The translations under genes were made by a program, and so were the position numbers. The notes beneath the pieces are model-generated. The model had not been told where the DNA came from and did not search any database. It saw only the letters and a program-made list of their open reading frames with translations. Positions 1 through 51,067 of a stretch of 51,067 bases of DNA are shown here, piece by piece (the first letter of the stretch is position 1; each line of letters opens with the position of its first letter). Source of the stretch: Moraxella sp. (GTDB lineage: Bacteria > Pseudomonadota > Gammaproteobacteria > Pseudomonadales > Moraxellaceae); NCBI GenBank assembly GCA_030530785.1, contig JAUMUJ010000013.1:1-51067 (forward strand), given 5' to 3'.

Positions 1-1
1 A

Positions 2-1822
2 ACAATCAGCATAAAATCTGCCCATAATGCCGATTTTATTGCCAAAAAACTTAGCCAGTTACAGCAAATCTTGCCAGAAGTATTTAGTGATAATACCATA
101 TATTTGGACAAAATGGCACAGCTTTTTGGGCAAGAACGTATCAGCCAAAAAGAGCGTTATGCCCTAACATGGGCAGGCAAATCAGACGCTTATCACGCCC
201 TACAAATCCCCACCAACGACACGCTCACACCACACCCTGATGAAAGTGTGGATTTTGACACCACGCAAAATCTCTTTATTGAAAGCGAAAACTTGCACGC
301 CCTAAAACTGCTACAAAAAAGCTATGCAGGGTCGGTCAAAATGATATACATAGACCCACCCTACAATACGGGTAAGGACTTCGTTTATCGTGATAACTTT
401 CGCACCACCCAACACGATTATGATAAGCAAACAGGCGATAGAGATGAAAGTGGCACACTACTTAAAAACTACCTTGTTAATCACAAAGATGGCGGTCATT
501 ATCACAGCAACTGGCTATCAATGATGTTGCCACGCTTACACCTTGCCAAAAACCTACTTGCCGATGATGGCGTGATATTTATTAGCATTGATGATAATGA
601 GCAAGCCCAATTAAAATTATTATGTGATGAAGTATTTGGGAGTGAGAATTTTGTCGCTGAATTGATTAGAAAAACGAAATCAACTACGAATGATGCAAAA
701 ACTGGTTTAAATTTACAGCACGAAAACTGTTTGGTTTTTTCTAAAAATAAAGACCAGATTAGCCTTTTGGGTGGAGAAAAGGATTTGTCAAGATATTCAA
801 ATCCTGATAATGACCCAAATGGCGATTGGACTTCAAGCGACCCAAGTGCAAAAAGTGGAACGATGGAAAATAACCGCTTTGCTGTTGTTAATCCATACAC
901 AGGAAAAGCAGATTATCCGCCAACTGGTAGATTTTGGTTATTTTCTAAAAATACTGTTCAAAAACATATTGATTACGGTACAATTTGTTTTAAAAAAGAA
1001 CATAGGGAAAACGAACGTGGATTTATTTTTAAGCGTTATAAGAAAGATTTAAAAACCACCCAAAAAACATTAGATAGTTTGATTTTTTCTGAAAATGAAT
1101 TTATGAACCAAGTTGCTACAAAGGAGTTGTTAGCAATAAACTTGGCTGAATACTTTTCTTATCCAAAAGGCGTAGGTTTTCTTAAAAAGATGATTGAACA
1201 TGGCGGAAATTCAGACGCTCTAATCCTAGACTTTTTTGCAGGTTCATCATCAACTGCCCATGCGGTTATGCAATTAAATGCCGAGGATGGCGGAAAGCGT
1301 AAATTTATTATGGTGCAAATGCCAGAATTAACCTCTGAAAAATCAGGATTTAAAAACATTGCTGAAATATCCAAAGAGCGGATTCGCCGTGCAGGGGCAA
1401 AAATCAAAGAACAAAATCCCAATGTAGATACAGGCTTTAAGGTATTTAAATTATCAAAAAGCAATTTTAAACAATGGCAATCAGATGCGTTTGATTTAGA
1501 AAATCAGTTGGATATGTTTGTTAATCCTGTTAATGATAATGCCCAAGCGATGGATATTGTTTATGAGCTACTATTAAGACTGGGATTAAAATTAACTGTA
1601 AAAATAGAATTAAAAGACAATGTGTATTGGCTAATAGATGATGATAAAAATAAAAAATATGCCATTGTGCTAGATGACATTACGCTTGATGATTTTAATG
1701 CCATCATTGATAAAAAGCCTAATAAAGTCATTGCCTTAGATAGTGTATTTAAATCAGACAGCATAAAGAGTAATGTCGTATTGCAATTTAAAGACGCTAA
1801 TATTGATTTTGAAAGCATTTAA
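2..1822 (+). CDS. mod: Type III restriction-modification DNA methyltransferase (Mod), 5'-truncated by window edge
   Basis: This is a DNA N6-adenine methyltransferase, the modification and recognition subunit of a type III restriction system. The reading frame is open to the left window edge, so the true start lies outside; the first possible start inside is a TTG at 71. Counting from it, the catalytic motif DPPYNTG is at about residues 95-101 and the SAM-binding motif DFFAGSS at about 386. The order catalytic-then-SAM motif marks the beta class typical of type III Mod proteins, with the target-recognition region between them. The res gene follows after 22 bases. Both genes look AT-richer than the DNA to the right, which suggests acquisition as a unit. 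Mod genes in Moraxella and relatives are often phase-variable through 5' simple repeats; that part of the gene is not visible here. Confidence 0.93.
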   Translation, partial: TISIKSAHNADFIAKKLSQLQQILPEVFSDNTIYLDKMAQLFGQERISQKERYALTWAGKSDAYHALQIPTNDTLTPHPDESVDFDTTQNLFIESENLHALKLLQKSYAGSVKMIYIDPPYNTGKDFVYRDNFRTTQHDYDKQTGDRDESGTLLKNYLVNHKDGGHYHSNWLSMMLPRLHLAKNLLADDGVIFISIDDNEQAQLKLLCDEVFGSENFVAELIRKTKSTTNDAKTGLNLQHENCLVFSKNKDQISLLGGEKDLSRYSNPDNDPNGDWTSSDPSAKSGTMENNRFAVVNPYTGKADYPPTGRFWLFSKNTVQKHIDYGTICFKKEHRENERGFIFKRYKKDLKTTQKTLDSLIFSENEFMNQVATKELLAINLAEYFSYPKGVGFLKKMIEHGGNSDALILDFFAGSSSTAHAVMQLNAEDGGKRKFIMVQMPELTSEKSGFKNIAEISKERIRRAGAKIKEQNPNVDTGFKVFKLSKSNFKQWQSDAFDLENQLDMFVNPVNDNAQAMDIVYELLLRLGLKLTVKIELKDNVYWLIDDDKNKKYAIVLDDITLDDFNAIIDKKPNKVIALDSVFKSDSIKSNVVLQFKDANIDFESI

Positions 1823-1844
1823 TGGTTTAGCGTAAGGAAATATC

Positions 1845-4451
1845 ATGCAATTACAATACGAACATTTGGCATATCAACAAACCGCCATTGATAGTGTGAT
1901 GGGCTTATTTCGTGGCGAGTTGCCACACCACGATGATGATTTTACATTAACAGCGACTAATGATGACAGGGTTATCGCTAATCGTATGTTATTATCTTGG
2001 CAAGATATTGGCGAGAATATGCATGCCATTCAGCAAAATAATGGCTTATCAAAAAGCAATTTGGTAAATCATCATTATGAATTTAGCATAGAAATGGAAA
2101 CAGGTACAGGAAAAACCTATGTGTATCTTAAAACCATTTTATCGCTCAATAAACAATATGGCTGGAAAAAATTCATCATTGTTGTGCCATCTGTTGCTAT
2201 TCGTGAGGGTGTGTTGCAAACCTTGCGAAGTACCAAAAGTCATTTTGCTGATGAATTTGATAATGTGGTATTTAATTTTAAAGAATATGACAGTAAAAAG
2301 AGTAACATCATTAGAGATTTTGCCAAAAATAATCATATTGAAATATTGGTCATCAACATTCAGTCTTTTGAAAAGGAACAAAATGTCGTCAATCAAGAGC
2401 GAGAACAAGGTAGGCTGATAGAACTTATCCAAGCAGTTAGTCCGATTGTGATTATTGATGAACCGCAAAATATGGAAACGATTGGGCGAAAAAATGCCAT
2501 TTGTAAATTAAATCCATTATTTACATTGAGATACTCCGCCACGCACAAAGAAAGCTATCATAAAATATATAGTCTAAATCCTGTGCAAGCATTTGAATAT
2601 CATTTGGTAAAACAAATTGTGGTTAATTCAGTTGTTTCACAGGATAGTAATTTGCCTTTTATGGAATTAAAGGGCGTGATTAACAAAGGTGGATTAAAAG
2701 CAAAAATAATGCTTGATAGCAATGAAAAAACAGGTTTAAAGAGAAAGAGTGCGACGCTAAAAACAGGCGATGATTTATATGAAAAATCCAATCGCAATCC
2801 AAATTATCAAGGTTTTATCGTCTCTGGTGTGGATATGGAAAGCCAAATCGTACAATTTACCAATGGTAAGAGTATCATCAAAGGTGTGAGTATGGATTAT
2901 CACAAAGATGAGATAATGAAACAACAAATTCACGCAACCATCAAAGAGCATATCAAACGTGAAAAACTACTAAACCCAATAGGCATTAAAGTATTGTCAT
3001 TGTTTTTTATTGATAAAGTAGAAAATTACCGAACCAATGTTCAAGGAGAAACAGGTAAGTTTTATGATTGGTTTTGTGAGCTTTATGAGCAAGAAACAGG
3101 ACAATCTGCCAATGGCGTACACGATGGTTATTTTAGCCAAGACAAAAAAGGCTTTAAAGATACAAACGGCACGACCAATGCCGATAATGATACTTATGAA
3201 TTGATTATGAAAAATAAAGAAAGATTATTATCATTAGATGAGCCTGTGCGTTTTATTTTTAGTCATTCGGCATTAAAAGAGGGTTGGGACAATCCGAACG
3301 TTTTTCAGATTTGTACCTTAAATGAAACCACGTCCGCTATAAAAAAACGCCAAGAGATAGGGCGTGGTCTAAGATTGGCGGTCAATCAACACGGTGAGCG
3401 AGTCAAAGACGATGACGGACAAATCAATATCTTGACTGTTATTCCCAATCAAAGCTACGAACAATTCGCCAATGAATTACAACAAGAGTATGTTGATGAT
3501 TGTGGTGTCGTATTTACCAAATCACCTGTGCAAGACAGCCGTAATGAACGTACGGTAACGTATCGTTATGATGCGTTTATTGACCCTAAATTTATCGCCA
3601 TTTGGGAGCGTATCCACCATAAGACAAAATATAGCGTGGATTATGACAGTCATGAGTTAATCCGTAAGGCAAGCCAAAAAATAAAATCCATGCCGACTAT
3701 TATGCCCCCAAGCATTGAAATTAAAAAGGCAAAACTTATTCAGAGCATAGATAACGGTGTGGAAACCCAAGCAATTTATTCTCAAAGTAGCTATATAAAA
3801 AATAATCTACCCATTCCTGATATTTTAAAAATGATACAAGATAAAACAGGATTAACTCGTAAAACCATTGCTGATATTTTAAAGCAATCGAGGCGGATTG
3901 ATGACATTAAAAATAACCCACAGCGATTTGTGGACGTGGTCAGTGAGATGATTAATAATGAATTAAAAATTCTTATGGTAGATGGCATTCGTTATCAGCG
4001 ATTAGATGATGGGTATGAGCAGAGTTTATTTGAAACTTATCTAATATACGCTGATAAATATACATTTGAAGTGGATAAAGATAAAATCAATCGCACGATT
4101 TATAATGGCTATTTGGATTTGGATTCAATAACCGAAAAGACATTTGCCACAGATTGCCAAAATTATGATGAGCAGATTGGATTTTATTTTAAATTACCCA
4201 AAAAATTTAAAATTCCAACACCGATGGGTAATTACAACCCTGATTGGGCGGTGATTAGCAATAAAAATGGCGAGCAGGTGTATTTTATTGCCGAAACTAA
4301 AAATACAGGACAGTCGGCACAAGGTGGTGTGGTTGTAGATAAATTATCAGTAGATGAGCAATTAAAAATCGCCTGTGCCAAAGCATTGTTTGCAGATTGT
4401 GCAGAGATTGATTATAAAGTGGTTGAAAAGGTAGATGAGTTAAATAAATGA
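1845..4451 (+). CDS. res: Type III restriction endonuclease subunit (Res)
   Basis: This is the helicase-nuclease subunit that translocates on DNA and cleaves with Mod. The 868-residue protein carries the SF2 Walker A motif ETGTGKT near residue 86, the DEPQ box near 204, a motif-III-like YSAT, and a motif-VI-like QEIGRGLR. A C-terminal PD-(E/D)xK nuclease is visible as NPDWAV near 799 and FIAETK near 814. All motifs are present and there is no internal stop, so the enzyme looks functional. The ATG is preceded by AAGGAA about six bases upstream. It sits 22 bases after mod and is probably co-transcribed. The 3' end is 28 bases from the convergent channel gene. Confidence 0.95.
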   Translation: MQLQYEHLAYQQTAIDSVMGLFRGELPHHDDDFTLTATNDDRVIANRMLLSWQDIGENMHAIQQNNGLSKSNLVNHHYEFSIEMETGTGKTYVYLKTILSLNKQYGWKKFIIVVPSVAIREGVLQTLRSTKSHFADEFDNVVFNFKEYDSKKSNIIRDFAKNNHIEILVINIQSFEKEQNVVNQEREQGRLIELIQAVSPIVIIDEPQNMETIGRKNAICKLNPLFTLRYSATHKESYHKIYSLNPVQAFEYHLVKQIVVNSVVSQDSNLPFMELKGVINKGGLKAKIMLDSNEKTGLKRKSATLKTGDDLYEKSNRNPNYQGFIVSGVDMESQIVQFTNGKSIIKGVSMDYHKDEIMKQQIHATIKEHIKREKLLNPIGIKVLSLFFIDKVENYRTNVQGETGKFYDWFCELYEQETGQSANGVHDGYFSQDKKGFKDTNGTTNADNDTYELIMKNKERLLSLDEPVRFIFSHSALKEGWDNPNVFQICTLNETTSAIKKRQEIGRGLRLAVNQHGERVKDDDGQINILTVIPNQSYEQFANELQQEYVDDCGVVFTKSPVQDSRNERTVTYRYDAFIDPKFIAIWERIHHKTKYSVDYDSHELIRKASQKIKSMPTIMPPSIEIKKAKLIQSIDNGVETQAIYSQSSYIKNNLPIPDILKMIQDKTGLTRKTIADILKQSRRIDDIKNNPQRFVDVVSEMINNELKILMVDGIRYQRLDDGYEQSLFETYLIYADKYTFEVDKDKINRTIYNGYLDLDSITEKTFATDCQNYDEQIGFYFKLPKKFKIPTPMGNYNPDWAVISNKNGEQVYFIAETKNTGQSAQGGVVVDKLSVDEQLKIACAKALFADCAEIDYKVVEKVDELNK

Positions 4452-4478
4452 TAAGGGTAAAAAATGCCTTTATTTTCC

Positions 4479-5477
4479 TTAATACGCCTTCTCCTCACAA
4501 TGTGGACAAAAGCATTTTTTATTTAAGGATTTTTCTTTTTCATTAAGTTCCTTTTCTTTTGCCAATAGCCGTTTTTCTCTTAGGACTTGGGTTAGGGTTT
4601 TTTGGCGGTTTTTACGATTGATGTGAAGATTATCAGCGATGGCGTTAATTTTATCATTATCGTACAAATCAGATAAAGGCAACGCCATCAATTCATCATA
4701 AAGCTGATATAGGCTGATTTGTTTTTGGTTTTCTAATTCACAAGTTAATCCTGTTGCCAAAATACCAGCAGGCAAAGTGGTAATCCCCACGCCCAAAACC
4801 GTAATAAACGCCCCCAATAATTTACCCAAAGGCGTGATAGGCGTAACATCGCCATAACCGACCGTCGTCAAGGTTACCACCGCCCACCACATGGCGTGGG
4901 GAATAGAATTAAATTCGGTGGGCTGTGCGTTATATTCCATCAAATAAATGCCACTTGCTGATAAAAAAATTAACAGCATTAAAATAAATATCACTGTCCA
5001 AAATGAGCCACGCTCTTTTTCTATGACAACCAGTAAAATACGCAAAGATTCAAAATAACGGGTCAGCTTAAATAACCGCAATAAGAGAAATGCCCGCAAA
5101 AATCGTAAATCCGTCCCCGTCATTTGTAATAATAAAGGTAAAATTGCCAATAAATCAATGATGGCATTAAAACTGAATAGCCACTTTAATCTGGTTTTCC
5201 ATGATTTTGGGCTATTTTTTTCGGCGATTGTCCATAATTTTATCAAATATTCTGTGGCAAAGATAAATACCGAAAACAGCTCAAAATAATAAAAGTATGT
5301 TTGATGAGGATAATAAATGCTGTCTATGGATTCTAAAATCACTGCAATGGCATTGGATAAAATTAAAATAATCAATGCCCAATCTGCCATTTTGGCAAGT
5401 CGGTCAAGACGTGTGGGGTGTTTGTTTTGCCAATCGTGGCGTTCTAAGAGAACATAAAGTGTGTGGCGGATAGACAT
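4479..5477 (-). CDS. Voltage-gated potassium channel-like ion transporter
   Basis: This is a six-transmembrane cation channel of the Kv/Kch type. The selectivity filter TVGYGD lies in a pore loop before the last membrane helix, and an Arg-rich helix (the stretch with LRAFLLLRLFKLTR) looks like an S4 voltage sensor. The cytoplasmic tail is long, highly charged and probably coiled coil (KEKELNEKEKSLNKK), and ends in a Cys-rich CFCPHC motif that could bind a metal. A GTG 36 bases further upstream would add 12 residues, but the ATG at 5477 followed by MSIRHTLYVLL is the more natural start. The gene faces cydD and shares a short intergenic space with it. Substrate specificity for K+ is inferred from the filter. 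Confidence 0.88.
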   Translation of the reverse strand: MSIRHTLYVLLERHDWQNKHPTRLDRLAKMADWALIILILSNAIAVILESIDSIYYPHQTYFYYFELFSVFIFATEYLIKLWTIAEKNSPKSWKTRLKWLFSFNAIIDLLAILPLLLQMTGTDLRFLRAFLLLRLFKLTRYFESLRILLVVIEKERGSFWTVIFILMLLIFLSASGIYLMEYNAQPTEFNSIPHAMWWAVVTLTTVGYGDVTPITPLGKLLGAFITVLGVGITTLPAGILATGLTCELENQKQISLYQLYDELMALPLSDLYDNDKINAIADNLHINRKNRQKTLTQVLREKRLLAKEKELNEKEKSLNKKCFCPHCEEKAY

Positions 5478-5596
5478 GATATGGGTTTTGGTTAAAATGG
5501 GGCATTGTAGCACAAAAGATGAAAGCGATGTTTTGCCTTGAAATTATGCGTAAATTTAGCGATAATGTAACGCAATTTTTGCCAAAAAATACCAAC

Positions 5597-7381
5597 ATGA
5601 CCAAGTCTGCTCCCACCAAAGAAAAACGCAAAAAACCCAGACGCTCCCAAGAAGACATCATGGCGACTGCCTTTTTAAGGGCAACGTTTAAGCCTGTCAA
5701 AAAAACCATCATAACGGCGTATTTGCTAGAAGTGGTCAGCGTGCTACTTTTGGTGGGGCAGGCGTGTGTCTTGGTGTGGGCGTTTGGGACGTGGTTTGAC
5801 TGGGCGACCTTGCCACCGTCTGGCGACCCCAAAGCCCCCGTAATAAAAGCGGTTGATGCGTTGGGAGTTGAGCTTGCCATCGGTTTGTTATTTGGGTGCA
5901 TGGTGGGACGCATGGTGCTGGGTCATATCAAAGACCGCCTTTTGACCAATGCAGGACTGACGGTTGCTACATCAGTCAGACGGCGTTTGTTTGACAAATT
6001 GGGCGAGTTGGGGTTGGCACGGCGATATTTTGGGGCAGATGGGGCGTTGGCAAGTAAAATTGTCGCTGAGCCTGACCATTTGGTTGGCTATGCCCGTTTT
6101 GATGTCCAAAAAATGACCGCCATAACCACACCTTTGATTTTGGCAGGGTGTATTGCGTTTTATAGTGTTACAGCGTCCGTAATTTTGCTTGCCACCGCAC
6201 CGCTTGTCCCGATTTTTATGGTGTTTATCGGCATTGCCACCGCCAAAAAAAGCCGTGAGCAGATGGACGCTTTGGCACAGCTTGGCGGACGGTTTTTGGA
6301 TTGGGTGCGTGGGGTTGATACCCTGTCTAGGTTGGGGGCAGTGGATATTGCTGTGTCTGACATGGAGAATGCGTCCGAAGACTACAAAAAACGCACGATG
6401 AGCGTGCTAAGGATTGCTTTTTTAAACAGTGCGGTGCTTGAATTTTTGTCTGCCTTGTCCATTGCTTTGGTGGCGGTGTATTTGGGCTTTGGATTGATGG
6501 GGATTTTACCATGGGCAAAGGGGCAAGTCTTGACCAGCTATGGCACGGCATTATTCATACTGCTCCTTGTGCCTGAATTTTATGCTCCGCTACGCCGTCT
6601 GGGGGCGGAATATCACGTCAAAGGTCAAGCGATGGCGTGTGCCAAAGCACTTGCTCCCATGTTAAATTTTAAAAGTAAGCACCACGCAGGTATTGTTGTA
6701 AATCTGTCATCAGCCCCAAGTTTTCATTTAAAAAATATCACAGCATTTGGCGATGATGGGCGGGTCAGATTATCGCCCACCACGCTTGATTTTATGGCGG
6801 GCAAACGCACGGCACTTCGGGGTGAAAGTGGAGCAGGTAAGTCCACGTTGCTCCATATTTTGTTAGGCTTTGGCGATTATGAAGGCGATGTGGTGGTGTC
6901 TGATGGCAAATCGTACGCTTATCGGGACATTGATGTGGGGCAGTTAAGACGGCAGATGGGCTATTTATCGCAAAATGTGCCGTTATTGCCACTTAGTATC
7001 GCTGATAACTTACGCCTTGCCAAGCCGTCCGCCAGCGATGATGAACTGTGGGCGGTGCTAGATAAGGTGGGGCTTGGTGTGCTTATCCGGGCTTTACCAA
7101 AGGGGCTAGATACACCATTGGGCGAGCGGGGACAAGGGTTGTCGGGCGGTCAAGGCAGACGGTTGGGGATTGCTCAGCTTTTGCTCCAAGATGTCAAGGT
7201 GTGGCTACTGGACGAGCCTACCGAGCATTTGGATTATCAAACAGCATTTGAGATTAAATCACTGCTTTGGCGACTGTCTGATGATAAAACCGTCATTTGG
7301 GTAACGCATGATGATGATTTTGGCGACATGGCGTTTGATGTGGTATGTGATTTGAGTGATAGGGGGCAATATGAAAGCTGA
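5597..7381 (+). CDS. cydD: Thiol reductant ABC exporter subunit CydD
   Basis: This is one half of the heterodimeric inner-membrane exporter of glutathione/cysteine to the periplasm, needed to assemble cytochrome bd and c-type cytochromes. It has an N-terminal six-helix membrane domain and a C-terminal ATPase with Walker A GESGAGKST near 409, signature LSGGQG near 515 and Walker B VWLLDEP near 535. The open frame reaches back to an ATG at 5519; I prefer the ATG at 5597 (MTKSAPTKEK) because the extra 26 residues resemble nothing expected, but no strong ribosome site decides it. It overlaps cydC by 11 bases. Part of its ATPase domain is unusually similar to that of CydC at DNA level. Confidence 0.9.
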   Translation: MTKSAPTKEKRKKPRRSQEDIMATAFLRATFKPVKKTIITAYLLEVVSVLLLVGQACVLVWAFGTWFDWATLPPSGDPKAPVIKAVDALGVELAIGLLFGCMVGRMVLGHIKDRLLTNAGLTVATSVRRRLFDKLGELGLARRYFGADGALASKIVAEPDHLVGYARFDVQKMTAITTPLILAGCIAFYSVTASVILLATAPLVPIFMVFIGIATAKKSREQMDALAQLGGRFLDWVRGVDTLSRLGAVDIAVSDMENASEDYKKRTMSVLRIAFLNSAVLEFLSALSIALVAVYLGFGLMGILPWAKGQVLTSYGTALFILLLVPEFYAPLRRLGAEYHVKGQAMACAKALAPMLNFKSKHHAGIVVNLSSAPSFHLKNITAFGDDGRVRLSPTTLDFMAGKRTALRGESGAGKSTLLHILLGFGDYEGDVVVSDGKSYAYRDIDVGQLRRQMGYLSQNVPLLPLSIADNLRLAKPSASDDELWAVLDKVGLGVLIRALPKGLDTPLGERGQGLSGGQGRRLGIAQLLLQDVKVWLLDEPTEHLDYQTAFEIKSLLWRLSDDKTVIWVTHDDDFGDMAFDVVCDLSDRGQYES

Positions 7382-9047
7382 TGATGATTTTAAACTCCGC
7401 CATCTACTGACCACCCAAAAAACACTGTGGCTTATCGCATGGCTGTTGGGAGTAACGACTGTTGTTTCGGTGTTGGGTTTGGTCATGCTGGCAGGGTGGT
7501 TTATCACAATGACAGCGGTGGCAGGTGTGCTTGTGATGTCCTTTAATTATCTGATACCATCTGCCATTATTCGTCTGTTTGCCATTACTCGTACGACTGC
7601 CCGTTATGGCGATTTGATGGTGTCGCACCATGCGGTGTTTGGGCTGTTAAAACAGCTACGGGTTAAGTTTTTTGCTCGTTGGGCAAGCCTACCCATACAG
7701 CAAAGACAAGCCACCACCGACACCAGCAGTCAGACCATGTACCGTTTGGTAAAAGACATTGATGTGTTGGACGAATTACCCCTACGCCTTGTGTCACCTT
7801 ATGTGGTGGCTTTTGTGGCGATGGTGGGTTTGTCGGTGTTTATGGTGGTGGTTTTGCCCTTGTCGCTGTGGGTGGTGGCGTGCGTGGCATTGACTTTTTT
7901 GGTGGCGTTTTTGACCCTAAAACGTGGTATCAGCTTGGCAAAAACCGAAAGCACGCTGACCGCCCAACGCCAATCTAAGCTCCTAGACACGCTCCCCGCC
8001 ACACATTTGCTGATGATTTGGGGGAGATGGGGCGATACGGTGGATAAGCTAACTGCCCTTGACAAGGCTCATCATGACCACACCAAAAAAATCCACGCCC
8101 TAAGACGTAACACCAGTTTTATCAATCAGCTCATCATGGCGGTGGCGGTGTGCGTGGCGATGTGGCTGGCTCATCGGTATTTTTTATCAAGCGGTCATGT
8201 TGCCATGTTTGCCGATGGCGGTCATCATGCCATGCTAAATCCTGCACTCATGTTGGCGGTGGTGCTTGGGCTGTTTGGGTTGATTGAGATTATCATGACA
8301 TTGACGGCAGAGCCTTTGGCACTTGGGCGAAGTTATGTGGCAAAAGAACGGATTAACGGGCTGATTGGCTTGGTGGACACCTTGCTACCAAAAACACCAT
8401 TGTCAGAAAAAGTGCATACATTGTCATTACAAAACGTCAGCGTAAAAATGCCCAACGCCATCATCGCCACAGATAACATCAACGCCACATTTAGCCACGA
8501 TAAGCCCAATCTCATCATCGGAGCGTCTGGGGTAGGTAAGTCCACCTTGCTTGCGACTTTGGCGGGGGAGATACCGCTTGTGGATGGGCAGATGATGGTA
8601 AATGGGGTGGATTATCAGACGGTGGATTTTGGCAGTTCGCTTGGCTTTTTGGGGCAAAATGTGGATATTTTTGACCAAACGCTTGCAGATAATCTGCGTT
8701 TGGGCAAGCCGTCTGCCACCGATGATGAACTGTGGGCGGTGCTGGATAAAGTGGGTTTGTCTGACTGGGCAAAATCTCAACCTAAGGGTTTGGATACACC
8801 GCTTGGTGAGTATGGCATGGCAATCTCAGGCGGTCAAGGCAGGCGGGTGGCACTCGCTCGTCTGCTTTTATCGCCAAAAGAGATTTTATTATTAGATGAG
8901 CCGTTTGCAGGGCTTGATGTTGCCACCCGCAAAAGCGTGTGGCAGAGCTTGACTGATATGCAACAGCAGGGCAAGATTGGCGTACTTATCATTGCCACCC
9001 ATCAGGTGTGGGAGCAGATGGGTGATGTGGGGGTTTTGGAGGTTTAA
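7371..9047 (+). CDS. cydC: Thiol reductant ABC exporter subunit CydC
   Basis: This is the partner half-transporter of CydD. The 558-residue protein has a membrane domain followed by an ATPase domain with Walker A GASGVGKST near 384, signature ISGGQG near 485 and Walker B EILLLDEP near 505. The ATG at 7371 is chosen over a GTG at 7356 because the AGGGGG directly upstream is an excellent ribosome site; it lies inside the end of cydD, so translation is probably coupled. The segment ADNLRL-KPSA-DDELWAVLDKVGL is nearly shared with CydD. Its stop overlaps the stop of a convergent gene fragment by four bases. Confidence 0.92.
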   Translation: MKADDDFKLRHLLTTQKTLWLIAWLLGVTTVVSVLGLVMLAGWFITMTAVAGVLVMSFNYLIPSAIIRLFAITRTTARYGDLMVSHHAVFGLLKQLRVKFFARWASLPIQQRQATTDTSSQTMYRLVKDIDVLDELPLRLVSPYVVAFVAMVGLSVFMVVVLPLSLWVVACVALTFLVAFLTLKRGISLAKTESTLTAQRQSKLLDTLPATHLLMIWGRWGDTVDKLTALDKAHHDHTKKIHALRRNTSFINQLIMAVAVCVAMWLAHRYFLSSGHVAMFADGGHHAMLNPALMLAVVLGLFGLIEIIMTLTAEPLALGRSYVAKERINGLIGLVDTLLPKTPLSEKVHTLSLQNVSVKMPNAIIATDNINATFSHDKPNLIIGASGVGKSTLLATLAGEIPLVDGQMMVNGVDYQTVDFGSSLGFLGQNVDIFDQTLADNLRLGKPSATDDELWAVLDKVGLSDWAKSQPKGLDTPLGEYGMAISGGQGRRVALARLLLSPKEILLLDEPFAGLDVATRKSVWQSLTDMQQQGKIGVLIIATHQVWEQMGDVGVLEV

Positions 9048-9499
9048 AACCCGCCAAACTCTGATTCGTTGCTGGTATGATTGGTGATTTGAGAAAATGA
9101 CTGATTGGCAGATAATATCAACTCTGGGTAACGTAAGTTATCACCATTATCTATCATTTCACCAAGTGTGAAAGGTTCATTTTTTAGGTATTCACCTGTA
9201 TTGACGATTTCGTAATGAACTTTATAACTGCCTGCTTCCAAATCTCGTAGTTTTAAATCTCTATAAGGTGGAATGTAAAAAGTTCGTACATCGGTCTGAT
9301 AGCTTGGAAAACGGCGAATCAGTTTACCAAAAATTACATAATCATTCTTATGATTTAAGACGGTGGTGATGGAATGCCTGTTCATACTCTGTTTGAGATA
9401 TCCTTGCACATAACTAGCCCCATCAGGATAAGGCTCACCATTAGGGGCATGAGTCATGCGATTGATGGAAGTTGCCTTATCCGCCCTGACAGCTGGCAC
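9044..9499 (-). pseudogene. Leaderless fragment of a secreted or lipoprotein-like hypothetical protein
   Basis: The frame encodes a compact domain starting around TSINRMTHAPNGEPYP and running to FGGF. The pattern APNGxPxP, then a segment ending VRTFYIPP, then LEAGSYKVHYE resembles a family of small gammaproteobacterial lipoproteins known to me only as hypotheticals. No signal peptide is in frame: a TAG stop lies directly before the first possible start (GTG at 9499), and the first ATG is at 9457. In another frame just upstream the DNA reads LVVGLGASCQ, which looks like the lost leader, so a frameshift near 9485-9500 is likely. It could still be made as a short cytoplasmic protein from 9457. 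The 3' end abuts cydC. Confidence 0.5.
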
Positions 9500-9570
9500 C
9501 TAACCCAACCACCAAACAATCTCAAAAAAAACTGCCCACCACGAGCTTATGTGCTAAAATAGGGCAATAA

Positions 9571-9598
9571 AAAAGACAGGCATTTTTACCTGTCTTTT
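9571..9598. terminator. Bidirectional intrinsic terminator hairpin
   Basis: A perfect 10-bp stem (aaaagacagg / cctgtctttt) with an 8-base loop, A-rich on one side and T-rich on the other, so it could act in both directions. It lies in the gene scar between the leaderless fragment and the usher remnant and does not end any intact gene. Confidence 0.7.
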
Positions 9599-9819
9599 CC
9601 CAAAACTCAAATTTATATCCCACTCAGCTTGTTGCACCCAGTGCAACGCCCTTGCAAAATGGTCTGTCTTAACTTGTCCCACATTGTTTTGAATTATCCC
9701 ATTTATTGCAGAGAGTGTGGTCGGTTTATTGTGGTGGGGTTTAACAGAGAAAAAGGCACAACCTTTAATAATGTAAGCATTGCTTTTGATAAGACTTCTG
9801 CAAACATTACCGATGAAGG

Positions 9820-10225
9820 CACACTAAAAAATATGTGAGACAGGGTGTTAGCTACTTATCCGCCTACCGCAATAATCATGTTGCCCTAGATGGCAGTAAA
9901 ATACCCGATGATGTGGAGATTGAAAAGACGGGGTGGGAGTTTGTGCCATGAGCCAACTCTGCTAATTTGATGGTGTTTAATACCGCACTTGGGCAGTTGG
10001 TACTGTTTGACATGACTTTAAGGATAAGCTACTGCTTGCATTGACCGAAGCGGTGGACGACACGGGTTATTTGGGGGTCATATGACACATGATGGCAGGT
10101 TATTGGCTGGCTTGCCAAAAAATAAAGGCGTGATTAGTATCAAATGGGCGAATAAGGTCTGTGCTTTTGATTATCAAGTGGACAACACCAAAGATTTAAC
10201 CACGCAAGCGGTTACGTGTCATTGA
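9820..10225 (+). pseudogene. Remnant of a chaperone-usher fimbrial outer-membrane usher (C-terminal part)
   Basis: Reading across frames recovers the end of a FimD/PapC-type usher. At 9844-9950 the frame reads SYLSAYRNNHVALDGSKIP followed by DDVEIEKTGWEFVP, matching the usher pattern of a Tyr-Arg-x-Asn, V-x-L-D and V-P block. Around 9970-10075 pieces such as MVFNTALGQLVLFD and LLALTEAVDDTGYLG appear in other frames. At 10083-10225 THDGRLLAGLPKNKGVISIKW leads to ANKVCAFDYQVD and a final VTCH, the usual usher C-terminus with its two cysteines. Several stops and frameshifts separate these blocks and the upstream two thirds of the gene are absent. The last bases overlap the sitD stop. The bases 9599-9819 show no recognisable gene. 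Confidence 0.65.
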
Positions 10226-11040
10226 TGTTTGGCTTTGGCGACCACCACTGCCAGCACAAACACCACCGCTTGTAGTAGCACAATCGTTGCTCCTGTTGCC
10301 GAGTCTAGATGATAGCTTAAAATCACGCCCAAAAAACTGGTCAGGCACGAACTTGCCACCGCCATCGCCAGCATGGTGTAAAATCGTCTGCATAGGACAA
10401 ATGCTGTGATGCCAGGCGAGATGAGCATTGCCACCACCAAAATCACGCCAACGGCTGACATGGCAACCACAATCGTGGCACAGAGTAGAATAAGCAAGCC
10501 ATAATGGAGTGTCTTAGGCGACAGTCCTGCCACACGGGCATGACTTGGGTCAAAGCAGTATAAAAGCAAATCCTTGCCCTTTAACAGCACTGCCCCCAAA
10601 ATTACCCCACAAATCATCATGGTCTGCACGAGCATTTCACGACTGATACCGAGCAGATTGCCAAACAAAATGTGCTTTAAATGCTGGTCGGTGTCTATCT
10701 TGGTAAACATGACAAGCCCCACGGCAAACATACCTGCAAAGACAATGCCCATGAGTGTGTCTTCTTTGATGCGGGTGTTATTTTTTAAAAATCCCACCGA
10801 TATGGCACATAACAGCCCCGCCACAAATGCCCCAAGCGACATCGGCAATCCCACCCAAAACGCCACAATCACACCCGGAAACACCGCATGGCTAATGGCA
10901 TCTCCCATCAAAGACCAACCCTTTAACACCACAAAACACGACAGTACCGCACATACCGCTCCGACAACGACTGATGACAATAGGGCGTGTTGCATAAAGG
11001 TGTGGGATAACGGTTCGGTAAGAAAATTGATAAGTTGCAT
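10219..11040 (-). CDS. Metal ABC transporter permease (SitD/MntD-like)
   Basis: This is an integral membrane permease of the ABC-3 family for manganese/iron or zinc. The protein is hydrophobic throughout, with the family block GWSLMGDAISHAVFPGV near the N-terminus. I chose ATG 11040 (MQLINFLTEPLSHTFMQ) because it aligns with the start of the adjacent paralogue ([17 protein letters not shown]); a TTG at 11094 would add an unlikely polar 18 residues. It is the last gene of the importer operon, 58 bases after the first permease gene. Two permeases in a row is typical of the Sit/Yfe/Mnt group rather than ZnuABC. The 3' end overlaps the usher remnant on the other strand. Confidence 0.88.
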   Translation of the reverse strand: MQLINFLTEPLSHTFMQHALLSSVVVGAVCAVLSCFVVLKGWSLMGDAISHAVFPGVIVAFWVGLPMSLGAFVAGLLCAISVGFLKNNTRIKEDTLMGIVFAGMFAVGLVMFTKIDTDQHLKHILFGNLLGISREMLVQTMMICGVILGAVLLKGKDLLLYCFDPSHARVAGLSPKTLHYGLLILLCATIVVAMSAVGVILVVAMLISPGITAFVLCRRFYTMLAMAVASSCLTSFLGVILSYHLDSATGATIVLLQAVVFVLAVVVAKAKHQ

Positions 11041-11098
11041 ATTTGGTTTTTTTGATAAATGATGGGGTTGTGGGGGTAAGTGACGTTTGCCCAAAATC

Positions 11099-11968
11099 TT
11101 AAATCAGCCTGTCATTTAAACGCTTTGTTTTAAAACGTTGTGTGATTATCCCAAATTTTGGTGAAAACAAAAATGCCAACACAAACAGCACGGTCTGCAA
11201 GGACACAATCACGCCCCCCGTTGCCCCATCTAGATAGTAGCTAAGATACACGCCAAGCCCGCTGGTGGTTACACCTAAAAACCCTGCGATTAAAATCAGT
11301 GGACGAAACTTATCAGTGAGCTGATATGCCGTAGCCCCTGGGGTAATGACCATCGCAATCACCAAAATCGCCCCCACCGTTTGCAGAGCGGATACCACGC
11401 ACGCTGATAATAGGCTAAAAAACAGCACTTGATACACTTTTGGCGACAATCCGACCGATTTGGCGTGAATTTCATCAAAAAATACCAAAAGTAAATCTTT
11501 CCAAAAAATCAGCAGGAAAACAAGCGACACCGCCATGACAATGCCGACTTGTATCATATCGCCATCGCTAATGCCTAAAATATTGCCAAAAATAATCTCT
11601 TGAACATTGACAGACGTGGGATTGATGGAGATGATAAACAGCCCTAAGGCAAAAAATGTGCTAAAAATAAAGCCAATCACCGCATCTTCTTTTAAATTGG
11701 TTAAAGATTTGACCCACAAAATCGCCAAAGATGCCAATATTCCCGAAAAAAACGCCCCAATCGCATAAGGCAGGCCCAGTGCATACGCAATCGCCACTCC
11801 TGGTACGACCGCATGGGACAAGGCATCGCCAATGAGCGACCAACCCTTTAACATCAAATAAGCCGACAAAAACGCACACACCCCACCCACCACAGACGAC
11901 AGCACCATCGCTTTTACCATGTATTCATAAGCAAATGGCTCGGTAAGCAAGGTCAGTATCTCACTCAT
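11099..11968 (-). CDS. Metal ABC transporter permease (SitC/MntC-like)
   Basis: This is the first of two ABC-3 family permeases in the importer. The 289-residue protein has about eight hydrophobic segments, the conserved block [18 protein letters not shown] near residue 42, and a basic C-terminus. Its ATG overlaps the stop of the ATPase gene (ATGA), so the two are translationally coupled. It probably forms a heterodimer with the following permease. The metal is inferred from the binding-protein gene of the operon, which is of the Mn/Fe type. Confidence 0.9.
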
Positions 11969-12930
11969 GGATTATCCTTAGTCGGTGTTATGATGTCGGT
12001 TTGTACGCCGTCATTTTTTATTCGTTGTGAATTATTCATGTTCACTTGCCCCACACGACCACAATGACCGTGCTTTGGCACATCTTCATGCACTCCATAA
12101 AACACCGCAGGCACTTCATCGTCTGCCAAAATCGTAACGGCACGGCTGTCATCATCATCGTGCAGGTCTTTGCCTGCCAGACGAATTTGCCGTAACACCC
12201 CACCAAACACCCTCTCCAAATTCTCTTGGGTAAAGGTCTCTTTGGTTGTGCCACTAGCCAGTACGGTGCGATTTATCATTACCACTTGGTCGCAAAACTC
12301 TGGAATCGTCCCCAGATTATGCGTGGAGATTAAAATCAAATGTCCGTCTGCTCGCAGTGCATCAAGCAAAGTCATAATCGCCTTCTCGGTTTTGACGTCC
12401 ACGCCTGTAAATGGCTCGTCTAGTAGAATGATTTTGCTCTCTTGTGCCAATGCTCGTGCCAAAAACACCCGCTTTTTTTGTCCACCTGACAGCTCGCTGA
12501 TTTGTCTGTCCTTTAAATGACTGATGTCTACCCGAGCCATCGCATCGGCGACCTTTTGGCGGTCGGTTGCTTTGGGCAGTCGCAAAAAATTCATGTGTCC
12601 GTACCGTCCCATCATGACCACGTCATGAACCGACACGGGAAATTGCCAATCCACTTCGTCCGCTTGTGGCACATAGGCGACAAGGTTTTGTTTTAAGGCG
12701 GTGTGAATGGGTAAGTTGCAGAGTAAAATTTGCCCCGATTGGGGTTTAATCAGTCCCATGATGGACTTAAACAGTGTGGATTTGCCAGAGCCGTTTACCC
12801 CAACCAATGCACAAGTTGTGCCACCTGTTAGGGTAAAGCTCATATCAAACAGGGCGTGATGACCGTTGGCATAACGCACGGACAAATCCTGAACGCTGAT
12901 GCTGGCGGTTAAATCGTGAATGTGTGTCAT
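11965..12930 (-). CDS. Metal ABC transporter ATP-binding protein (SitB/MntB-like), with C-terminal tail
   Basis: This is the cytoplasmic ATPase that powers the metal importer. Walker [10 protein letters not shown], signature LSGGQKKR and Walker [13 protein letters not shown] are present in the usual order. At 321 residues it is longer than many homologues; after the conserved domain, which ends near VFGGVLRQI, about 80 residues remain. They include an acidic DDDDS stretch and a His/Cys cluster ([11 protein letters not shown]) that could sense or bind metal. The start ATG follows a gap of 59 bases after the small membrane-protein gene. The stop overlaps the first permease. Confidence 0.92.
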
Positions 12931-12989
12931 AATTGCTAAAAACTGATTTAAAAAAGATAGAAATTTTTAAAATTCCCATATTTTTTAAA

Positions 12990-13301
12990 TCAAATACTCA
13001 ATCTTGCCATGATTGAATGATAAATCAAAAATACATAAAGTCCACTGATAACAGCAAATAGCCACTCTTTGTATTGCCATTTGATAAAAGGTACAATCGC
13101 CATAAAGCTAAGCAATATCAATGCCATAACACCTGTTGGTGCGATAAAAAATGGAGCAAACAACCCTACAAAAAACCCTGCAAACGCATCTAATAAAGAG
13201 CTGTCGGACGTAAAATAGTGATAACAAAAAAAGCCTAAATATAAAATCCAAGGCGATAACATTGCTACATATTTTGGATATTTCATCATCAAAACAACCA
13301 T
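12990..13301 (-). CDS. Small membrane protein inside the metal importer operon
   Basis: I do not recognise this 103-residue protein. It has three to four hydrophobic segments (around residues 12-28, 36-50, 57-73 and 82-96), short polar loops and no cysteine cluster. It may start at 13301 or, more naturally, at the tandem ATGs at 13289/13286 (MMKYPKYVA). It lies between the binding-protein gene and the ATPase gene on the same strand, just after a strong hairpin. Its position suggests a role in, or co-regulation with, metal uptake, but there is no motif to prove it. Confidence 0.6.
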   Translation of the reverse strand: MVVLMMKYPKYVAMLSPWILYLGFFCYHYFTSDSSLLDAFAGFFVGLFAPFFIAPTGVMALILLSFMAIVPFIKWQYKEWLFAVISGLYVFLIYHSIMARLSI

Positions 13302-13308
13302 TCAAAAA

Positions 13309-13340
13309 TTTGGCAAGATACCGTATTTTATCTTGCCAAA
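13309..13340 (-). terminator. Intercistronic hairpin, probable attenuating terminator
   Basis: A perfect 12-bp inverted repeat (tttggcaagata / tatcttgccaaa) with an 8-base loop. On the minus strand it follows the binding-protein stop by 12 bases and is followed by a short T run. It should reduce transcription into the rest of the operon or protect the upstream mRNA, so the binding protein would be made in excess over the membrane parts. Confidence 0.75.
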
Positions 13341-13352
13341 TCGCCTTGTCAA

Positions 13353-14282
13353 TTATTTTTGAGATTTTGCGTCTTCAAAGCCTTGAACCACCGTACTTAC
13401 TGTTACGTTTAATAGGTCAAGATAGGTTGGCACGGCACCGTCTTTTTCGCTTAGGCTATCCACATACAGTACGCCACCATAATATGCCCCCGATTCTTTG
13501 GCGACTTGTTTGGCAGGTTTGTCTGAAATGGTGCTTTCGCTAAATACCACAGGGATTTTGTTGGCTTTGACGGTGTCAATGAGTGCCTTGACCTGCTGGG
13601 GCGTGCCTTGTTGCTCGGCGTTGATGTCCCACAGGTAGGCTTCTTTTAGCCCATAGTCTTTGGCAAGGTAGCTAAACGCCCCTTCTGAGGTAACCAGCCA
13701 CCGCTCATTTTCGGGGATTTGGGCAAGTTTGGCACGAAGTGGTTCGTCTAGGGCTTTGATTTTTTGGACATATTCTTCGGCATTTTTGGTGTACACGGCT
13801 TTGTTTTTTGGGTCGTGTGTGATAAAGGCGTTTTTGATGTTTTCCACATAAATCAAGGCATTAGATGGCGACATCCAAGCGTGCGGATTTGGCAAATCCT
13901 GATATGACCCTGCTTTGATGGGCAGGGGTGTGATGCCGTCTGTTACCACCACCGAAGGGGTGTCTTTGGCGTTTTGGTAGAATTTTTCAAACCAGCGTTC
14001 CAAATTCATGCCGTTGTACAGCACCAAATCCGCTGTCTGCACTTTGGCGATGTCTTTGGGGGTGGGTTCATAGTCGTGAACTTCCGCCCCTGCCTTAATG
14101 ATGGAATGAACGTCCGCCACATCCCCTGCGACATTTTGGGCAATGTCAGCGATGACGGTAAAAGTGGTGATGACGGTCATTTTGTCGGTTTGGGTGGGCT
14201 TATCGGGAGTGTTGTTATTGCCACAGCCGAGCAAAAATAAACACAAACCAAAGCAAGTCATGAGAGCGTTTAGGGTTTTCAT
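13353..14282 (-). CDS. Metal ABC transporter substrate-binding lipoprotein (SitA/MntA/PsaA type)
   Basis: This is the periplasmic lipoprotein that captures metal and delivers it to the permeases. The leader ends in a lipobox LLGC with the modified cysteine at residue 20. The four expected metal ligands are visible in context: His in VHDYEPTP, His in NPHAWMSP, Glu in TSEGAFSYLAKDYGL and Asp in YVDSLSEKDG. The His-His-Glu-Asp set and the absence of a His-rich loop point to the Mn/Fe group (PsaA, SitA, YfeA) rather than zinc ZnuA. It is the first gene of the operon and is preceded by a Fur-like palindrome. Confidence 0.9.
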   Translation of the reverse strand: MKTLNALMTCFGLCLFLLGCGNNNTPDKPTQTDKMTVITTFTVIADIAQNVAGDVADVHSIIKAGAEVHDYEPTPKDIAKVQTADLVLYNGMNLERWFEKFYQNAKDTPSVVVTDGITPLPIKAGSYQDLPNPHAWMSPSNALIYVENIKNAFITHDPKNKAVYTKNAEEYVQKIKALDEPLRAKLAQIPENERWLVTSEGAFSYLAKDYGLKEAYLWDINAEQQGTPQQVKALIDTVKANKIPVVFSESTISDKPAKQVAKESGAYYGGVLYVDSLSEKDGAVPTYLDLLNVTVSTVVQGFEDAKSQK

Positions 14283-14334
14283 CGTATGTCCATGATTGTC
14301 GCCAAATGAAATTTACAGTCCGCATTTTGACTTT

Positions 14335-14355
14335 AAATGATAATTATGCTCATTT
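14335..14355. promoter_or_regulatory. Fur/MntR-like operator candidate upstream of metal importer
   Basis: The sequence aaatgataattatgctcatt is an AT-rich palindrome with arms aaatga and tcattt around a 9-base centre, about 53 bases before the binding-protein ATG. It resembles a Fur-family box (core AATGATAAT). Which metalloregulator binds it cannot be told from sequence. Confidence 0.5.
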
Positions 14356-14442
14356 ATCATGTATTAAAGATAAGTTTTGACATGATACCGAAATCCAGTT
14401 GCTTTGTAAATATTGATTTTTTGATAAAAAATTAAAATTATA

Positions 14443-15300
14443 TTAAGTTTTATCAATCAATCTTTGTTGTCCTGCCCAATGCCGTGCAAACTGATGGGCT
14501 ATCCTGCCTGAACGTCCGCCCCGAGAGCTTGCCCATTGTAGGGCTTGGGTCTGGGCGGTGTCATCAAATTTGCTATCGTATCTGGACAGATGATGGCGGA
14601 CGATGTCAAGGTAGGTGTCTTGGTTCATCGGATAAAATGACAACCAAAGCCCAAAGCGGTCAGACAGTGATACGGTTTCGTCTATGGTCTCATAAGGATT
14701 GACCTCATCGGTCTGCCCGTTATAAATGCTGACGTTGTCTTTCATCAGTTGGGGGAGCAGGTGACGGCGGTTACTGGTGGCGTAGATAAGTAGGCGGTCT
14801 TGTTCACTGTCTAACGCCCCGTCCAGCACGCTTTTTAGGGTGCGGTAGCTTTCATCATGGTTGTTAAATGCTAAATCATCACAATAAACGACATATCGGC
14901 AGTGGTTATCGGCTTGTTTGATGGCGTGGCGGATTTTATCAAGGTGTCGTAGGTCGTCTCGGGCAACTTCTATGACCCGAAGTCCGTCTTGGTGGTAGGC
15001 ATTTAGCAATGCTCTGATGAGTGATGATTTGCCCGCCCCTCGTGTGCCTGTCATCAATACATGGTTGGCAGGTAGGTTTTGTAAAAATTGGCGGGTATTG
15101 GCGATAAGTTTGGTTTTTTGAGTGTCAATGCCAATCAAATCATCAAGAGATAGGGTCAAGCTGACATCTATCGGTGTTAGCGTGCCTGAGCGACCGCCGA
15201 CCCAGCGATATGCCAATACGGTGGGATCAAGGCTGATGGAGCGAGTGGTGCGTTCGGTCAAGTAAGCGGTGGCAAGACTGATGAGTGATGGCGGTAGCAT
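14443..15300 (-). CDS. DUF815-family AAA ATPase
   Basis: This is an ATP-binding protein of the DUF815 family, whose role is not established. Walker A GTRGAGKSS is at residues 85-93 and a Walker B-like YVVYCDDLAFNN follows about 50 residues later, then a sensor-like YATSNRRHL. The C-terminal helical part contains RGGRSGRIAHQFARHW, typical of the family. At 285 residues it has normal length. The gene begins 8 bases after the upstream partner's stop, so the two form an operon. Confidence 0.85.
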   Translation of the reverse strand: MLPPSLISLATAYLTERTTRSISLDPTVLAYRWVGGRSGTLTPIDVSLTLSLDDLIGIDTQKTKLIANTRQFLQNLPANHVLMTGTRGAGKSSLIRALLNAYHQDGLRVIEVARDDLRHLDKIRHAIKQADNHCRYVVYCDDLAFNNHDESYRTLKSVLDGALDSEQDRLLIYATSNRRHLLPQLMKDNVSIYNGQTDEVNPYETIDETVSLSDRFGLWLSFYPMNQDTYLDIVRHHLSRYDSKFDDTAQTQALQWASSRGGRSGRIAHQFARHWAGQQRLIDKT

Positions 15301-15308
15301 GGTGTTTC

Positions 15309-16007
15309 CTAGCGGTTGGCGTGGATTTGGTTGATGATGGCAAGCTCATTGGTCATAAAAGGAGCAACAAAATCATCAATGTTTTTTAAGGGTTTCATGG
15401 CGATAAGACCATCGTTGATAAAATCATATAGGGGCTGATAACCGTTATTATATGCCATCTTTTTGGCAAGTTTAAAGGCGTTTTGCAAAATAAAAGAATT
15501 AAAATATTTATCCGACTGTTGGCAAACATCAGCGATGGCATAAATTTGGGCGGTACGTGCATCTTTGGCATTGGCTTTTTGGTACAGCGTGGTCATGAGC
15601 GTGTCGTCTATGGGCTGATGGGGGTGTTCGTCTTGGCAAATCTGTGCCAATGCCAAATCAAGCTCTACGGTCTGTACGGCACATTGTACGCCAAGCACGC
15701 CTGCCCCCAGAGCGTTGGTGGGAATGAGTTTTTCAAGTTTACCCGAGCCATTTAGGGCGTTATGTCCTGCGGTTAAAAGTTGGTCGGCTAAGACGTCAAA
15801 TTCATCATCGCCATAAATCCTGTCTATCAAATAATTGGCAAGCGGGGCGGTTTTGTCATCGCTAAATAGGGCGTGGTTGGTGTGTTTGATACGCTGTTTT
15901 TGCCAGTGTTGTATGGCAATCAGTGTCTGTTTTAGGGCGGGGCTTGTGTGGTGGGATAGGGATTTGTAGGCGGTTAGGGTGTCTACTAGGGTTTGGATTT
16001 GGCTCAT
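15309..16007 (-). CDS. Helical hypothetical protein, possibly of the FFLEELY-motif family
   Basis: This 232-residue protein seems all-helical, with no signal peptide or membrane segment. The N-terminal part has the pattern IQHWQKQRIKHTNHALFSD then YLIDRIYGDDEF, which resembles Moraxellaceae proteins described as having an FFLEELY motif (a WQ-R-T helix followed by an A-x-F-hydrophobic-x-x-x-YG helix). That assignment is tentative and from memory. It precedes the DUF815 ATPase by 8 bases, so the products may work together. The function is unknown. Confidence 0.7.
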   Translation of the reverse strand: MSQIQTLVDTLTAYKSLSHHTSPALKQTLIAIQHWQKQRIKHTNHALFSDDKTAPLANYLIDRIYGDDEFDVLADQLLTAGHNALNGSGKLEKLIPTNALGAGVLGVQCAVQTVELDLALAQICQDEHPHQPIDDTLMTTLYQKANAKDARTAQIYAIADVCQQSDKYFNSFILQNAFKLAKKMAYNNGYQPLYDFINDGLIAMKPLKNIDDFVAPFMTNELAIINQIHANR

Positions 16008-16209
16008 GATGGTTGAAAAATTGTGAAAATGGGCAAAGTTTATGGGGTAATTTGGTGGATTTTCAAGCCTGTTATTTGGTGGTTTTGTTGGTATTGAGTT
16101 ATGCGTGATTATGGTTTATGATACACCGCTTAGCAGTTTTAACCAATCGCATCACACGCTTATGAATTTTACCAACCGTTCTAAAAAATACCTAAACTAT
16201 CTGTGATTA

Positions 16210-17898
16210 TTGCTGTTTGCCACTGCTTTGGGGGTGTCATTTTGGGCAAGCTCGGCATGGTTGCAGTTGTGCTATGGTTTGGCGTTGTTTTTGTTTGGTA
16301 TGCAGTGCATAGAAGAAGGTTTGCACAGCACCGCAGGCGGGACGCTTGAACGCTTGATGACCAAAAGTACCGCCACGCCCTTTAAGGGGTTTTTGTTTGG
16401 GGCGGGTTCTACATTTATATTACAGTCAAATACGCTGGTGTCGCTTTTGACCATTGCTTTTTTAAGCACGGGCATGATTACGCTGGCAGGCGGTATTGCC
16501 ATCATCTTTGGGACAAACTTGGGGGCGACAACGGGCATTTGGTTGCTGGCATTGGTCGGTCAAAGTGTCAGCTTATCGCCTGTGGCAATCCCCATGTTGG
16601 TCTTTGGGATTTTGATAGGATTTTTTGGTGGGCAAACCAAAGCCATCGGACGGATTTTGGTGGGGGTGGCTCTGATTTTTATGGGGATTGATGCCATCAA
16701 AAACGGCTTTGGAGCGTTTGGCGGTCAGCTTGATTTTGTGTCTTTAAATTTTAGTCCGACTTTGGAAGTGCTGACCTTTGCAGGGATTGGTTTTGTACTG
16801 ACTTGCATTTTACAGTCATCGCACGCCACCTTGATTTTAACTTTAACGGCTCTTGCCAGTGGTCAAATCACCTTAGAGCAGTCTTTTGCCATTGCGGTGG
16901 GGTCAAACTTAGGCTCATCAGCCACCACCGCTTTGATGGGGGCAATCGGAAGCGACAGGTCGGGGCAACGACTTGCTTTGGCACATCTGGTTTTTAATGG
17001 GGTTACGGCGTTGATTTGCTTTGTGTTGTGGCTACCGATGACGGTGATTGTACAAGTCGTTGCTGAGCTTGCAGATTTTTCGCCATTGATACAGCTTGCG
17101 TTATTTCATACGCTGTTTAATATGCTGGGCGTGGCGGTGTTTTGGCGGTGGCAGGGCGTGCTGGCAAATGCTTTGACAAAAATTCTGCCCGACAAACCCA
17201 CCACCAAACTGTTGCCCGATGGTTCACAGGCGGTCATGCCACGCCATCTTGACCCTAATGCCTTATTATCATCAGATGTCGCCATGCGTGCGGTGGTCAA
17301 AGAAATCCGCCATTTAACAACACTAAGTATAGAGGTCGTCTGCCATGCGGTATTTATCAAAAATGACAACCTATACCAAAATCGCACCTCCCTTGATGAG
17401 CCAGTTGCACCATTTGAGTCTAACATACAGGCTTTATACGAGTGGCAAATCAAGCCTTTATACGGGGAGATTTTGGATTTTACCAGCAAGATGGACATTG
17501 ACGAAGCGGACAGTCGCCAAGATGAGCTGACGGCGGTGCATTTGGTGGCTTTCTCTCTTTTGGGTATGGTCAAAGATGCCAAGCATTTACAAAAAAACAT
17601 GATTCATTTTTTGGCGGACAAAGACAATCCTGCTCATTATGAATACATGGCACTAAGAGAACATTTGTTTTACACTTTAAAGCATTTTGACACAGCACAG
17701 CCATCTGATGAATGGCTAGAAAAACACATAGATGAGCTAGAACAGATGCGTCAAGACATTTTGCACCGTTTGGGCTTAGATGAACTGGACAACGCACAGG
17801 TTTCGTCCATCATGAATGACATTAACTATGTTCGCCGTATAGAACAAGGGGCGTTAGAGATACTGGTGGGAGCAGGTGAGATGTTGGCGTTGCGGTAA
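16210..17898 (+). CDS. Na/Pi cotransporter family protein with PhoU-like C-terminal domain, original start disrupted
   Basis: This is an inner-membrane sodium-phosphate cotransporter of the NptA/YjbB type. Two internal repeats carry the family's polar turns QSNTLVSLLT with GTNLGATTG, and QSSHATLILT with GSNLGSSATT. The last 200 residues are a helical PhoU-like domain. In the same frame, an ATG at 16162 reads MNFTNRSKKYLNYL, then a TGA at 16204, then LLLFATALGVSFWASSAW, so the first hydrophobic segment is split by a stop codon. The product must restart at TTG 16210 (562 residues) or later, or the gene is inactive. The remainder has no defect. The neighbouring Pit gene could compensate. Confidence 0.85.
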   Translation: MLFATALGVSFWASSAWLQLCYGLALFLFGMQCIEEGLHSTAGGTLERLMTKSTATPFKGFLFGAGSTFILQSNTLVSLLTIAFLSTGMITLAGGIAIIFGTNLGATTGIWLLALVGQSVSLSPVAIPMLVFGILIGFFGGQTKAIGRILVGVALIFMGIDAIKNGFGAFGGQLDFVSLNFSPTLEVLTFAGIGFVLTCILQSSHATLILTLTALASGQITLEQSFAIAVGSNLGSSATTALMGAIGSDRSGQRLALAHLVFNGVTALICFVLWLPMTVIVQVVAELADFSPLIQLALFHTLFNMLGVAVFWRWQGVLANALTKILPDKPTTKLLPDGSQAVMPRHLDPNALLSSDVAMRAVVKEIRHLTTLSIEVVCHAVFIKNDNLYQNRTSLDEPVAPFESNIQALYEWQIKPLYGEILDFTSKMDIDEADSRQDELTAVHLVAFSLLGMVKDAKHLQKNMIHFLADKDNPAHYEYMALREHLFYTLKHFDTAQPSDEWLEKHIDELEQMRQDILHRLGLDELDNAQVSSIMNDINYVRRIEQGALEILVGAGEMLALR

Positions 17899-18047
17899 AT
17901 TATAAATGCATGAAAAAATATTTTGACCCAGCGACACAATGGCACTAAATAAATGTTGCTGAATATGTTAAAATTACCATATATAGAATGTCATCATGTA
18001 AAAACCATGACTGACCTGTGAGACGATTTTATTTTTTGGCGGATTTT

Positions 18048-19640
18048 ATGGTAAATTCAACAAAACAATCCACGCCCATGATTGCAAATATTGGTTTTGC
18101 TCTGCTGATGATTGGCATGAGCATTTATTTTGTGATTTGGGGGCTGGATTATACCAATTATCAGCAAGTGGCATTATTTCTTGTCGCTGCTTTTTTTGGT
18201 GTTTTTATGGCGTTTAACATCGGGGGTAATGATGTCGCCAATTCCTTTGGAACATCTGTCGGAGCAGGGACGCTCACGGTAACCCAAGCATTGGCAGTGG
18301 CAGCAATTTTTGAAGTGTCAGGAGCGGTGCTGGCAGGCAGTGCGGTAACGGACACGATAAGAAGTGGGATTGTGGACATTGGCGGGCTTGATGTGTCGCC
18401 TGACCAGTTCATTTATCTGATGTTGTCAGCACTCATTGCAGCGGCGTTTTGGCTGTTGTTTGCCACCAAAAGGGGTCTTCCTGTCTCTACCACACACGCC
18501 ATCATCGGTGGGATTGTGGGGTCGTCTGTGGTGCTTGGGGTTAATCTTGGTGGCACGTCTTTGGCGTTTGAGACGGTCAGATGGGCGAAAATCGGTGAGA
18601 TTGCCGTCTCTTGGGTGTTGTCGCCTGTGCTGGGTGGGGCATTATCCTATGTGATTTTTGGGCTGATTAAGAAAAATATTTTGGCATATAATGACGTGAT
18701 GGAGGTCAAGGTAAAAGCCCTAAAAAGCCGAAAAAAAGCCCTAAAAGCCGAACAAAAAGAATATGTGGAATCCTTAAATCATGATGAAAAATTAACCTAC
18801 ACCAATGCTTTGCTAAGAGACCAAGAGATTTACCGAGACGTGGGTATCAGTGTTGATGATTTAGAGACCGAACATTACAAAAAGTTGCACCTGCTTGAAA
18901 ACAAAAGAGACAGCCTAGACACCCTAAAAGCCCTAAAAACATGGGTGCCACTCATCGCAGCCTTAGGAGCGGTGGTCATGACGGCGATGGTGGTCTTTAA
19001 GGGGCTAAAAAACACGGGGCTTGATTTGTCTGCTTTGCATTCGGCTCTTGTGATAGGCATGATTGGGGCAATGGTGTGGCTGACCGCCTTTATTTATACT
19101 AAGACCATTCGTGGTAAGCACAAAGAAGACCTTAACAAAGCCACCTTTATCATGTTTAGTTGGATGCAGGTATTTACCGCTTGTGCTTTTGCGTTTAGTC
19201 ATGGCTCAAACGACATCGCTAATGCGGTCGGTCCCTTTGTGGCGATTATGGACGTGATTAAAGAAAACACCATCTCCGCCAAAGCGGTCGTGCCTGCCCC
19301 TGTGATGGTAACATTTGGGGTGTCTTTGATTGTGGGGCTGTGGTTTATCGGCAAAGAAGTCATTCAAACGGTCGGCACAAACTTAACCAAAATGCACCCA
19401 GCATCAGGCTTTTCGGCGGAGCTTTCGGCAGCAACGGTGGTGATGGTGGCATCAAGTTTGGGCATTCCCGTGTCTAGCACACATATTTTGGTGGGGGCGG
19501 TGCTTGGCATTGGCTTGGTCAATAAAAACACCAACTGGAAACTCATGAAACCCATCGGGCTTGCATGGGTCATCACACTGCCAGCAGCAGCGATGATAAG
19601 TGCGGTGTCGTTTGTGGTGTTGGGCTGGATATTTCGTTGA
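18048..19640 (+). CDS. Inorganic phosphate transporter, Pit family
   Basis: This is a low-affinity phosphate (metal-phosphate) symporter in the inner membrane. The duplicated signature is clear: NIGGNDVANSFGTSVGAG near the N-terminus and FSHGSNDIANAVGPF in the second half, each followed by a VSTTH or VSSTH turn. Between the halves is a charged cytoplasmic linker of roughly 90 residues (rich in Lys, Glu and Leu, probably coiled coil). ATG 18048 is preferred to GTG 18018 because TGGCGG precedes it. About 530 residues is within the family's range for the version with a long linker. A strong terminator follows. Confidence 0.93.
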   Translation: MVNSTKQSTPMIANIGFALLMIGMSIYFVIWGLDYTNYQQVALFLVAAFFGVFMAFNIGGNDVANSFGTSVGAGTLTVTQALAVAAIFEVSGAVLAGSAVTDTIRSGIVDIGGLDVSPDQFIYLMLSALIAAAFWLLFATKRGLPVSTTHAIIGGIVGSSVVLGVNLGGTSLAFETVRWAKIGEIAVSWVLSPVLGGALSYVIFGLIKKNILAYNDVMEVKVKALKSRKKALKAEQKEYVESLNHDEKLTYTNALLRDQEIYRDVGISVDDLETEHYKKLHLLENKRDSLDTLKALKTWVPLIAALGAVVMTAMVVFKGLKNTGLDLSALHSALVIGMIGAMVWLTAFIYTKTIRGKHKEDLNKATFIMFSWMQVFTACAFAFSHGSNDIANAVGPFVAIMDVIKENTISAKAVVPAPVMVTFGVSLIVGLWFIGKEVIQTVGTNLTKMHPASGFSAELSAATVVMVASSLGIPVSSTHILVGAVLGIGLVNKNTNWKLMKPIGLAWVITLPAAAMISAVSFVVLGWIFR

Positions 19641-19652
19641 TAGTCTTTGACA

Positions 19653-19678
19653 AAAAGGGCGTGCGTGCGTCCTTTTTT
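19653..19678 (+). terminator. Intrinsic terminator after the Pit transporter
   Basis: Stem aaaagggcg / cgtcctttt (one G-U pair) with a 6-base loop, followed by TTTTTT. Confidence 0.8.
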
Positions 19679-19697
19679 ATATTAAAAGGAAAAATTG

Positions 19698-20372
19698 ATG
19701 GCAAATTTGGCATTATTTGACCTAGACATGACCTTGCTTAACGTGGACAGCGACCACAGTTGGGGGCAGTTTTTGGTGGAACGTGGACTGGTGGACAGTG
19801 AATTTTATCAATCCATGAATGATAAATTTTATCAAGACTACATTAAAGGGGTGCTTGATGCGGTAGAATATAATGAATTTGTGGCGAGTTTTTTAAAAAC
19901 CAAAACCATGAGCCAGCTTTGTGCTTATCGTGATGAGTATCTTAGCACATGGATAAAGCCTGCCATGCGACCCAAAGCGATAGAATGTATCAGTTGGCAC
20001 AAGGCACAGGGCGATACGGTGTTGGTGATTAGTGCCACCAATGATTTTGTGGTTGTGCCGATAGCATCTTTATTTGGTGTGGATAATGCACATACTTTGG
20101 CGACACGCCTAGAAGTGGTGGATAATGCCTATACGGGGGGCGTGGCAGATTTGCCCAATTTTAAAGACGGTAAAATTTTTCATCTAAAAAATTGGATAAA
20201 AAATGCCAACAGTAACGGCATCTATTTTGATGAACTCATCGCTTATTCGGATTCAAAAAATGATTTGCCCCTGCTAAATTTTGCCAACAAAGCGGTGTGC
20301 GTCAATCCTGATGAGGTTTTAAAAACTCATGCGATAGAACAAGGGTGGGACGTGGTGGATTGGCGGATTTAA
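19698..20372 (+). CDS. HAD-IB family phosphatase (SerB/histidinol-phosphatase-like)
   Basis: This is a cytoplasmic HAD-superfamily phosphohydrolase. Motif I DLDMTLL carries the nucleophile and acid/base aspartates at residues 8 and 10, motif II is the Ser in VLVISATND, and motif IV is AYSDSKNDLPLL. The helical cap between motifs I and II places it in subfamily IB, near phosphoserine-phosphatase-like enzymes; the true substrate is not evident. ATG 19698 is chosen over TTG 19695 because of AAAAGGA upstream. prfB follows after 39 bases. Confidence 0.85.
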   Translation: MANLALFDLDMTLLNVDSDHSWGQFLVERGLVDSEFYQSMNDKFYQDYIKGVLDAVEYNEFVASFLKTKTMSQLCAYRDEYLSTWIKPAMRPKAIECISWHKAQGDTVLVISATNDFVVVPIASLFGVDNAHTLATRLEVVDNAYTGGVADLPNFKDGKIFHLKNWIKNANSNGIYFDELIAYSDSKNDLPLLNFANKAVCVNPDEVLKTHAIEQGWDVVDWRI

Positions 20373-20411
20373 ATTTGTTATAATGGCTCTTTTATTTTTA
20401 AGGTAATCATC

Positions 20412-21507
20412 ATGGAAATCGCCCCATATCAAGAACAAATCAAAGACCTGCACGCTCGTGGTAAAGAGCTTTGGGGGTATCTTTGACGTTGAAAGCAAAA
20501 AAGAACGCCTAGAAGAAGTTAATCTAGAACTGGAAAACCCTGACATCTGGAACGACCCTGAGCTTGCCACCAAAATCAGCAAAGAAAAATCGCTGTTAGA
20601 TGGCATCATCAATGTCGTGGACGGTTTGAGTGCAAGGCTAGACGATGCGTCCGCCATGTTGGAGCTTGCCGTAGAAGAGGACGATGAGAGCTTGCTTATT
20701 GATGTACAAGCTGAGCTTGATGAAGCCACCAAAAGCGTGGAAGACTTAGAATTTAAGCGTATGTTTAGTGGCGAAATGGATGCCAATAATTGCTACTTGG
20801 ACATACAAGCAGGCTCTGGCGGGACGGAAGCCCAAGACTGGTCAGAAATGCTCCTTCGTATGTATTTGCGTTGGTGCGAGTCGCATGGCTTTAAAGCAGA
20901 AGTGCTAGAAGTTTCCGAAGGTGGTGTGGCAGGCATTAAGTCGGCGACCATTTCGGTCAAAGGCGATTATGCTTTTGGCTGGCTACGCACGGAGATTGGC
21001 GTACATCGTTTGGTGCGTAAGTCGCCCTTTGACAGTAACAATGGTCGGCACACGTCATTTTCGGCGGTGTTTGTTTCCCCTGAGATTGATGATAACGTGC
21101 AGATTGACATCAACCCTGCTGACCTACGCATTGATACTTATCGGTCAAGTGGGGCAGGAGGTCAGCACGTCAATACCACCGACTCTGCGGTGCGTATCAC
21201 CCACCAGCCCACAGGTGTGGTCGTGGCGTGCCAAAACGAACGCTCTCAGCACGCCAATAAAGACACCGCCATGAAAATGCTCCGTGCCAAACTCTACGAG
21301 CTTGAAATGCAAAAACGCATGGAAAAACAGCAGGCCTTAGAAGACAGCAAATCCGACATCGGTTGGGGGTCGCAAATCCGCTCTTATGTGCTTGATGATT
21401 CGCGCATTAAGGATTTACGCACGGGCGTTGAGACATCTAACACACAAGCGGTGTTAGATGGCGATTTGGATAAATTTATCGTGGCAAGTTTAAAGGCAGG
21501 CTTATAA
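20412..21507 (+). CDS. prfB: Peptide chain release factor 2 (programmed +1 frameshift)
   Basis: RF2 recognises UGA and UAA and triggers peptide release. The ORF starts at ATG 20412 and hits an in-frame TGA at 20484-20486 after 24 codons; a +1 shift at CTT-T resumes at GAC 20485 and continues to 21507, giving about 364 residues, the normal RF2 length. The stop-codon recognition motif SPF is present ([11 protein letters not shown]) and the peptidyl-hydrolysis motif GGQ is at about 249-251. The shift site has the full set of elements (internal ribosome-like sequence, CTT, TGA, C), so this is autoregulation and not a mutation. Confidence 0.97.
20472..20487 (+). promoter_or_regulatory. prfB: RF2 programmed +1 frameshift site
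   Basis: tgggggtatctttgac: a Shine-Dalgarno-like GGGGG four bases before CTT TGA C. When RF2 is scarce, termination at the TGA is slow, the CTT-decoding tRNA slips to TTT, and full-length RF2 is made. It matches the classical enterobacterial site. Confidence 0.95.
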
Positions 21508-21548
21508 GAGTTCGGAGACCGAAGACTGTATTTTAACCAAGAAAGAGC

Positions 21549-21905
21549 ATGATTGTTAATCTTAACACAGAAGTCCAAGACGTTTGGATATTTCAATCAG
21601 AGCATGAAAAAGAGCTTGCCTGTGCTTTCATTCAAGGGGCGGTTTATGCGTGGATAGGAGCAAACCGCCATGAACATTTTGCTGTTCGTGATTTGTTTGG
21701 AGGAGCGAATACTTGGGTGTGGCAAAACACACCCTTAGACCCTTTGTGGCGTAATTATCGGAATACTGGTAAAACCAGCGATGAAGCCTTTGATTTGGCC
21801 GCTAAGACAGCAGGCAGACTACTAAAAATCGTACTGCATAAAGACGCAAGAAAATTTCAAGTCCACGAAGGTTATGTCAATAGCTACTCATACCTTAAAG
21901 AGTAG
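21549..21905 (+). CDS. Small hypothetical protein
   Basis: I do not recognise this 118-residue protein. It has no signal peptide or membrane helix, is rich in aromatic residues (five Trp, several Tyr) and reads like a soluble alpha/beta protein (MIVNLNTEVQDVWIF, then FIQGAVYAWIGANRHEHF). It begins 41 bases after prfB on the same strand. The ATG is preceded by AAGAAAGAGC. Its single intact frame and normal codon use support it being real. Confidence 0.6.
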   Translation: MIVNLNTEVQDVWIFQSEHEKELACAFIQGAVYAWIGANRHEHFAVRDLFGGANTWVWQNTPLDPLWRNYRNTGKTSDEAFDLAAKTAGRLLKIVLHKDARKFQVHEGYVNSYSYLKE

Positions 21906-22309
21906 CTGGCTGTTTATTTTTAAGCTCTTTAAGTTTGGGTAAAACGCAAATCCACTATCCGCCAGTAGCACGCTTGCCGATGGCGATACAGACGGTAGCA
22001 AGCATACCAAGCCAAAAAGCAAAATTAAATAAATGTTCGGTATTTTGTGGGGGAATGGCGTATCATCAAAATTTAAAATGAGTGCAACAATTATCCATAG
22101 TCCATAAGGAAGAATTTAGATTTGTTGGTGTGTAGCAAGTGGCTACTTTAAAAATTATGTTGTCATAATTAGCCACATACAGTAAGCATATATTTTGCAG
22201 AGTAACCATAGGATAGAAACTTTTAATAAAAATTTAACTGGGTATGATGTTTTAATATTCCACCGATTTTTTAAATAAGGGGCTAATCTAGTTTAGCTCC
22301 TATTTTTAT
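21906..22309. other. Intergenic region with a membrane-protein relic and a structured hairpin
   Basis: There is no intact gene here. On the minus strand, 21955-22062 reads 35 codons with a hydrophobic run (FNFAFWLGMLATVCIAIG) and no start, so it may be a relic of a membrane protein. At 22139-22176 a compound hairpin occurs: outer arms gtggct/agccac and inner arms aattatg/cataatt with a one-sided 8-base bulge. The rest, roughly 22081-22260, is AT-rich and shows nothing recognisable. Confidence 0.4.
22278..22301 (-). terminator. Probable terminator of hflX
   Basis: Stem aggggctaa / ttagctcct (one G-U pair) with a 6-base loop, 9 bases downstream of the hflX stop on the minus strand. The following T tract is weak and interrupted, so efficiency is uncertain. 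Confidence 0.5.
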
Positions 22310-23695
22310 TTACAAACAAAACGGGTCTAAATCATCATCTTTATCATCATTTGCCTTAATCGCCACCTTTTCAAACTCTTCCAATTCTGGCAAAAATTGG
22401 CTTGCCTGATGTGGCGGTAATACGTCAAAGGCATTAAGATGATATTTACCAAGCAATTCTTTTAATTTGGCTTTGGCAAGGCGAACGGTGAGTATTTCAT
22501 GCCCTGTATCGTCAAATTCACTGTCTGCGATGACCCCAAGCTCATGCAAGGCGTTTTTAAATTGCCCTGCGGTGTGGGGTAAGGTCAGATGAAACTCAGA
22601 CAGTCCGCCCACCAGTAGCTCTTGCACGGCTTGGGTGAGTTTATCCATGCCTAGATTTTCACGAGCCGAGACATAGACACGCTGTGGTGTGCCTTGTTTT
22701 TTGTAATGAATGGTGGGGGTTTCGTGGGTGCGGTCAATTTTGTTATGCACCAGTAGCACAGGAGCGGTTGCTCCAATCTCATTTAGCACGCTATTGACCG
22801 CATCAATTTGCTCATGCCTATCAGGACTGCTTGTATCAATGACGTGAAGCAGTAGGTCGGCTTCTAGGGTCTCTTCTAGCGTGGCATGAAAGCTCTCCAC
22901 CAGCTCATGGGGCAGATGACGCACAAAGCCCACCGTATCGGCAAGCACGACATTGCCCACGCCTGCCCATTTGACACGGCGTAATGTGGGGTCTAGCGTG
23001 GCAAACAGTTGGTCGGCAGTATAGATGTCGTCATCGGCTAAGCGATTAAACAGCGTGGATTTACCAGCGTTAGTGTAGCCGACCAGCGAGATGGTGGGTA
23101 TGTCTGATTTTTGGCGTTTGGCACGCCCTTGTGAGCGGGTTTGTTTGACTTTATCCAGCTTGGCTTTGAGCTGACCTACCCGAATTTGCAGAAGTCGTCT
23201 GTCTGTCTCTAACTGTGTCTCACCGGGTCCTCGAAGTCCGATTCCGCCTTTTTGACGTTCTAAGTGTGTCCAGCCACGCACAAGGCGAGTGGCAAGGTGC
23301 GACAGTTGGGCAAGCTCTACTTGCAATTTGCCCTCATAAGTTCTGGCACGTTGGGCAAAAATGTCCAAAATCAGCCCCGTGCGGTTTAGTACACGGCATT
23401 TAATCAAGGCTTCTAGGTTTCGCTCTTGGCTTGGGGTCAGGTTGTGATTAAAAATGACAATGTCCGCCCCATGTTGCTCCACCGCCGTTGCAATCTCTTG
23501 GGCTTTGCCTGTACCCACAAAGTATTTGGCGTGAGGTTTGTCTCGTGTGCCTGTGATGATGTCAAGCTCGTTTGCCCCCGCCGAATGCACAAGCAAGCGA
23601 AACTCCTCTAAATCATCAGGGTCTGCCATCTCACGAATGTTAAGATGTACTAAAATGGCGTTTTCCCCGCCGTCTGCTCGGTCAAAGTATTGCAA
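22310..23695 (-). CDS. hflX: Ribosome-associated GTPase HflX
   Basis: HflX is a GTPase that binds 50S subunits and splits or rescues stalled ribosomes. The 461-residue protein has the glycine-rich N-terminal HflX domain (HSAGANELDIITGTRDKP, then VIFNHNLTPSQERNLE) and a central G domain with G1 GYTNAGKST, G3 DTVGF and G4 HNKID. It starts at TTG 23695, preceded by AAGGA at good spacing; no ATG lies close, so the TTG start is credible. The C-terminal tail is acidic (NDDKDDDLDPF). It diverges from the FKBP gene. Confidence 0.93.
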   Translation of the reverse strand: MQYFDRADGGENAILVHLNIREMADPDDLEEFRLLVHSAGANELDIITGTRDKPHAKYFVGTGKAQEIATAVEQHGADIVIFNHNLTPSQERNLEALIKCRVLNRTGLILDIFAQRARTYEGKLQVELAQLSHLATRLVRGWTHLERQKGGIGLRGPGETQLETDRRLLQIRVGQLKAKLDKVKQTRSQGRAKRQKSDIPTISLVGYTNAGKSTLFNRLADDDIYTADQLFATLDPTLRRVKWAGVGNVVLADTVGFVRHLPHELVESFHATLEETLEADLLLHVIDTSSPDRHEQIDAVNSVLNEIGATAPVLLVHNKIDRTHETPTIHYKKQGTPQRVYVSARENLGMDKLTQAVQELLVGGLSEFHLTLPHTAGQFKNALHELGVIADSEFDDTGHEILTVRLAKAKLKELLGKYHLNAFDVLPPHQASQFLPELEEFEKVAIKANDDKDDDLDPFCL

Positions 23696-23779
23696 GAAAA
23701 ATCCTTAAAAAAATAAAAATCTATCATGATAGATTGTGCTATTATGTAACAATTCAAGGTCATTTGAGATTTTATTTTT

Positions 23780-24163
23780 ATGAAACCAAGATTATACACA
23801 AGTTTGCTGGTGGTCAGTGCGATGTTTGCGGGCATCTGTCATGCTCATGACGTTTCATCGGGTCTGCACCATAAAGTCATCAAGCAAGGTGTGGGTAAAA
23901 AAGTGGGTATTGATGATGATGTGGAGATGCGTTTTATCTCCTATGACAGTCAGGGTCGTCCGCTAGATGGTACGATGTCAGGTGTGCCTGTCATCATTCG
24001 TCCTAGTGATATGTTTGGAGGGCTACAAAAAGGCTTAACACTGATGCAAGAAGGTGGGGTGTATGAGCTTTACATCCCTGCTCATTTGGGATATTCTGAT
24101 GATGAGCGTCTTGCTAAAAAGTCCATCACTTATCGCATTGAGATACTAAAAATCAATCCCTAA
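23780..24163 (+). CDS. Periplasmic FKBP-type peptidyl-prolyl isomerase
   Basis: This is a small single-domain FKBP isomerase that assists folding of exported proteins. A signal peptide of about 22 residues ends at ICHA. The FKBP fold is recognisable by VEMRFISYDSQGRPLDGT, FGGLQKGLTLMQEGG and the conserved YELYIPAHLGYSD. It lacks the N-terminal dimerisation helices of Mip/FkpA, so it is a minimal enzyme of 127 residues. One base separates its stop from the next gene, so it heads a three-gene operon ending in folP. Confidence 0.88.
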   Translation: MKPRLYTSLLVVSAMFAGICHAHDVSSGLHHKVIKQGVGKKVGIDDDVEMRFISYDSQGRPLDGTMSGVPVIIRPSDMFGGLQKGLTLMQEGGVYELYIPAHLGYSDDERLAKKSITYRIEILKINP

Positions 24164-24164
24164 G

Positions 24165-24956
24165 ATGACATCGCAACAAACACACCCATCTGATATTTTA
24201 GACATTGATGAGCTGATTGAGCTGTCTTATGTGATGTTTCAAAATTATCGCCCACACAGACCCTTAGAAGTTTGTACTTATTGCTGTATGTGTGAACAAA
24301 ATGTGGAGCTGATTTATCAGTTGCCTGTGCGTGAATTATCACGAGAAGTGATTTATGATTATTTAGATTCTGCTCAATGTGATGAAAGAGCATTGTCCGA
24401 TGAAATTCGTTATTTTGCCCCACGCATTTTTGAATTACTGGCAAAGGGGCAGGATATTCGCCACAGCACCGAATACACGTTGGATAAGTTTCATCTAAAT
24501 TTGGGGGTGTGGTCAGAATTGGAAATGGCGGTATTTAAACAATTTGCCAAATTGTTTTTAAAACATCAATGGACACGATTTAATGATGATAAATTTCGCT
24601 GGATAGAAATTTTTGAATACATTGAGATGTTTTATTTGGCAGGGCTGGATACGGACATTGATGAGTTATTGGGCGTGTTATTAAACAGTTTGGATAATGA
24701 CATCACGCTGATTATGTTATGTCATGGTTTATATTACCATTTTAAAAAGAATTATTATGATAGCCCCGAGCCAAAACTCAATCATATGTTATATGAATGG
24801 CTACACAATAAACATCACGCACAAATCATCAGTCATAAAATTTTAGCACTCACCCAAAAACCCATTTACCAAACCCTAGATGAAACCAAACGCTACTGGA
24901 TAGATGTGGCGTTTGATGTCATAAATGATGATGAAATCTATAAAAGGCAGTTATGA
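24165..24956 (+). CDS. Hypothetical protein with N-terminal Cys cluster
   Basis: The function is not recognised. The 263-residue soluble protein has a cysteine motif CTYCCMC at about residues 38-44, followed by QLPVRELSREVIYDYLDSAQ and an otherwise helical body rich in Phe, Tyr, His and Asp. I recall similar Cys-cluster hypotheticals in other gammaproteobacteria, without a name. The start is one base after the FKBP stop, and the end overlaps the folP start (ATGA), so it is translationally coupled to folP. Confidence 0.7.
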   Translation: MTSQQTHPSDILDIDELIELSYVMFQNYRPHRPLEVCTYCCMCEQNVELIYQLPVRELSREVIYDYLDSAQCDERALSDEIRYFAPRIFELLAKGQDIRHSTEYTLDKFHLNLGVWSELEMAVFKQFAKLFLKHQWTRFNDDKFRWIEIFEYIEMFYLAGLDTDIDELLGVLLNSLDNDITLIMLCHGLYYHFKKNYYDSPEPKLNHMLYEWLHNKHHAQIISHKILALTQKPIYQTLDETKRYWIDVAFDVINDDEIYKRQL

Positions 24957-25807
24957 ATACACTACATTTTAATGGTAAAACCCTAGACTTATCCACTCCC
25001 AAAATCATGGGGGTGCTAAATGTAACGCCCGATTCATTTTCAGATGGTGGGCGTTTTAATACGACTGATACCGCCGTGCGCCATGCCGATGAGATGATAC
25101 GCTGGGGTGTGGACATCATTGATATTGGTGGAGAATCTACCCGCCCCAACGCCCCAAGTGTGGCGACCGATATTGAGCTTTATCGGGTCATGCCTGTGCT
25201 GGAAGCCTTACGGTCAGAGTTTGGTGATGAACTGTGGTTGTCGCTTGACACGAGCAATCCTGTCGTTATGGAGCAAGGCATAAGGGCGGGGGCAGACATG
25301 GTTAATGACGTGCGTGGGCTACGCCGAGATGGGGCGTGCGATGTGGTTGCTGGTCTTGATTGTCCTGTGGTCATCATGCACTCACGGGGTAATCCTGATA
25401 CGATGAATGATTTGGCGGTGTATGATGATGTGGTGGGTGAAGTGATTAGTGAGCTTGGAGTGGACATTCAAAATGCCCTAAATGCAGGGGTCAGACGCAA
25501 AAATATCGTGATAGACGTAGGCATGGGCTTTGCTAAAAATCATGTCCATCATGTTGCTCTCATGCAAAATTTGGATAACATCATTGCTCATTTTAATCTG
25601 CCCATGCTCTTTGGCGTGTCTCGCAAACGCTTTTTGGGGGAGATTTTAAACACATTCGCCCTCGCCCAAGACCACACACCTGCCGACCGAGACATGATGG
25701 GTACAGTTGCACACCTATTGGCCATTCAAAAAGGAGCAAGCATTGTCAGAGTGCATGACGTGGCTCACATGGCACAAGCGATAAAAATGTGGCAAGCGGT
25801 GCAATAA
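24953..25807 (+). CDS. folP: Dihydropteroate synthase
   Basis: FolP condenses 4-aminobenzoate with hydroxymethyl-dihydropterin diphosphate in folate synthesis and is the sulfonamide target. Family motifs are all present: IMGVLNVTPDSFSDGG at the N-terminus, DIIDIGGESTRP at about residues 45-56, and the C-terminal SRKRFLGE. At 284 residues it has normal length. It overlaps the preceding gene by four bases. It ends at a terminator shared with the convergent secreted-protein gene. folE lies elsewhere in the window. Confidence 0.96.
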   Translation: MNTLHFNGKTLDLSTPKIMGVLNVTPDSFSDGGRFNTTDTAVRHADEMIRWGVDIIDIGGESTRPNAPSVATDIELYRVMPVLEALRSEFGDELWLSLDTSNPVVMEQGIRAGADMVNDVRGLRRDGACDVVAGLDCPVVIMHSRGNPDTMNDLAVYDDVVGEVISELGVDIQNALNAGVRRKNIVIDVGMGFAKNHVHHVALMQNLDNIIAHFNLPMLFGVSRKRFLGEILNTFALAQDHTPADRDMMGTVAHLLAIQKGASIVRVHDVAHMAQAIKMWQAVQ

Positions 25808-25808
25808 A

Positions 25809-25830
25809 AAAACCCGCCACAGAGCGGGTT
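25809..25830. terminator. Bidirectional terminator between folP and the secreted TPR protein
   Basis: Perfect 8-bp stem aaacccgc / gcgggttt with a 6-base loop and A/T tracts on both sides, between two convergent stops. Confidence 0.8.
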
Positions 25831-25835
25831 TGTGT

Positions 25836-26663
25836 TTATTTAAAGGGCTTGACCGATAAGTCGTTATCAGCAATTTTCCAGATATAAAAACCGCCTTCAT
25901 CAATAATTTTGATTTGTTCACCAATTTGGAGGTTGTTTGGGTGTTTGGCTTGTAGTGCAACCAGTCTGGCACGAGCGGATGTTTTTTTGTCGGTTAAAAG
26001 GTCGGCTTGGGCAAGGCTTTGTTCGGCTTCAACATAGCCTAATGATACCGCTTTGTCTAGGTATTTTTTACCTTCGTTAAAGCCACCTGCTTCACTAATC
26101 ATCATGCCGTATAGGAAGTTAGCTTCGGCGTGGTTAGGTTGTAGTCTGATGGCTTTTGCCATGTGGGCATTGGCACGGAGCGAGTAGACTTCGCCGATGT
26201 TGAGATTTCTTGCCATGCCGTTGATTTTGGCGGCACGAAGCACCACGTCAAAGGTGGCGTCAGACGCACTGGCATAAGGCTCAATCCAGTCGGATAGGTG
26301 TTTGATGTTTTCGCCCGTAAAATGTTCGGTGGTGCGATTGGGGAAGTTGGGCGGATAGTGGCGAGCGTTGGGGGCGACATCGTCCAAAAAGTCATCAATG
26401 AGTGTAACATCAAGGTGCTGAGTGCCTGCGGTGTTGGCGGGTATGGTGATGGTTTTGATAGTTTGGGTGTTTGAGATGTTGGCACTGATGCTAGGTACGC
26501 CTGCCACTTGGGTGCTTAATAGATTGGTGGCGTTGGGGTGTCTGATGGTGGTGGTAATCTCTCCACGCATGGCAGGTGAGACGGAGCTTTGTACGCTACT
26601 GGTTAGGTTGGCAAAGCTAGGCAGAGCAAGCAGTAGCGTGCTGGCTAAAAGGGTTTTTTTCAT
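25836..26663 (-). CDS. Secreted TPR-like hypothetical protein
   Basis: A clear signal peptide (MKKTLLASTLLLALPSFA) targets the 275-residue protein to the periplasm. The mature part starts with a Thr/Ser-rich stretch, then a TPR-like region (HMAKAIRLQPNHAEANFLYG, then KKYLDKAVSLGYVEAEQSL) and ends with a small SH3-like motif (IGEQIKIIDEGGFYIWKI). It is monocistronic, ending at the folP terminator. A scaffold or envelope role is plausible but unproven. Confidence 0.7.
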   Translation of the reverse strand: MKKTLLASTLLLALPSFANLTSSVQSSVSPAMRGEITTTIRHPNATNLLSTQVAGVPSISANISNTQTIKTITIPANTAGTQHLDVTLIDDFLDDVAPNARHYPPNFPNRTTEHFTGENIKHLSDWIEPYASASDATFDVVLRAAKINGMARNLNIGEVYSLRANAHMAKAIRLQPNHAEANFLYGMMISEAGGFNEGKKYLDKAVSLGYVEAEQSLAQADLLTDKKTSARARLVALQAKHPNNLQIGEQIKIIDEGGFYIWKIADNDLSVKPFK

Positions 26664-26769
26664 GACAAATCCATCATTCGATTAAAAATTTTGCAAATCA
26701 TAGCAAAGTTATCTTAATTTTGTACAAAGATGTGCTGATATTTTGGGTTAAATTGTTACCCATTTGTAA

Positions 26770-28095
26770 CTATATTGGCGTATCGTCTTGGGTGGGGGTC
26801 ATGGTGTGTTGATGTTGGTGTAGTTTTTTATACAAAAACACGCCAAATAGCACGTTCAGTCCGCCTGTGATGGCAAACAATGTGGGTAAAGACAAACCCA
26901 GCACGCTTAAAATCATGATGGAAAACACCGCCGACCCCACCATAAAGATGGCGTTAAAGATGTTATTTGCTCCGACTACCCGAGAGCGGTGGCTGATGGG
27001 GGCGTACGCTTGCATAAAGGCGTATAGTGGCACGATATAAACCCCACCTGACAGCCCAAGCAAAAACAAATCCACAAATATCCGTGTCGTGCCAGTCATG
27101 CTCAATAACTGACCGATGCCATAACTGCCATCAACGGCGGGTATCTTGACGGCATTTAACGCCAAAAATAAATCAATGGCAAAGATGGACAAGCCGATGA
27201 TGCCGATGGGCAGTAGCCTTAGGCTGATTTGGTTTTTGGTCAGCGTTTTACACAACAGCGAGCCTGTGGCGGTACCCACCGAAAATAAGGTTAATAAAAA
27301 GATGACCACCGATTCGTTACCATGCAAGATGACTTTGCTAAATTCGGGAACTTGGGTTAAAAATGTCGCTCCATAAAACCAAAACCAACTGTTACCTAAG
27401 ATGATAAAGTATAAAAGCGGTAAACCGTACAGATATTTGATGATGTCAAAACTGGTGCTAAAAATGTTGTAATTGACTGTCAAATCAGGAGCATGAGGTA
27501 AGGTGGTGGGGATAAATTTGGACGCAACAAAGCCTAAAATTGCCACGATGAGCGTAACAGACGACACCCAAAGCAGGGAGTTTGGCAGTTGGGTCAGCAC
27601 CCCTGCCATCATCATGCCCGTTAAAATAGCAAGGCTTGTGCCTGTTTGAAACAGCCCATTTGCTCCGACCAACTCATTCTTGTTCATGGCTTCGGGCAGG
27701 TAGGCGTATTTGACGGGCCCAAAAAAGGTGGACTGTGTGCCCATCAAAAACAATGCCACAAACAACAGCCAATATATCTCAAACACAAAACCTGCCATCG
27801 CCAAAACCATGATGATGATTTCTAGCAGTTTGATGGCACGGGTTAAGTGGGCTTTTTCATATTTATCGGCGATTTGACCTGCCAATGCCGAAAATAAAAA
27901 ATAAGGCAAGATAAACAGCAGGGCTGCCAAGTTGTTTAACAGGCTGATTTTCATGCCCATTTTAGTAGCAGCAGAGTAGGTTAAAACCAAAATCAAGGCT
28001 TGTTTAAAGACGTTATCATTAAACGCTCCTAAAAATTGGGTCAAAAACATCGGGGTAAATCGGCGATGTTTAAATAAGGAAAATTGAGAAGCCAT
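26770..28095 (-). CDS. MFS transporter, lysophospholipid transporter LplT-like
   Basis: This is a 12-helix major facilitator superfamily protein. The motif FGPVKYAYLPEAMNKNELVGA after helix 4-5 and FLTQFLGAFNDNVFKQALIL at the N-terminus are characteristic of LplT and of the transporter half of Aas, which flip lysophospholipids for re-acylation. The frame extends upstream to 28323, but the ATG at 28095 (MASQFSLFKHRRF) is chosen because the extra 76 residues are not MFS-like and would overlap tamA's upstream region and start. No acyltransferase domain is fused, so the acylating partner must be elsewhere. Confidence 0.85.
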   Translation of the reverse strand: MASQFSLFKHRRFTPMFLTQFLGAFNDNVFKQALILVLTYSAATKMGMKISLLNNLAALLFILPYFLFSALAGQIADKYEKAHLTRAIKLLEIIIMVLAMAGFVFEIYWLLFVALFLMGTQSTFFGPVKYAYLPEAMNKNELVGANGLFQTGTSLAILTGMMMAGVLTQLPNSLLWVSSVTLIVAILGFVASKFIPTTLPHAPDLTVNYNIFSTSFDIIKYLYGLPLLYFIILGNSWFWFYGATFLTQVPEFSKVILHGNESVVIFLLTLFSVGTATGSLLCKTLTKNQISLRLLPIGIIGLSIFAIDLFLALNAVKIPAVDGSYGIGQLLSMTGTTRIFVDLFLLGLSGGVYIVPLYAFMQAYAPISHRSRVVGANNIFNAIFMVGSAVFSIMILSVLGLSLPTLFAITGGLNVLFGVFLYKKLHQHQHTMTPTQDDTPI

Positions 28096-28141
28096 AAGGG
28101 TGCTTTTTGTGGTTAAAGAGATGATATAATAGCAGAAATTT

Positions 28142-30808
28142 ATGAGATGGTCATCTTTTGGGAACGGCGTGAGCGTGTATTTATTCAATAAAAGAGCATG
28201 GGTGGGGTCATTAGGTCTGGCGGTGATGGCGTGTGCGTGGGCAGACGATGGGGCGGACACAGCCCCTTTTGTGCTGTTAAGTCCTGAGCAGATTGAACAA
28301 AAACTGTCCGCTTTGACCATCACTGACCCCTATGATGACACGCCCGTGTCGCACCTTAATCAAGCCAATGTCCCGCTTGGGCTTGATGTGAATGCCATCA
28401 CCCGACTGCCCACCTTAGAGAGTGTAACGGCGATGGCAGATACGCCTGATGATGACAGCATAGACCCCAGTGATTATATTCCCGCTCTTGAAGTGGCAGA
28501 TGATGAGCCGATGCTTGCTGATGATGGTATGGTGGACACTACCCCAACCACCAACCCCGCCAAAAAACTCTACAATCGTCTGTTTCAAGACGGTGTGGAA
28601 AAATTAGCCCGCCTAAAAGTGCAAATTTACACCACGCCTGCCGATGGCGAGCGTAGCACTGATTTGACAAAACTGTACCGATTGGACAAAAAAGCCCTAC
28701 GCCAACAACCCTACGCCAATATCATCGCTACTTTAACGGACAACACCGCCCAAAGTGTGGCAGATTTTCGCACGTCCGCCCCCAAACTTCGCCAAGCGGT
28801 CAAAACTGCCAGTCGGGCGGTGGGTTATTATGATTTGGATTTTAGCTTGACCAAAACCACCTCAGGCGAGATAAACGTCATCATTCATGATTTGGGTGAA
28901 CCCGTTGTGGTTCAGTCGCAAATCCTAGAAGTTCGGGGCGATGGGGCGGACGATGTGGATTATCGTACCATCATAGAAAATGCCCCATTAAGACAAGGCG
29001 ATGTGTTTCATCATGGGCTGTATGAAACCACAAAAACTGCCATTGATTATATCAGTGCCGAAAAGGGCTATTTTGACAGTCGTTGGCTTGACCATTCATC
29101 GGACATTATTTTGCCTGATAACATCGCAGATGTCAGTTTGATTTATGAGTCAGGTCAGCAGTATGTTTTTGATGATGTTATATTTTTTACCATAGACCCA
29201 GACACCAAAGAGCTGACGACCGACCCAAACAAACTGCCTGTCAAGCCAAAAATCTTAAAACAGCTCATGAGTTTTGAGATGGGGGACGCTTATAATCGCA
29301 CCGCCATTCGTAACCTAAGTAATAGTCTGCTTGCCACGGGGTATTTTAACGGGGTAAATACCGAGATGGTGTTGCCCGAGCATCAAACCCAAACCCCCAT
29401 CTCCTTTGAAAATACCAACCAAGCTCAATCGGGTCAAAGCGTGCAATTAGATGATGGCGTGGCTGTGGACATCGCTCCCATTGAGTTTAGCACGTCCCAA
29501 GCATTGAGCGATAAATTGGCGATGGTTACTCAAAAAGCCCAAAGATTATACAATGCCCCCGATGACCGTTTACTCATCACGGACACCACCAAACAATCCA
29601 AAAGCATCTTTGGGCGTATCAGTGATGCAGTCAGCACCATCGCCAGAGCCATTTTGCCCGATGAATCATCTGATTTGCCCCCTGAGTTGGCAGAAGGTCA
29701 AGAAAGACCAGCATTGGCAGGACGCAAAAGCCCACAAGAGGTCTATCAGGATAAAAAAATCCCCTTGTATGTCTTTGTGGTGGCAGATAAGCCCAAGGAT
29801 GCTCAAATCGGTCTGGGTTGGGGTTCAGACAGTGGGGCAAGGCTGGGCGTAAAACTTGAACATAAGCTACTGAATCAACACGGTATGCAAGCGGGGGTGG
29901 ATATCGGCGTTTCTCAAAATAGCCAGCGGGTTGATACTTACATCACCCGCCCGATGAGCCACCCGTTAAATGACATATTAAAGGCAAGTTTGTCCTTTGA
30001 AAATGAATCGGTCAATCAAGGCGTGGGTAATTTTGATTTATCATCAAAAACCCTAGAAACCGCCCTAAGTCGCAACATCGTCAAACAAAACGGTTGGAGT
30101 CGCTCGTACTCTGTGCGTTATCATCTAGATGAGCTAGAAACCAAAGTCTCCCCAGAGATTTGGGAGAATCTGCCCATTTGGTTTTTAAATGGCAAACCCA
30201 CCCAAGAGGCCTTATTAATGGGCTATGCGATGAATAAAGTGGTGTCAGATAATACCCTATTACCCATGCAAGGCTATCGGCAGTATTATTCGTTGGAGAT
30301 GGGGCTGGGGGGGCTTTTGACCGACACCAACATGGCAATTGCTCGGACGGGGATAAGTGGTGTGTACAGCTTTGGTGATAATGCTTATGGCAAAAAACGA
30401 GCCCATCAAGTACTGGGTGGGGTGCAAGCAGGTTATCTGTGGGCAGATGATTTTAATGCCGTGCCGTATAAATTGCGATTTTTTGCAGGAGGCGACCAAA
30501 GCATTCGGGGCTATGGCTACAAAAGCCTATCGCCATTGTCCGACAAAGGCTATCTGATGGGCGGTCAAGCCTTAGCGGTGGCAACGGGTGAGTATAATTA
30601 TGAAGTATTAGAGGGACTTCGTTTGGGGGTATTTGCCGATGTGGGTAATGCTTATGATAAAGATTTTAAAAATGACACCAAAATCGGTGCAGGCGTGGGC
30701 GTGCGTTGGGCATCGCCTGTGGGTCAAGTCAGGTTAGATGTGGCAACAGGCATCAAAGAAGAGGGCAATCCCATTAAAATTCACTTTTTTATCGGTATGC
30801 CGTTTTGA
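28142..30808 (+). CDS. tamA: Omp85-family translocation and assembly module TamA
   Basis: TamA is the outer-membrane half of the TAM complex, which with TamB helps insert outer-membrane proteins and move lipids. A signal peptide ends near ACAWA. A roughly 110-residue acidic Pro/Thr linker precedes the POTRA domains (from about 140), and the C-terminal 16-strand barrel begins near 545 with the Omp85 motif QSIRGYGYKS and a terminal Phe. At 888 residues it is about 300 longer than E. coli TamA; some 120 residues are inserted within POTRA3 (about 415-537). An alternative GTG start at 28169 is possible. tamB follows after 52 bases. Confidence 0.9.
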   Translation: MRWSSFGNGVSVYLFNKRAWVGSLGLAVMACAWADDGADTAPFVLLSPEQIEQKLSALTITDPYDDTPVSHLNQANVPLGLDVNAITRLPTLESVTAMADTPDDDSIDPSDYIPALEVADDEPMLADDGMVDTTPTTNPAKKLYNRLFQDGVEKLARLKVQIYTTPADGERSTDLTKLYRLDKKALRQQPYANIIATLTDNTAQSVADFRTSAPKLRQAVKTASRAVGYYDLDFSLTKTTSGEINVIIHDLGEPVVVQSQILEVRGDGADDVDYRTIIENAPLRQGDVFHHGLYETTKTAIDYISAEKGYFDSRWLDHSSDIILPDNIADVSLIYESGQQYVFDDVIFFTIDPDTKELTTDPNKLPVKPKILKQLMSFEMGDAYNRTAIRNLSNSLLATGYFNGVNTEMVLPEHQTQTPISFENTNQAQSGQSVQLDDGVAVDIAPIEFSTSQALSDKLAMVTQKAQRLYNAPDDRLLITDTTKQSKSIFGRISDAVSTIARAILPDESSDLPPELAEGQERPALAGRKSPQEVYQDKKIPLYVFVVADKPKDAQIGLGWGSDSGARLGVKLEHKLLNQHGMQAGVDIGVSQNSQRVDTYITRPMSHPLNDILKASLSFENESVNQGVGNFDLSSKTLETALSRNIVKQNGWSRSYSVRYHLDELETKVSPEIWENLPIWFLNGKPTQEALLMGYAMNKVVSDNTLLPMQGYRQYYSLEMGLGGLLTDTNMAIARTGISGVYSFGDNAYGKKRAHQVLGGVQAGYLWADDFNAVPYKLRFFAGGDQSIRGYGYKSLSPLSDKGYLMGGQALAVATGEYNYEVLEGLRLGVFADVGNAYDKDFKNDTKIGAGVGVRWASPVGQVRLDVATGIKEEGNPIKIHFFIGMPF

Positions 30809-30860
30809 TTGAAAATTTATTTGGCTTGTGTTTTAATAGTGTGTTTTTTGTAAAGATTTA

Positions 30861-33800
30861 ATGTTGATGAGTGATGTCAAAGCTCCGCCCGCCCCAACAA
30901 ATCCCATCAAGCGTGGGACTGTTTGGCTGTTGGTGTCGGTTTTGGCGGTGTTTGTGCTGTTGGCGGTGGCAGTTTTTTATGTGCTGACCACCCCTGATGG
31001 CACACGTTGGGTGCTGTCCAACATTGCCACACGCACAGGGGTAAGCCTAACTTATGAGCGTGGCACGCTGTATGATGGCATTGATGTGTCGGGCGTGTCT
31101 GTTCAGGCGGGCGACATCACCATCAGTGCCGATAAGGCTCATCTAAAATTGGGCTGGCGAGCGGTCTTATTAAAGCAAGTGCATTTAATGGATGCTCACA
31201 TTAACGAGCTTGTCATCACCAACCCAAATTCCCCCACAGGTGAGCCTTTTGATTATCCGACCGTCAGCACGCCTGTGGCGGTATATGCTTATCGTGCGTC
31301 TGCCACCACCGTGCGTTATGAGCAAGCCACCAAAGACCCTGTCATGTTGTATGACATTTATCTTAACCAAGCCCGATGGCTAGACACCAAAGTGTCGGTC
31401 AGTGGTGGTCGCTTGGACTATGACCATATGGTCAAGGTAGATAAGGTGGCAGGGGATATCACGCTGACCGATGGCTATCCCCTAGATGCGGTGGCAGATG
31501 TGTGGATTGCTCCCTTAGAAAAGGTATATTTTGACCCGCTACAAGCTCATTTTCAAGGCACGCTCAAACGCACGCACGGCACATTAACCAGCCGATATAA
31601 CCAGCACGCCATCAGGGGAGAATTTGTCGCACAAGGTCTGAGTGATGATGCACCATTTAGTGCCAGATTAGATTTTGATAAAGTGGTTTTGCCCTATGCA
31701 GACAGCCAAAACATCACGCTGACCGATGGTGTGATTACCGCCGATGGTACGACCGATGAGATTGAGTTGCGTGTGAATACCGACATGGTGGGCAAAGACA
31801 TTCCCAAAGGTCGCTATCAGGGTCGTGGTGTGATTAAGATTGACGATGATGGTATGGACGTTACGTTTTTGCAGGCAAATACCGCAAGTGGTGTACTGAC
31901 CGCCAAAGGCAAGATGAGCTGGGCGGATAAGTTTGTGATGAGTGCCACCGTTACAGGCGATGCTGTCAAGGTGCGTGAGCTAATGCCCCTAGAATATCAA
32001 GAATACCAAGCCTATTTGCCGACCACTTTAACAGGCACGTTGGGGGTGAATTATTGGTATTTGGACAAAGACAATAACACCAAATGGGCGTTTGACCTAC
32101 GCCAAAAAGACGGCGAGCAGGTGCAAGCCACGCTTAGCCAATCCCAAGCCAAGCCCAATCTGGCTTGGCACATTAACGCCGATTGGCAAAAGCTCATTCG
32201 CCATCGTGTGCCTCATCTGGATAAGATTGACAGTCCACATGGCACAGCCCATGTCATTGTCAAAGATGGCAAAACCGACATTCACGCCAAAGCTCTAATT
32301 CACGAGTTGTCTGTCGCCCCCAAAGGCGATTATGACGTTACTGCCAGCATTTTAGGTCGTCAGATTAAGTTGCCAAAGTTTAGCTATGATGGCGATGTGG
32401 GAGTGTTGTCTGGTCGGGGCGACATCACGCTTGCTCATAAAGATGATCCTTTATCATGGCGGTTTGACATTAACAGCAAAAAACTTATGCCAAACGCCTA
32501 TCTTGGCGATGATGCCACGCCCATTGACAGTCTGTCAGGGAGTGTGTCGGCGTCTGGCGTGATGAGCGGAGACAAACAAGCCAAGCATGACATCAGTATC
32601 AAGCACAGCGATTTGACCGCCGTGATGAAAGATGGCAGTGTTCATCTGACAGGGTCAGGGGCAGGCGTGTTGGTGCTGGCAGGGGGTGAGCTTAAAAACT
32701 TTAAAGCCACCTTTGATGGCGACATTTCCCAAACCTTACTGCCCCAACTGCCCAAGACAGCCATTAAAGCGAATGCGTCGGGCGATTTGATGGCATTATC
32801 CATTCATACGCTTGGGCTAAAAAATCCATTTTTGCAGGCATCTGTGGCAGGTAAGGTGGGACTAAAAGATGGCGTGGCGTGGGATTTGGTGGCGGACGTG
32901 GCTCACTTAGATACCCAAAAATTCGTCCAAGACAGTACACTCATCGCCAAAATACAAGGCAAACTTAGCACCAAAGGACGCCATACCAAAGACAACATAG
33001 AATACGTCCAAGCGGTATTTGATGGCAAATTGCGTGAGCATGAGCTACTGGTGGGCGATGTGTCTTTTGATGTGTTGGGGCGTGGCGATGGTTTTAATAT
33101 CAACCATGTCCGTCATCAAGGGCGTGCGGGTGATTTTTGGGCAAAGGGCAAAGTGGATTTGGCAAAGCTGTCATGGGATTTGGTGGCAAACATGAAAGGC
33201 TTTAATGTCGGAGCATTTGTCAAAAACCTAAAAACCGACTTAACGGGAGGCTTTGCTACGCATGGCGTGTGGGGGCAGGGCGATAAAGTGGTGTCGGTTG
33301 ATGGCTTAAATTTAACAGGGCAGTTTAATGGTCAGCCCCTAAATGCGACAGGCTCATTATTTGCCAAACTGCGTCTGCCTAAGGATTTGCCAAATTATTT
33401 TAACCGCCTAAAAAGTGCCACCAAACTGCCAAAAACACCCAATGATTTTTTTGCCTTACAACAACAAATCCAAGACAACTCTCGGCAAACTCAGCACATT
33501 TTTCAAACGCTAAAAGCGGACAATCTGACCATACAAATGGGCGACAATGTGGCAAAGATGGGCGGCACAGAGCGACATTTGACCACCACGCTTGATATTA
33601 AGGAGCTAAATCAGCTTTGGTCGGACGCACAAGGCGTGATACAAGGCGGGCTTATCATCATGAATGACAAACACGCCTTACCCACCGTCTATGCCGACCT
33701 GACCGCCAAAGACGTGCGAACGGCGGACATCATCGTCCAACGAGCAAGCGTGTTGGGTAAAATCGTCAATCTTGCCCAGTCGCCAAGCCATGTTCGTTTA

Positions 33801-35789
33801 GAGGTGGATAACATCATCGCTTTGGGGCGAGTGGTACAAAATGCCTACTTGGATTTTCAAGGCACACAAATTAACCATCGGGTGTCTTTTGGCAGTAAAA
33901 ACGCCAGTTTGCAAGCCCAAGCGGTGGTAACGGGTGGGTTTGACGGTGAGCGTTATCAGGGGGTACTCTCTGATGGGCAAATGCAAAGCCGATTTGGGCA
34001 ACTGTTTCAACGTCAGCCGAGCGAATTTGGCTATGTGTTAGACAGCCATGAGATAAAAGTCGCCCCACATTGCTGGCAAACCACAGGCACAAAATCGGAT
34101 AAAGTTGGGGTATTGTGCTTGCCACAAATGCTTCATTATTCGCCCAAAGGGGGTGATGTGGACGTGGTCATTCAAAACCTAGACACGTCTGTTTTGTCTC
34201 CTGCTTTGCCCAGCGACATGGTGTGGCAATCCACATTAAACGGCAAAATCAAGGCAAACTGGCAAGCGGGTAAAGCTCCCTTTGTTAATGCCGTGCTGTA
34301 TTCTGATAAAGGTCAAGTGGGCGTAACCCAAGATGACACAGGCTATGTACAAATGCCCTATGAACGCATATCGCTCATCGCTCAAACCTTGCCGACAGGC
34401 TTTAAAATCCGAGCAGACGTAGCGGGTACGGCAGGTCAAGGCTATGCCGATGTGCTTATTGACCCTTATGGGGCAGGCAAACCCATCAAAGGGGTGTTGG
34501 CACTTAGCGACATCAATCTTGCGGTGGTGCGTCCGTTTTTTCCTGATTTACAAACCCTATCGGGTAAGATTGACATCGCAGGCGGTATCAGTGGCGTGCT
34601 AAACAAACCCCTATTTTATGGCAATGCCGAGCTTAGCGGTGGACGATTGGCGATGTTTGGTGTGCCATTGACCTTGACTGACATTGAAGCGAATGTCGCC
34701 ATCAACGGCACACGTGCCAAACTTGATGGGCAGTTTGTGGCAGGCGAGGGTAAGGGCGTGATTGATGGGCAGATAGATTGGCAAGGGGATTTGCAAGCCA
34801 AAATCGGCATTTTGGGTGAGCATTTGACTGTCAGCAGTCCACCGCTTTTGACCGCCAGTATCTCTCCTGAGCTTGAAATCATCATCAAGCCTCTAAAAAG
34901 CCATGTGGACATCAAGGGGGTGGTGTTTGTGCCGTCTGCCACCATTCGCCCGCCCCAAGCAGGGACAAGCATTGTGGGCGAGTCGGCTGATGTGTCGGTG
35001 CTTGACCGCCGTTTGATGGGCAACATTAACCGAGTGTTGGCAGAGGTTAAACCATGGAGCATTAACGCTGATATTGGGCTGGATTTGGGTAATGATGTGT
35101 CATTTCGGGGTTTTGGGACAAAACTGCCACTGGCAGGGACGCTCCATCTGACCCAAATGGGACAAGGCTCTATGCGAGCATTTGGGGTAATACAGGTGTC
35201 TGAACGCACTAAGATTGATGGTATTGGACAAAATTTAGAGCTAAATTATGCCCAAATTCGCTTTAATGGAGACATGCTAAATCCTCGCCTATCCATTGAA
35301 GGCGAAAAAGAAATTCAAGGGCAGACGGTGGGTTTGCGGGTCAAAGGCACGGCAAATGACCCTGACATCACGGTGTTTAATAACGCAGGTCTGACCGAAC
35401 AGCAGGCGATGAATGCACTCATCACAGGGCGTATTGATGAAGCCAGCGATGCCCAAGCATCCGAGCAGGCGTTTAATTCTCAGGTTGCCAACAGTTTGGC
35501 AGCAGCGGGGCTTAGCTTGGGACTGTCAGGCACACGAAGCATTACCAACCAAATCGGTCAGGCACTGGGGTTTGACAGTTTGACGGTAGATGCATCGGGC
35601 AATTCTAGCGACACCAGTGTGAATATCACAGGTTATCTGAGTCCTGATTTGTATCTTCGTTATGGGGTGGGGGTATTTAATGCCGAATCCACGCTGTCCA
35701 TGCGATATCAGCTGACTCGCCGTGTGTACATAGAAGCTACCCGAGCGGTAGAAAATACCGTAGATGTGATTTATCGCTGGAAATTTTAA
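30861..35789 (+). CDS. tamB: Translocation and assembly module protein TamB
   Basis: TamB is a very long inner-membrane-anchored protein that spans the periplasm as a hydrophobic beta-groove and pairs with TamA. The 1642-residue product has one N-terminal membrane helix (about residues 20-43), a long series of beta-rich repeats, and the conserved C-terminal TamB domain (formerly DUF490) with GTANDPDITVFN, SEQEAMNALITGR-like (here EQQAMNALITGR) and the final beta signal DVIYRWKF. The start may be ATG 30861 or ATG 30867 (MSDVK). A perfect terminator follows its stop. Confidence 0.94.
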   Translation: MLMSDVKAPPAPTNPIKRGTVWLLVSVLAVFVLLAVAVFYVLTTPDGTRWVLSNIATRTGVSLTYERGTLYDGIDVSGVSVQAGDITISADKAHLKLGWRAVLLKQVHLMDAHINELVITNPNSPTGEPFDYPTVSTPVAVYAYRASATTVRYEQATKDPVMLYDIYLNQARWLDTKVSVSGGRLDYDHMVKVDKVAGDITLTDGYPLDAVADVWIAPLEKVYFDPLQAHFQGTLKRTHGTLTSRYNQHAIRGEFVAQGLSDDAPFSARLDFDKVVLPYADSQNITLTDGVITADGTTDEIELRVNTDMVGKDIPKGRYQGRGVIKIDDDGMDVTFLQANTASGVLTAKGKMSWADKFVMSATVTGDAVKVRELMPLEYQEYQAYLPTTLTGTLGVNYWYLDKDNNTKWAFDLRQKDGEQVQATLSQSQAKPNLAWHINADWQKLIRHRVPHLDKIDSPHGTAHVIVKDGKTDIHAKALIHELSVAPKGDYDVTASILGRQIKLPKFSYDGDVGVLSGRGDITLAHKDDPLSWRFDINSKKLMPNAYLGDDATPIDSLSGSVSASGVMSGDKQAKHDISIKHSDLTAVMKDGSVHLTGSGAGVLVLAGGELKNFKATFDGDISQTLLPQLPKTAIKANASGDLMALSIHTLGLKNPFLQASVAGKVGLKDGVAWDLVADVAHLDTQKFVQDSTLIAKIQGKLSTKGRHTKDNIEYVQAVFDGKLREHELLVGDVSFDVLGRGDGFNINHVRHQGRAGDFWAKGKVDLAKLSWDLVANMKGFNVGAFVKNLKTDLTGGFATHGVWGQGDKVVSVDGLNLTGQFNGQPLNATGSLFAKLRLPKDLPNYFNRLKSATKLPKTPNDFFALQQQIQDNSRQTQHIFQTLKADNLTIQMGDNVAKMGGTERHLTTTLDIKELNQLWSDAQGVIQGGLIIMNDKHALPTVYADLTAKDVRTADIIVQRASVLGKIVNLAQSPSHVRLEVDNIIALGRVVQNAYLDFQGTQINHRVSFGSKNASLQAQAVVTGGFDGERYQGVLSDGQMQSRFGQLFQRQPSEFGYVLDSHEIKVAPHCWQTTGTKSDKVGVLCLPQMLHYSPKGGDVDVVIQNLDTSVLSPALPSDMVWQSTLNGKIKANWQAGKAPFVNAVLYSDKGQVGVTQDDTGYVQMPYERISLIAQTLPTGFKIRADVAGTAGQGYADVLIDPYGAGKPIKGVLALSDINLAVVRPFFPDLQTLSGKIDIAGGISGVLNKPLFYGNAELSGGRLAMFGVPLTLTDIEANVAINGTRAKLDGQFVAGEGKGVIDGQIDWQGDLQAKIGILGEHLTVSSPPLLTASISPELEIIIKPLKSHVDIKGVVFVPSATIRPPQAGTSIVGESADVSVLDRRLMGNINRVLAEVKPWSINADIGLDLGNDVSFRGFGTKLPLAGTLHLTQMGQGSMRAFGVIQVSERTKIDGIGQNLELNYAQIRFNGDMLNPRLSIEGEKEIQGQTVGLRVKGTANDPDITVFNNAGLTEQQAMNALITGRIDEASDAQASEQAFNSQVANSLAAAGLSLGLSGTRSITNQIGQALGFDSLTVDASGNSSDTSVNITGYLSPDLYLRYGVGVFNAESTLSMRYQLTRRVYIEATRAVENTVDVIYRWKF

Positions 35790-35800
35790 AACTTGCCAAA

Positions 35801-35824
35801 AAAAGCACCCGATGGGGTGCTTTT
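35801..35824. terminator. Terminator between tamB and hemP
   Basis: Perfect 10-bp stem aaaagcaccc / gggtgctttt with a GATG tetraloop and A/T tracts on both sides, between convergent stops. Confidence 0.88.
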
Positions 35825-35840
35825 ATCAGTCGGTTGCCAG

Positions 35841-36008
35841 TTATTTGGTTAAAATTAGGCGGTTATTGCGGGTTAAGCGTAAGCGGTATTCTTCGCCTTG
35901 ATGTTCAATACGAACTTCCTTAGTCAGAGCAAACAGGTTTTGTGAATGCAAAGTCGGCAGGCGGGTTGCTTCACGGTTGCTAAAATAGCGAGCGATGGTC
36001 ATAGTCAT
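35841..36008 (-). CDS. hemP: Hemin uptake protein HemP
   Basis: This 55-residue gene is easily missed. The C-terminal half reads KEVRIEHQGEEYRLRLTR then NNRLILTK, the signature of the HemP family (hemin uptake protein, also seen as a regulator-like peptide for heme receptor genes in some bacteria). It is cytoplasmic and basic. The start at ATG 36008 (MTMTIARYF) is supported by AAGGA nine bases upstream; the second ATG at 36002 is an alternative. It lies alone here; no heme receptor or transporter is adjacent. Its upstream region has a Fur-like box, so iron-controlled expression is likely. Confidence 0.85.
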   Translation of the reverse strand: MTMTIARYFSNREATRLPTLHSQNLFALTKEVRIEHQGEEYRLRLTRNNRLILTK

Positions 36009-36123
36009 GGCGAGTTTCCTTGTGTGGGTGGGTTACGGGTATTTTCCCGAGCCACATTGGCTTAAACTTTGAACTAAAATGCGGTTTATTTGTAACCAAT
36101 TACAAAAATGATATTTGTTTATA

Positions 36124-36178
36124 AATAGTAACAATTATCATTTTCTATTATAATAACAAAATTAAAAAATAATGCAAG
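36124..36178 (-). promoter_or_regulatory. hemP promoter with Fur-box candidate
   Basis: On the minus strand, a -35-like TTGCAT (36178-36173) is followed by a TATTAT/TATAAT -10 region, and then by gaaaatgataattgttactatt (about 36145-36124). The last element matches the 19-base Fur consensus at about 12 positions by eye. Placement at the start point fits repression by Fur. Confidence 0.5.
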
Positions 36179-36235
36179 CCCTAAATGTAACAATTTGTAT
36201 CATTCTCCAACATTCAGACAAAAGGCAGTATTGTG

Positions 36236-37219
36236 ATGATAAATGCTAAAATTATCCCTGTGGCAGTGGCGGTATTGCGATTTGGTAACGAATTTTTGCT
36301 TGCCACCCGCCATGCTTACCAACATCAAGGCGGTAAATTGGAATTTGTCGGTGGTAAAATAGAGCAGGGCGAAAGCCCAAAAACTGCTCTAATCCGTGAA
36401 GTGGGCGAAGAGCTGGGGCTTGACATTATGGATAATGTCATCACAAAGTTGGGTCGGATTTGCCATGATTATGGTGATAAAGTGGTGCGTCTGTTTGTGT
36501 ATCAAGTATGGCTGACCGATGAGCAATATCTTGATTTTAAAGATAAAAAAATTGGTCTTGACGGTCAGGCGGTGGCTTTTTATGATGAAGATTTTGTGCA
36601 GGTTAATCACGACAATTTTCCCGTGGCTAATCGGCAGATTTTAACGTGGTTAAAGTTACCAAAGGTCATTACTATAAGTTATCCATTATCTGATTTTAAT
36701 GATGAAAAAGAATGGATAGTGCGTCATCGGGCTTTGGCGGTAGGACGGACGTTATTGTTACGCACCCAAGCCGACAGCCAAACCAACGCTGAACTTTTGG
36801 GCGATTTATCATCACACAGAGACGATTTGTGCTTTGTTTTGTCGTTACAAGACGTGAGCAATGCTAAAAATAGCGAGCGTGTTGTTGCCATCAGATTGAC
36901 CCAAGATGAGCTGTTGGGGCTGGATTTGGATTGTCTTAATCTGCCAGATTTGCCCATCATTGCCAGTTGTCATGACGCACACAGCATTCAAAAAGCCAAC
37001 GAATTGGCAAAATTACGCCCTGTGATGGCGATTTTGCTTTCACCTGTGTTGCCGACCGCCACACACCCTGACAGCCCTGCGTTGGGATGGGGCGGGTTTG
37101 AGCGATTGGCGGAGCTGTCTGATGTGCCTGTCATTGCGTTGGGTGGGCTTTGTGTGTCTGATGTGGATACTGCTTATCAGCATGGGGCGGTGGCGGTGGC
37201 AGGGATTAGGCGATTTTAG
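36236..37219 (+). CDS. Nudix hydrolase (MutT) fused to thiamine-phosphate-synthase-like domain
   Basis: The N-terminal domain (1 to about 130) is a MutT-type Nudix hydrolase that removes 8-oxo-dGTP; the Nudix box GGKIEQGESPKTALIREVGE then ELGL is complete with its catalytic glutamates. Residues from about 130 on form a TIM-barrel-like ThiE/TenI domain ending in VPVIALGGLCVSDV and GAVAVAGIRRF. This fusion is common in gammaproteobacteria; whether the second domain makes thiamine phosphate is unclear because substrate-binding residues look eroded. ATG 36236 is chosen over GTG 36233. Confidence 0.9.
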   Translation: MINAKIIPVAVAVLRFGNEFLLATRHAYQHQGGKLEFVGGKIEQGESPKTALIREVGEELGLDIMDNVITKLGRICHDYGDKVVRLFVYQVWLTDEQYLDFKDKKIGLDGQAVAFYDEDFVQVNHDNFPVANRQILTWLKLPKVITISYPLSDFNDEKEWIVRHRALAVGRTLLLRTQADSQTNAELLGDLSSHRDDLCFVLSLQDVSNAKNSERVVAIRLTQDELLGLDLDCLNLPDLPIIASCHDAHSIQKANELAKLRPVMAILLSPVLPTATHPDSPALGWGGFERLAELSDVPVIALGGLCVSDVDTAYQHGAVAVAGIRRF

Positions 37220-37227
37220 GAGTGGCG

Positions 37228-37458
37228 ATGAATGTTGTGATGGGTGTGATGGCGGGCGTTTTGACCGCATTTGTGCTTTTTAGATGGCTGTTTGATGATA
37301 GGGCGGATTTTTTATCATGTGCAAAGTGGTTATTTATGCCAGACATTGTGAGTATGCTGTCTGGGCGGTGGGAGCTGGATTTTTGGGGAACGACTAAGGT
37401 GGTGTTTTGGGTGTTGATGAGTGTATTGATGGGTTATGGTACATATATTTATTTTTAA
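37228..37458 (+). CDS. Small two-helix membrane protein
   Basis: This 76-residue protein has hydrophobic segments near residues 3-20 and 57-75, joined by a polar loop (RWLFDDRADFLSCAKWLF then MPDIVSML). The function is not recognised. AGGAG at 37219-37223 with good spacing decides for ATG 37228 over the GTG at 37222. It starts 8 bases after mutT-thiE and is likely co-transcribed with it. Confidence 0.65.
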   Translation: MNVVMGVMAGVLTAFVLFRWLFDDRADFLSCAKWLFMPDIVSMLSGRWELDFWGTTKVVFWVLMSVLMGYGTYIYF

Positions 37459-37563
37459 AATATCCCTATTTTTAAATTTAATATAACTTGCGAATGCCCC
37501 CATTTTACTTTAAAATCTAGGTGTTTTTTATCACTTCCATTCCATTCATACAAGGATACTGCC

Positions 37564-38901
37564 ATGAGTATTTATCACGACCATCTGACCAAACGCCAAA
37601 CCCAAGAAGCCCAAGCCACCGAACTGCTTGTCGCCCTTGCCAAGCTGTCTGCCCAAAACGTGAACGTGCTGTTTTTGGGCGAGCGTGTGGCTTTGTCGGT
37701 GTCGGACATTTTGACCAAGCACACCAAAGCGTCTCTTGATGTGGCAGATACGCTTGCCTTTGCCAAAGAGCTTGATGTGGCGGACACCACTGTGGATTTG
37801 GGGCAGGCGGTTAAAGCAGGCAAACAGCCCAGCGACTTTACCAGTGGTCAAGCCGTCCCCAGTACTGATGTGGTGCTATATGGCTTTGGGCGTATCGGTC
37901 GCTTGCTCGCTCGCTTACTGATGAGCCGTCCTGCATCAGATAAGGGCTTACAATTAAAAGCGATTGTGATTCGTCCCGCAGGAGATGGCGACCTTGCCAA
38001 ACGTGGCAGTTTACTAGAACGTGATAGTGTGCATGGTTGGTTTGACGGTTCGGTTGAGATTGATACTGCCAACAGTGGTATCATCGCCAACGGTCGCTTT
38101 ATTAAGTTTATCTATGCGTCCGACCCTAGCGAGATTGACTATACTGCTCACGGCATTGATAAAGCCATCGTGATTGATAATACGGGTAAATGGAAGGACG
38201 AAGCAGGGCTTGGCAAGCATTTGGCAAGCAAAGGGGTGAAAAAAGTCCTACTCACCGCCCCTGCCAAAGGCGACATCAAAAACATCGTCTATGGCGTAAA
38301 CCACGACGCCATCGGGGGCGATACCATCGTCTCGGCAGCGTCTTGCACCACCAATGCCATCACGCCCACGCTCAAAGTATTACACGACACTTATGGCATC
38401 GTAAACGGACACATGGAGACCGTTCATGCCTTTACCAATGACCAAAATTTGGTGGATAATCACCATAAATCTGACCGTCGTGGTCGCTCTGCTCCACTTA
38501 ACATGGTCATGACGTCCACAGGGGCGGCATCTGCGGTGTCAAAAGCCATTCCAGAACTCAAAGGCAAGCTGACAGGCAATGCCATTCGTGTGCCAACCCC
38601 CAACGTATCTTTGGCGATTTTAAATCTAAACTTTGATAAAGTGGTGGGTTCTGCTGATGAGTTAAACGCCTTTATGAAAGACAAATCACAAAGCGAACAG
38701 TGGCAAGAGCAAATCGCCTATTCAGACAGCACAGAAGCGGTCTCCACAGACTTTGTGGGTTGTGAAAAAGTGGCAATTTTTGATGCTAAGGCAACCATCG
38801 CCACCGACAACCGTGCCACCTTGTATGTTTGGTACGATAACGAGATGGGATACAGCACGCAGGTGCTAAGAGTGGCAGAAGTCATGGCAACCAACGGCTA
38901 A
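37564..38901 (+). CDS. gap: Glyceraldehyde-3-phosphate dehydrogenase (long N-terminally extended form)
   Basis: This enzyme interconverts glyceraldehyde-3-phosphate and 1,3-bisphosphoglycerate. The NAD-binding motif YGFGRIGRLLARLL begins near residue 101, and the active-site Cys is in SAASCTTNAITP at about 261. The C-terminal YDNEMGYS is conserved. About 100 extra residues precede the Rossmann fold, as in the long GapB-like enzymes of Pseudomonas and Acinetobacter. Because Moraxella-type organisms lack a full glycolysis, a gluconeogenic role is likely (inference). It is monocistronic with a strong terminator. Confidence 0.95.
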   Translation: MSIYHDHLTKRQTQEAQATELLVALAKLSAQNVNVLFLGERVALSVSDILTKHTKASLDVADTLAFAKELDVADTTVDLGQAVKAGKQPSDFTSGQAVPSTDVVLYGFGRIGRLLARLLMSRPASDKGLQLKAIVIRPAGDGDLAKRGSLLERDSVHGWFDGSVEIDTANSGIIANGRFIKFIYASDPSEIDYTAHGIDKAIVIDNTGKWKDEAGLGKHLASKGVKKVLLTAPAKGDIKNIVYGVNHDAIGGDTIVSAASCTTNAITPTLKVLHDTYGIVNGHMETVHAFTNDQNLVDNHHKSDRRGRSAPLNMVMTSTGAASAVSKAIPELKGKLTGNAIRVPTPNVSLAILNLNFDKVVGSADELNAFMKDKSQSEQWQEQIAYSDSTEAVSTDFVGCEKVAIFDAKATIATDNRATLYVWYDNEMGYSTQVLRVAEVMATNG

Positions 38902-38910
38902 TTTAAAAAA

Positions 38911-38937
38911 AACACGCTCAACATTGGGCGTGTTTTT
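38911..38937 (+). terminator. Terminator of gap
   Basis: Stem aacacgctc / gggcgtgtt (one G-U pair) with a 6-base loop, then a run of T. Confidence 0.85.
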
Positions 38938-38965
38938 TTAATCATCACAGTGATGGAGTGTGCAG

Positions 38966-39612
38966 ATGTATAAGTTGTGTATGATTATTTGGGCGATGAT
39001 GAGTGTGTTGGTGTTGTCTTTGGTGTCGCCGGCGATTGCTAATAATCAACCCTGAAATAACAGTTATCAAGGAGTAAGGTATGGTAATAATGTCTTTGAT
39101 GAAAGTTTTAGAACCGTAGAAGCGGATAGGGAAGGTCAGAAAGTGATTGAAGCTATGGAAGGGGTTATTTCTGAGGATAGGTCTCTGGCAGCAAACATTA
39201 TGTTGCATAAAAACAGGACAGTAAGCGTTGGGCTATCTGGAAATGTAAGGAATGAAAAGACACAACAAAATATGCAAAACCTTCAAAGCGTATTGGATAG
39301 AAAGTATGGCTCTGGTCGTTATAAGGTTGGATTTAATACATTGGGAGAAAATCAGGGTTTGGTTCAAGTTAAGGATAGCAATATGGTTGGTTTATGTGCC
39401 GAACCTAAATGTACTTGATTGCCAAGTCAAATCCTAGCCCTGTAATTGGGTTTGCCATTATTTGGCGTGGAAAAAGAAGTAACCCTTATCCCATTAAGCC
39501 CAGTGAGGCTAAAAAAAGAGGGTTAAGTGTCAATCAAATGTATATGTGTGCTACTTGTCAGGCAAGCAAATCAGCTTATGAAAAATACATTAATAATTCT
39601 AGTAAAAAATAA
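38966..39612 (+). pseudogene. Broken secreted deaminase-like polymorphic toxin
   Basis: The gene starts at ATG 38966 behind a GGAG site with a signal peptide (MYKLCMIIWAMM then SVLVLSLVSPAIA). An in-frame TGA at 39053 follows codon 29, and the same frame then continues without a stop to 39418 (FDESFRTVEADREGQ through VGLCAEPKCT). A frameshift near 39415 leads into the frame LIAKSNPSPVIGFAIIWRG, which ends with MCATCQASKSAYEKYI and stops at 39612. The CAE motif and the later CxxC are spaced like the zinc site of YwqJ-type nucleic-acid deaminase toxins. An immunity-like gene follows directly. Two lesions make it non-functional unless there are sequence errors. The deaminase call is by motif only. 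Confidence 0.6.
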
Positions 39613-39621
39613 GGATTTTAT

Positions 39622-40228
39622 ATGACCATTCTTAACCAACTTATTAACCTAATGCTCCAAAAAGTGGAAGTAAAACCCGTTCCCAAACAAGAACTTGATG
39701 ACTTTTTATCACAACATGGCATTAAGATTTGTGATGAATATTATCAGTTTTTATTAAATTATGGGAACAGTGATTTTTTAATAAGTAATTTTGCTGATTT
39801 AAGGTTTGGGGAATTTATATTATACTGATGATAAACTTCTTGATGATGCCAAATTACCAAGTGGTTATCATTACGTTGGTATAGATTTTAATGATGTGCC
39901 ATTATGTAAAAGTAATAGTAAAAGGAGTATCTACACATTTGGATATGGTCATACAGATGGCATTCCCTATTATGGTGGAATAAAAGAATTATTATTTTTT
40001 AGTCTGCTTAGGTCATTAGATGATAAAATTTGTTTTGATGATTGTGTGCTAAACACAAAAATAGAAAATAAAGATATTTTTAAAAATTATGAAATTAAAG
40101 ACGTGCATACTCATTGTAGATATTTTTTTAAAGACAATCAATTGATTGCTTGTGATGGTGAATTCTATTATTATAATATCTATAAGGGTGGTATTCTAGA
40201 TTTGGTGGTTGACGATGATTGTGTTTAA
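39622..40228 (+). pseudogene. Frameshifted SUKH/SMI1-KNR4-like immunity protein
   Basis: ATG 39622 has AAGGA upstream and encodes QELDDFLSQHGIKICDEYYQ then FLLNYGNSDF, the start of a SUKH-like immunity fold. The frame stops at 39828. From about 39806 a second frame continues as YYTDDKLLDDAKLPSGYHYV, then FGYGHTDGIPYYGGIKELL, to 40228, so a single-base indel near 39805-39825 splits one gene of about 200 codons. It follows the toxin remnant by 9 bases, the usual toxin-immunity order. The family assignment is by pattern and is moderate. Confidence 0.6.
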
Positions 40229-40281
40229 GGTAAGATTGTGCTAGAATGAAGTTGATGTATATTGATTTAAAAAGGTGCTTT

Positions 40282-40635
40282 ATGAAAAAAGTGTTATTGG
40301 CGTTTTTGGCATGTGCTTTAATAGTTCCGATGGCTCATGCCAACCCTAAAACCACCACTTTAAGATTTGCCAAAGGAAGTTATTGTACGAGCTTTACAGG
40401 ATATTATCACAACCGTATCTTTAAAATTTATCTACTCCCCAAGCAAACGCTTGAAATTAGGACGAACGATGTCGTAGAAGACGTACTGGTCAAAGACCCC
40501 ACAGGCAGAATGCTGACAGACGTTGGCGAAGAAAATTATAATTACCGCATTCGTCAAAAGGGCAATCACACCATTAAGATTAACCGAGCCAGCATTAACG
40601 GTGGTAGCGACACCATTGAATTTTGTGCGTATTGA
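40282..40635 (+). CDS. Small secreted hypothetical protein
   Basis: A 17-20-residue signal peptide (MKKVLLAFLACALIVPMAHA) is followed by a roughly 97-residue beta-rich domain with two cysteines (SYCTSFTG and the final FCAY), which could form a disulfide. The pattern LRFAKGS at the start and a Gly-Asn-His-Thr-Ile strand near the end resemble small periplasmic beta-sandwich proteins; a lysozyme-inhibitor-like role is only a guess. ATG 40282 (AAAGG upstream) is chosen over ATG 40246. It looks intact, unlike the two genes before it. Confidence 0.7.
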   Translation: MKKVLLAFLACALIVPMAHANPKTTTLRFAKGSYCTSFTGYYHNRIFKIYLLPKQTLEIRTNDVVEDVLVKDPTGRMLTDVGEENYNYRIRQKGNHTIKINRASINGGSDTIEFCAY

Positions 40636-40638
40636 TAA

Positions 40639-40659
40639 AAAGCCCCACGATGGGGCTTT
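40639..40659. terminator. Terminator between the secreted protein and pncB
   Basis: Nine-bp stem aaagcccca / tggggcttt with a 3-base loop, between convergent stops. Confidence 0.8.
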
Positions 40660-40661
40660 GA

Positions 40662-41876
40662 TTAGGGTGCTTTGACATCAAATACTTTTCTTAGATACGC
40701 CAAATAAGTATCATCATCTATCATGGTTTTGCCAGGACTGTCGGAGAGCTTGGCGACAGGCTGACCGTTACACTCCACCAGTTTTAGTACGATGTTCAGT
40801 TGGGTCAGTCCCATGTCATTGGTTAGGTTTGTACCAATCCCAAAGGCGGTCTTGATGCGGGGTTTAAAATATTCATGCAAATCCCATGCTTTTTGCAGGG
40901 TTAGACCATCGCTGAACGTTAGGTTTTTGGTTTTGGGGTCTATTTTTAGTTTTTCATAATGAGCAATCGCCTTATCTCCCCATTCGTATGGGTCGCCACT
41001 GTCATGACGTAACCCATCAAAGAGCTTGGCAAAATACAAATCAAAATCCCTTAAAAATGCGTCCATGCCCACCACGTCTGTCAAAGCAATGCCTAAATCG
41101 CCCCGATATTCACGCACCCAACATTCTAATGCTGCTTTTTGGCTTTCACGCAGTCGCACATCTAGGGCTTGAAAGGCTTGCAAAAACTCATGAGCCATCG
41201 TGCCGATGGGGGTTATCCCCAATGTTTTGGCGAGATAAACATTGCTTGTTCCCCGAAAAATTTGGGGCGATGCGTCGGCGAGCGTTTTAACCACATGATA
41301 ATGCCACTCTTTGGAATAGCGTCTGCGTGTACCAAAATCCGACACCACAAAAGGTGGGTTGTGAACGTCTGAATGTTCCAGCATTTCAAAATGTTTTAGG
41401 TGTTGCACTTTTTCATCAAGTCGTCTTTGTCCTTCGGTTAGGGCATTAGGGTTGGCCAAGCGTTCATAATACAGCTGATTGACCAATGACAGCACAAAAA
41501 TCTCAAAAAACATCGCCTGTATCATCGCTCCTTCAATCTGTATGTTTAGGCGGTTTTCGCTGTCAGTGCTGACGTTGATAAAACGGCGTTTTAGTTGGAA
41601 CAGTTCCAAATAATCCACAAAATCAGGCTTGATAAAACGCAAATTTCGCAGATAATCCAGTTCGTCTTGGCTAAATTTTAAGGTGCAAAGCAAATCTAGT
41701 TGATGTTCCAAATCGTTCCGAATGTCGGCTAAGGGGAAAGCAAGTTGGTCATTATTGCGACAGCGAAAGCGGTATACGCCATGCGTTTGGGGGAATTGGT
41801 GGAGCATGGCTTGAAGCATGGTAAATTTATAAAGGTCATTATCCAATAATGAAGTAATGATGGCAGGACGAGACAT
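40662..41876 (-). CDS. pncB: Nicotinate phosphoribosyltransferase
   Basis: PncB converts nicotinate and PRPP to nicotinate mononucleotide in the NAD salvage pathway. The N-terminal [18 protein letters not shown], the central [10 protein letters not shown] and the phosphate-binding GIGTNLTND are typical, as is the phosphorylatable His region [15 protein letters not shown] 41876 (MSRPAII) gives 404 residues, close to E. coli PncB; a TTG five codons upstream is less likely. It is monocistronic and divergent from lipB. Confidence 0.95.
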
Positions 41877-42008
41877 GGTGATTTTTTCCAAAAAATTTAG
41901 GCTATGATAGCAAAATTTAATCGTGGAAAATGTTAAATTTTGTTGGGCAAAATGCCAAATTTGGCGTAAAATAGCCTTTATTTTTAATCGGTTTGATAGT
42001 TTTTAACC

Positions 42009-42755
42009 ATGACAACGTTAAATTTACCCCAATTGGATTTATCTGCCTTGCAATGGAGGGATTTGGTGGTCAGCACCCGCCCAAATGCTGAGTACAATGC
42101 CACGCATGATGAGATGCTCGCTCGGATTTTGGTACGCATTGATGATAAAAAGGCAGACAAAACCCACCCTGATGAGCTGTGGATAGTGGAACATCAAGAT
42201 GTCTATACGCTTGGACAGGCGGGCAAAGAAGAGCATATCTTATATCGCACTGACACACCCATCATTAAGACGGATAGGGGCGGGCAGGTAACATGGCATG
42301 GCGTGGGGCAGTTGGTGGTGTACTGGCTGTGGGATTTACACCGCTTAGGCATGGGCGTGCGAGATTTGGTCAGTCATGCCGAGCAAGCCATAGAAGATGT
42401 GGTGGGTAAATATCTGCCACCTGATTTGACCGCCAAAGCCCGCCGAGATGCTCCTGGTGTGTATATTTATAATACAGATGGTGATATGCTGGGCAAAATT
42501 GCGTCTTTGGGCTTTAAGATTAAGCAAGGGCACAGCTATCATGGTGTTGCCATTAACCTTGTGAATGACCTAACCGCCTTTAATGCCATCAATCCTTGTG
42601 GCTATGCGGGCATGAATATGGTAAAACTGTCGCAATTTGGCAGATTTGATGACAGTCAAACGCACGAATTTATGCACAAATTTATCAATAATATTCAAAA
42701 AAGGCACGGCGGACAAATTGCTCTAAGACCCATAAAGCAGGCAGAAAAATCATGA
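42009..42755 (+). CDS. lipB: Lipoyl(octanoyl) transferase
   Basis: LipB transfers octanoate from acyl carrier protein to lipoyl domains, the first step of lipoate attachment. Motifs RGGQVTWHGVGQLVVYWL (substrate pocket), the catalytic Lys in IASLGFKIKQGHSYHG and the catalytic Cys in NPCGYAGM are all present. Normal length is 210-250 residues and this has 248. Its stop overlaps the ATG of the following lipoprotein gene. No lipA is adjacent. Confidence 0.95.
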   Translation: MTTLNLPQLDLSALQWRDLVVSTRPNAEYNATHDEMLARILVRIDDKKADKTHPDELWIVEHQDVYTLGQAGKEEHILYRTDTPIIKTDRGGQVTWHGVGQLVVYWLWDLHRLGMGVRDLVSHAEQAIEDVVGKYLPPDLTAKARRDAPGVYIYNTDGDMLGKIASLGFKIKQGHSYHGVAINLVNDLTAFNAINPCGYAGMNMVKLSQFGRFDDSQTHEFMHKFINNIQKRHGGQIALRPIKQAEKS

Positions 42756-43891
42756 AACACGTTTTATGTGCGTTCATCGTGGTTGCTCTGTTTGCCCTGA
42801 CCGCTTGCGACAATAAGTCCACTCCCACCGCTCATGCTCCAACAAGCCAAAACTTTGTGGATGTTGCTTCCACCACGACCAAGCCAACCACCCAAACTGC
42901 CAATGCCCAAGCAATTGACTGCCAAGCCATTACCAACACACTAACGACCATTGATGCAAGCAGTCAAATAGATGACTTTGATAAGGTGGATAAACTGCTA
43001 AATCATTGCTTGCCGACTGTTGATAATGCCACCCAAATTAAGTGGGCGACACAATATCAGCTTGCTTATCAGCGTTTTTTATCATTTTGGCAGGGCGATA
43101 CATTTTTGTTTGATGATGTGGAATTTAATCAGCTAAATCAAGTCATGTACGACATTCACTATCACGAAAAGTATGATGAGTCCGACATCGCCAAACTGCC
43201 CCCAAAAGCCCAACATCTCATCAAGCAAGTCAAGCAGGGCAAGCTAAAAATAGCAAACCATTGCGAAGGGGAATTTGACTTTAACAATGATTATCAAGCA
43301 TTTGCCAAGCTGTTTACGCCTCATTTGCCAAAAGACCAAGCAGTACTCATTGAGCGACTTGCCAGCGACAATCAAGAGCCATTGTGGTGCGATGCAGGTT
43401 TTAGTGTTTCATTAGATGAGCTTATTCAGCGGGCGTTATTTTGGCAAGATTATCAAAAGACGTATCCACAGAGTGTTTTTATTAATGATGCCAAACATTT
43501 GTCTTTATTTTACGAATTTTTGTTATTTTTTGGCTCAGAAAATACGTATTGGCTAAATGATGATAAAACCGAATTTATCACATACATCAATGAAAATGAC
43601 GAGACATTCACGGACGAAGCGAGTTTTGTCAAACTTGCCAAACACGACAGCGAACTTGGCAAAAAAGCAGGAGCTTATTTGGAATTTATCGCCACGCCAA
43701 AAGATGAGCGAGACGAAAAATACCCCATAAATCCTGCCAATTTGGCTAAACGAGACCTTAATAACACGGGTCAAATTGAAGATTGGGAGCGGGCAACCTT
43801 ACAGCTCATGACTGCTTTGGGCAGTACAAGGGCAGACGTTCCGAACTGTATCAATGCCCCCATTTGTTTGCCTGCATCGGACGAGCCTTGA
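42752..43891 (+). CDS. Lipoprotein with EF-hand-like motif, function unknown
   Basis: The leader ends with lipobox LTAC (Cys at residue 19), then a Thr/Ala/Pro-rich linker and a helical domain with several Cys. Near the C-terminus DLNNTGQIEDWE fits a calcium-binding EF-hand loop (Asp, Asn, Asn/Thr, backbone Gly, Ile, Glu at 12). The ATG overlaps the lipB stop (ATGA), so translation is coupled. I do not recognise the family; the rest reads as folded with no frame breaks. Confidence 0.75.
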   Translation: MKHVLCAFIVVALFALTACDNKSTPTAHAPTSQNFVDVASTTTKPTTQTANAQAIDCQAITNTLTTIDASSQIDDFDKVDKLLNHCLPTVDNATQIKWATQYQLAYQRFLSFWQGDTFLFDDVEFNQLNQVMYDIHYHEKYDESDIAKLPPKAQHLIKQVKQGKLKIANHCEGEFDFNNDYQAFAKLFTPHLPKDQAVLIERLASDNQEPLWCDAGFSVSLDELIQRALFWQDYQKTYPQSVFINDAKHLSLFYEFLLFFGSENTYWLNDDKTEFITYINENDETFTDEASFVKLAKHDSELGKKAGAYLEFIATPKDERDEKYPINPANLAKRDLNNTGQIEDWERATLQLMTALGSTRADVPNCINAPICLPASDEP

Positions 43892-44009
43892 TGATATGCC
43901 ATTGTTTATAAGTGTTATGCCAAAACATCATCAACTGATGATTGCACTTAGGGAGATTTAATATTACAATGGCACACCTTTTTTATTTAAAATCCAAGCG
44001 GAGAATGTT

Positions 44010-44543
44010 ATGGTAGATTTTAACAAAATCCTAGACGCAGGCGACGTGGACGCAGGCGAGATTAACGTGGTGGTGGAGATTCCCACAGGCTCAAATCACA
44101 AGATTGAATGGAACAGACAGCTTGCGTGCTTTGAGCTTGACCGTGTTGAGCCTGCCATTTTTGCCAAGCCTTGTAACTATGGCTTTATCCCTCAGACCCT
44201 AGATGAAGATGGCGATGAACTGGACGCACTCATCATCACCGAACAGCCCTTGACGACAGGTGTCTTTTTAAAGGCCAAAGTCATTGGCGTGATGAAGTTT
44301 GTGGACGATGGCGAAGTGGACGACAAAATCATCGTTGTTCCTGCCGATGACCGCAACAACGGTAATGCGTACAGTAGCCTTGATGATTTGCCACCACAAC
44401 TCATCAAACAGCTAGAATTTCATTTTAATCACTACAAGGATTTAAAAAAAGCTGGCACAACGGTGGTTCAGGGCTTTTTTGACGTTGCCGCCGCCAAAGA
44501 AGTGATTAAAGAGAGCCAAAAACGCTGGGCAGAGCAAGCCTAA
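44010..44543 (+). CDS. ppa: Inorganic pyrophosphatase (family I)
   Basis: Ppa hydrolyses pyrophosphate to drive biosynthesis. The N-terminal VVVEIPTGSNHKIEWN, the Tyr of CNYGFIPQTL and the metal-binding DEDGDELDALI are exactly the family I active-site blocks. The length of 177 residues matches E. coli. It is monocistronic and ends at a terminator shared with the convergent gene. A GCGGAG ribosome site precedes the ATG. Confidence 0.96.
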   Translation: MVDFNKILDAGDVDAGEINVVVEIPTGSNHKIEWNRQLACFELDRVEPAIFAKPCNYGFIPQTLDEDGDELDALIITEQPLTTGVFLKAKVIGVMKFVDDGEVDDKIIVVPADDRNNGNAYSSLDDLPPQLIKQLEFHFNHYKDLKKAGTTVVQGFFDVAAAKEVIKESQKRWAEQA

Positions 44544-44566
44544 TTTAAATTTTGGCAATAACCTAC

Positions 44567-44592
44567 AAAGAGCGACCTTAGGGACGCTCTTT
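44567..44592. terminator. Bidirectional terminator between ppa and the YoaK-family gene
   Basis: Eight-bp stem aaagagcg / cgctcttt with a 10-base loop. The stop codon of the convergent gene lies in the loop. Confidence 0.75.
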
Positions 44593-45330
44593 TTTTGGTT
44601 TGGGCTTGGTTTTGGTTTTTTTGCGTTTGGATTTGTATTTAATGCGTTGTACCCGAACCAGCTTTTGTGAGTGCGTGTACCACCGCTCCATGCGTTGATA
44701 GGTCATTGCCGAAAATAAAATCACCGACATGGGCAACAGCATGGACAGATAGCCGATTTTGGCATACAGCCACACCGCCACAAACCCTCCAATAAAAAAG
44801 CCCCACCACAGACCGCTAAGCAGTAGGATATTGTATTTATTGACTTTGCGTCCTGCCAGCCAATGCCCGACAGTCGCCCCCAAGTCAGACGTAACCCCCG
44901 TCAGATGAGTGGTACGCACCACCGCCCCATGATAGGTGGTTACCATGGAGTTTTGTACGCCACAGGCGGCTGCAATGAGCATTTGTCCGTATTCGTTACC
45001 ATGCAGATACAGCCCCAAACTGCCACACAGTAGGATAAACTGTAAATACATGGCATAGCCGTAGTTGCGGTTAATATTGAGTTCACTGCCACCGACTATC
45101 ATGCCACTGAGTACTGAGCCAAACCAAAACGAGCCGATAGAGATGATAAATAATTTAAGGTCAATCCAGTTGGATTCAAAGACTGCCACCGCCACTTGGC
45201 TGACGTTGCCTGTAACGTGTGATGCTGAGATGTGCGTAAAGCCCATGAGTGCGGTGGTGTTTAAAATCCCTGCGCTAAATGCCAAAACCACCGTCCCAAA
45301 TAACACCCAAGTGGGAATCTTATTTTCCAT
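44578..45330 (-). CDS. YoaK family (DUF1275) membrane protein
   Basis: This is a six-to-seven-helix inner-membrane protein of the YoaK/DUF1275 family, whose function is not established. Family features include SAGILNTTALMGFTHISASH near the N-terminus and GVQNSMVTTYHGAVVRTTHL followed by TGVTSDLG. The C-terminal tail is unusually basic and Lys/Pro-rich (about 20 residues of KRKKTKTKPKPKKERP type). It is monocistronic; the 3' end is folded into the ppa terminator. Confidence 0.88.
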   Translation of the reverse strand: MENKIPTWVLFGTVVLAFSAGILNTTALMGFTHISASHVTGNVSQVAVAVFESNWIDLKLFIISIGSFWFGSVLSGMIVGGSELNINRNYGYAMYLQFILLCGSLGLYLHGNEYGQMLIAAACGVQNSMVTTYHGAVVRTTHLTGVTSDLGATVGHWLAGRKVNKYNILLLSGLWWGFFIGGFVAVWLYAKIGYLSMLLPMSVILFSAMTYQRMERWYTHSQKLVRVQRIKYKSKRKKTKTKPKPKKERP

Positions 45331-45388
45331 GATTTATTTTTTTAAAATAACAGAAATTAACAGTTTAGCAGTTTTTTGGCAAAAATAA

Positions 45389-45412
45389 AAGCACAAGAGT
45401 GAACTTGTGCTT
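45389..45412 (-). terminator. Terminator of fabI
   Basis: Perfect 9-bp stem aagcacaag / cttgtgctt with a 6-base loop; on the minus strand it is followed by a T-rich tract and lies 17 bases after the fabI stop. Confidence 0.8.
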
Positions 45413-45428
45413 GTTGAGCTGGGCTGAT

Positions 45429-46250
45429 TTATTCTTCGTCATCAGCCATGCTCATGATTTGTTCGCTGATGGCAACGGTGTTAAAGCCTGCATCCACAAA
45501 CAAAATCTCACCCGTAATCCCGCTTGCCCAAGGCGACAGTAAGAACAAGCTGGCGTTACCAACTTCTTCTTGGCTGACGTTGCGTTGTAGGGGGGCAATC
45601 TTTTCGCTGACATCTAACATACGGCGAAACGATTTAATGCCACTGGCGGCAAGGGTGCGAATGGGGCCGGCACTGATGGCATTAACACGAATGCCGTCTT
45701 TGCCCAAAGAGCTTGCCAAATAGCGTACGGACGCTTCAAGGCTGGCTTTTGCCATGCCCATGACGTTGTAGTTGGGTAATACCGAAATGCTCCCTTCGTA
45801 GGTTAAGGTTAGTAGTGAGCCTTGTCGGGGGGCGAGTAGGTGTCTGCCTGCTTTGGCAAGTGCCACAAAGCTATAAGAGCTGATGTCGTGAGCGATGGCA
45901 GAACCTTCACGGGTGGTGGCATTGGTAAAATCGCCGTCCAACTGGTCAGCAGGAGCAAAGCCGATGGCGTGAACAATGCCGTTAATGCCTTTGTCATCGC
46001 CTTGACCCCACAGACGGTCAATCTCTTCAAAACACACACGAATGCTGTCATCGGACGCAACATCACACTCAATCACAGCGAGTGCATTAAAGGCTTCGGC
46101 GGCCATGTCTACTCGTTTTTTGATTTTGTCGTTGGGGTAGGTTAAGATAAGCTCCGCCCCTTCACGATGTAGGCTTTCGGCGATTGCCCAAGCGATGGAT
46201 AACTTGCTGGCAATGCCTGTTACAACAAAACGCTGACCTTTTAATAACAT
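45429..46250 (-). CDS. fabI: Enoyl-[acyl-carrier-protein] reductase (NADH), FabI
   Basis: FabI catalyses the last reduction in fatty acid elongation and is the triclosan target. The short-chain dehydrogenase pattern is complete: [18 protein letters not shown] for NADH binding, and the catalytic Tyr/Lys in [19 protein letters not shown]-like (here [19 protein letters not shown]). ATG 46250 (MLLKGQRFV) is chosen because AAAGG lies upstream; the TTG/ATG options further up add a spurious stretch. The length is 273 residues. It is divergent from folE. Confidence 0.95.
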
Positions 46251-46457
46251 AATCACGAACCTTTTTTTAAAAAAATGTGCCAAATTATACCATGCTTTTT
46301 AAAATTTACCAAAAACTAAGAACATCTGTAAACGTATGCCCAAACTTGAACAAATTTTTAATCAGCTTGTTAAATTTTCATGAAAAATTGGGATTTTTTG
46401 CTTGCCAAACGCTGATTTTGGGTTAAGATATATTTCTTTTTAACAAAGAAATTTATC

Positions 46458-47063
46458 ATGGCAAACTCCCCGACATTAACCTCCTTTATTCCTGATGACG
46501 AAAAAATCGCCCAACATTATGCCCAAATCATAGAAGGCTGTGGCGAAAATCTAAACAGAGACGGGCTGATTGATACGCCCATGCGTGCGTCCAAAGCATT
46601 CAGTTATCTGACACAAGGCTATCATCAATGCCTAGATGTGGTGGCAAATGAAGCGGTGTTTGACAGTGATAACCCTGAACTTGTGCTGGTGCAAAATATT
46701 GAGTTTTATTCGTTGTGTGAGCATCATATTTTGCCATTTTTTGGGGTGGCTCATGTCGGCTATTTGCCTGATGGTAAGGTTTTGGGTTTATCCAAAGTCG
46801 CCCGCATTGTAGATATGTATGCTCGCCGATTACAAATCCAAGAAAATCTCACCAAACAAATCGCCACTGCCATTGCTGAGCTGACCGGCTGTCGAGGCGT
46901 GGCGGTGGTCATGGATGCAAGCCATATGTGCATGATGATGCGTGGCGTGAGCAAACAACAATCCACCACCCGCACGATGAGTACGCTGGGCGTGATGAGT
47001 GATGATGCCATCGCTCGTCAAGAGTTTTTAAGTGCCATTCCCAAAAGACAACCTGCATTTTAA
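46458..47063 (+). CDS. folE: GTP cyclohydrolase I, type IA
   Basis: FolE makes 7,8-dihydroneopterin triphosphate, the first step of folate synthesis. The zinc site is visible as Cys and His in [12 protein letters not shown] and Cys in [12 protein letters not shown]. Also conserved are [13 protein letters not shown] and the GTP-binding [20 protein letters not shown]. The 201-residue length is normal. It is followed after 21 bases by metZ. Its promoter region shares the 207-base space with fabI. Confidence 0.96.
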
Positions 47064-47084
47064 GCAAACATGATAGGAAAAATT

Positions 47085-48320
47085 ATGACCATCTTAGACC
47101 CTAATTGGCAATCTGATGCCCTAGACCCCACTTTGGGATTTTTTGAAGAGACCTTAGCAATCCGTGGCGGTTATCATCGCACGGACGAAGGCGAGCATGG
47201 CGAGGCGATTTTTACCACCAGTAGCTATGTTTATAAGTCCGCCAAAGATGCAGCCGACCATTTTGATGGCACAAAAAAAGGCAATGTTTATAGTCGCCAT
47301 ACCAACCCCACCGTACGAGCCTTTGAAAGACGGCTTGCTCTACTAGAAGGGGGTGAACGCTGTGTCGCTACCGCCAGTGGCATGGGGGCGATTTTAACCA
47401 TGTGTTTGGCGTACCTAAAAGCGGGCGACCATTTGCTGTGTGCCAAGCAGTTGTTTGGTTCATCGGTGGCGTTGTTTGATACTTATTTTCGCTCATTTGG
47501 TGTGGAAGTTAGCTATGTGGATTGCTTTGATAATGATGCATGGCAAACCGCCATTCAGCCCAATACCCGAGTGCTGTACTGCGAAAGCCCGTCCAATCCC
47601 TTAGCCCAAATCGCCAATTTGCGATTTTTGGCAAATCTTGCCCATGATAATGGGGCTTTGCTCATCGTGGATAACTGCTTCGCCACACCCGCCATTCAAA
47701 AGCCGTTAGAGCTGGGGGCGGATGTGGTCATTCATTCTGCCAGTAAGTACATTGACGGGCAAGGGCGTGTGCTTGGTGGGGCGTTGGTCGGCTCTGATGA
47801 GCTAATGGAAAAGGCGTTTGGCGTGGTGCGTACGGGGGGTATTAGCCTGTCGCCCTTTAATGCGTGGGTGCTGTTAAAGGGGCTTGAAACCCTATCAATC
47901 CGCATGAAAGCCCATTGTGAAAATGCCAATAAGATTGCCGAATTTTTATCAAGCCACCCAAATGTACAAAAAGTGCATTTTTCAGGGCTACCCGCCCACC
48001 CAAGCCACGAGCTTGCCAAGTCGCAACATGCGCACTTGGACGTACAAGGCGGAGCATTTGGGGCGATTATCGGTTTTGAAGTGGCGGATAAGGATATGGC
48101 ATGGCACGTCATTGATAGCACACGGGTCATCAGCATTACCAATAACTTAGGCGATGCCAAATCCACCATTACTCACCCTGCCAGCACCACCCATTTTCGT
48201 ATGACACCCGAACAGCGTGCAGAAGCGGGCGTGAATGATGGGTTAATCCGTTTGTCGGTTGGGCTTGAAAATGCCCATGACATCATCAATGATTTAAAGC
48301 GTGGGCTTGATGGTCTATAA
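47085..48320 (+). CDS. metZ: O-succinylhomoserine sulfhydrylase
   Basis: MetZ is a PLP enzyme that forms homocysteine from O-succinylhomoserine and sulfide for methionine synthesis. The PLP lysine is in SASKYIDGQGRVLGG, a segment typical of MetZ rather than MetB or MetY. Other Cys/Met-metabolism family blocks (YSRHTNPTVRAFE, ESPSNPLAQI, VDNCFATP) are present. ATG 47085 (AGGAAA upstream) is used; ATG 47070 would add five residues. It is in an operon-like array with folE and argC. Confidence 0.93.
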   Translation: MTILDPNWQSDALDPTLGFFEETLAIRGGYHRTDEGEHGEAIFTTSSYVYKSAKDAADHFDGTKKGNVYSRHTNPTVRAFERRLALLEGGERCVATASGMGAILTMCLAYLKAGDHLLCAKQLFGSSVALFDTYFRSFGVEVSYVDCFDNDAWQTAIQPNTRVLYCESPSNPLAQIANLRFLANLAHDNGALLIVDNCFATPAIQKPLELGADVVIHSASKYIDGQGRVLGGALVGSDELMEKAFGVVRTGGISLSPFNAWVLLKGLETLSIRMKAHCENANKIAEFLSSHPNVQKVHFSGLPAHPSHELAKSQHAHLDVQGGAFGAIIGFEVADKDMAWHVIDSTRVISITNNLGDAKSTITHPASTTHFRMTPEQRAEAGVNDGLIRLSVGLENAHDIINDLKRGLDGL

Positions 48321-48349
48321 ATCTTAATTTTATATAAAAAGGAAAAAAT

Positions 48350-49432
48350 ATGCCAAAAATTAATGTTGCCATCATCGGCGGTACGGGTTATACAGGTGTT
48401 GAGCTGATTCGCTTATTATCACGCCACCCCCATGTTATCATCAGTCATCTGACTTCCCGCAGTGAAAAGGGGCGGGCGGTGAGTGAGATTTTCCCAAGCC
48501 TGCTTGGTGTGTGCGATGTCGTGTATAGCGACATGACGGACGATGTCATGGACGAGATTGGTAAGGCGTGCGATGTCGTGTTTTTTGCCACGCCACATGG
48601 GGTTGCCATGAATCACACGCCACGCCTTGTTGCACAGGGGGTTAAGGTCATTGATTTGGGGGCAGATTTTCGTTTGCAGGATTTGAGCGAATTTAAGAGA
48701 TGGTATGGCTTGGAGCATACTTGCCCTGATGTGGTGGCAGGGGCGGTGTATGGCTTGCCCGAGATTCACCGTGAAACCATTAAATCTGCTAAGGTCATCG
48801 CCAACCCCGGTTGTTATCCCACCACCGCCATTTTGGGGTTAAAACCTGTGATAGATGCCCAAAACATCTCAGATAACCCATTGATTTTTCACAACATCAT
48901 CATTGATGCCAAATCGGGCGTGTCAGGGGCAGGGCGGAGTGCCAAGATGAGTTTGTTATTTAGTGAGTTATCCGATAATTTTAGTGCCTATGGTGTGGTC
49001 TCTCATCGCCACAGTCCTGAGATAAATCAAGGCGTACATACGTTTTTGCGTTCTAAATTTAGCCAAAAAGTGCGTTTTGTTCCCCATCTTGTGCCGATGA
49101 TTCGGGGTATGTTTAGCACCATTCATCTTACCTTAACTGATGACGGAAAAGCATTAAACTGGCAAGATATTTTTGAAAAAACGTATCAAAATGAACCATT
49201 TGTGGACGTACTTGCCAAAGGAATGCTACCTGATACTCGCTCGGTGCGTGCGTCCAACCGCCTAAAAATCGCCGTTCATCAAGACGATGATGTCTTGACA
49301 GTTTTGGTTGTGCAAGATAATCTGGTCAAAGGGGCAAGCGGTCAAGCGGTACAAAACATGAATGTCTTGTGTGGCTTTGATGAGACGTGCGGATTGGGTG
49401 TGGAGTTTGGGGGCTGTGCGGTTGTGCCATAA
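48350..49432 (+). CDS. argC: N-acetyl-gamma-glutamyl-phosphate reductase
   Basis: ArgC reduces N-acetylglutamyl phosphate to the semialdehyde in arginine synthesis. It starts with an NADP-binding IGGTGYTGVELIRLL, carries the catalytic Cys in NPGCYPTTAILGL (about residue 153), and has the family pattern SGVSGAGRSAK. The length of 360 residues fits the long form. AAAAAGGA precedes the ATG. It ends at a perfect terminator. Confidence 0.96.
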   Translation: MPKINVAIIGGTGYTGVELIRLLSRHPHVIISHLTSRSEKGRAVSEIFPSLLGVCDVVYSDMTDDVMDEIGKACDVVFFATPHGVAMNHTPRLVAQGVKVIDLGADFRLQDLSEFKRWYGLEHTCPDVVAGAVYGLPEIHRETIKSAKVIANPGCYPTTAILGLKPVIDAQNISDNPLIFHNIIIDAKSGVSGAGRSAKMSLLFSELSDNFSAYGVVSHRHSPEINQGVHTFLRSKFSQKVRFVPHLVPMIRGMFSTIHLTLTDDGKALNWQDIFEKTYQNEPFVDVLAKGMLPDTRSVRASNRLKIAVHQDDDVLTVLVVQDNLVKGASGQAVQNMNVLCGFDETCGLGVEFGGCAVVP

Positions 49433-49448
49433 ATTTAGAATGATAAAT

Positions 49449-49474
49449 AAAAGACCAATGTTTGTTGGTCTTTT
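49449..49474. terminator. Bidirectional terminator after argC
   Basis: Perfect 10-bp stem aaaagaccaa / ttggtctttt with a 6-base loop and A/T tracts on both sides. Confidence 0.88.
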
Positions 49475-49481
49475 TTATTTT

Positions 49482-49842
49482 CTATTGTCTGGCACATTCC
49501 ATAGTAGCTTGTTGTATATTGAACGCAGAGCGTGCTGTGATTTTGTGCATATCTGTTGATGAAACGTATTCGGCAGGTAATAACATTTGACGTAAATCGG
49601 ATGGTTTTATCCATAATGCAGTCGCACGCATTTTGGGTGTTTGGGACGTGCTGAGATTGAAATTCGGCAACACACCGTCCAATATTTTGACTTTTAAAAA
49701 CTTGCCGTATCTCATTATCACTCATTTTGTCATAATAACGCACCATGTCATCTTTGGTGGGGACTTTTGGTTCGGAATTTGTGGTATTATCACAAGCGGT
49801 TAAGATAAATAGAGCCAAACTGCCACATAGAAATTTTTTCAT
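49482..49842 (-). pseudogene. Frameshifted small lipoprotein
   Basis: The N-terminal half begins at ATG 49842 behind AAGGA: MKKFLCGSLALFILTACD with a lipobox LTAC, then DKMSDNEIRQVFKSQN, CVAEFQSQ and ACDCIMDKTIR. In that frame the protein then turns into non-protein-like sequence and would run through the argC terminator to 49435. The other frame gives SDLRQMLLPAEYVSSTDMHK, then SAFNIQQATMECARQ, and stops at 49482, just before the terminator. So one indel near 49598-49610 has split a lipoprotein of about 120 residues with conserved cysteines. The function is unknown. Confidence 0.65.
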
Positions 49843-49853
49843 GTTAATCCTTA

Positions 49854-50165
49854 TCAAGAAAATAAATACATTAAGCCACGAATTGTCCCTACGGGTACAA
49901 ATAGCAGAAAATCGGCAACCGCCCAACCTATTTTACCATGTTGAAAATCCATATAAGTGGCGTAAATTGGCATGATAAGCCCCAAAAAGACTTGTGTCGC
50001 CATCATGATAAAAGCAATGATGTCTGCCGTTGTTTTCTTGGTATTGGTTTGAATAAGCGTAAAAATACATAAAAATATGCCTAAAAGAGTATTTTTAAAA
50101 ATAGGTCTGTTATGCCACAACTTCCTGTTGCCAAAATTGATGAATTGATTGGTAAACGCATTCAA
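49854..50165 (-). CDS. Small hydrophobic protein, start uncertain
   Basis: The frame has three hydrophobic segments: LLGIFLCIFTLI, then FIMMATQVFLGLIMPIYATY, then GWAVADFLLFVPVGTIRGLMYLF. The only ATG before them (50165) would overlap the XRE remnant on the other strand and adds polar residues; the tandem ATGs at 50006/50003 would drop the first helix. Its product could belong to the same decayed cluster as the lipoprotein, whose start it precedes by 12 bases. I do not recognise it. Confidence 0.4.
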   Translation of the reverse strand: MNAFTNQFINFGNRKLWHNRPIFKNTLLGIFLCIFTLIQTNTKKTTADIIAFIMMATQVFLGLIMPIYATYMDFQHGKIGWAVADFLLFVPVGTIRGLMYLFS

Positions 50166-50390
50166 ACAAAACGCAAAGAAATGGGCAAATTATCCGAAAA
50201 AATCAACATTTCTTAACAACAACTGTCTCGTTATGAGCGTGGTGCGAATAAAATTAACGTGGCTCATTTGGTGGAGATTGCCCACATTTTACAAACGCCA
50301 ATCAGCTACTTTTTTGCAGATTGTGTGCAGGGTGGGGTGTGTAATGATGATGAGTTAGACGGACATTGGCAAGCATTAAATTACGCCTAA
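50112..50390 (+). pseudogene. XRE-family helix-turn-helix regulator interrupted by a nonsense codon
   Basis: From ATG 50112 the frame reads MPQLPVAKIDELIGKRIQ, TKRKEMGKLSEKINIS, then TAA at 50214-50216, then QQLSRYERGANKINVAHLVE and IAHILQTPISYFFADC to a TAA at 50390. Restoring one codon (CAA to TAA would be one base change) gives ISQQQLSRYERG, the classical HTH recognition helix. The segment EMG-KLSEKIN also seems short by about four residues compared with usual XRE domains. With both defects it is not expected to bind DNA. Confidence 0.8.
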
Positions 50391-50431
50391 AAACGGGCGT
50401 TGGTGGATTTTTTGATGTTGTGTAACAATCC

Positions 50432-50459
50432 TTGAAAAAAGGTGCATTCACCCTAACAT
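50432..50459 (+). promoter_or_regulatory. Candidate copZ promoter with MerR-type dyad
   Basis: TTGAAA (50432) and TAACAT (50454) are separated by 16 bases and the spacer contains the dyad GGTG-catt-CACC. A palindrome between the two promoter boxes is the layout of CueR/MerR-activated promoters, although spacing and sequence differ from the classical CueR site. Confidence 0.35.
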
Positions 50460-50491
50460 AAGCCTTTACCATTTATTAAAAGGAAAATCCC

Positions 50492-50707
50492 ATGAGCATT
50501 GAAACTTTAACATTATCAGTGCTTGGCATGACGTGTGATGGCTGTGTTCAATCGGCACAAAACGCCATCAGCGAGGTGGCAGGCGTACAAAGCGTGGTGG
50601 TAGATTTGGCAAAAGAGCAAGCTACCATCAGCTATGATGATGCCCAAACTACCCCAGAGCAGTTGGCGAAAGTCGTAGAAGACGCAGGATTTAGCACCAC
50701 GCCATAA
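50492..50707 (+). CDS. copZ: Copper chaperone CopZ-like heavy-metal-associated protein
   Basis: This 71-residue single HMA domain has the Cu(I)-binding motif GMTCDGC at residues 12-18 and the usual beta-alpha-beta pattern ending in EDAGFST. It probably carries cytoplasmic copper to CopA, whose gene begins 198 bases downstream with its own HMA motif. It is separated from copA by a terminator, so expression can be independent. AAAGGA precedes the ATG. Confidence 0.9.
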   Translation: MSIETLTLSVLGMTCDGCVQSAQNAISEVAGVQSVVVDLAKEQATISYDDAQTTPEQLAKVVEDAGFSTTP

Positions 50708-50711
50708 ACCC

Positions 50712-50738
50712 AAAAGCCGAACGATGGTTCGGTTTTTA
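50712..50738 (+). terminator. Terminator of copZ
   Basis: Stem ccgaac / gttcgg with a GATG tetraloop, A tract before and T tract after. Confidence 0.82.
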
Positions 50739-50904
50739 TTTTAAATGGTATTTTGAAGACATATGGCGTTATCAAATCAAGATGCGTTTTAAAATTTGAA
50801 CGCGTAGGGGTGGACACCATTCGCCCAAGTATGTACACAGTATCATCGGGTAAATTGCTCAAAAATTAACGACATTGCAACAATTTTTTAACCTAAGAAA
50901 CCCC

Positions 50905-51067
50905 ATGTCAAACCAAATCCACACCCTAGCCATACAAGGCATGACTTGCCAAGCCTGTGCCACTCGCCTAGAAAAAGTGCTGAACAAAAAAGACAGCGTA
51001 CAGCGTGCCGAAGTGAATTTCGCCACCGAGACGCTGACCCTTTGCACTAACAGCGACACCAGTCATG
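50905..51067 (+). CDS. copA: Copper-translocating P-type ATPase CopA, N-terminus (3' cut by window edge)
   Basis: Only 54 codons are visible. They begin [20 protein letters not shown], an N-terminal HMA domain with the Cu(I) motif GMTCQAC, followed by [19 protein letters not shown], which is the first alpha-beta of that domain. This start and the adjacent copZ fit a P1B-type copper exporter; the ATPase domain lies beyond the window. The intergenic bases 50740-50904 before it show no gene. Confidence 0.75.

What the first reader, a model, noticed from the sequence alone, without database searches (positions are those of the whole stretch)
38966..40228. Relic polymorphic-toxin module: secreted CAE/CxxC deaminase-like toxin plus SUKH-like immunity gene
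Three lesions in 1.26 kb hide what looks like a compact toxin-immunity pair. The toxin has a signal peptide, an in-frame TGA after codon 29 and a frameshift; across them one reads a GLCAEPKC motif and, about 50 residues on, MCATC, the layout of YwqJ-like nucleic-acid deaminases. The adjacent frameshifted ORF resembles SUKH immunity proteins. The toxin is very short (about 215 codons) and has its own signal peptide, without the long adhesin or Rhs stalk usual for such toxins. That is either an orphan cassette or a mini-toxin exported by Sec. This is the best candidate in the window for an undescribed system.
Basis: partly seen in the sequence, partly recalled or inferred. Interest (0 to 1): 0.72.

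Follow-up and report, generated by a model that had tools for sequence, protein, structure and literature searches.

The report
Decayed secreted toxin–immunity gene pair
A short stretch of this bacterial genome holds the broken remains of a small, apparently secreted toxin-like gene and its protective partner, probably once used against rival bacteria; a second, also damaged copy sits elsewhere in the same genome, and the chemistry of the toxin is still open.

Summary
The frames and three lesions described at 38966-40228 are there. They are coding remains: the same genome carries a diverged copy of the whole cassette on contig C8 (toxin pieces 57% and 63% identical, E 1.2e-39 and 1.2e-24), and both its genes are damaged too. 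The partner is SUKH-like: weak SUKH hits in 4 of 7 stretches scanned, all below cut-off. A relative of the toxin domain in another genus (G311) precedes a SUKH-like gene and lies 1.3 kb behind a PT-VENN fragment, as in orphan CDI arrays. CAEPxC is kept in 4 of 4 copies, CxTC in 3 of 3 that hold it. The deaminase reading is only suggestive: one sub-threshold PF00383 hit, no YwqJ match, two unusable models. A signal-peptide-like start and a short, stalkless build occur in both copies. Verdict: a degenerate cassette of a rare toxin-like family; modest interest.

The parts
37564..38901 (+). flanking intact gene, glyceraldehyde-3-phosphate dehydrogenase-like (gap); not part of the cassette
   Evidence: 445-aa ORF; name recalled from its sequence; a similar ORF ends just before the corresponding interval in G015 (L069)
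38906..38939 (+). inverted repeat ending in a T run, terminator-like, between gap and the cassette
   Evidence: 16-nt arms, 94% complementary, 2 nt apart; sequence; the consensus scan did not list it
38966..39055 (+). signal-peptide-like piece of the toxin-like gene, ended by an in-frame TGA
   Evidence: 12 of 28 residues identical to the corresponding stretch of the C8 copy; judged by eye, no predictor was available
39056..39418 (+). toxin piece 1 (mature N-terminal part, CAEPKC at 39395-39412), ends at TGA 39416-39418
   Evidence: 57% identity to the C8 copy, E 1.2e-39
39409..39612 (+). toxin piece 2 in another frame, CATC at 39547-39558
   Evidence: 63% identity to the C8 copy, E 1.2e-24
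39622..39828 (+). SUKH-like immunity gene, N-terminal piece
   Evidence: 71% identity to the C8 gene, 75% to the G015 gene; SUKH_5 at E 0.065, below cut-off
39806..40228 (+). SUKH-like immunity gene, C-terminal piece in another frame
   Evidence: 46% identity to the C8 gene, 53% to the G015 gene; no Pfam hit of its own
40246..40635 (+). flanking small secreted-type protein gene, open; not part of the cassette
   Evidence: matches in 9 of 22 genomes of the genus, own included; none of the other 8 has a toxin match at E 0.001

Best explanation
The locus is the decaying remains of a two-gene polymorphic toxin-immunity cassette. The first gene encoded a small toxin with its own Sec signal peptide and a mature region of about 185 residues with no stalk; the second encoded a cytosolic SUKH-type immunity protein. 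The toxin domain is most likely a zinc-dependent enzyme acting in the cytosol of rival bacteria, with a nucleic-acid deaminase as the leading guess: the Cys of CAE and the two Cys of CxxC would hold zinc and the Glu would move the proton. The SUKH protein would bind the toxin and protect the producer. Shown here: coding homology, gene pairing, the lesions, weak SUKH resemblance, conserved cysteines and glutamate, and linkage of a relative to a CDI-type pre-toxin fragment. Inferred: toxicity, Sec export, target, deamination, entry into a neighbour, and that the loss is fairly recent (the pieces carry no further stops).
For: Second cassette with the same gene order and spacing on C8. Rough codon comparison: NG86 dN/dS 0.21 for toxin piece 1, 0.20 and 0.46 for the SUKH pieces, with dS 0.9-1.8; not computable for toxin piece 2. 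SUKH-family hits in 4 of 7 stretches scanned, E 0.0025-0.065. The G311 relative (45% identity, E 2.7e-16) is followed by a SUKH-like gene and preceded by PT-VENN at E 2.2e-12. A related SUKH-like gene in G021 (E 2.5e-8) lies between an ORF with VENN read by eye (no Pfam hit) and an EndoU ORF at E 7.6e-06. CAEPxC kept in 4 of 4 copies, CxTC in 3 of 3 that hold the stretch. The G311 copy matches PF00383 across both motifs (E 0.039 and 0.022); 0 of 10 shuffles that kept the motifs did. Deaminase toxins with [HCD]xE and CxxC, some with SUKH partners, are described in PMC3482391 (passages).
Against: PF00383 was hit in 1 of 3 copies scanned, below its cut-off, and the hit vanished when the G311 stretch was trimmed to 89 residues. 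The C8 copy drew a weak zinc-finger hit instead (PF23145, E 0.0033-0.0092). No NCBIfam hit worth naming. No YwqJ or Pput2613 match in G000; the XOO_2897 search rang nowhere and is uninformative. AlphaFold models have mean pLDDT 46.7 and 39.0; Foldseek found nothing at E 0.001 or better. The protein ends about 20 residues after CxxC, leaving little room for the last strands of a deaminase fold (by eye, fold recalled). All SUKH hits are below cut-off and 3 of 7 stretches had none. The C8 toxin domain itself is open, so whether it is dead is not shown. Toxicity is untested.
Confidence: 0.5

Rival explanations
1. Same decayed toxin-SUKH cassette, but the toxin is not a deaminase: the four constant cysteines (two in CAEPxC, two in CxxC) form a structural zinc site in a nuclease or other toxin domain.
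For: The second Cys of CAEPxC is constant in 4 of 4 copies; the C8 copy draws a weak zinc-finger hit; no deaminase family reaches its cut-off; SUKH proteins are described as partners of 18 nuclease families (PMC3482391 passages).
Against: The Glu of CAE is as constant as the cysteines; a beta hairpin precedes it in both models (low confidence); the G311 copy's one Pfam hit was a deaminase family.
Confidence: 0.33
2. The genes are intact in the living organism and the lesions are sequencing or assembly errors.
For: The genome is a draft (57 contigs, completeness 86.92%), and one C8 lesion lies at a run of T.
Against: Both cassettes, at two places, are damaged in both genes, while 85.3% of the window lies in ORFs of 150 codons or more and the C8 neighbours are open. 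One window lesion is a nonsense codon, and no run longer than four bases lies in the 30 bases printed around each window lesion.
Confidence: 0.1
3. Not a toxin: a secreted cysteine-containing protein of unknown role next to a SUKH-fold protein of cellular function.
For: No toxin family model reaches its cut-off in any copy scanned; toxicity untested.
Against: Patchy presence (3 of 348 family genomes that I accept), different chromosomal places, and a relative next to SUKH-like genes behind a PT-VENN fragment.
Confidence: 0.07

Closest known systems
Orphan CDI toxin-immunity modules (cdiA-CT/cdiI; PMC3150448, passages seen)
   Same: Short toxin domain followed directly by a small immunity gene, patchy, often broken; the G311 relative lies 1.3 kb behind a PT-VENN fragment
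   Different: The two copies in this genome have a signal-peptide-like start and no VENN pre-toxin piece in the pieces scanned
Toxin deaminases of polymorphic toxin systems (PMC3482391, passages seen), YwqJ family PF14431
   Same: CxE, then CxxC about 50 residues on; SUKH proteins are listed as partners of some deaminase families
   Different: No profile match to PF14431 in G000; extra constant Cys; short C-terminal end; fold not shown
SUKH immunity proteins (PF09346, PF14567)
   Same: Weak concordant hits in 4 of 7 stretches, position right after the toxin gene, no signal-peptide-like start by eye
   Different: All hits below the curated cut-offs
MafB toxins of Neisseria (PMC3482391, PMC9970974; passages seen)
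   Same: Signal peptide on a polymorphic toxin with an adjacent immunity gene
   Different: No MafB N-terminal domain: mature region only about 185 residues, no such Pfam hit

Membership tests
YwqJ-type deaminase (PF14431) | profile match | tested here: not met
   No match in G000 at E 0.001 (it rang in the B. subtilis control and in G018 and G021); no hit for the pieces or copies scanned
YwqJ-type deaminase (PF14431) | profile-profile similarity to family members | tested here: not met
   hhalign probability 0.1 against three YwqJ-type rows; both profiles shallow
Deaminase superfamily | [HCD]xE and CxxC zinc motifs, conserved | tested here: met
   CAE in 4 of 4 copies, CxxC in 3 of 3 that hold the stretch
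Deaminase superfamily | deaminase fold | tested here: inconclusive
   Models at mean pLDDT 46.7 and 39.0; PF00383 E 0.022-0.039 in 1 of 3 copies, lost on a shorter trim
Deaminase superfamily | deaminase activity | not testable with these tools
   needs a bench assay
SUKH immunity | SUKH profile match | tested here: inconclusive
   SMI1_KNR4 or SUKH_5 in 4 of 7 stretches, E 0.0025-0.065, all below cut-off; none in NCBIfam
SUKH immunity | gene directly downstream of the toxin gene | tested here: met
   in the window, on C8 and in G311; no SUKH match in G006; alone in G015
Orphan CDI module | VENN pre-toxin piece upstream | tested here: not met
   none in the window's or the C8 toxin pieces; PT-VENN near the G311 relative
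MafB toxin | MafB N-terminal domain after the signal peptide | tested here: not met
   no such Pfam hit and no room for it

The most novel reading that the evidence does not exclude
A toxin family absent from the profile libraries used, defined by CAEPxC and CxxC, that travels as a stalkless protein with its own Sec signal peptide and a SUKH partner, and whose domain also turns up in CDI-type arrays of a related genus: a link between freely secreted and contact-dependent toxins.
Probability: 0.35. Interest if true: 0.5.

Novelty: new variant of a known kind. Interest (0 to 1): 0.3.

Why it matters
If right, it adds an unlisted toxin domain family and shows a short signal-peptide build for a domain that elsewhere sits in a CDI-type array, which raises the question of how so small a secreted protein would enter a rival cell. 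Because both copies in this genome are damaged and relatives are rare, it is of modest use as a system to study here.

Tried and rejected
Distribution searches that confirmed no further relative: genome contigs (66 and 93 pattern matches, none confirmed), viral contigs (and 91 with the SUKH gene), plasmids (and 90 with the SUKH gene), phages. In 57 relatives 2 matched, in 22 genomes of the genus 2, in 369 of the class and 398 of the phylum only the own genome. In the family search 21 of 348 genomes matched at E 0.1 and 27 of 348 at E 0.05; I accept three (G000, G006, G311). I listed ORFs, above lengths of 60 to 400 codons, for loci of G034, G022, G195, G329, G334 and a second G311 locus and saw no such gene; three of them carry a beta-ketoacyl-synthase-like ORF (name recalled) over the place. 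The other weak matches were not opened.

Structure: two AlphaFold jobs gave no usable model; the Foldseek list of the first is treated as meaningless, including an RNase A-fold toxin at rank 33 (E 0.12). Sequence search of solved structures gave nothing credible. Programmed recoding or phase variation was considered and dropped: the lesions differ between the copies. No promoter claim is made (13 sites against 7.9 expected).

Print: six searches (listings) named no such family, but a text search cannot find an unnamed sequence family. The 2011 deaminase survey (PMC3239186) is not held; what I say of the deaminase fold and YwqJ layout beyond searches is recalled.

Full report
What is there. The window stretch 38966-40228 holds, on the + strand, a signal-peptide-like piece ended by TGA at 39053-39055, a mature piece in the same frame to 39418 with CAEPKC, a piece in another frame with CATC (39409-39612), and two overlapping SUKH-like pieces (39622-39828 and 39806-40228). 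A terminator-like inverted repeat (38906-38939; not listed by the consensus scan) separates them from the gap-like gene, and an open small secreted-type gene follows. G+C is 37.7% over the toxin pieces and 28.2% over the SUKH pieces, against 44.4% for the window and 50.1% for the gap-like gene; on C8 it is 40.7% and 25.2%. This suits an acquired cassette.

It is coding remains, not chance. Toxin piece 1 finds one other place in the same genome, C8:27120-27467, at E 1.2e-39 and 57% identity; piece 2 matches the same gene at E 1.2e-24 and 63%. The SUKH pieces match the gene that follows it (71% and 46%), with the same 9-base gap between toxin stop and SUKH start in both places. NG86 dN/dS is 0.21 for toxin piece 1, 0.20 and 0.46 for the SUKH pieces and 0.59 for the signal-peptide stretch (0.31 by YN00); toxin piece 2 could not be computed, YN00 failed on the rest, and dS of 0.9-1.8 is high for three of these, so the values are rough.

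The C8 copy is damaged too. Its signal-peptide-like stretch and its mature stretch lie in different frames, and its SUKH gene ends early while matching sequence continues in another frame. The C8 toxin domain itself is open over 183 codons, so it could in principle still be made without export. Both genes of both cassettes are thus affected, while neighbouring genes on C8 are open and 38902-40661 is the longest part of the window without an ORF of 150 codons. Decay is more likely than sequencing error, but the genome is a draft of 86.92% completeness and raw reads were not available.

Relatives. Among 348 genomes of the family I accept three with the toxin domain: the own genome, G006 of the same genus and G311 of another genus; other weak matches were opened only in part. 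The G006 piece is a fragment beside sulfonamide-resistance-like and aminoglycoside-acetyltransferase-like ORFs (names recalled from the sequences), with no SUKH match in that genome. The G311 copy lacks the N-terminal part and is followed by a SUKH-like gene and a second, shorter one; 1.3 kb upstream lies a PT-VENN fragment at E 2.2e-12. SUKH relatives occur in 3 of 22 genomes of the genus: the own genome; G015, where an open 203-codon gene stands without a toxin match between radA-like and thioesterase-like genes (names recalled); and G021, where a distant one lies between an ORF with VENN read by eye and an EndoU ORF. In G015 the interval behind the gap-like gene carries a different small gene, followed by the relative of the 40246 gene, so the cassette's site is variable.

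What the toxin is. CAEPxC is present in 4 of 4 copies and CxTC in 3 of 3 that hold that stretch, while identity to the C8 copy is otherwise 42-63%. The other test (a deaminase-fold hit) is not clearly passed. The G311 copy hits PF00383 at E 0.039, or 0.022 when trimmed to 108 residues, below the cut-off, and not at all when trimmed to 89. Of 10 shuffles that kept both motifs, 0 hit a deaminase model and 2 had some other weak hit. The C8 copy and the window pieces do not hit it; C8 draws a weak zinc-finger hit instead. YwqJ is not supported. The structure models are too poor to use. The second Cys of CAEPxC is constant, and the protein ends about 20 residues after CxxC; both fit a four-cysteine zinc site as well as a short deaminase. 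I put the cassette-with-deaminase reading at one in two.

How it would work. The signal-peptide-like stretches of both copies are alike (12 of 28 residues identical), with a hydrophobic core and an A-x-A end, judged by eye. The SUKH product starts without one. The simplest scheme is Sec export of a small toxin, entry into a rival by an unknown route, attack on a cytosolic target, and protection of the producer's cytosol by the SUKH protein. Toxicity, export, entry, target and chemistry are inference. Sec-dependent polymorphic toxins, SUKH proteins as partners of deaminases, and orphan CDI modules are described (PMC3482391 passages; PMC3150448 passages).

Verdict. It is a rare variant, not in the libraries searched, of a known kind of system, of modest interest.

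Noticed in passing
L003 1402-1623 (-), 1860-2675 (+), 2789-3121 (+): In G006 a fragment of the same toxin-like family lies directly beside Sul2-like and AAC(3)-like ORFs (names recalled); described only.
   Followed up: partly
L030 6548-8083 (-): On contig C8, some 4 kb from the second cassette, two similar ORFs of 156 and 157 codons (MHPEILEYD... and MYPEILEYD...) with a third ORF between them; no Pfam hit at E 0.01.
   Followed up: partly
L085 1417-3231 (-) and L086 1-1254: G018 carries a large protein with a YwqJ-type deaminase end (HAE, CxxC) and G021 a fragment of one, each followed by a similar 318-324-aa gene.
   Followed up: partly
window 40246-40635: Small secreted-type protein with matches in 9 of 22 genomes of the genus, own included, in several of them more than one.
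   Followed up: no
L027 15397-17032: In G311 a short membrane-type ORF is duplicated and one copy runs into the toxin fragment at a shared FGKY stretch, suggesting recombination within the array.
   Followed up: no
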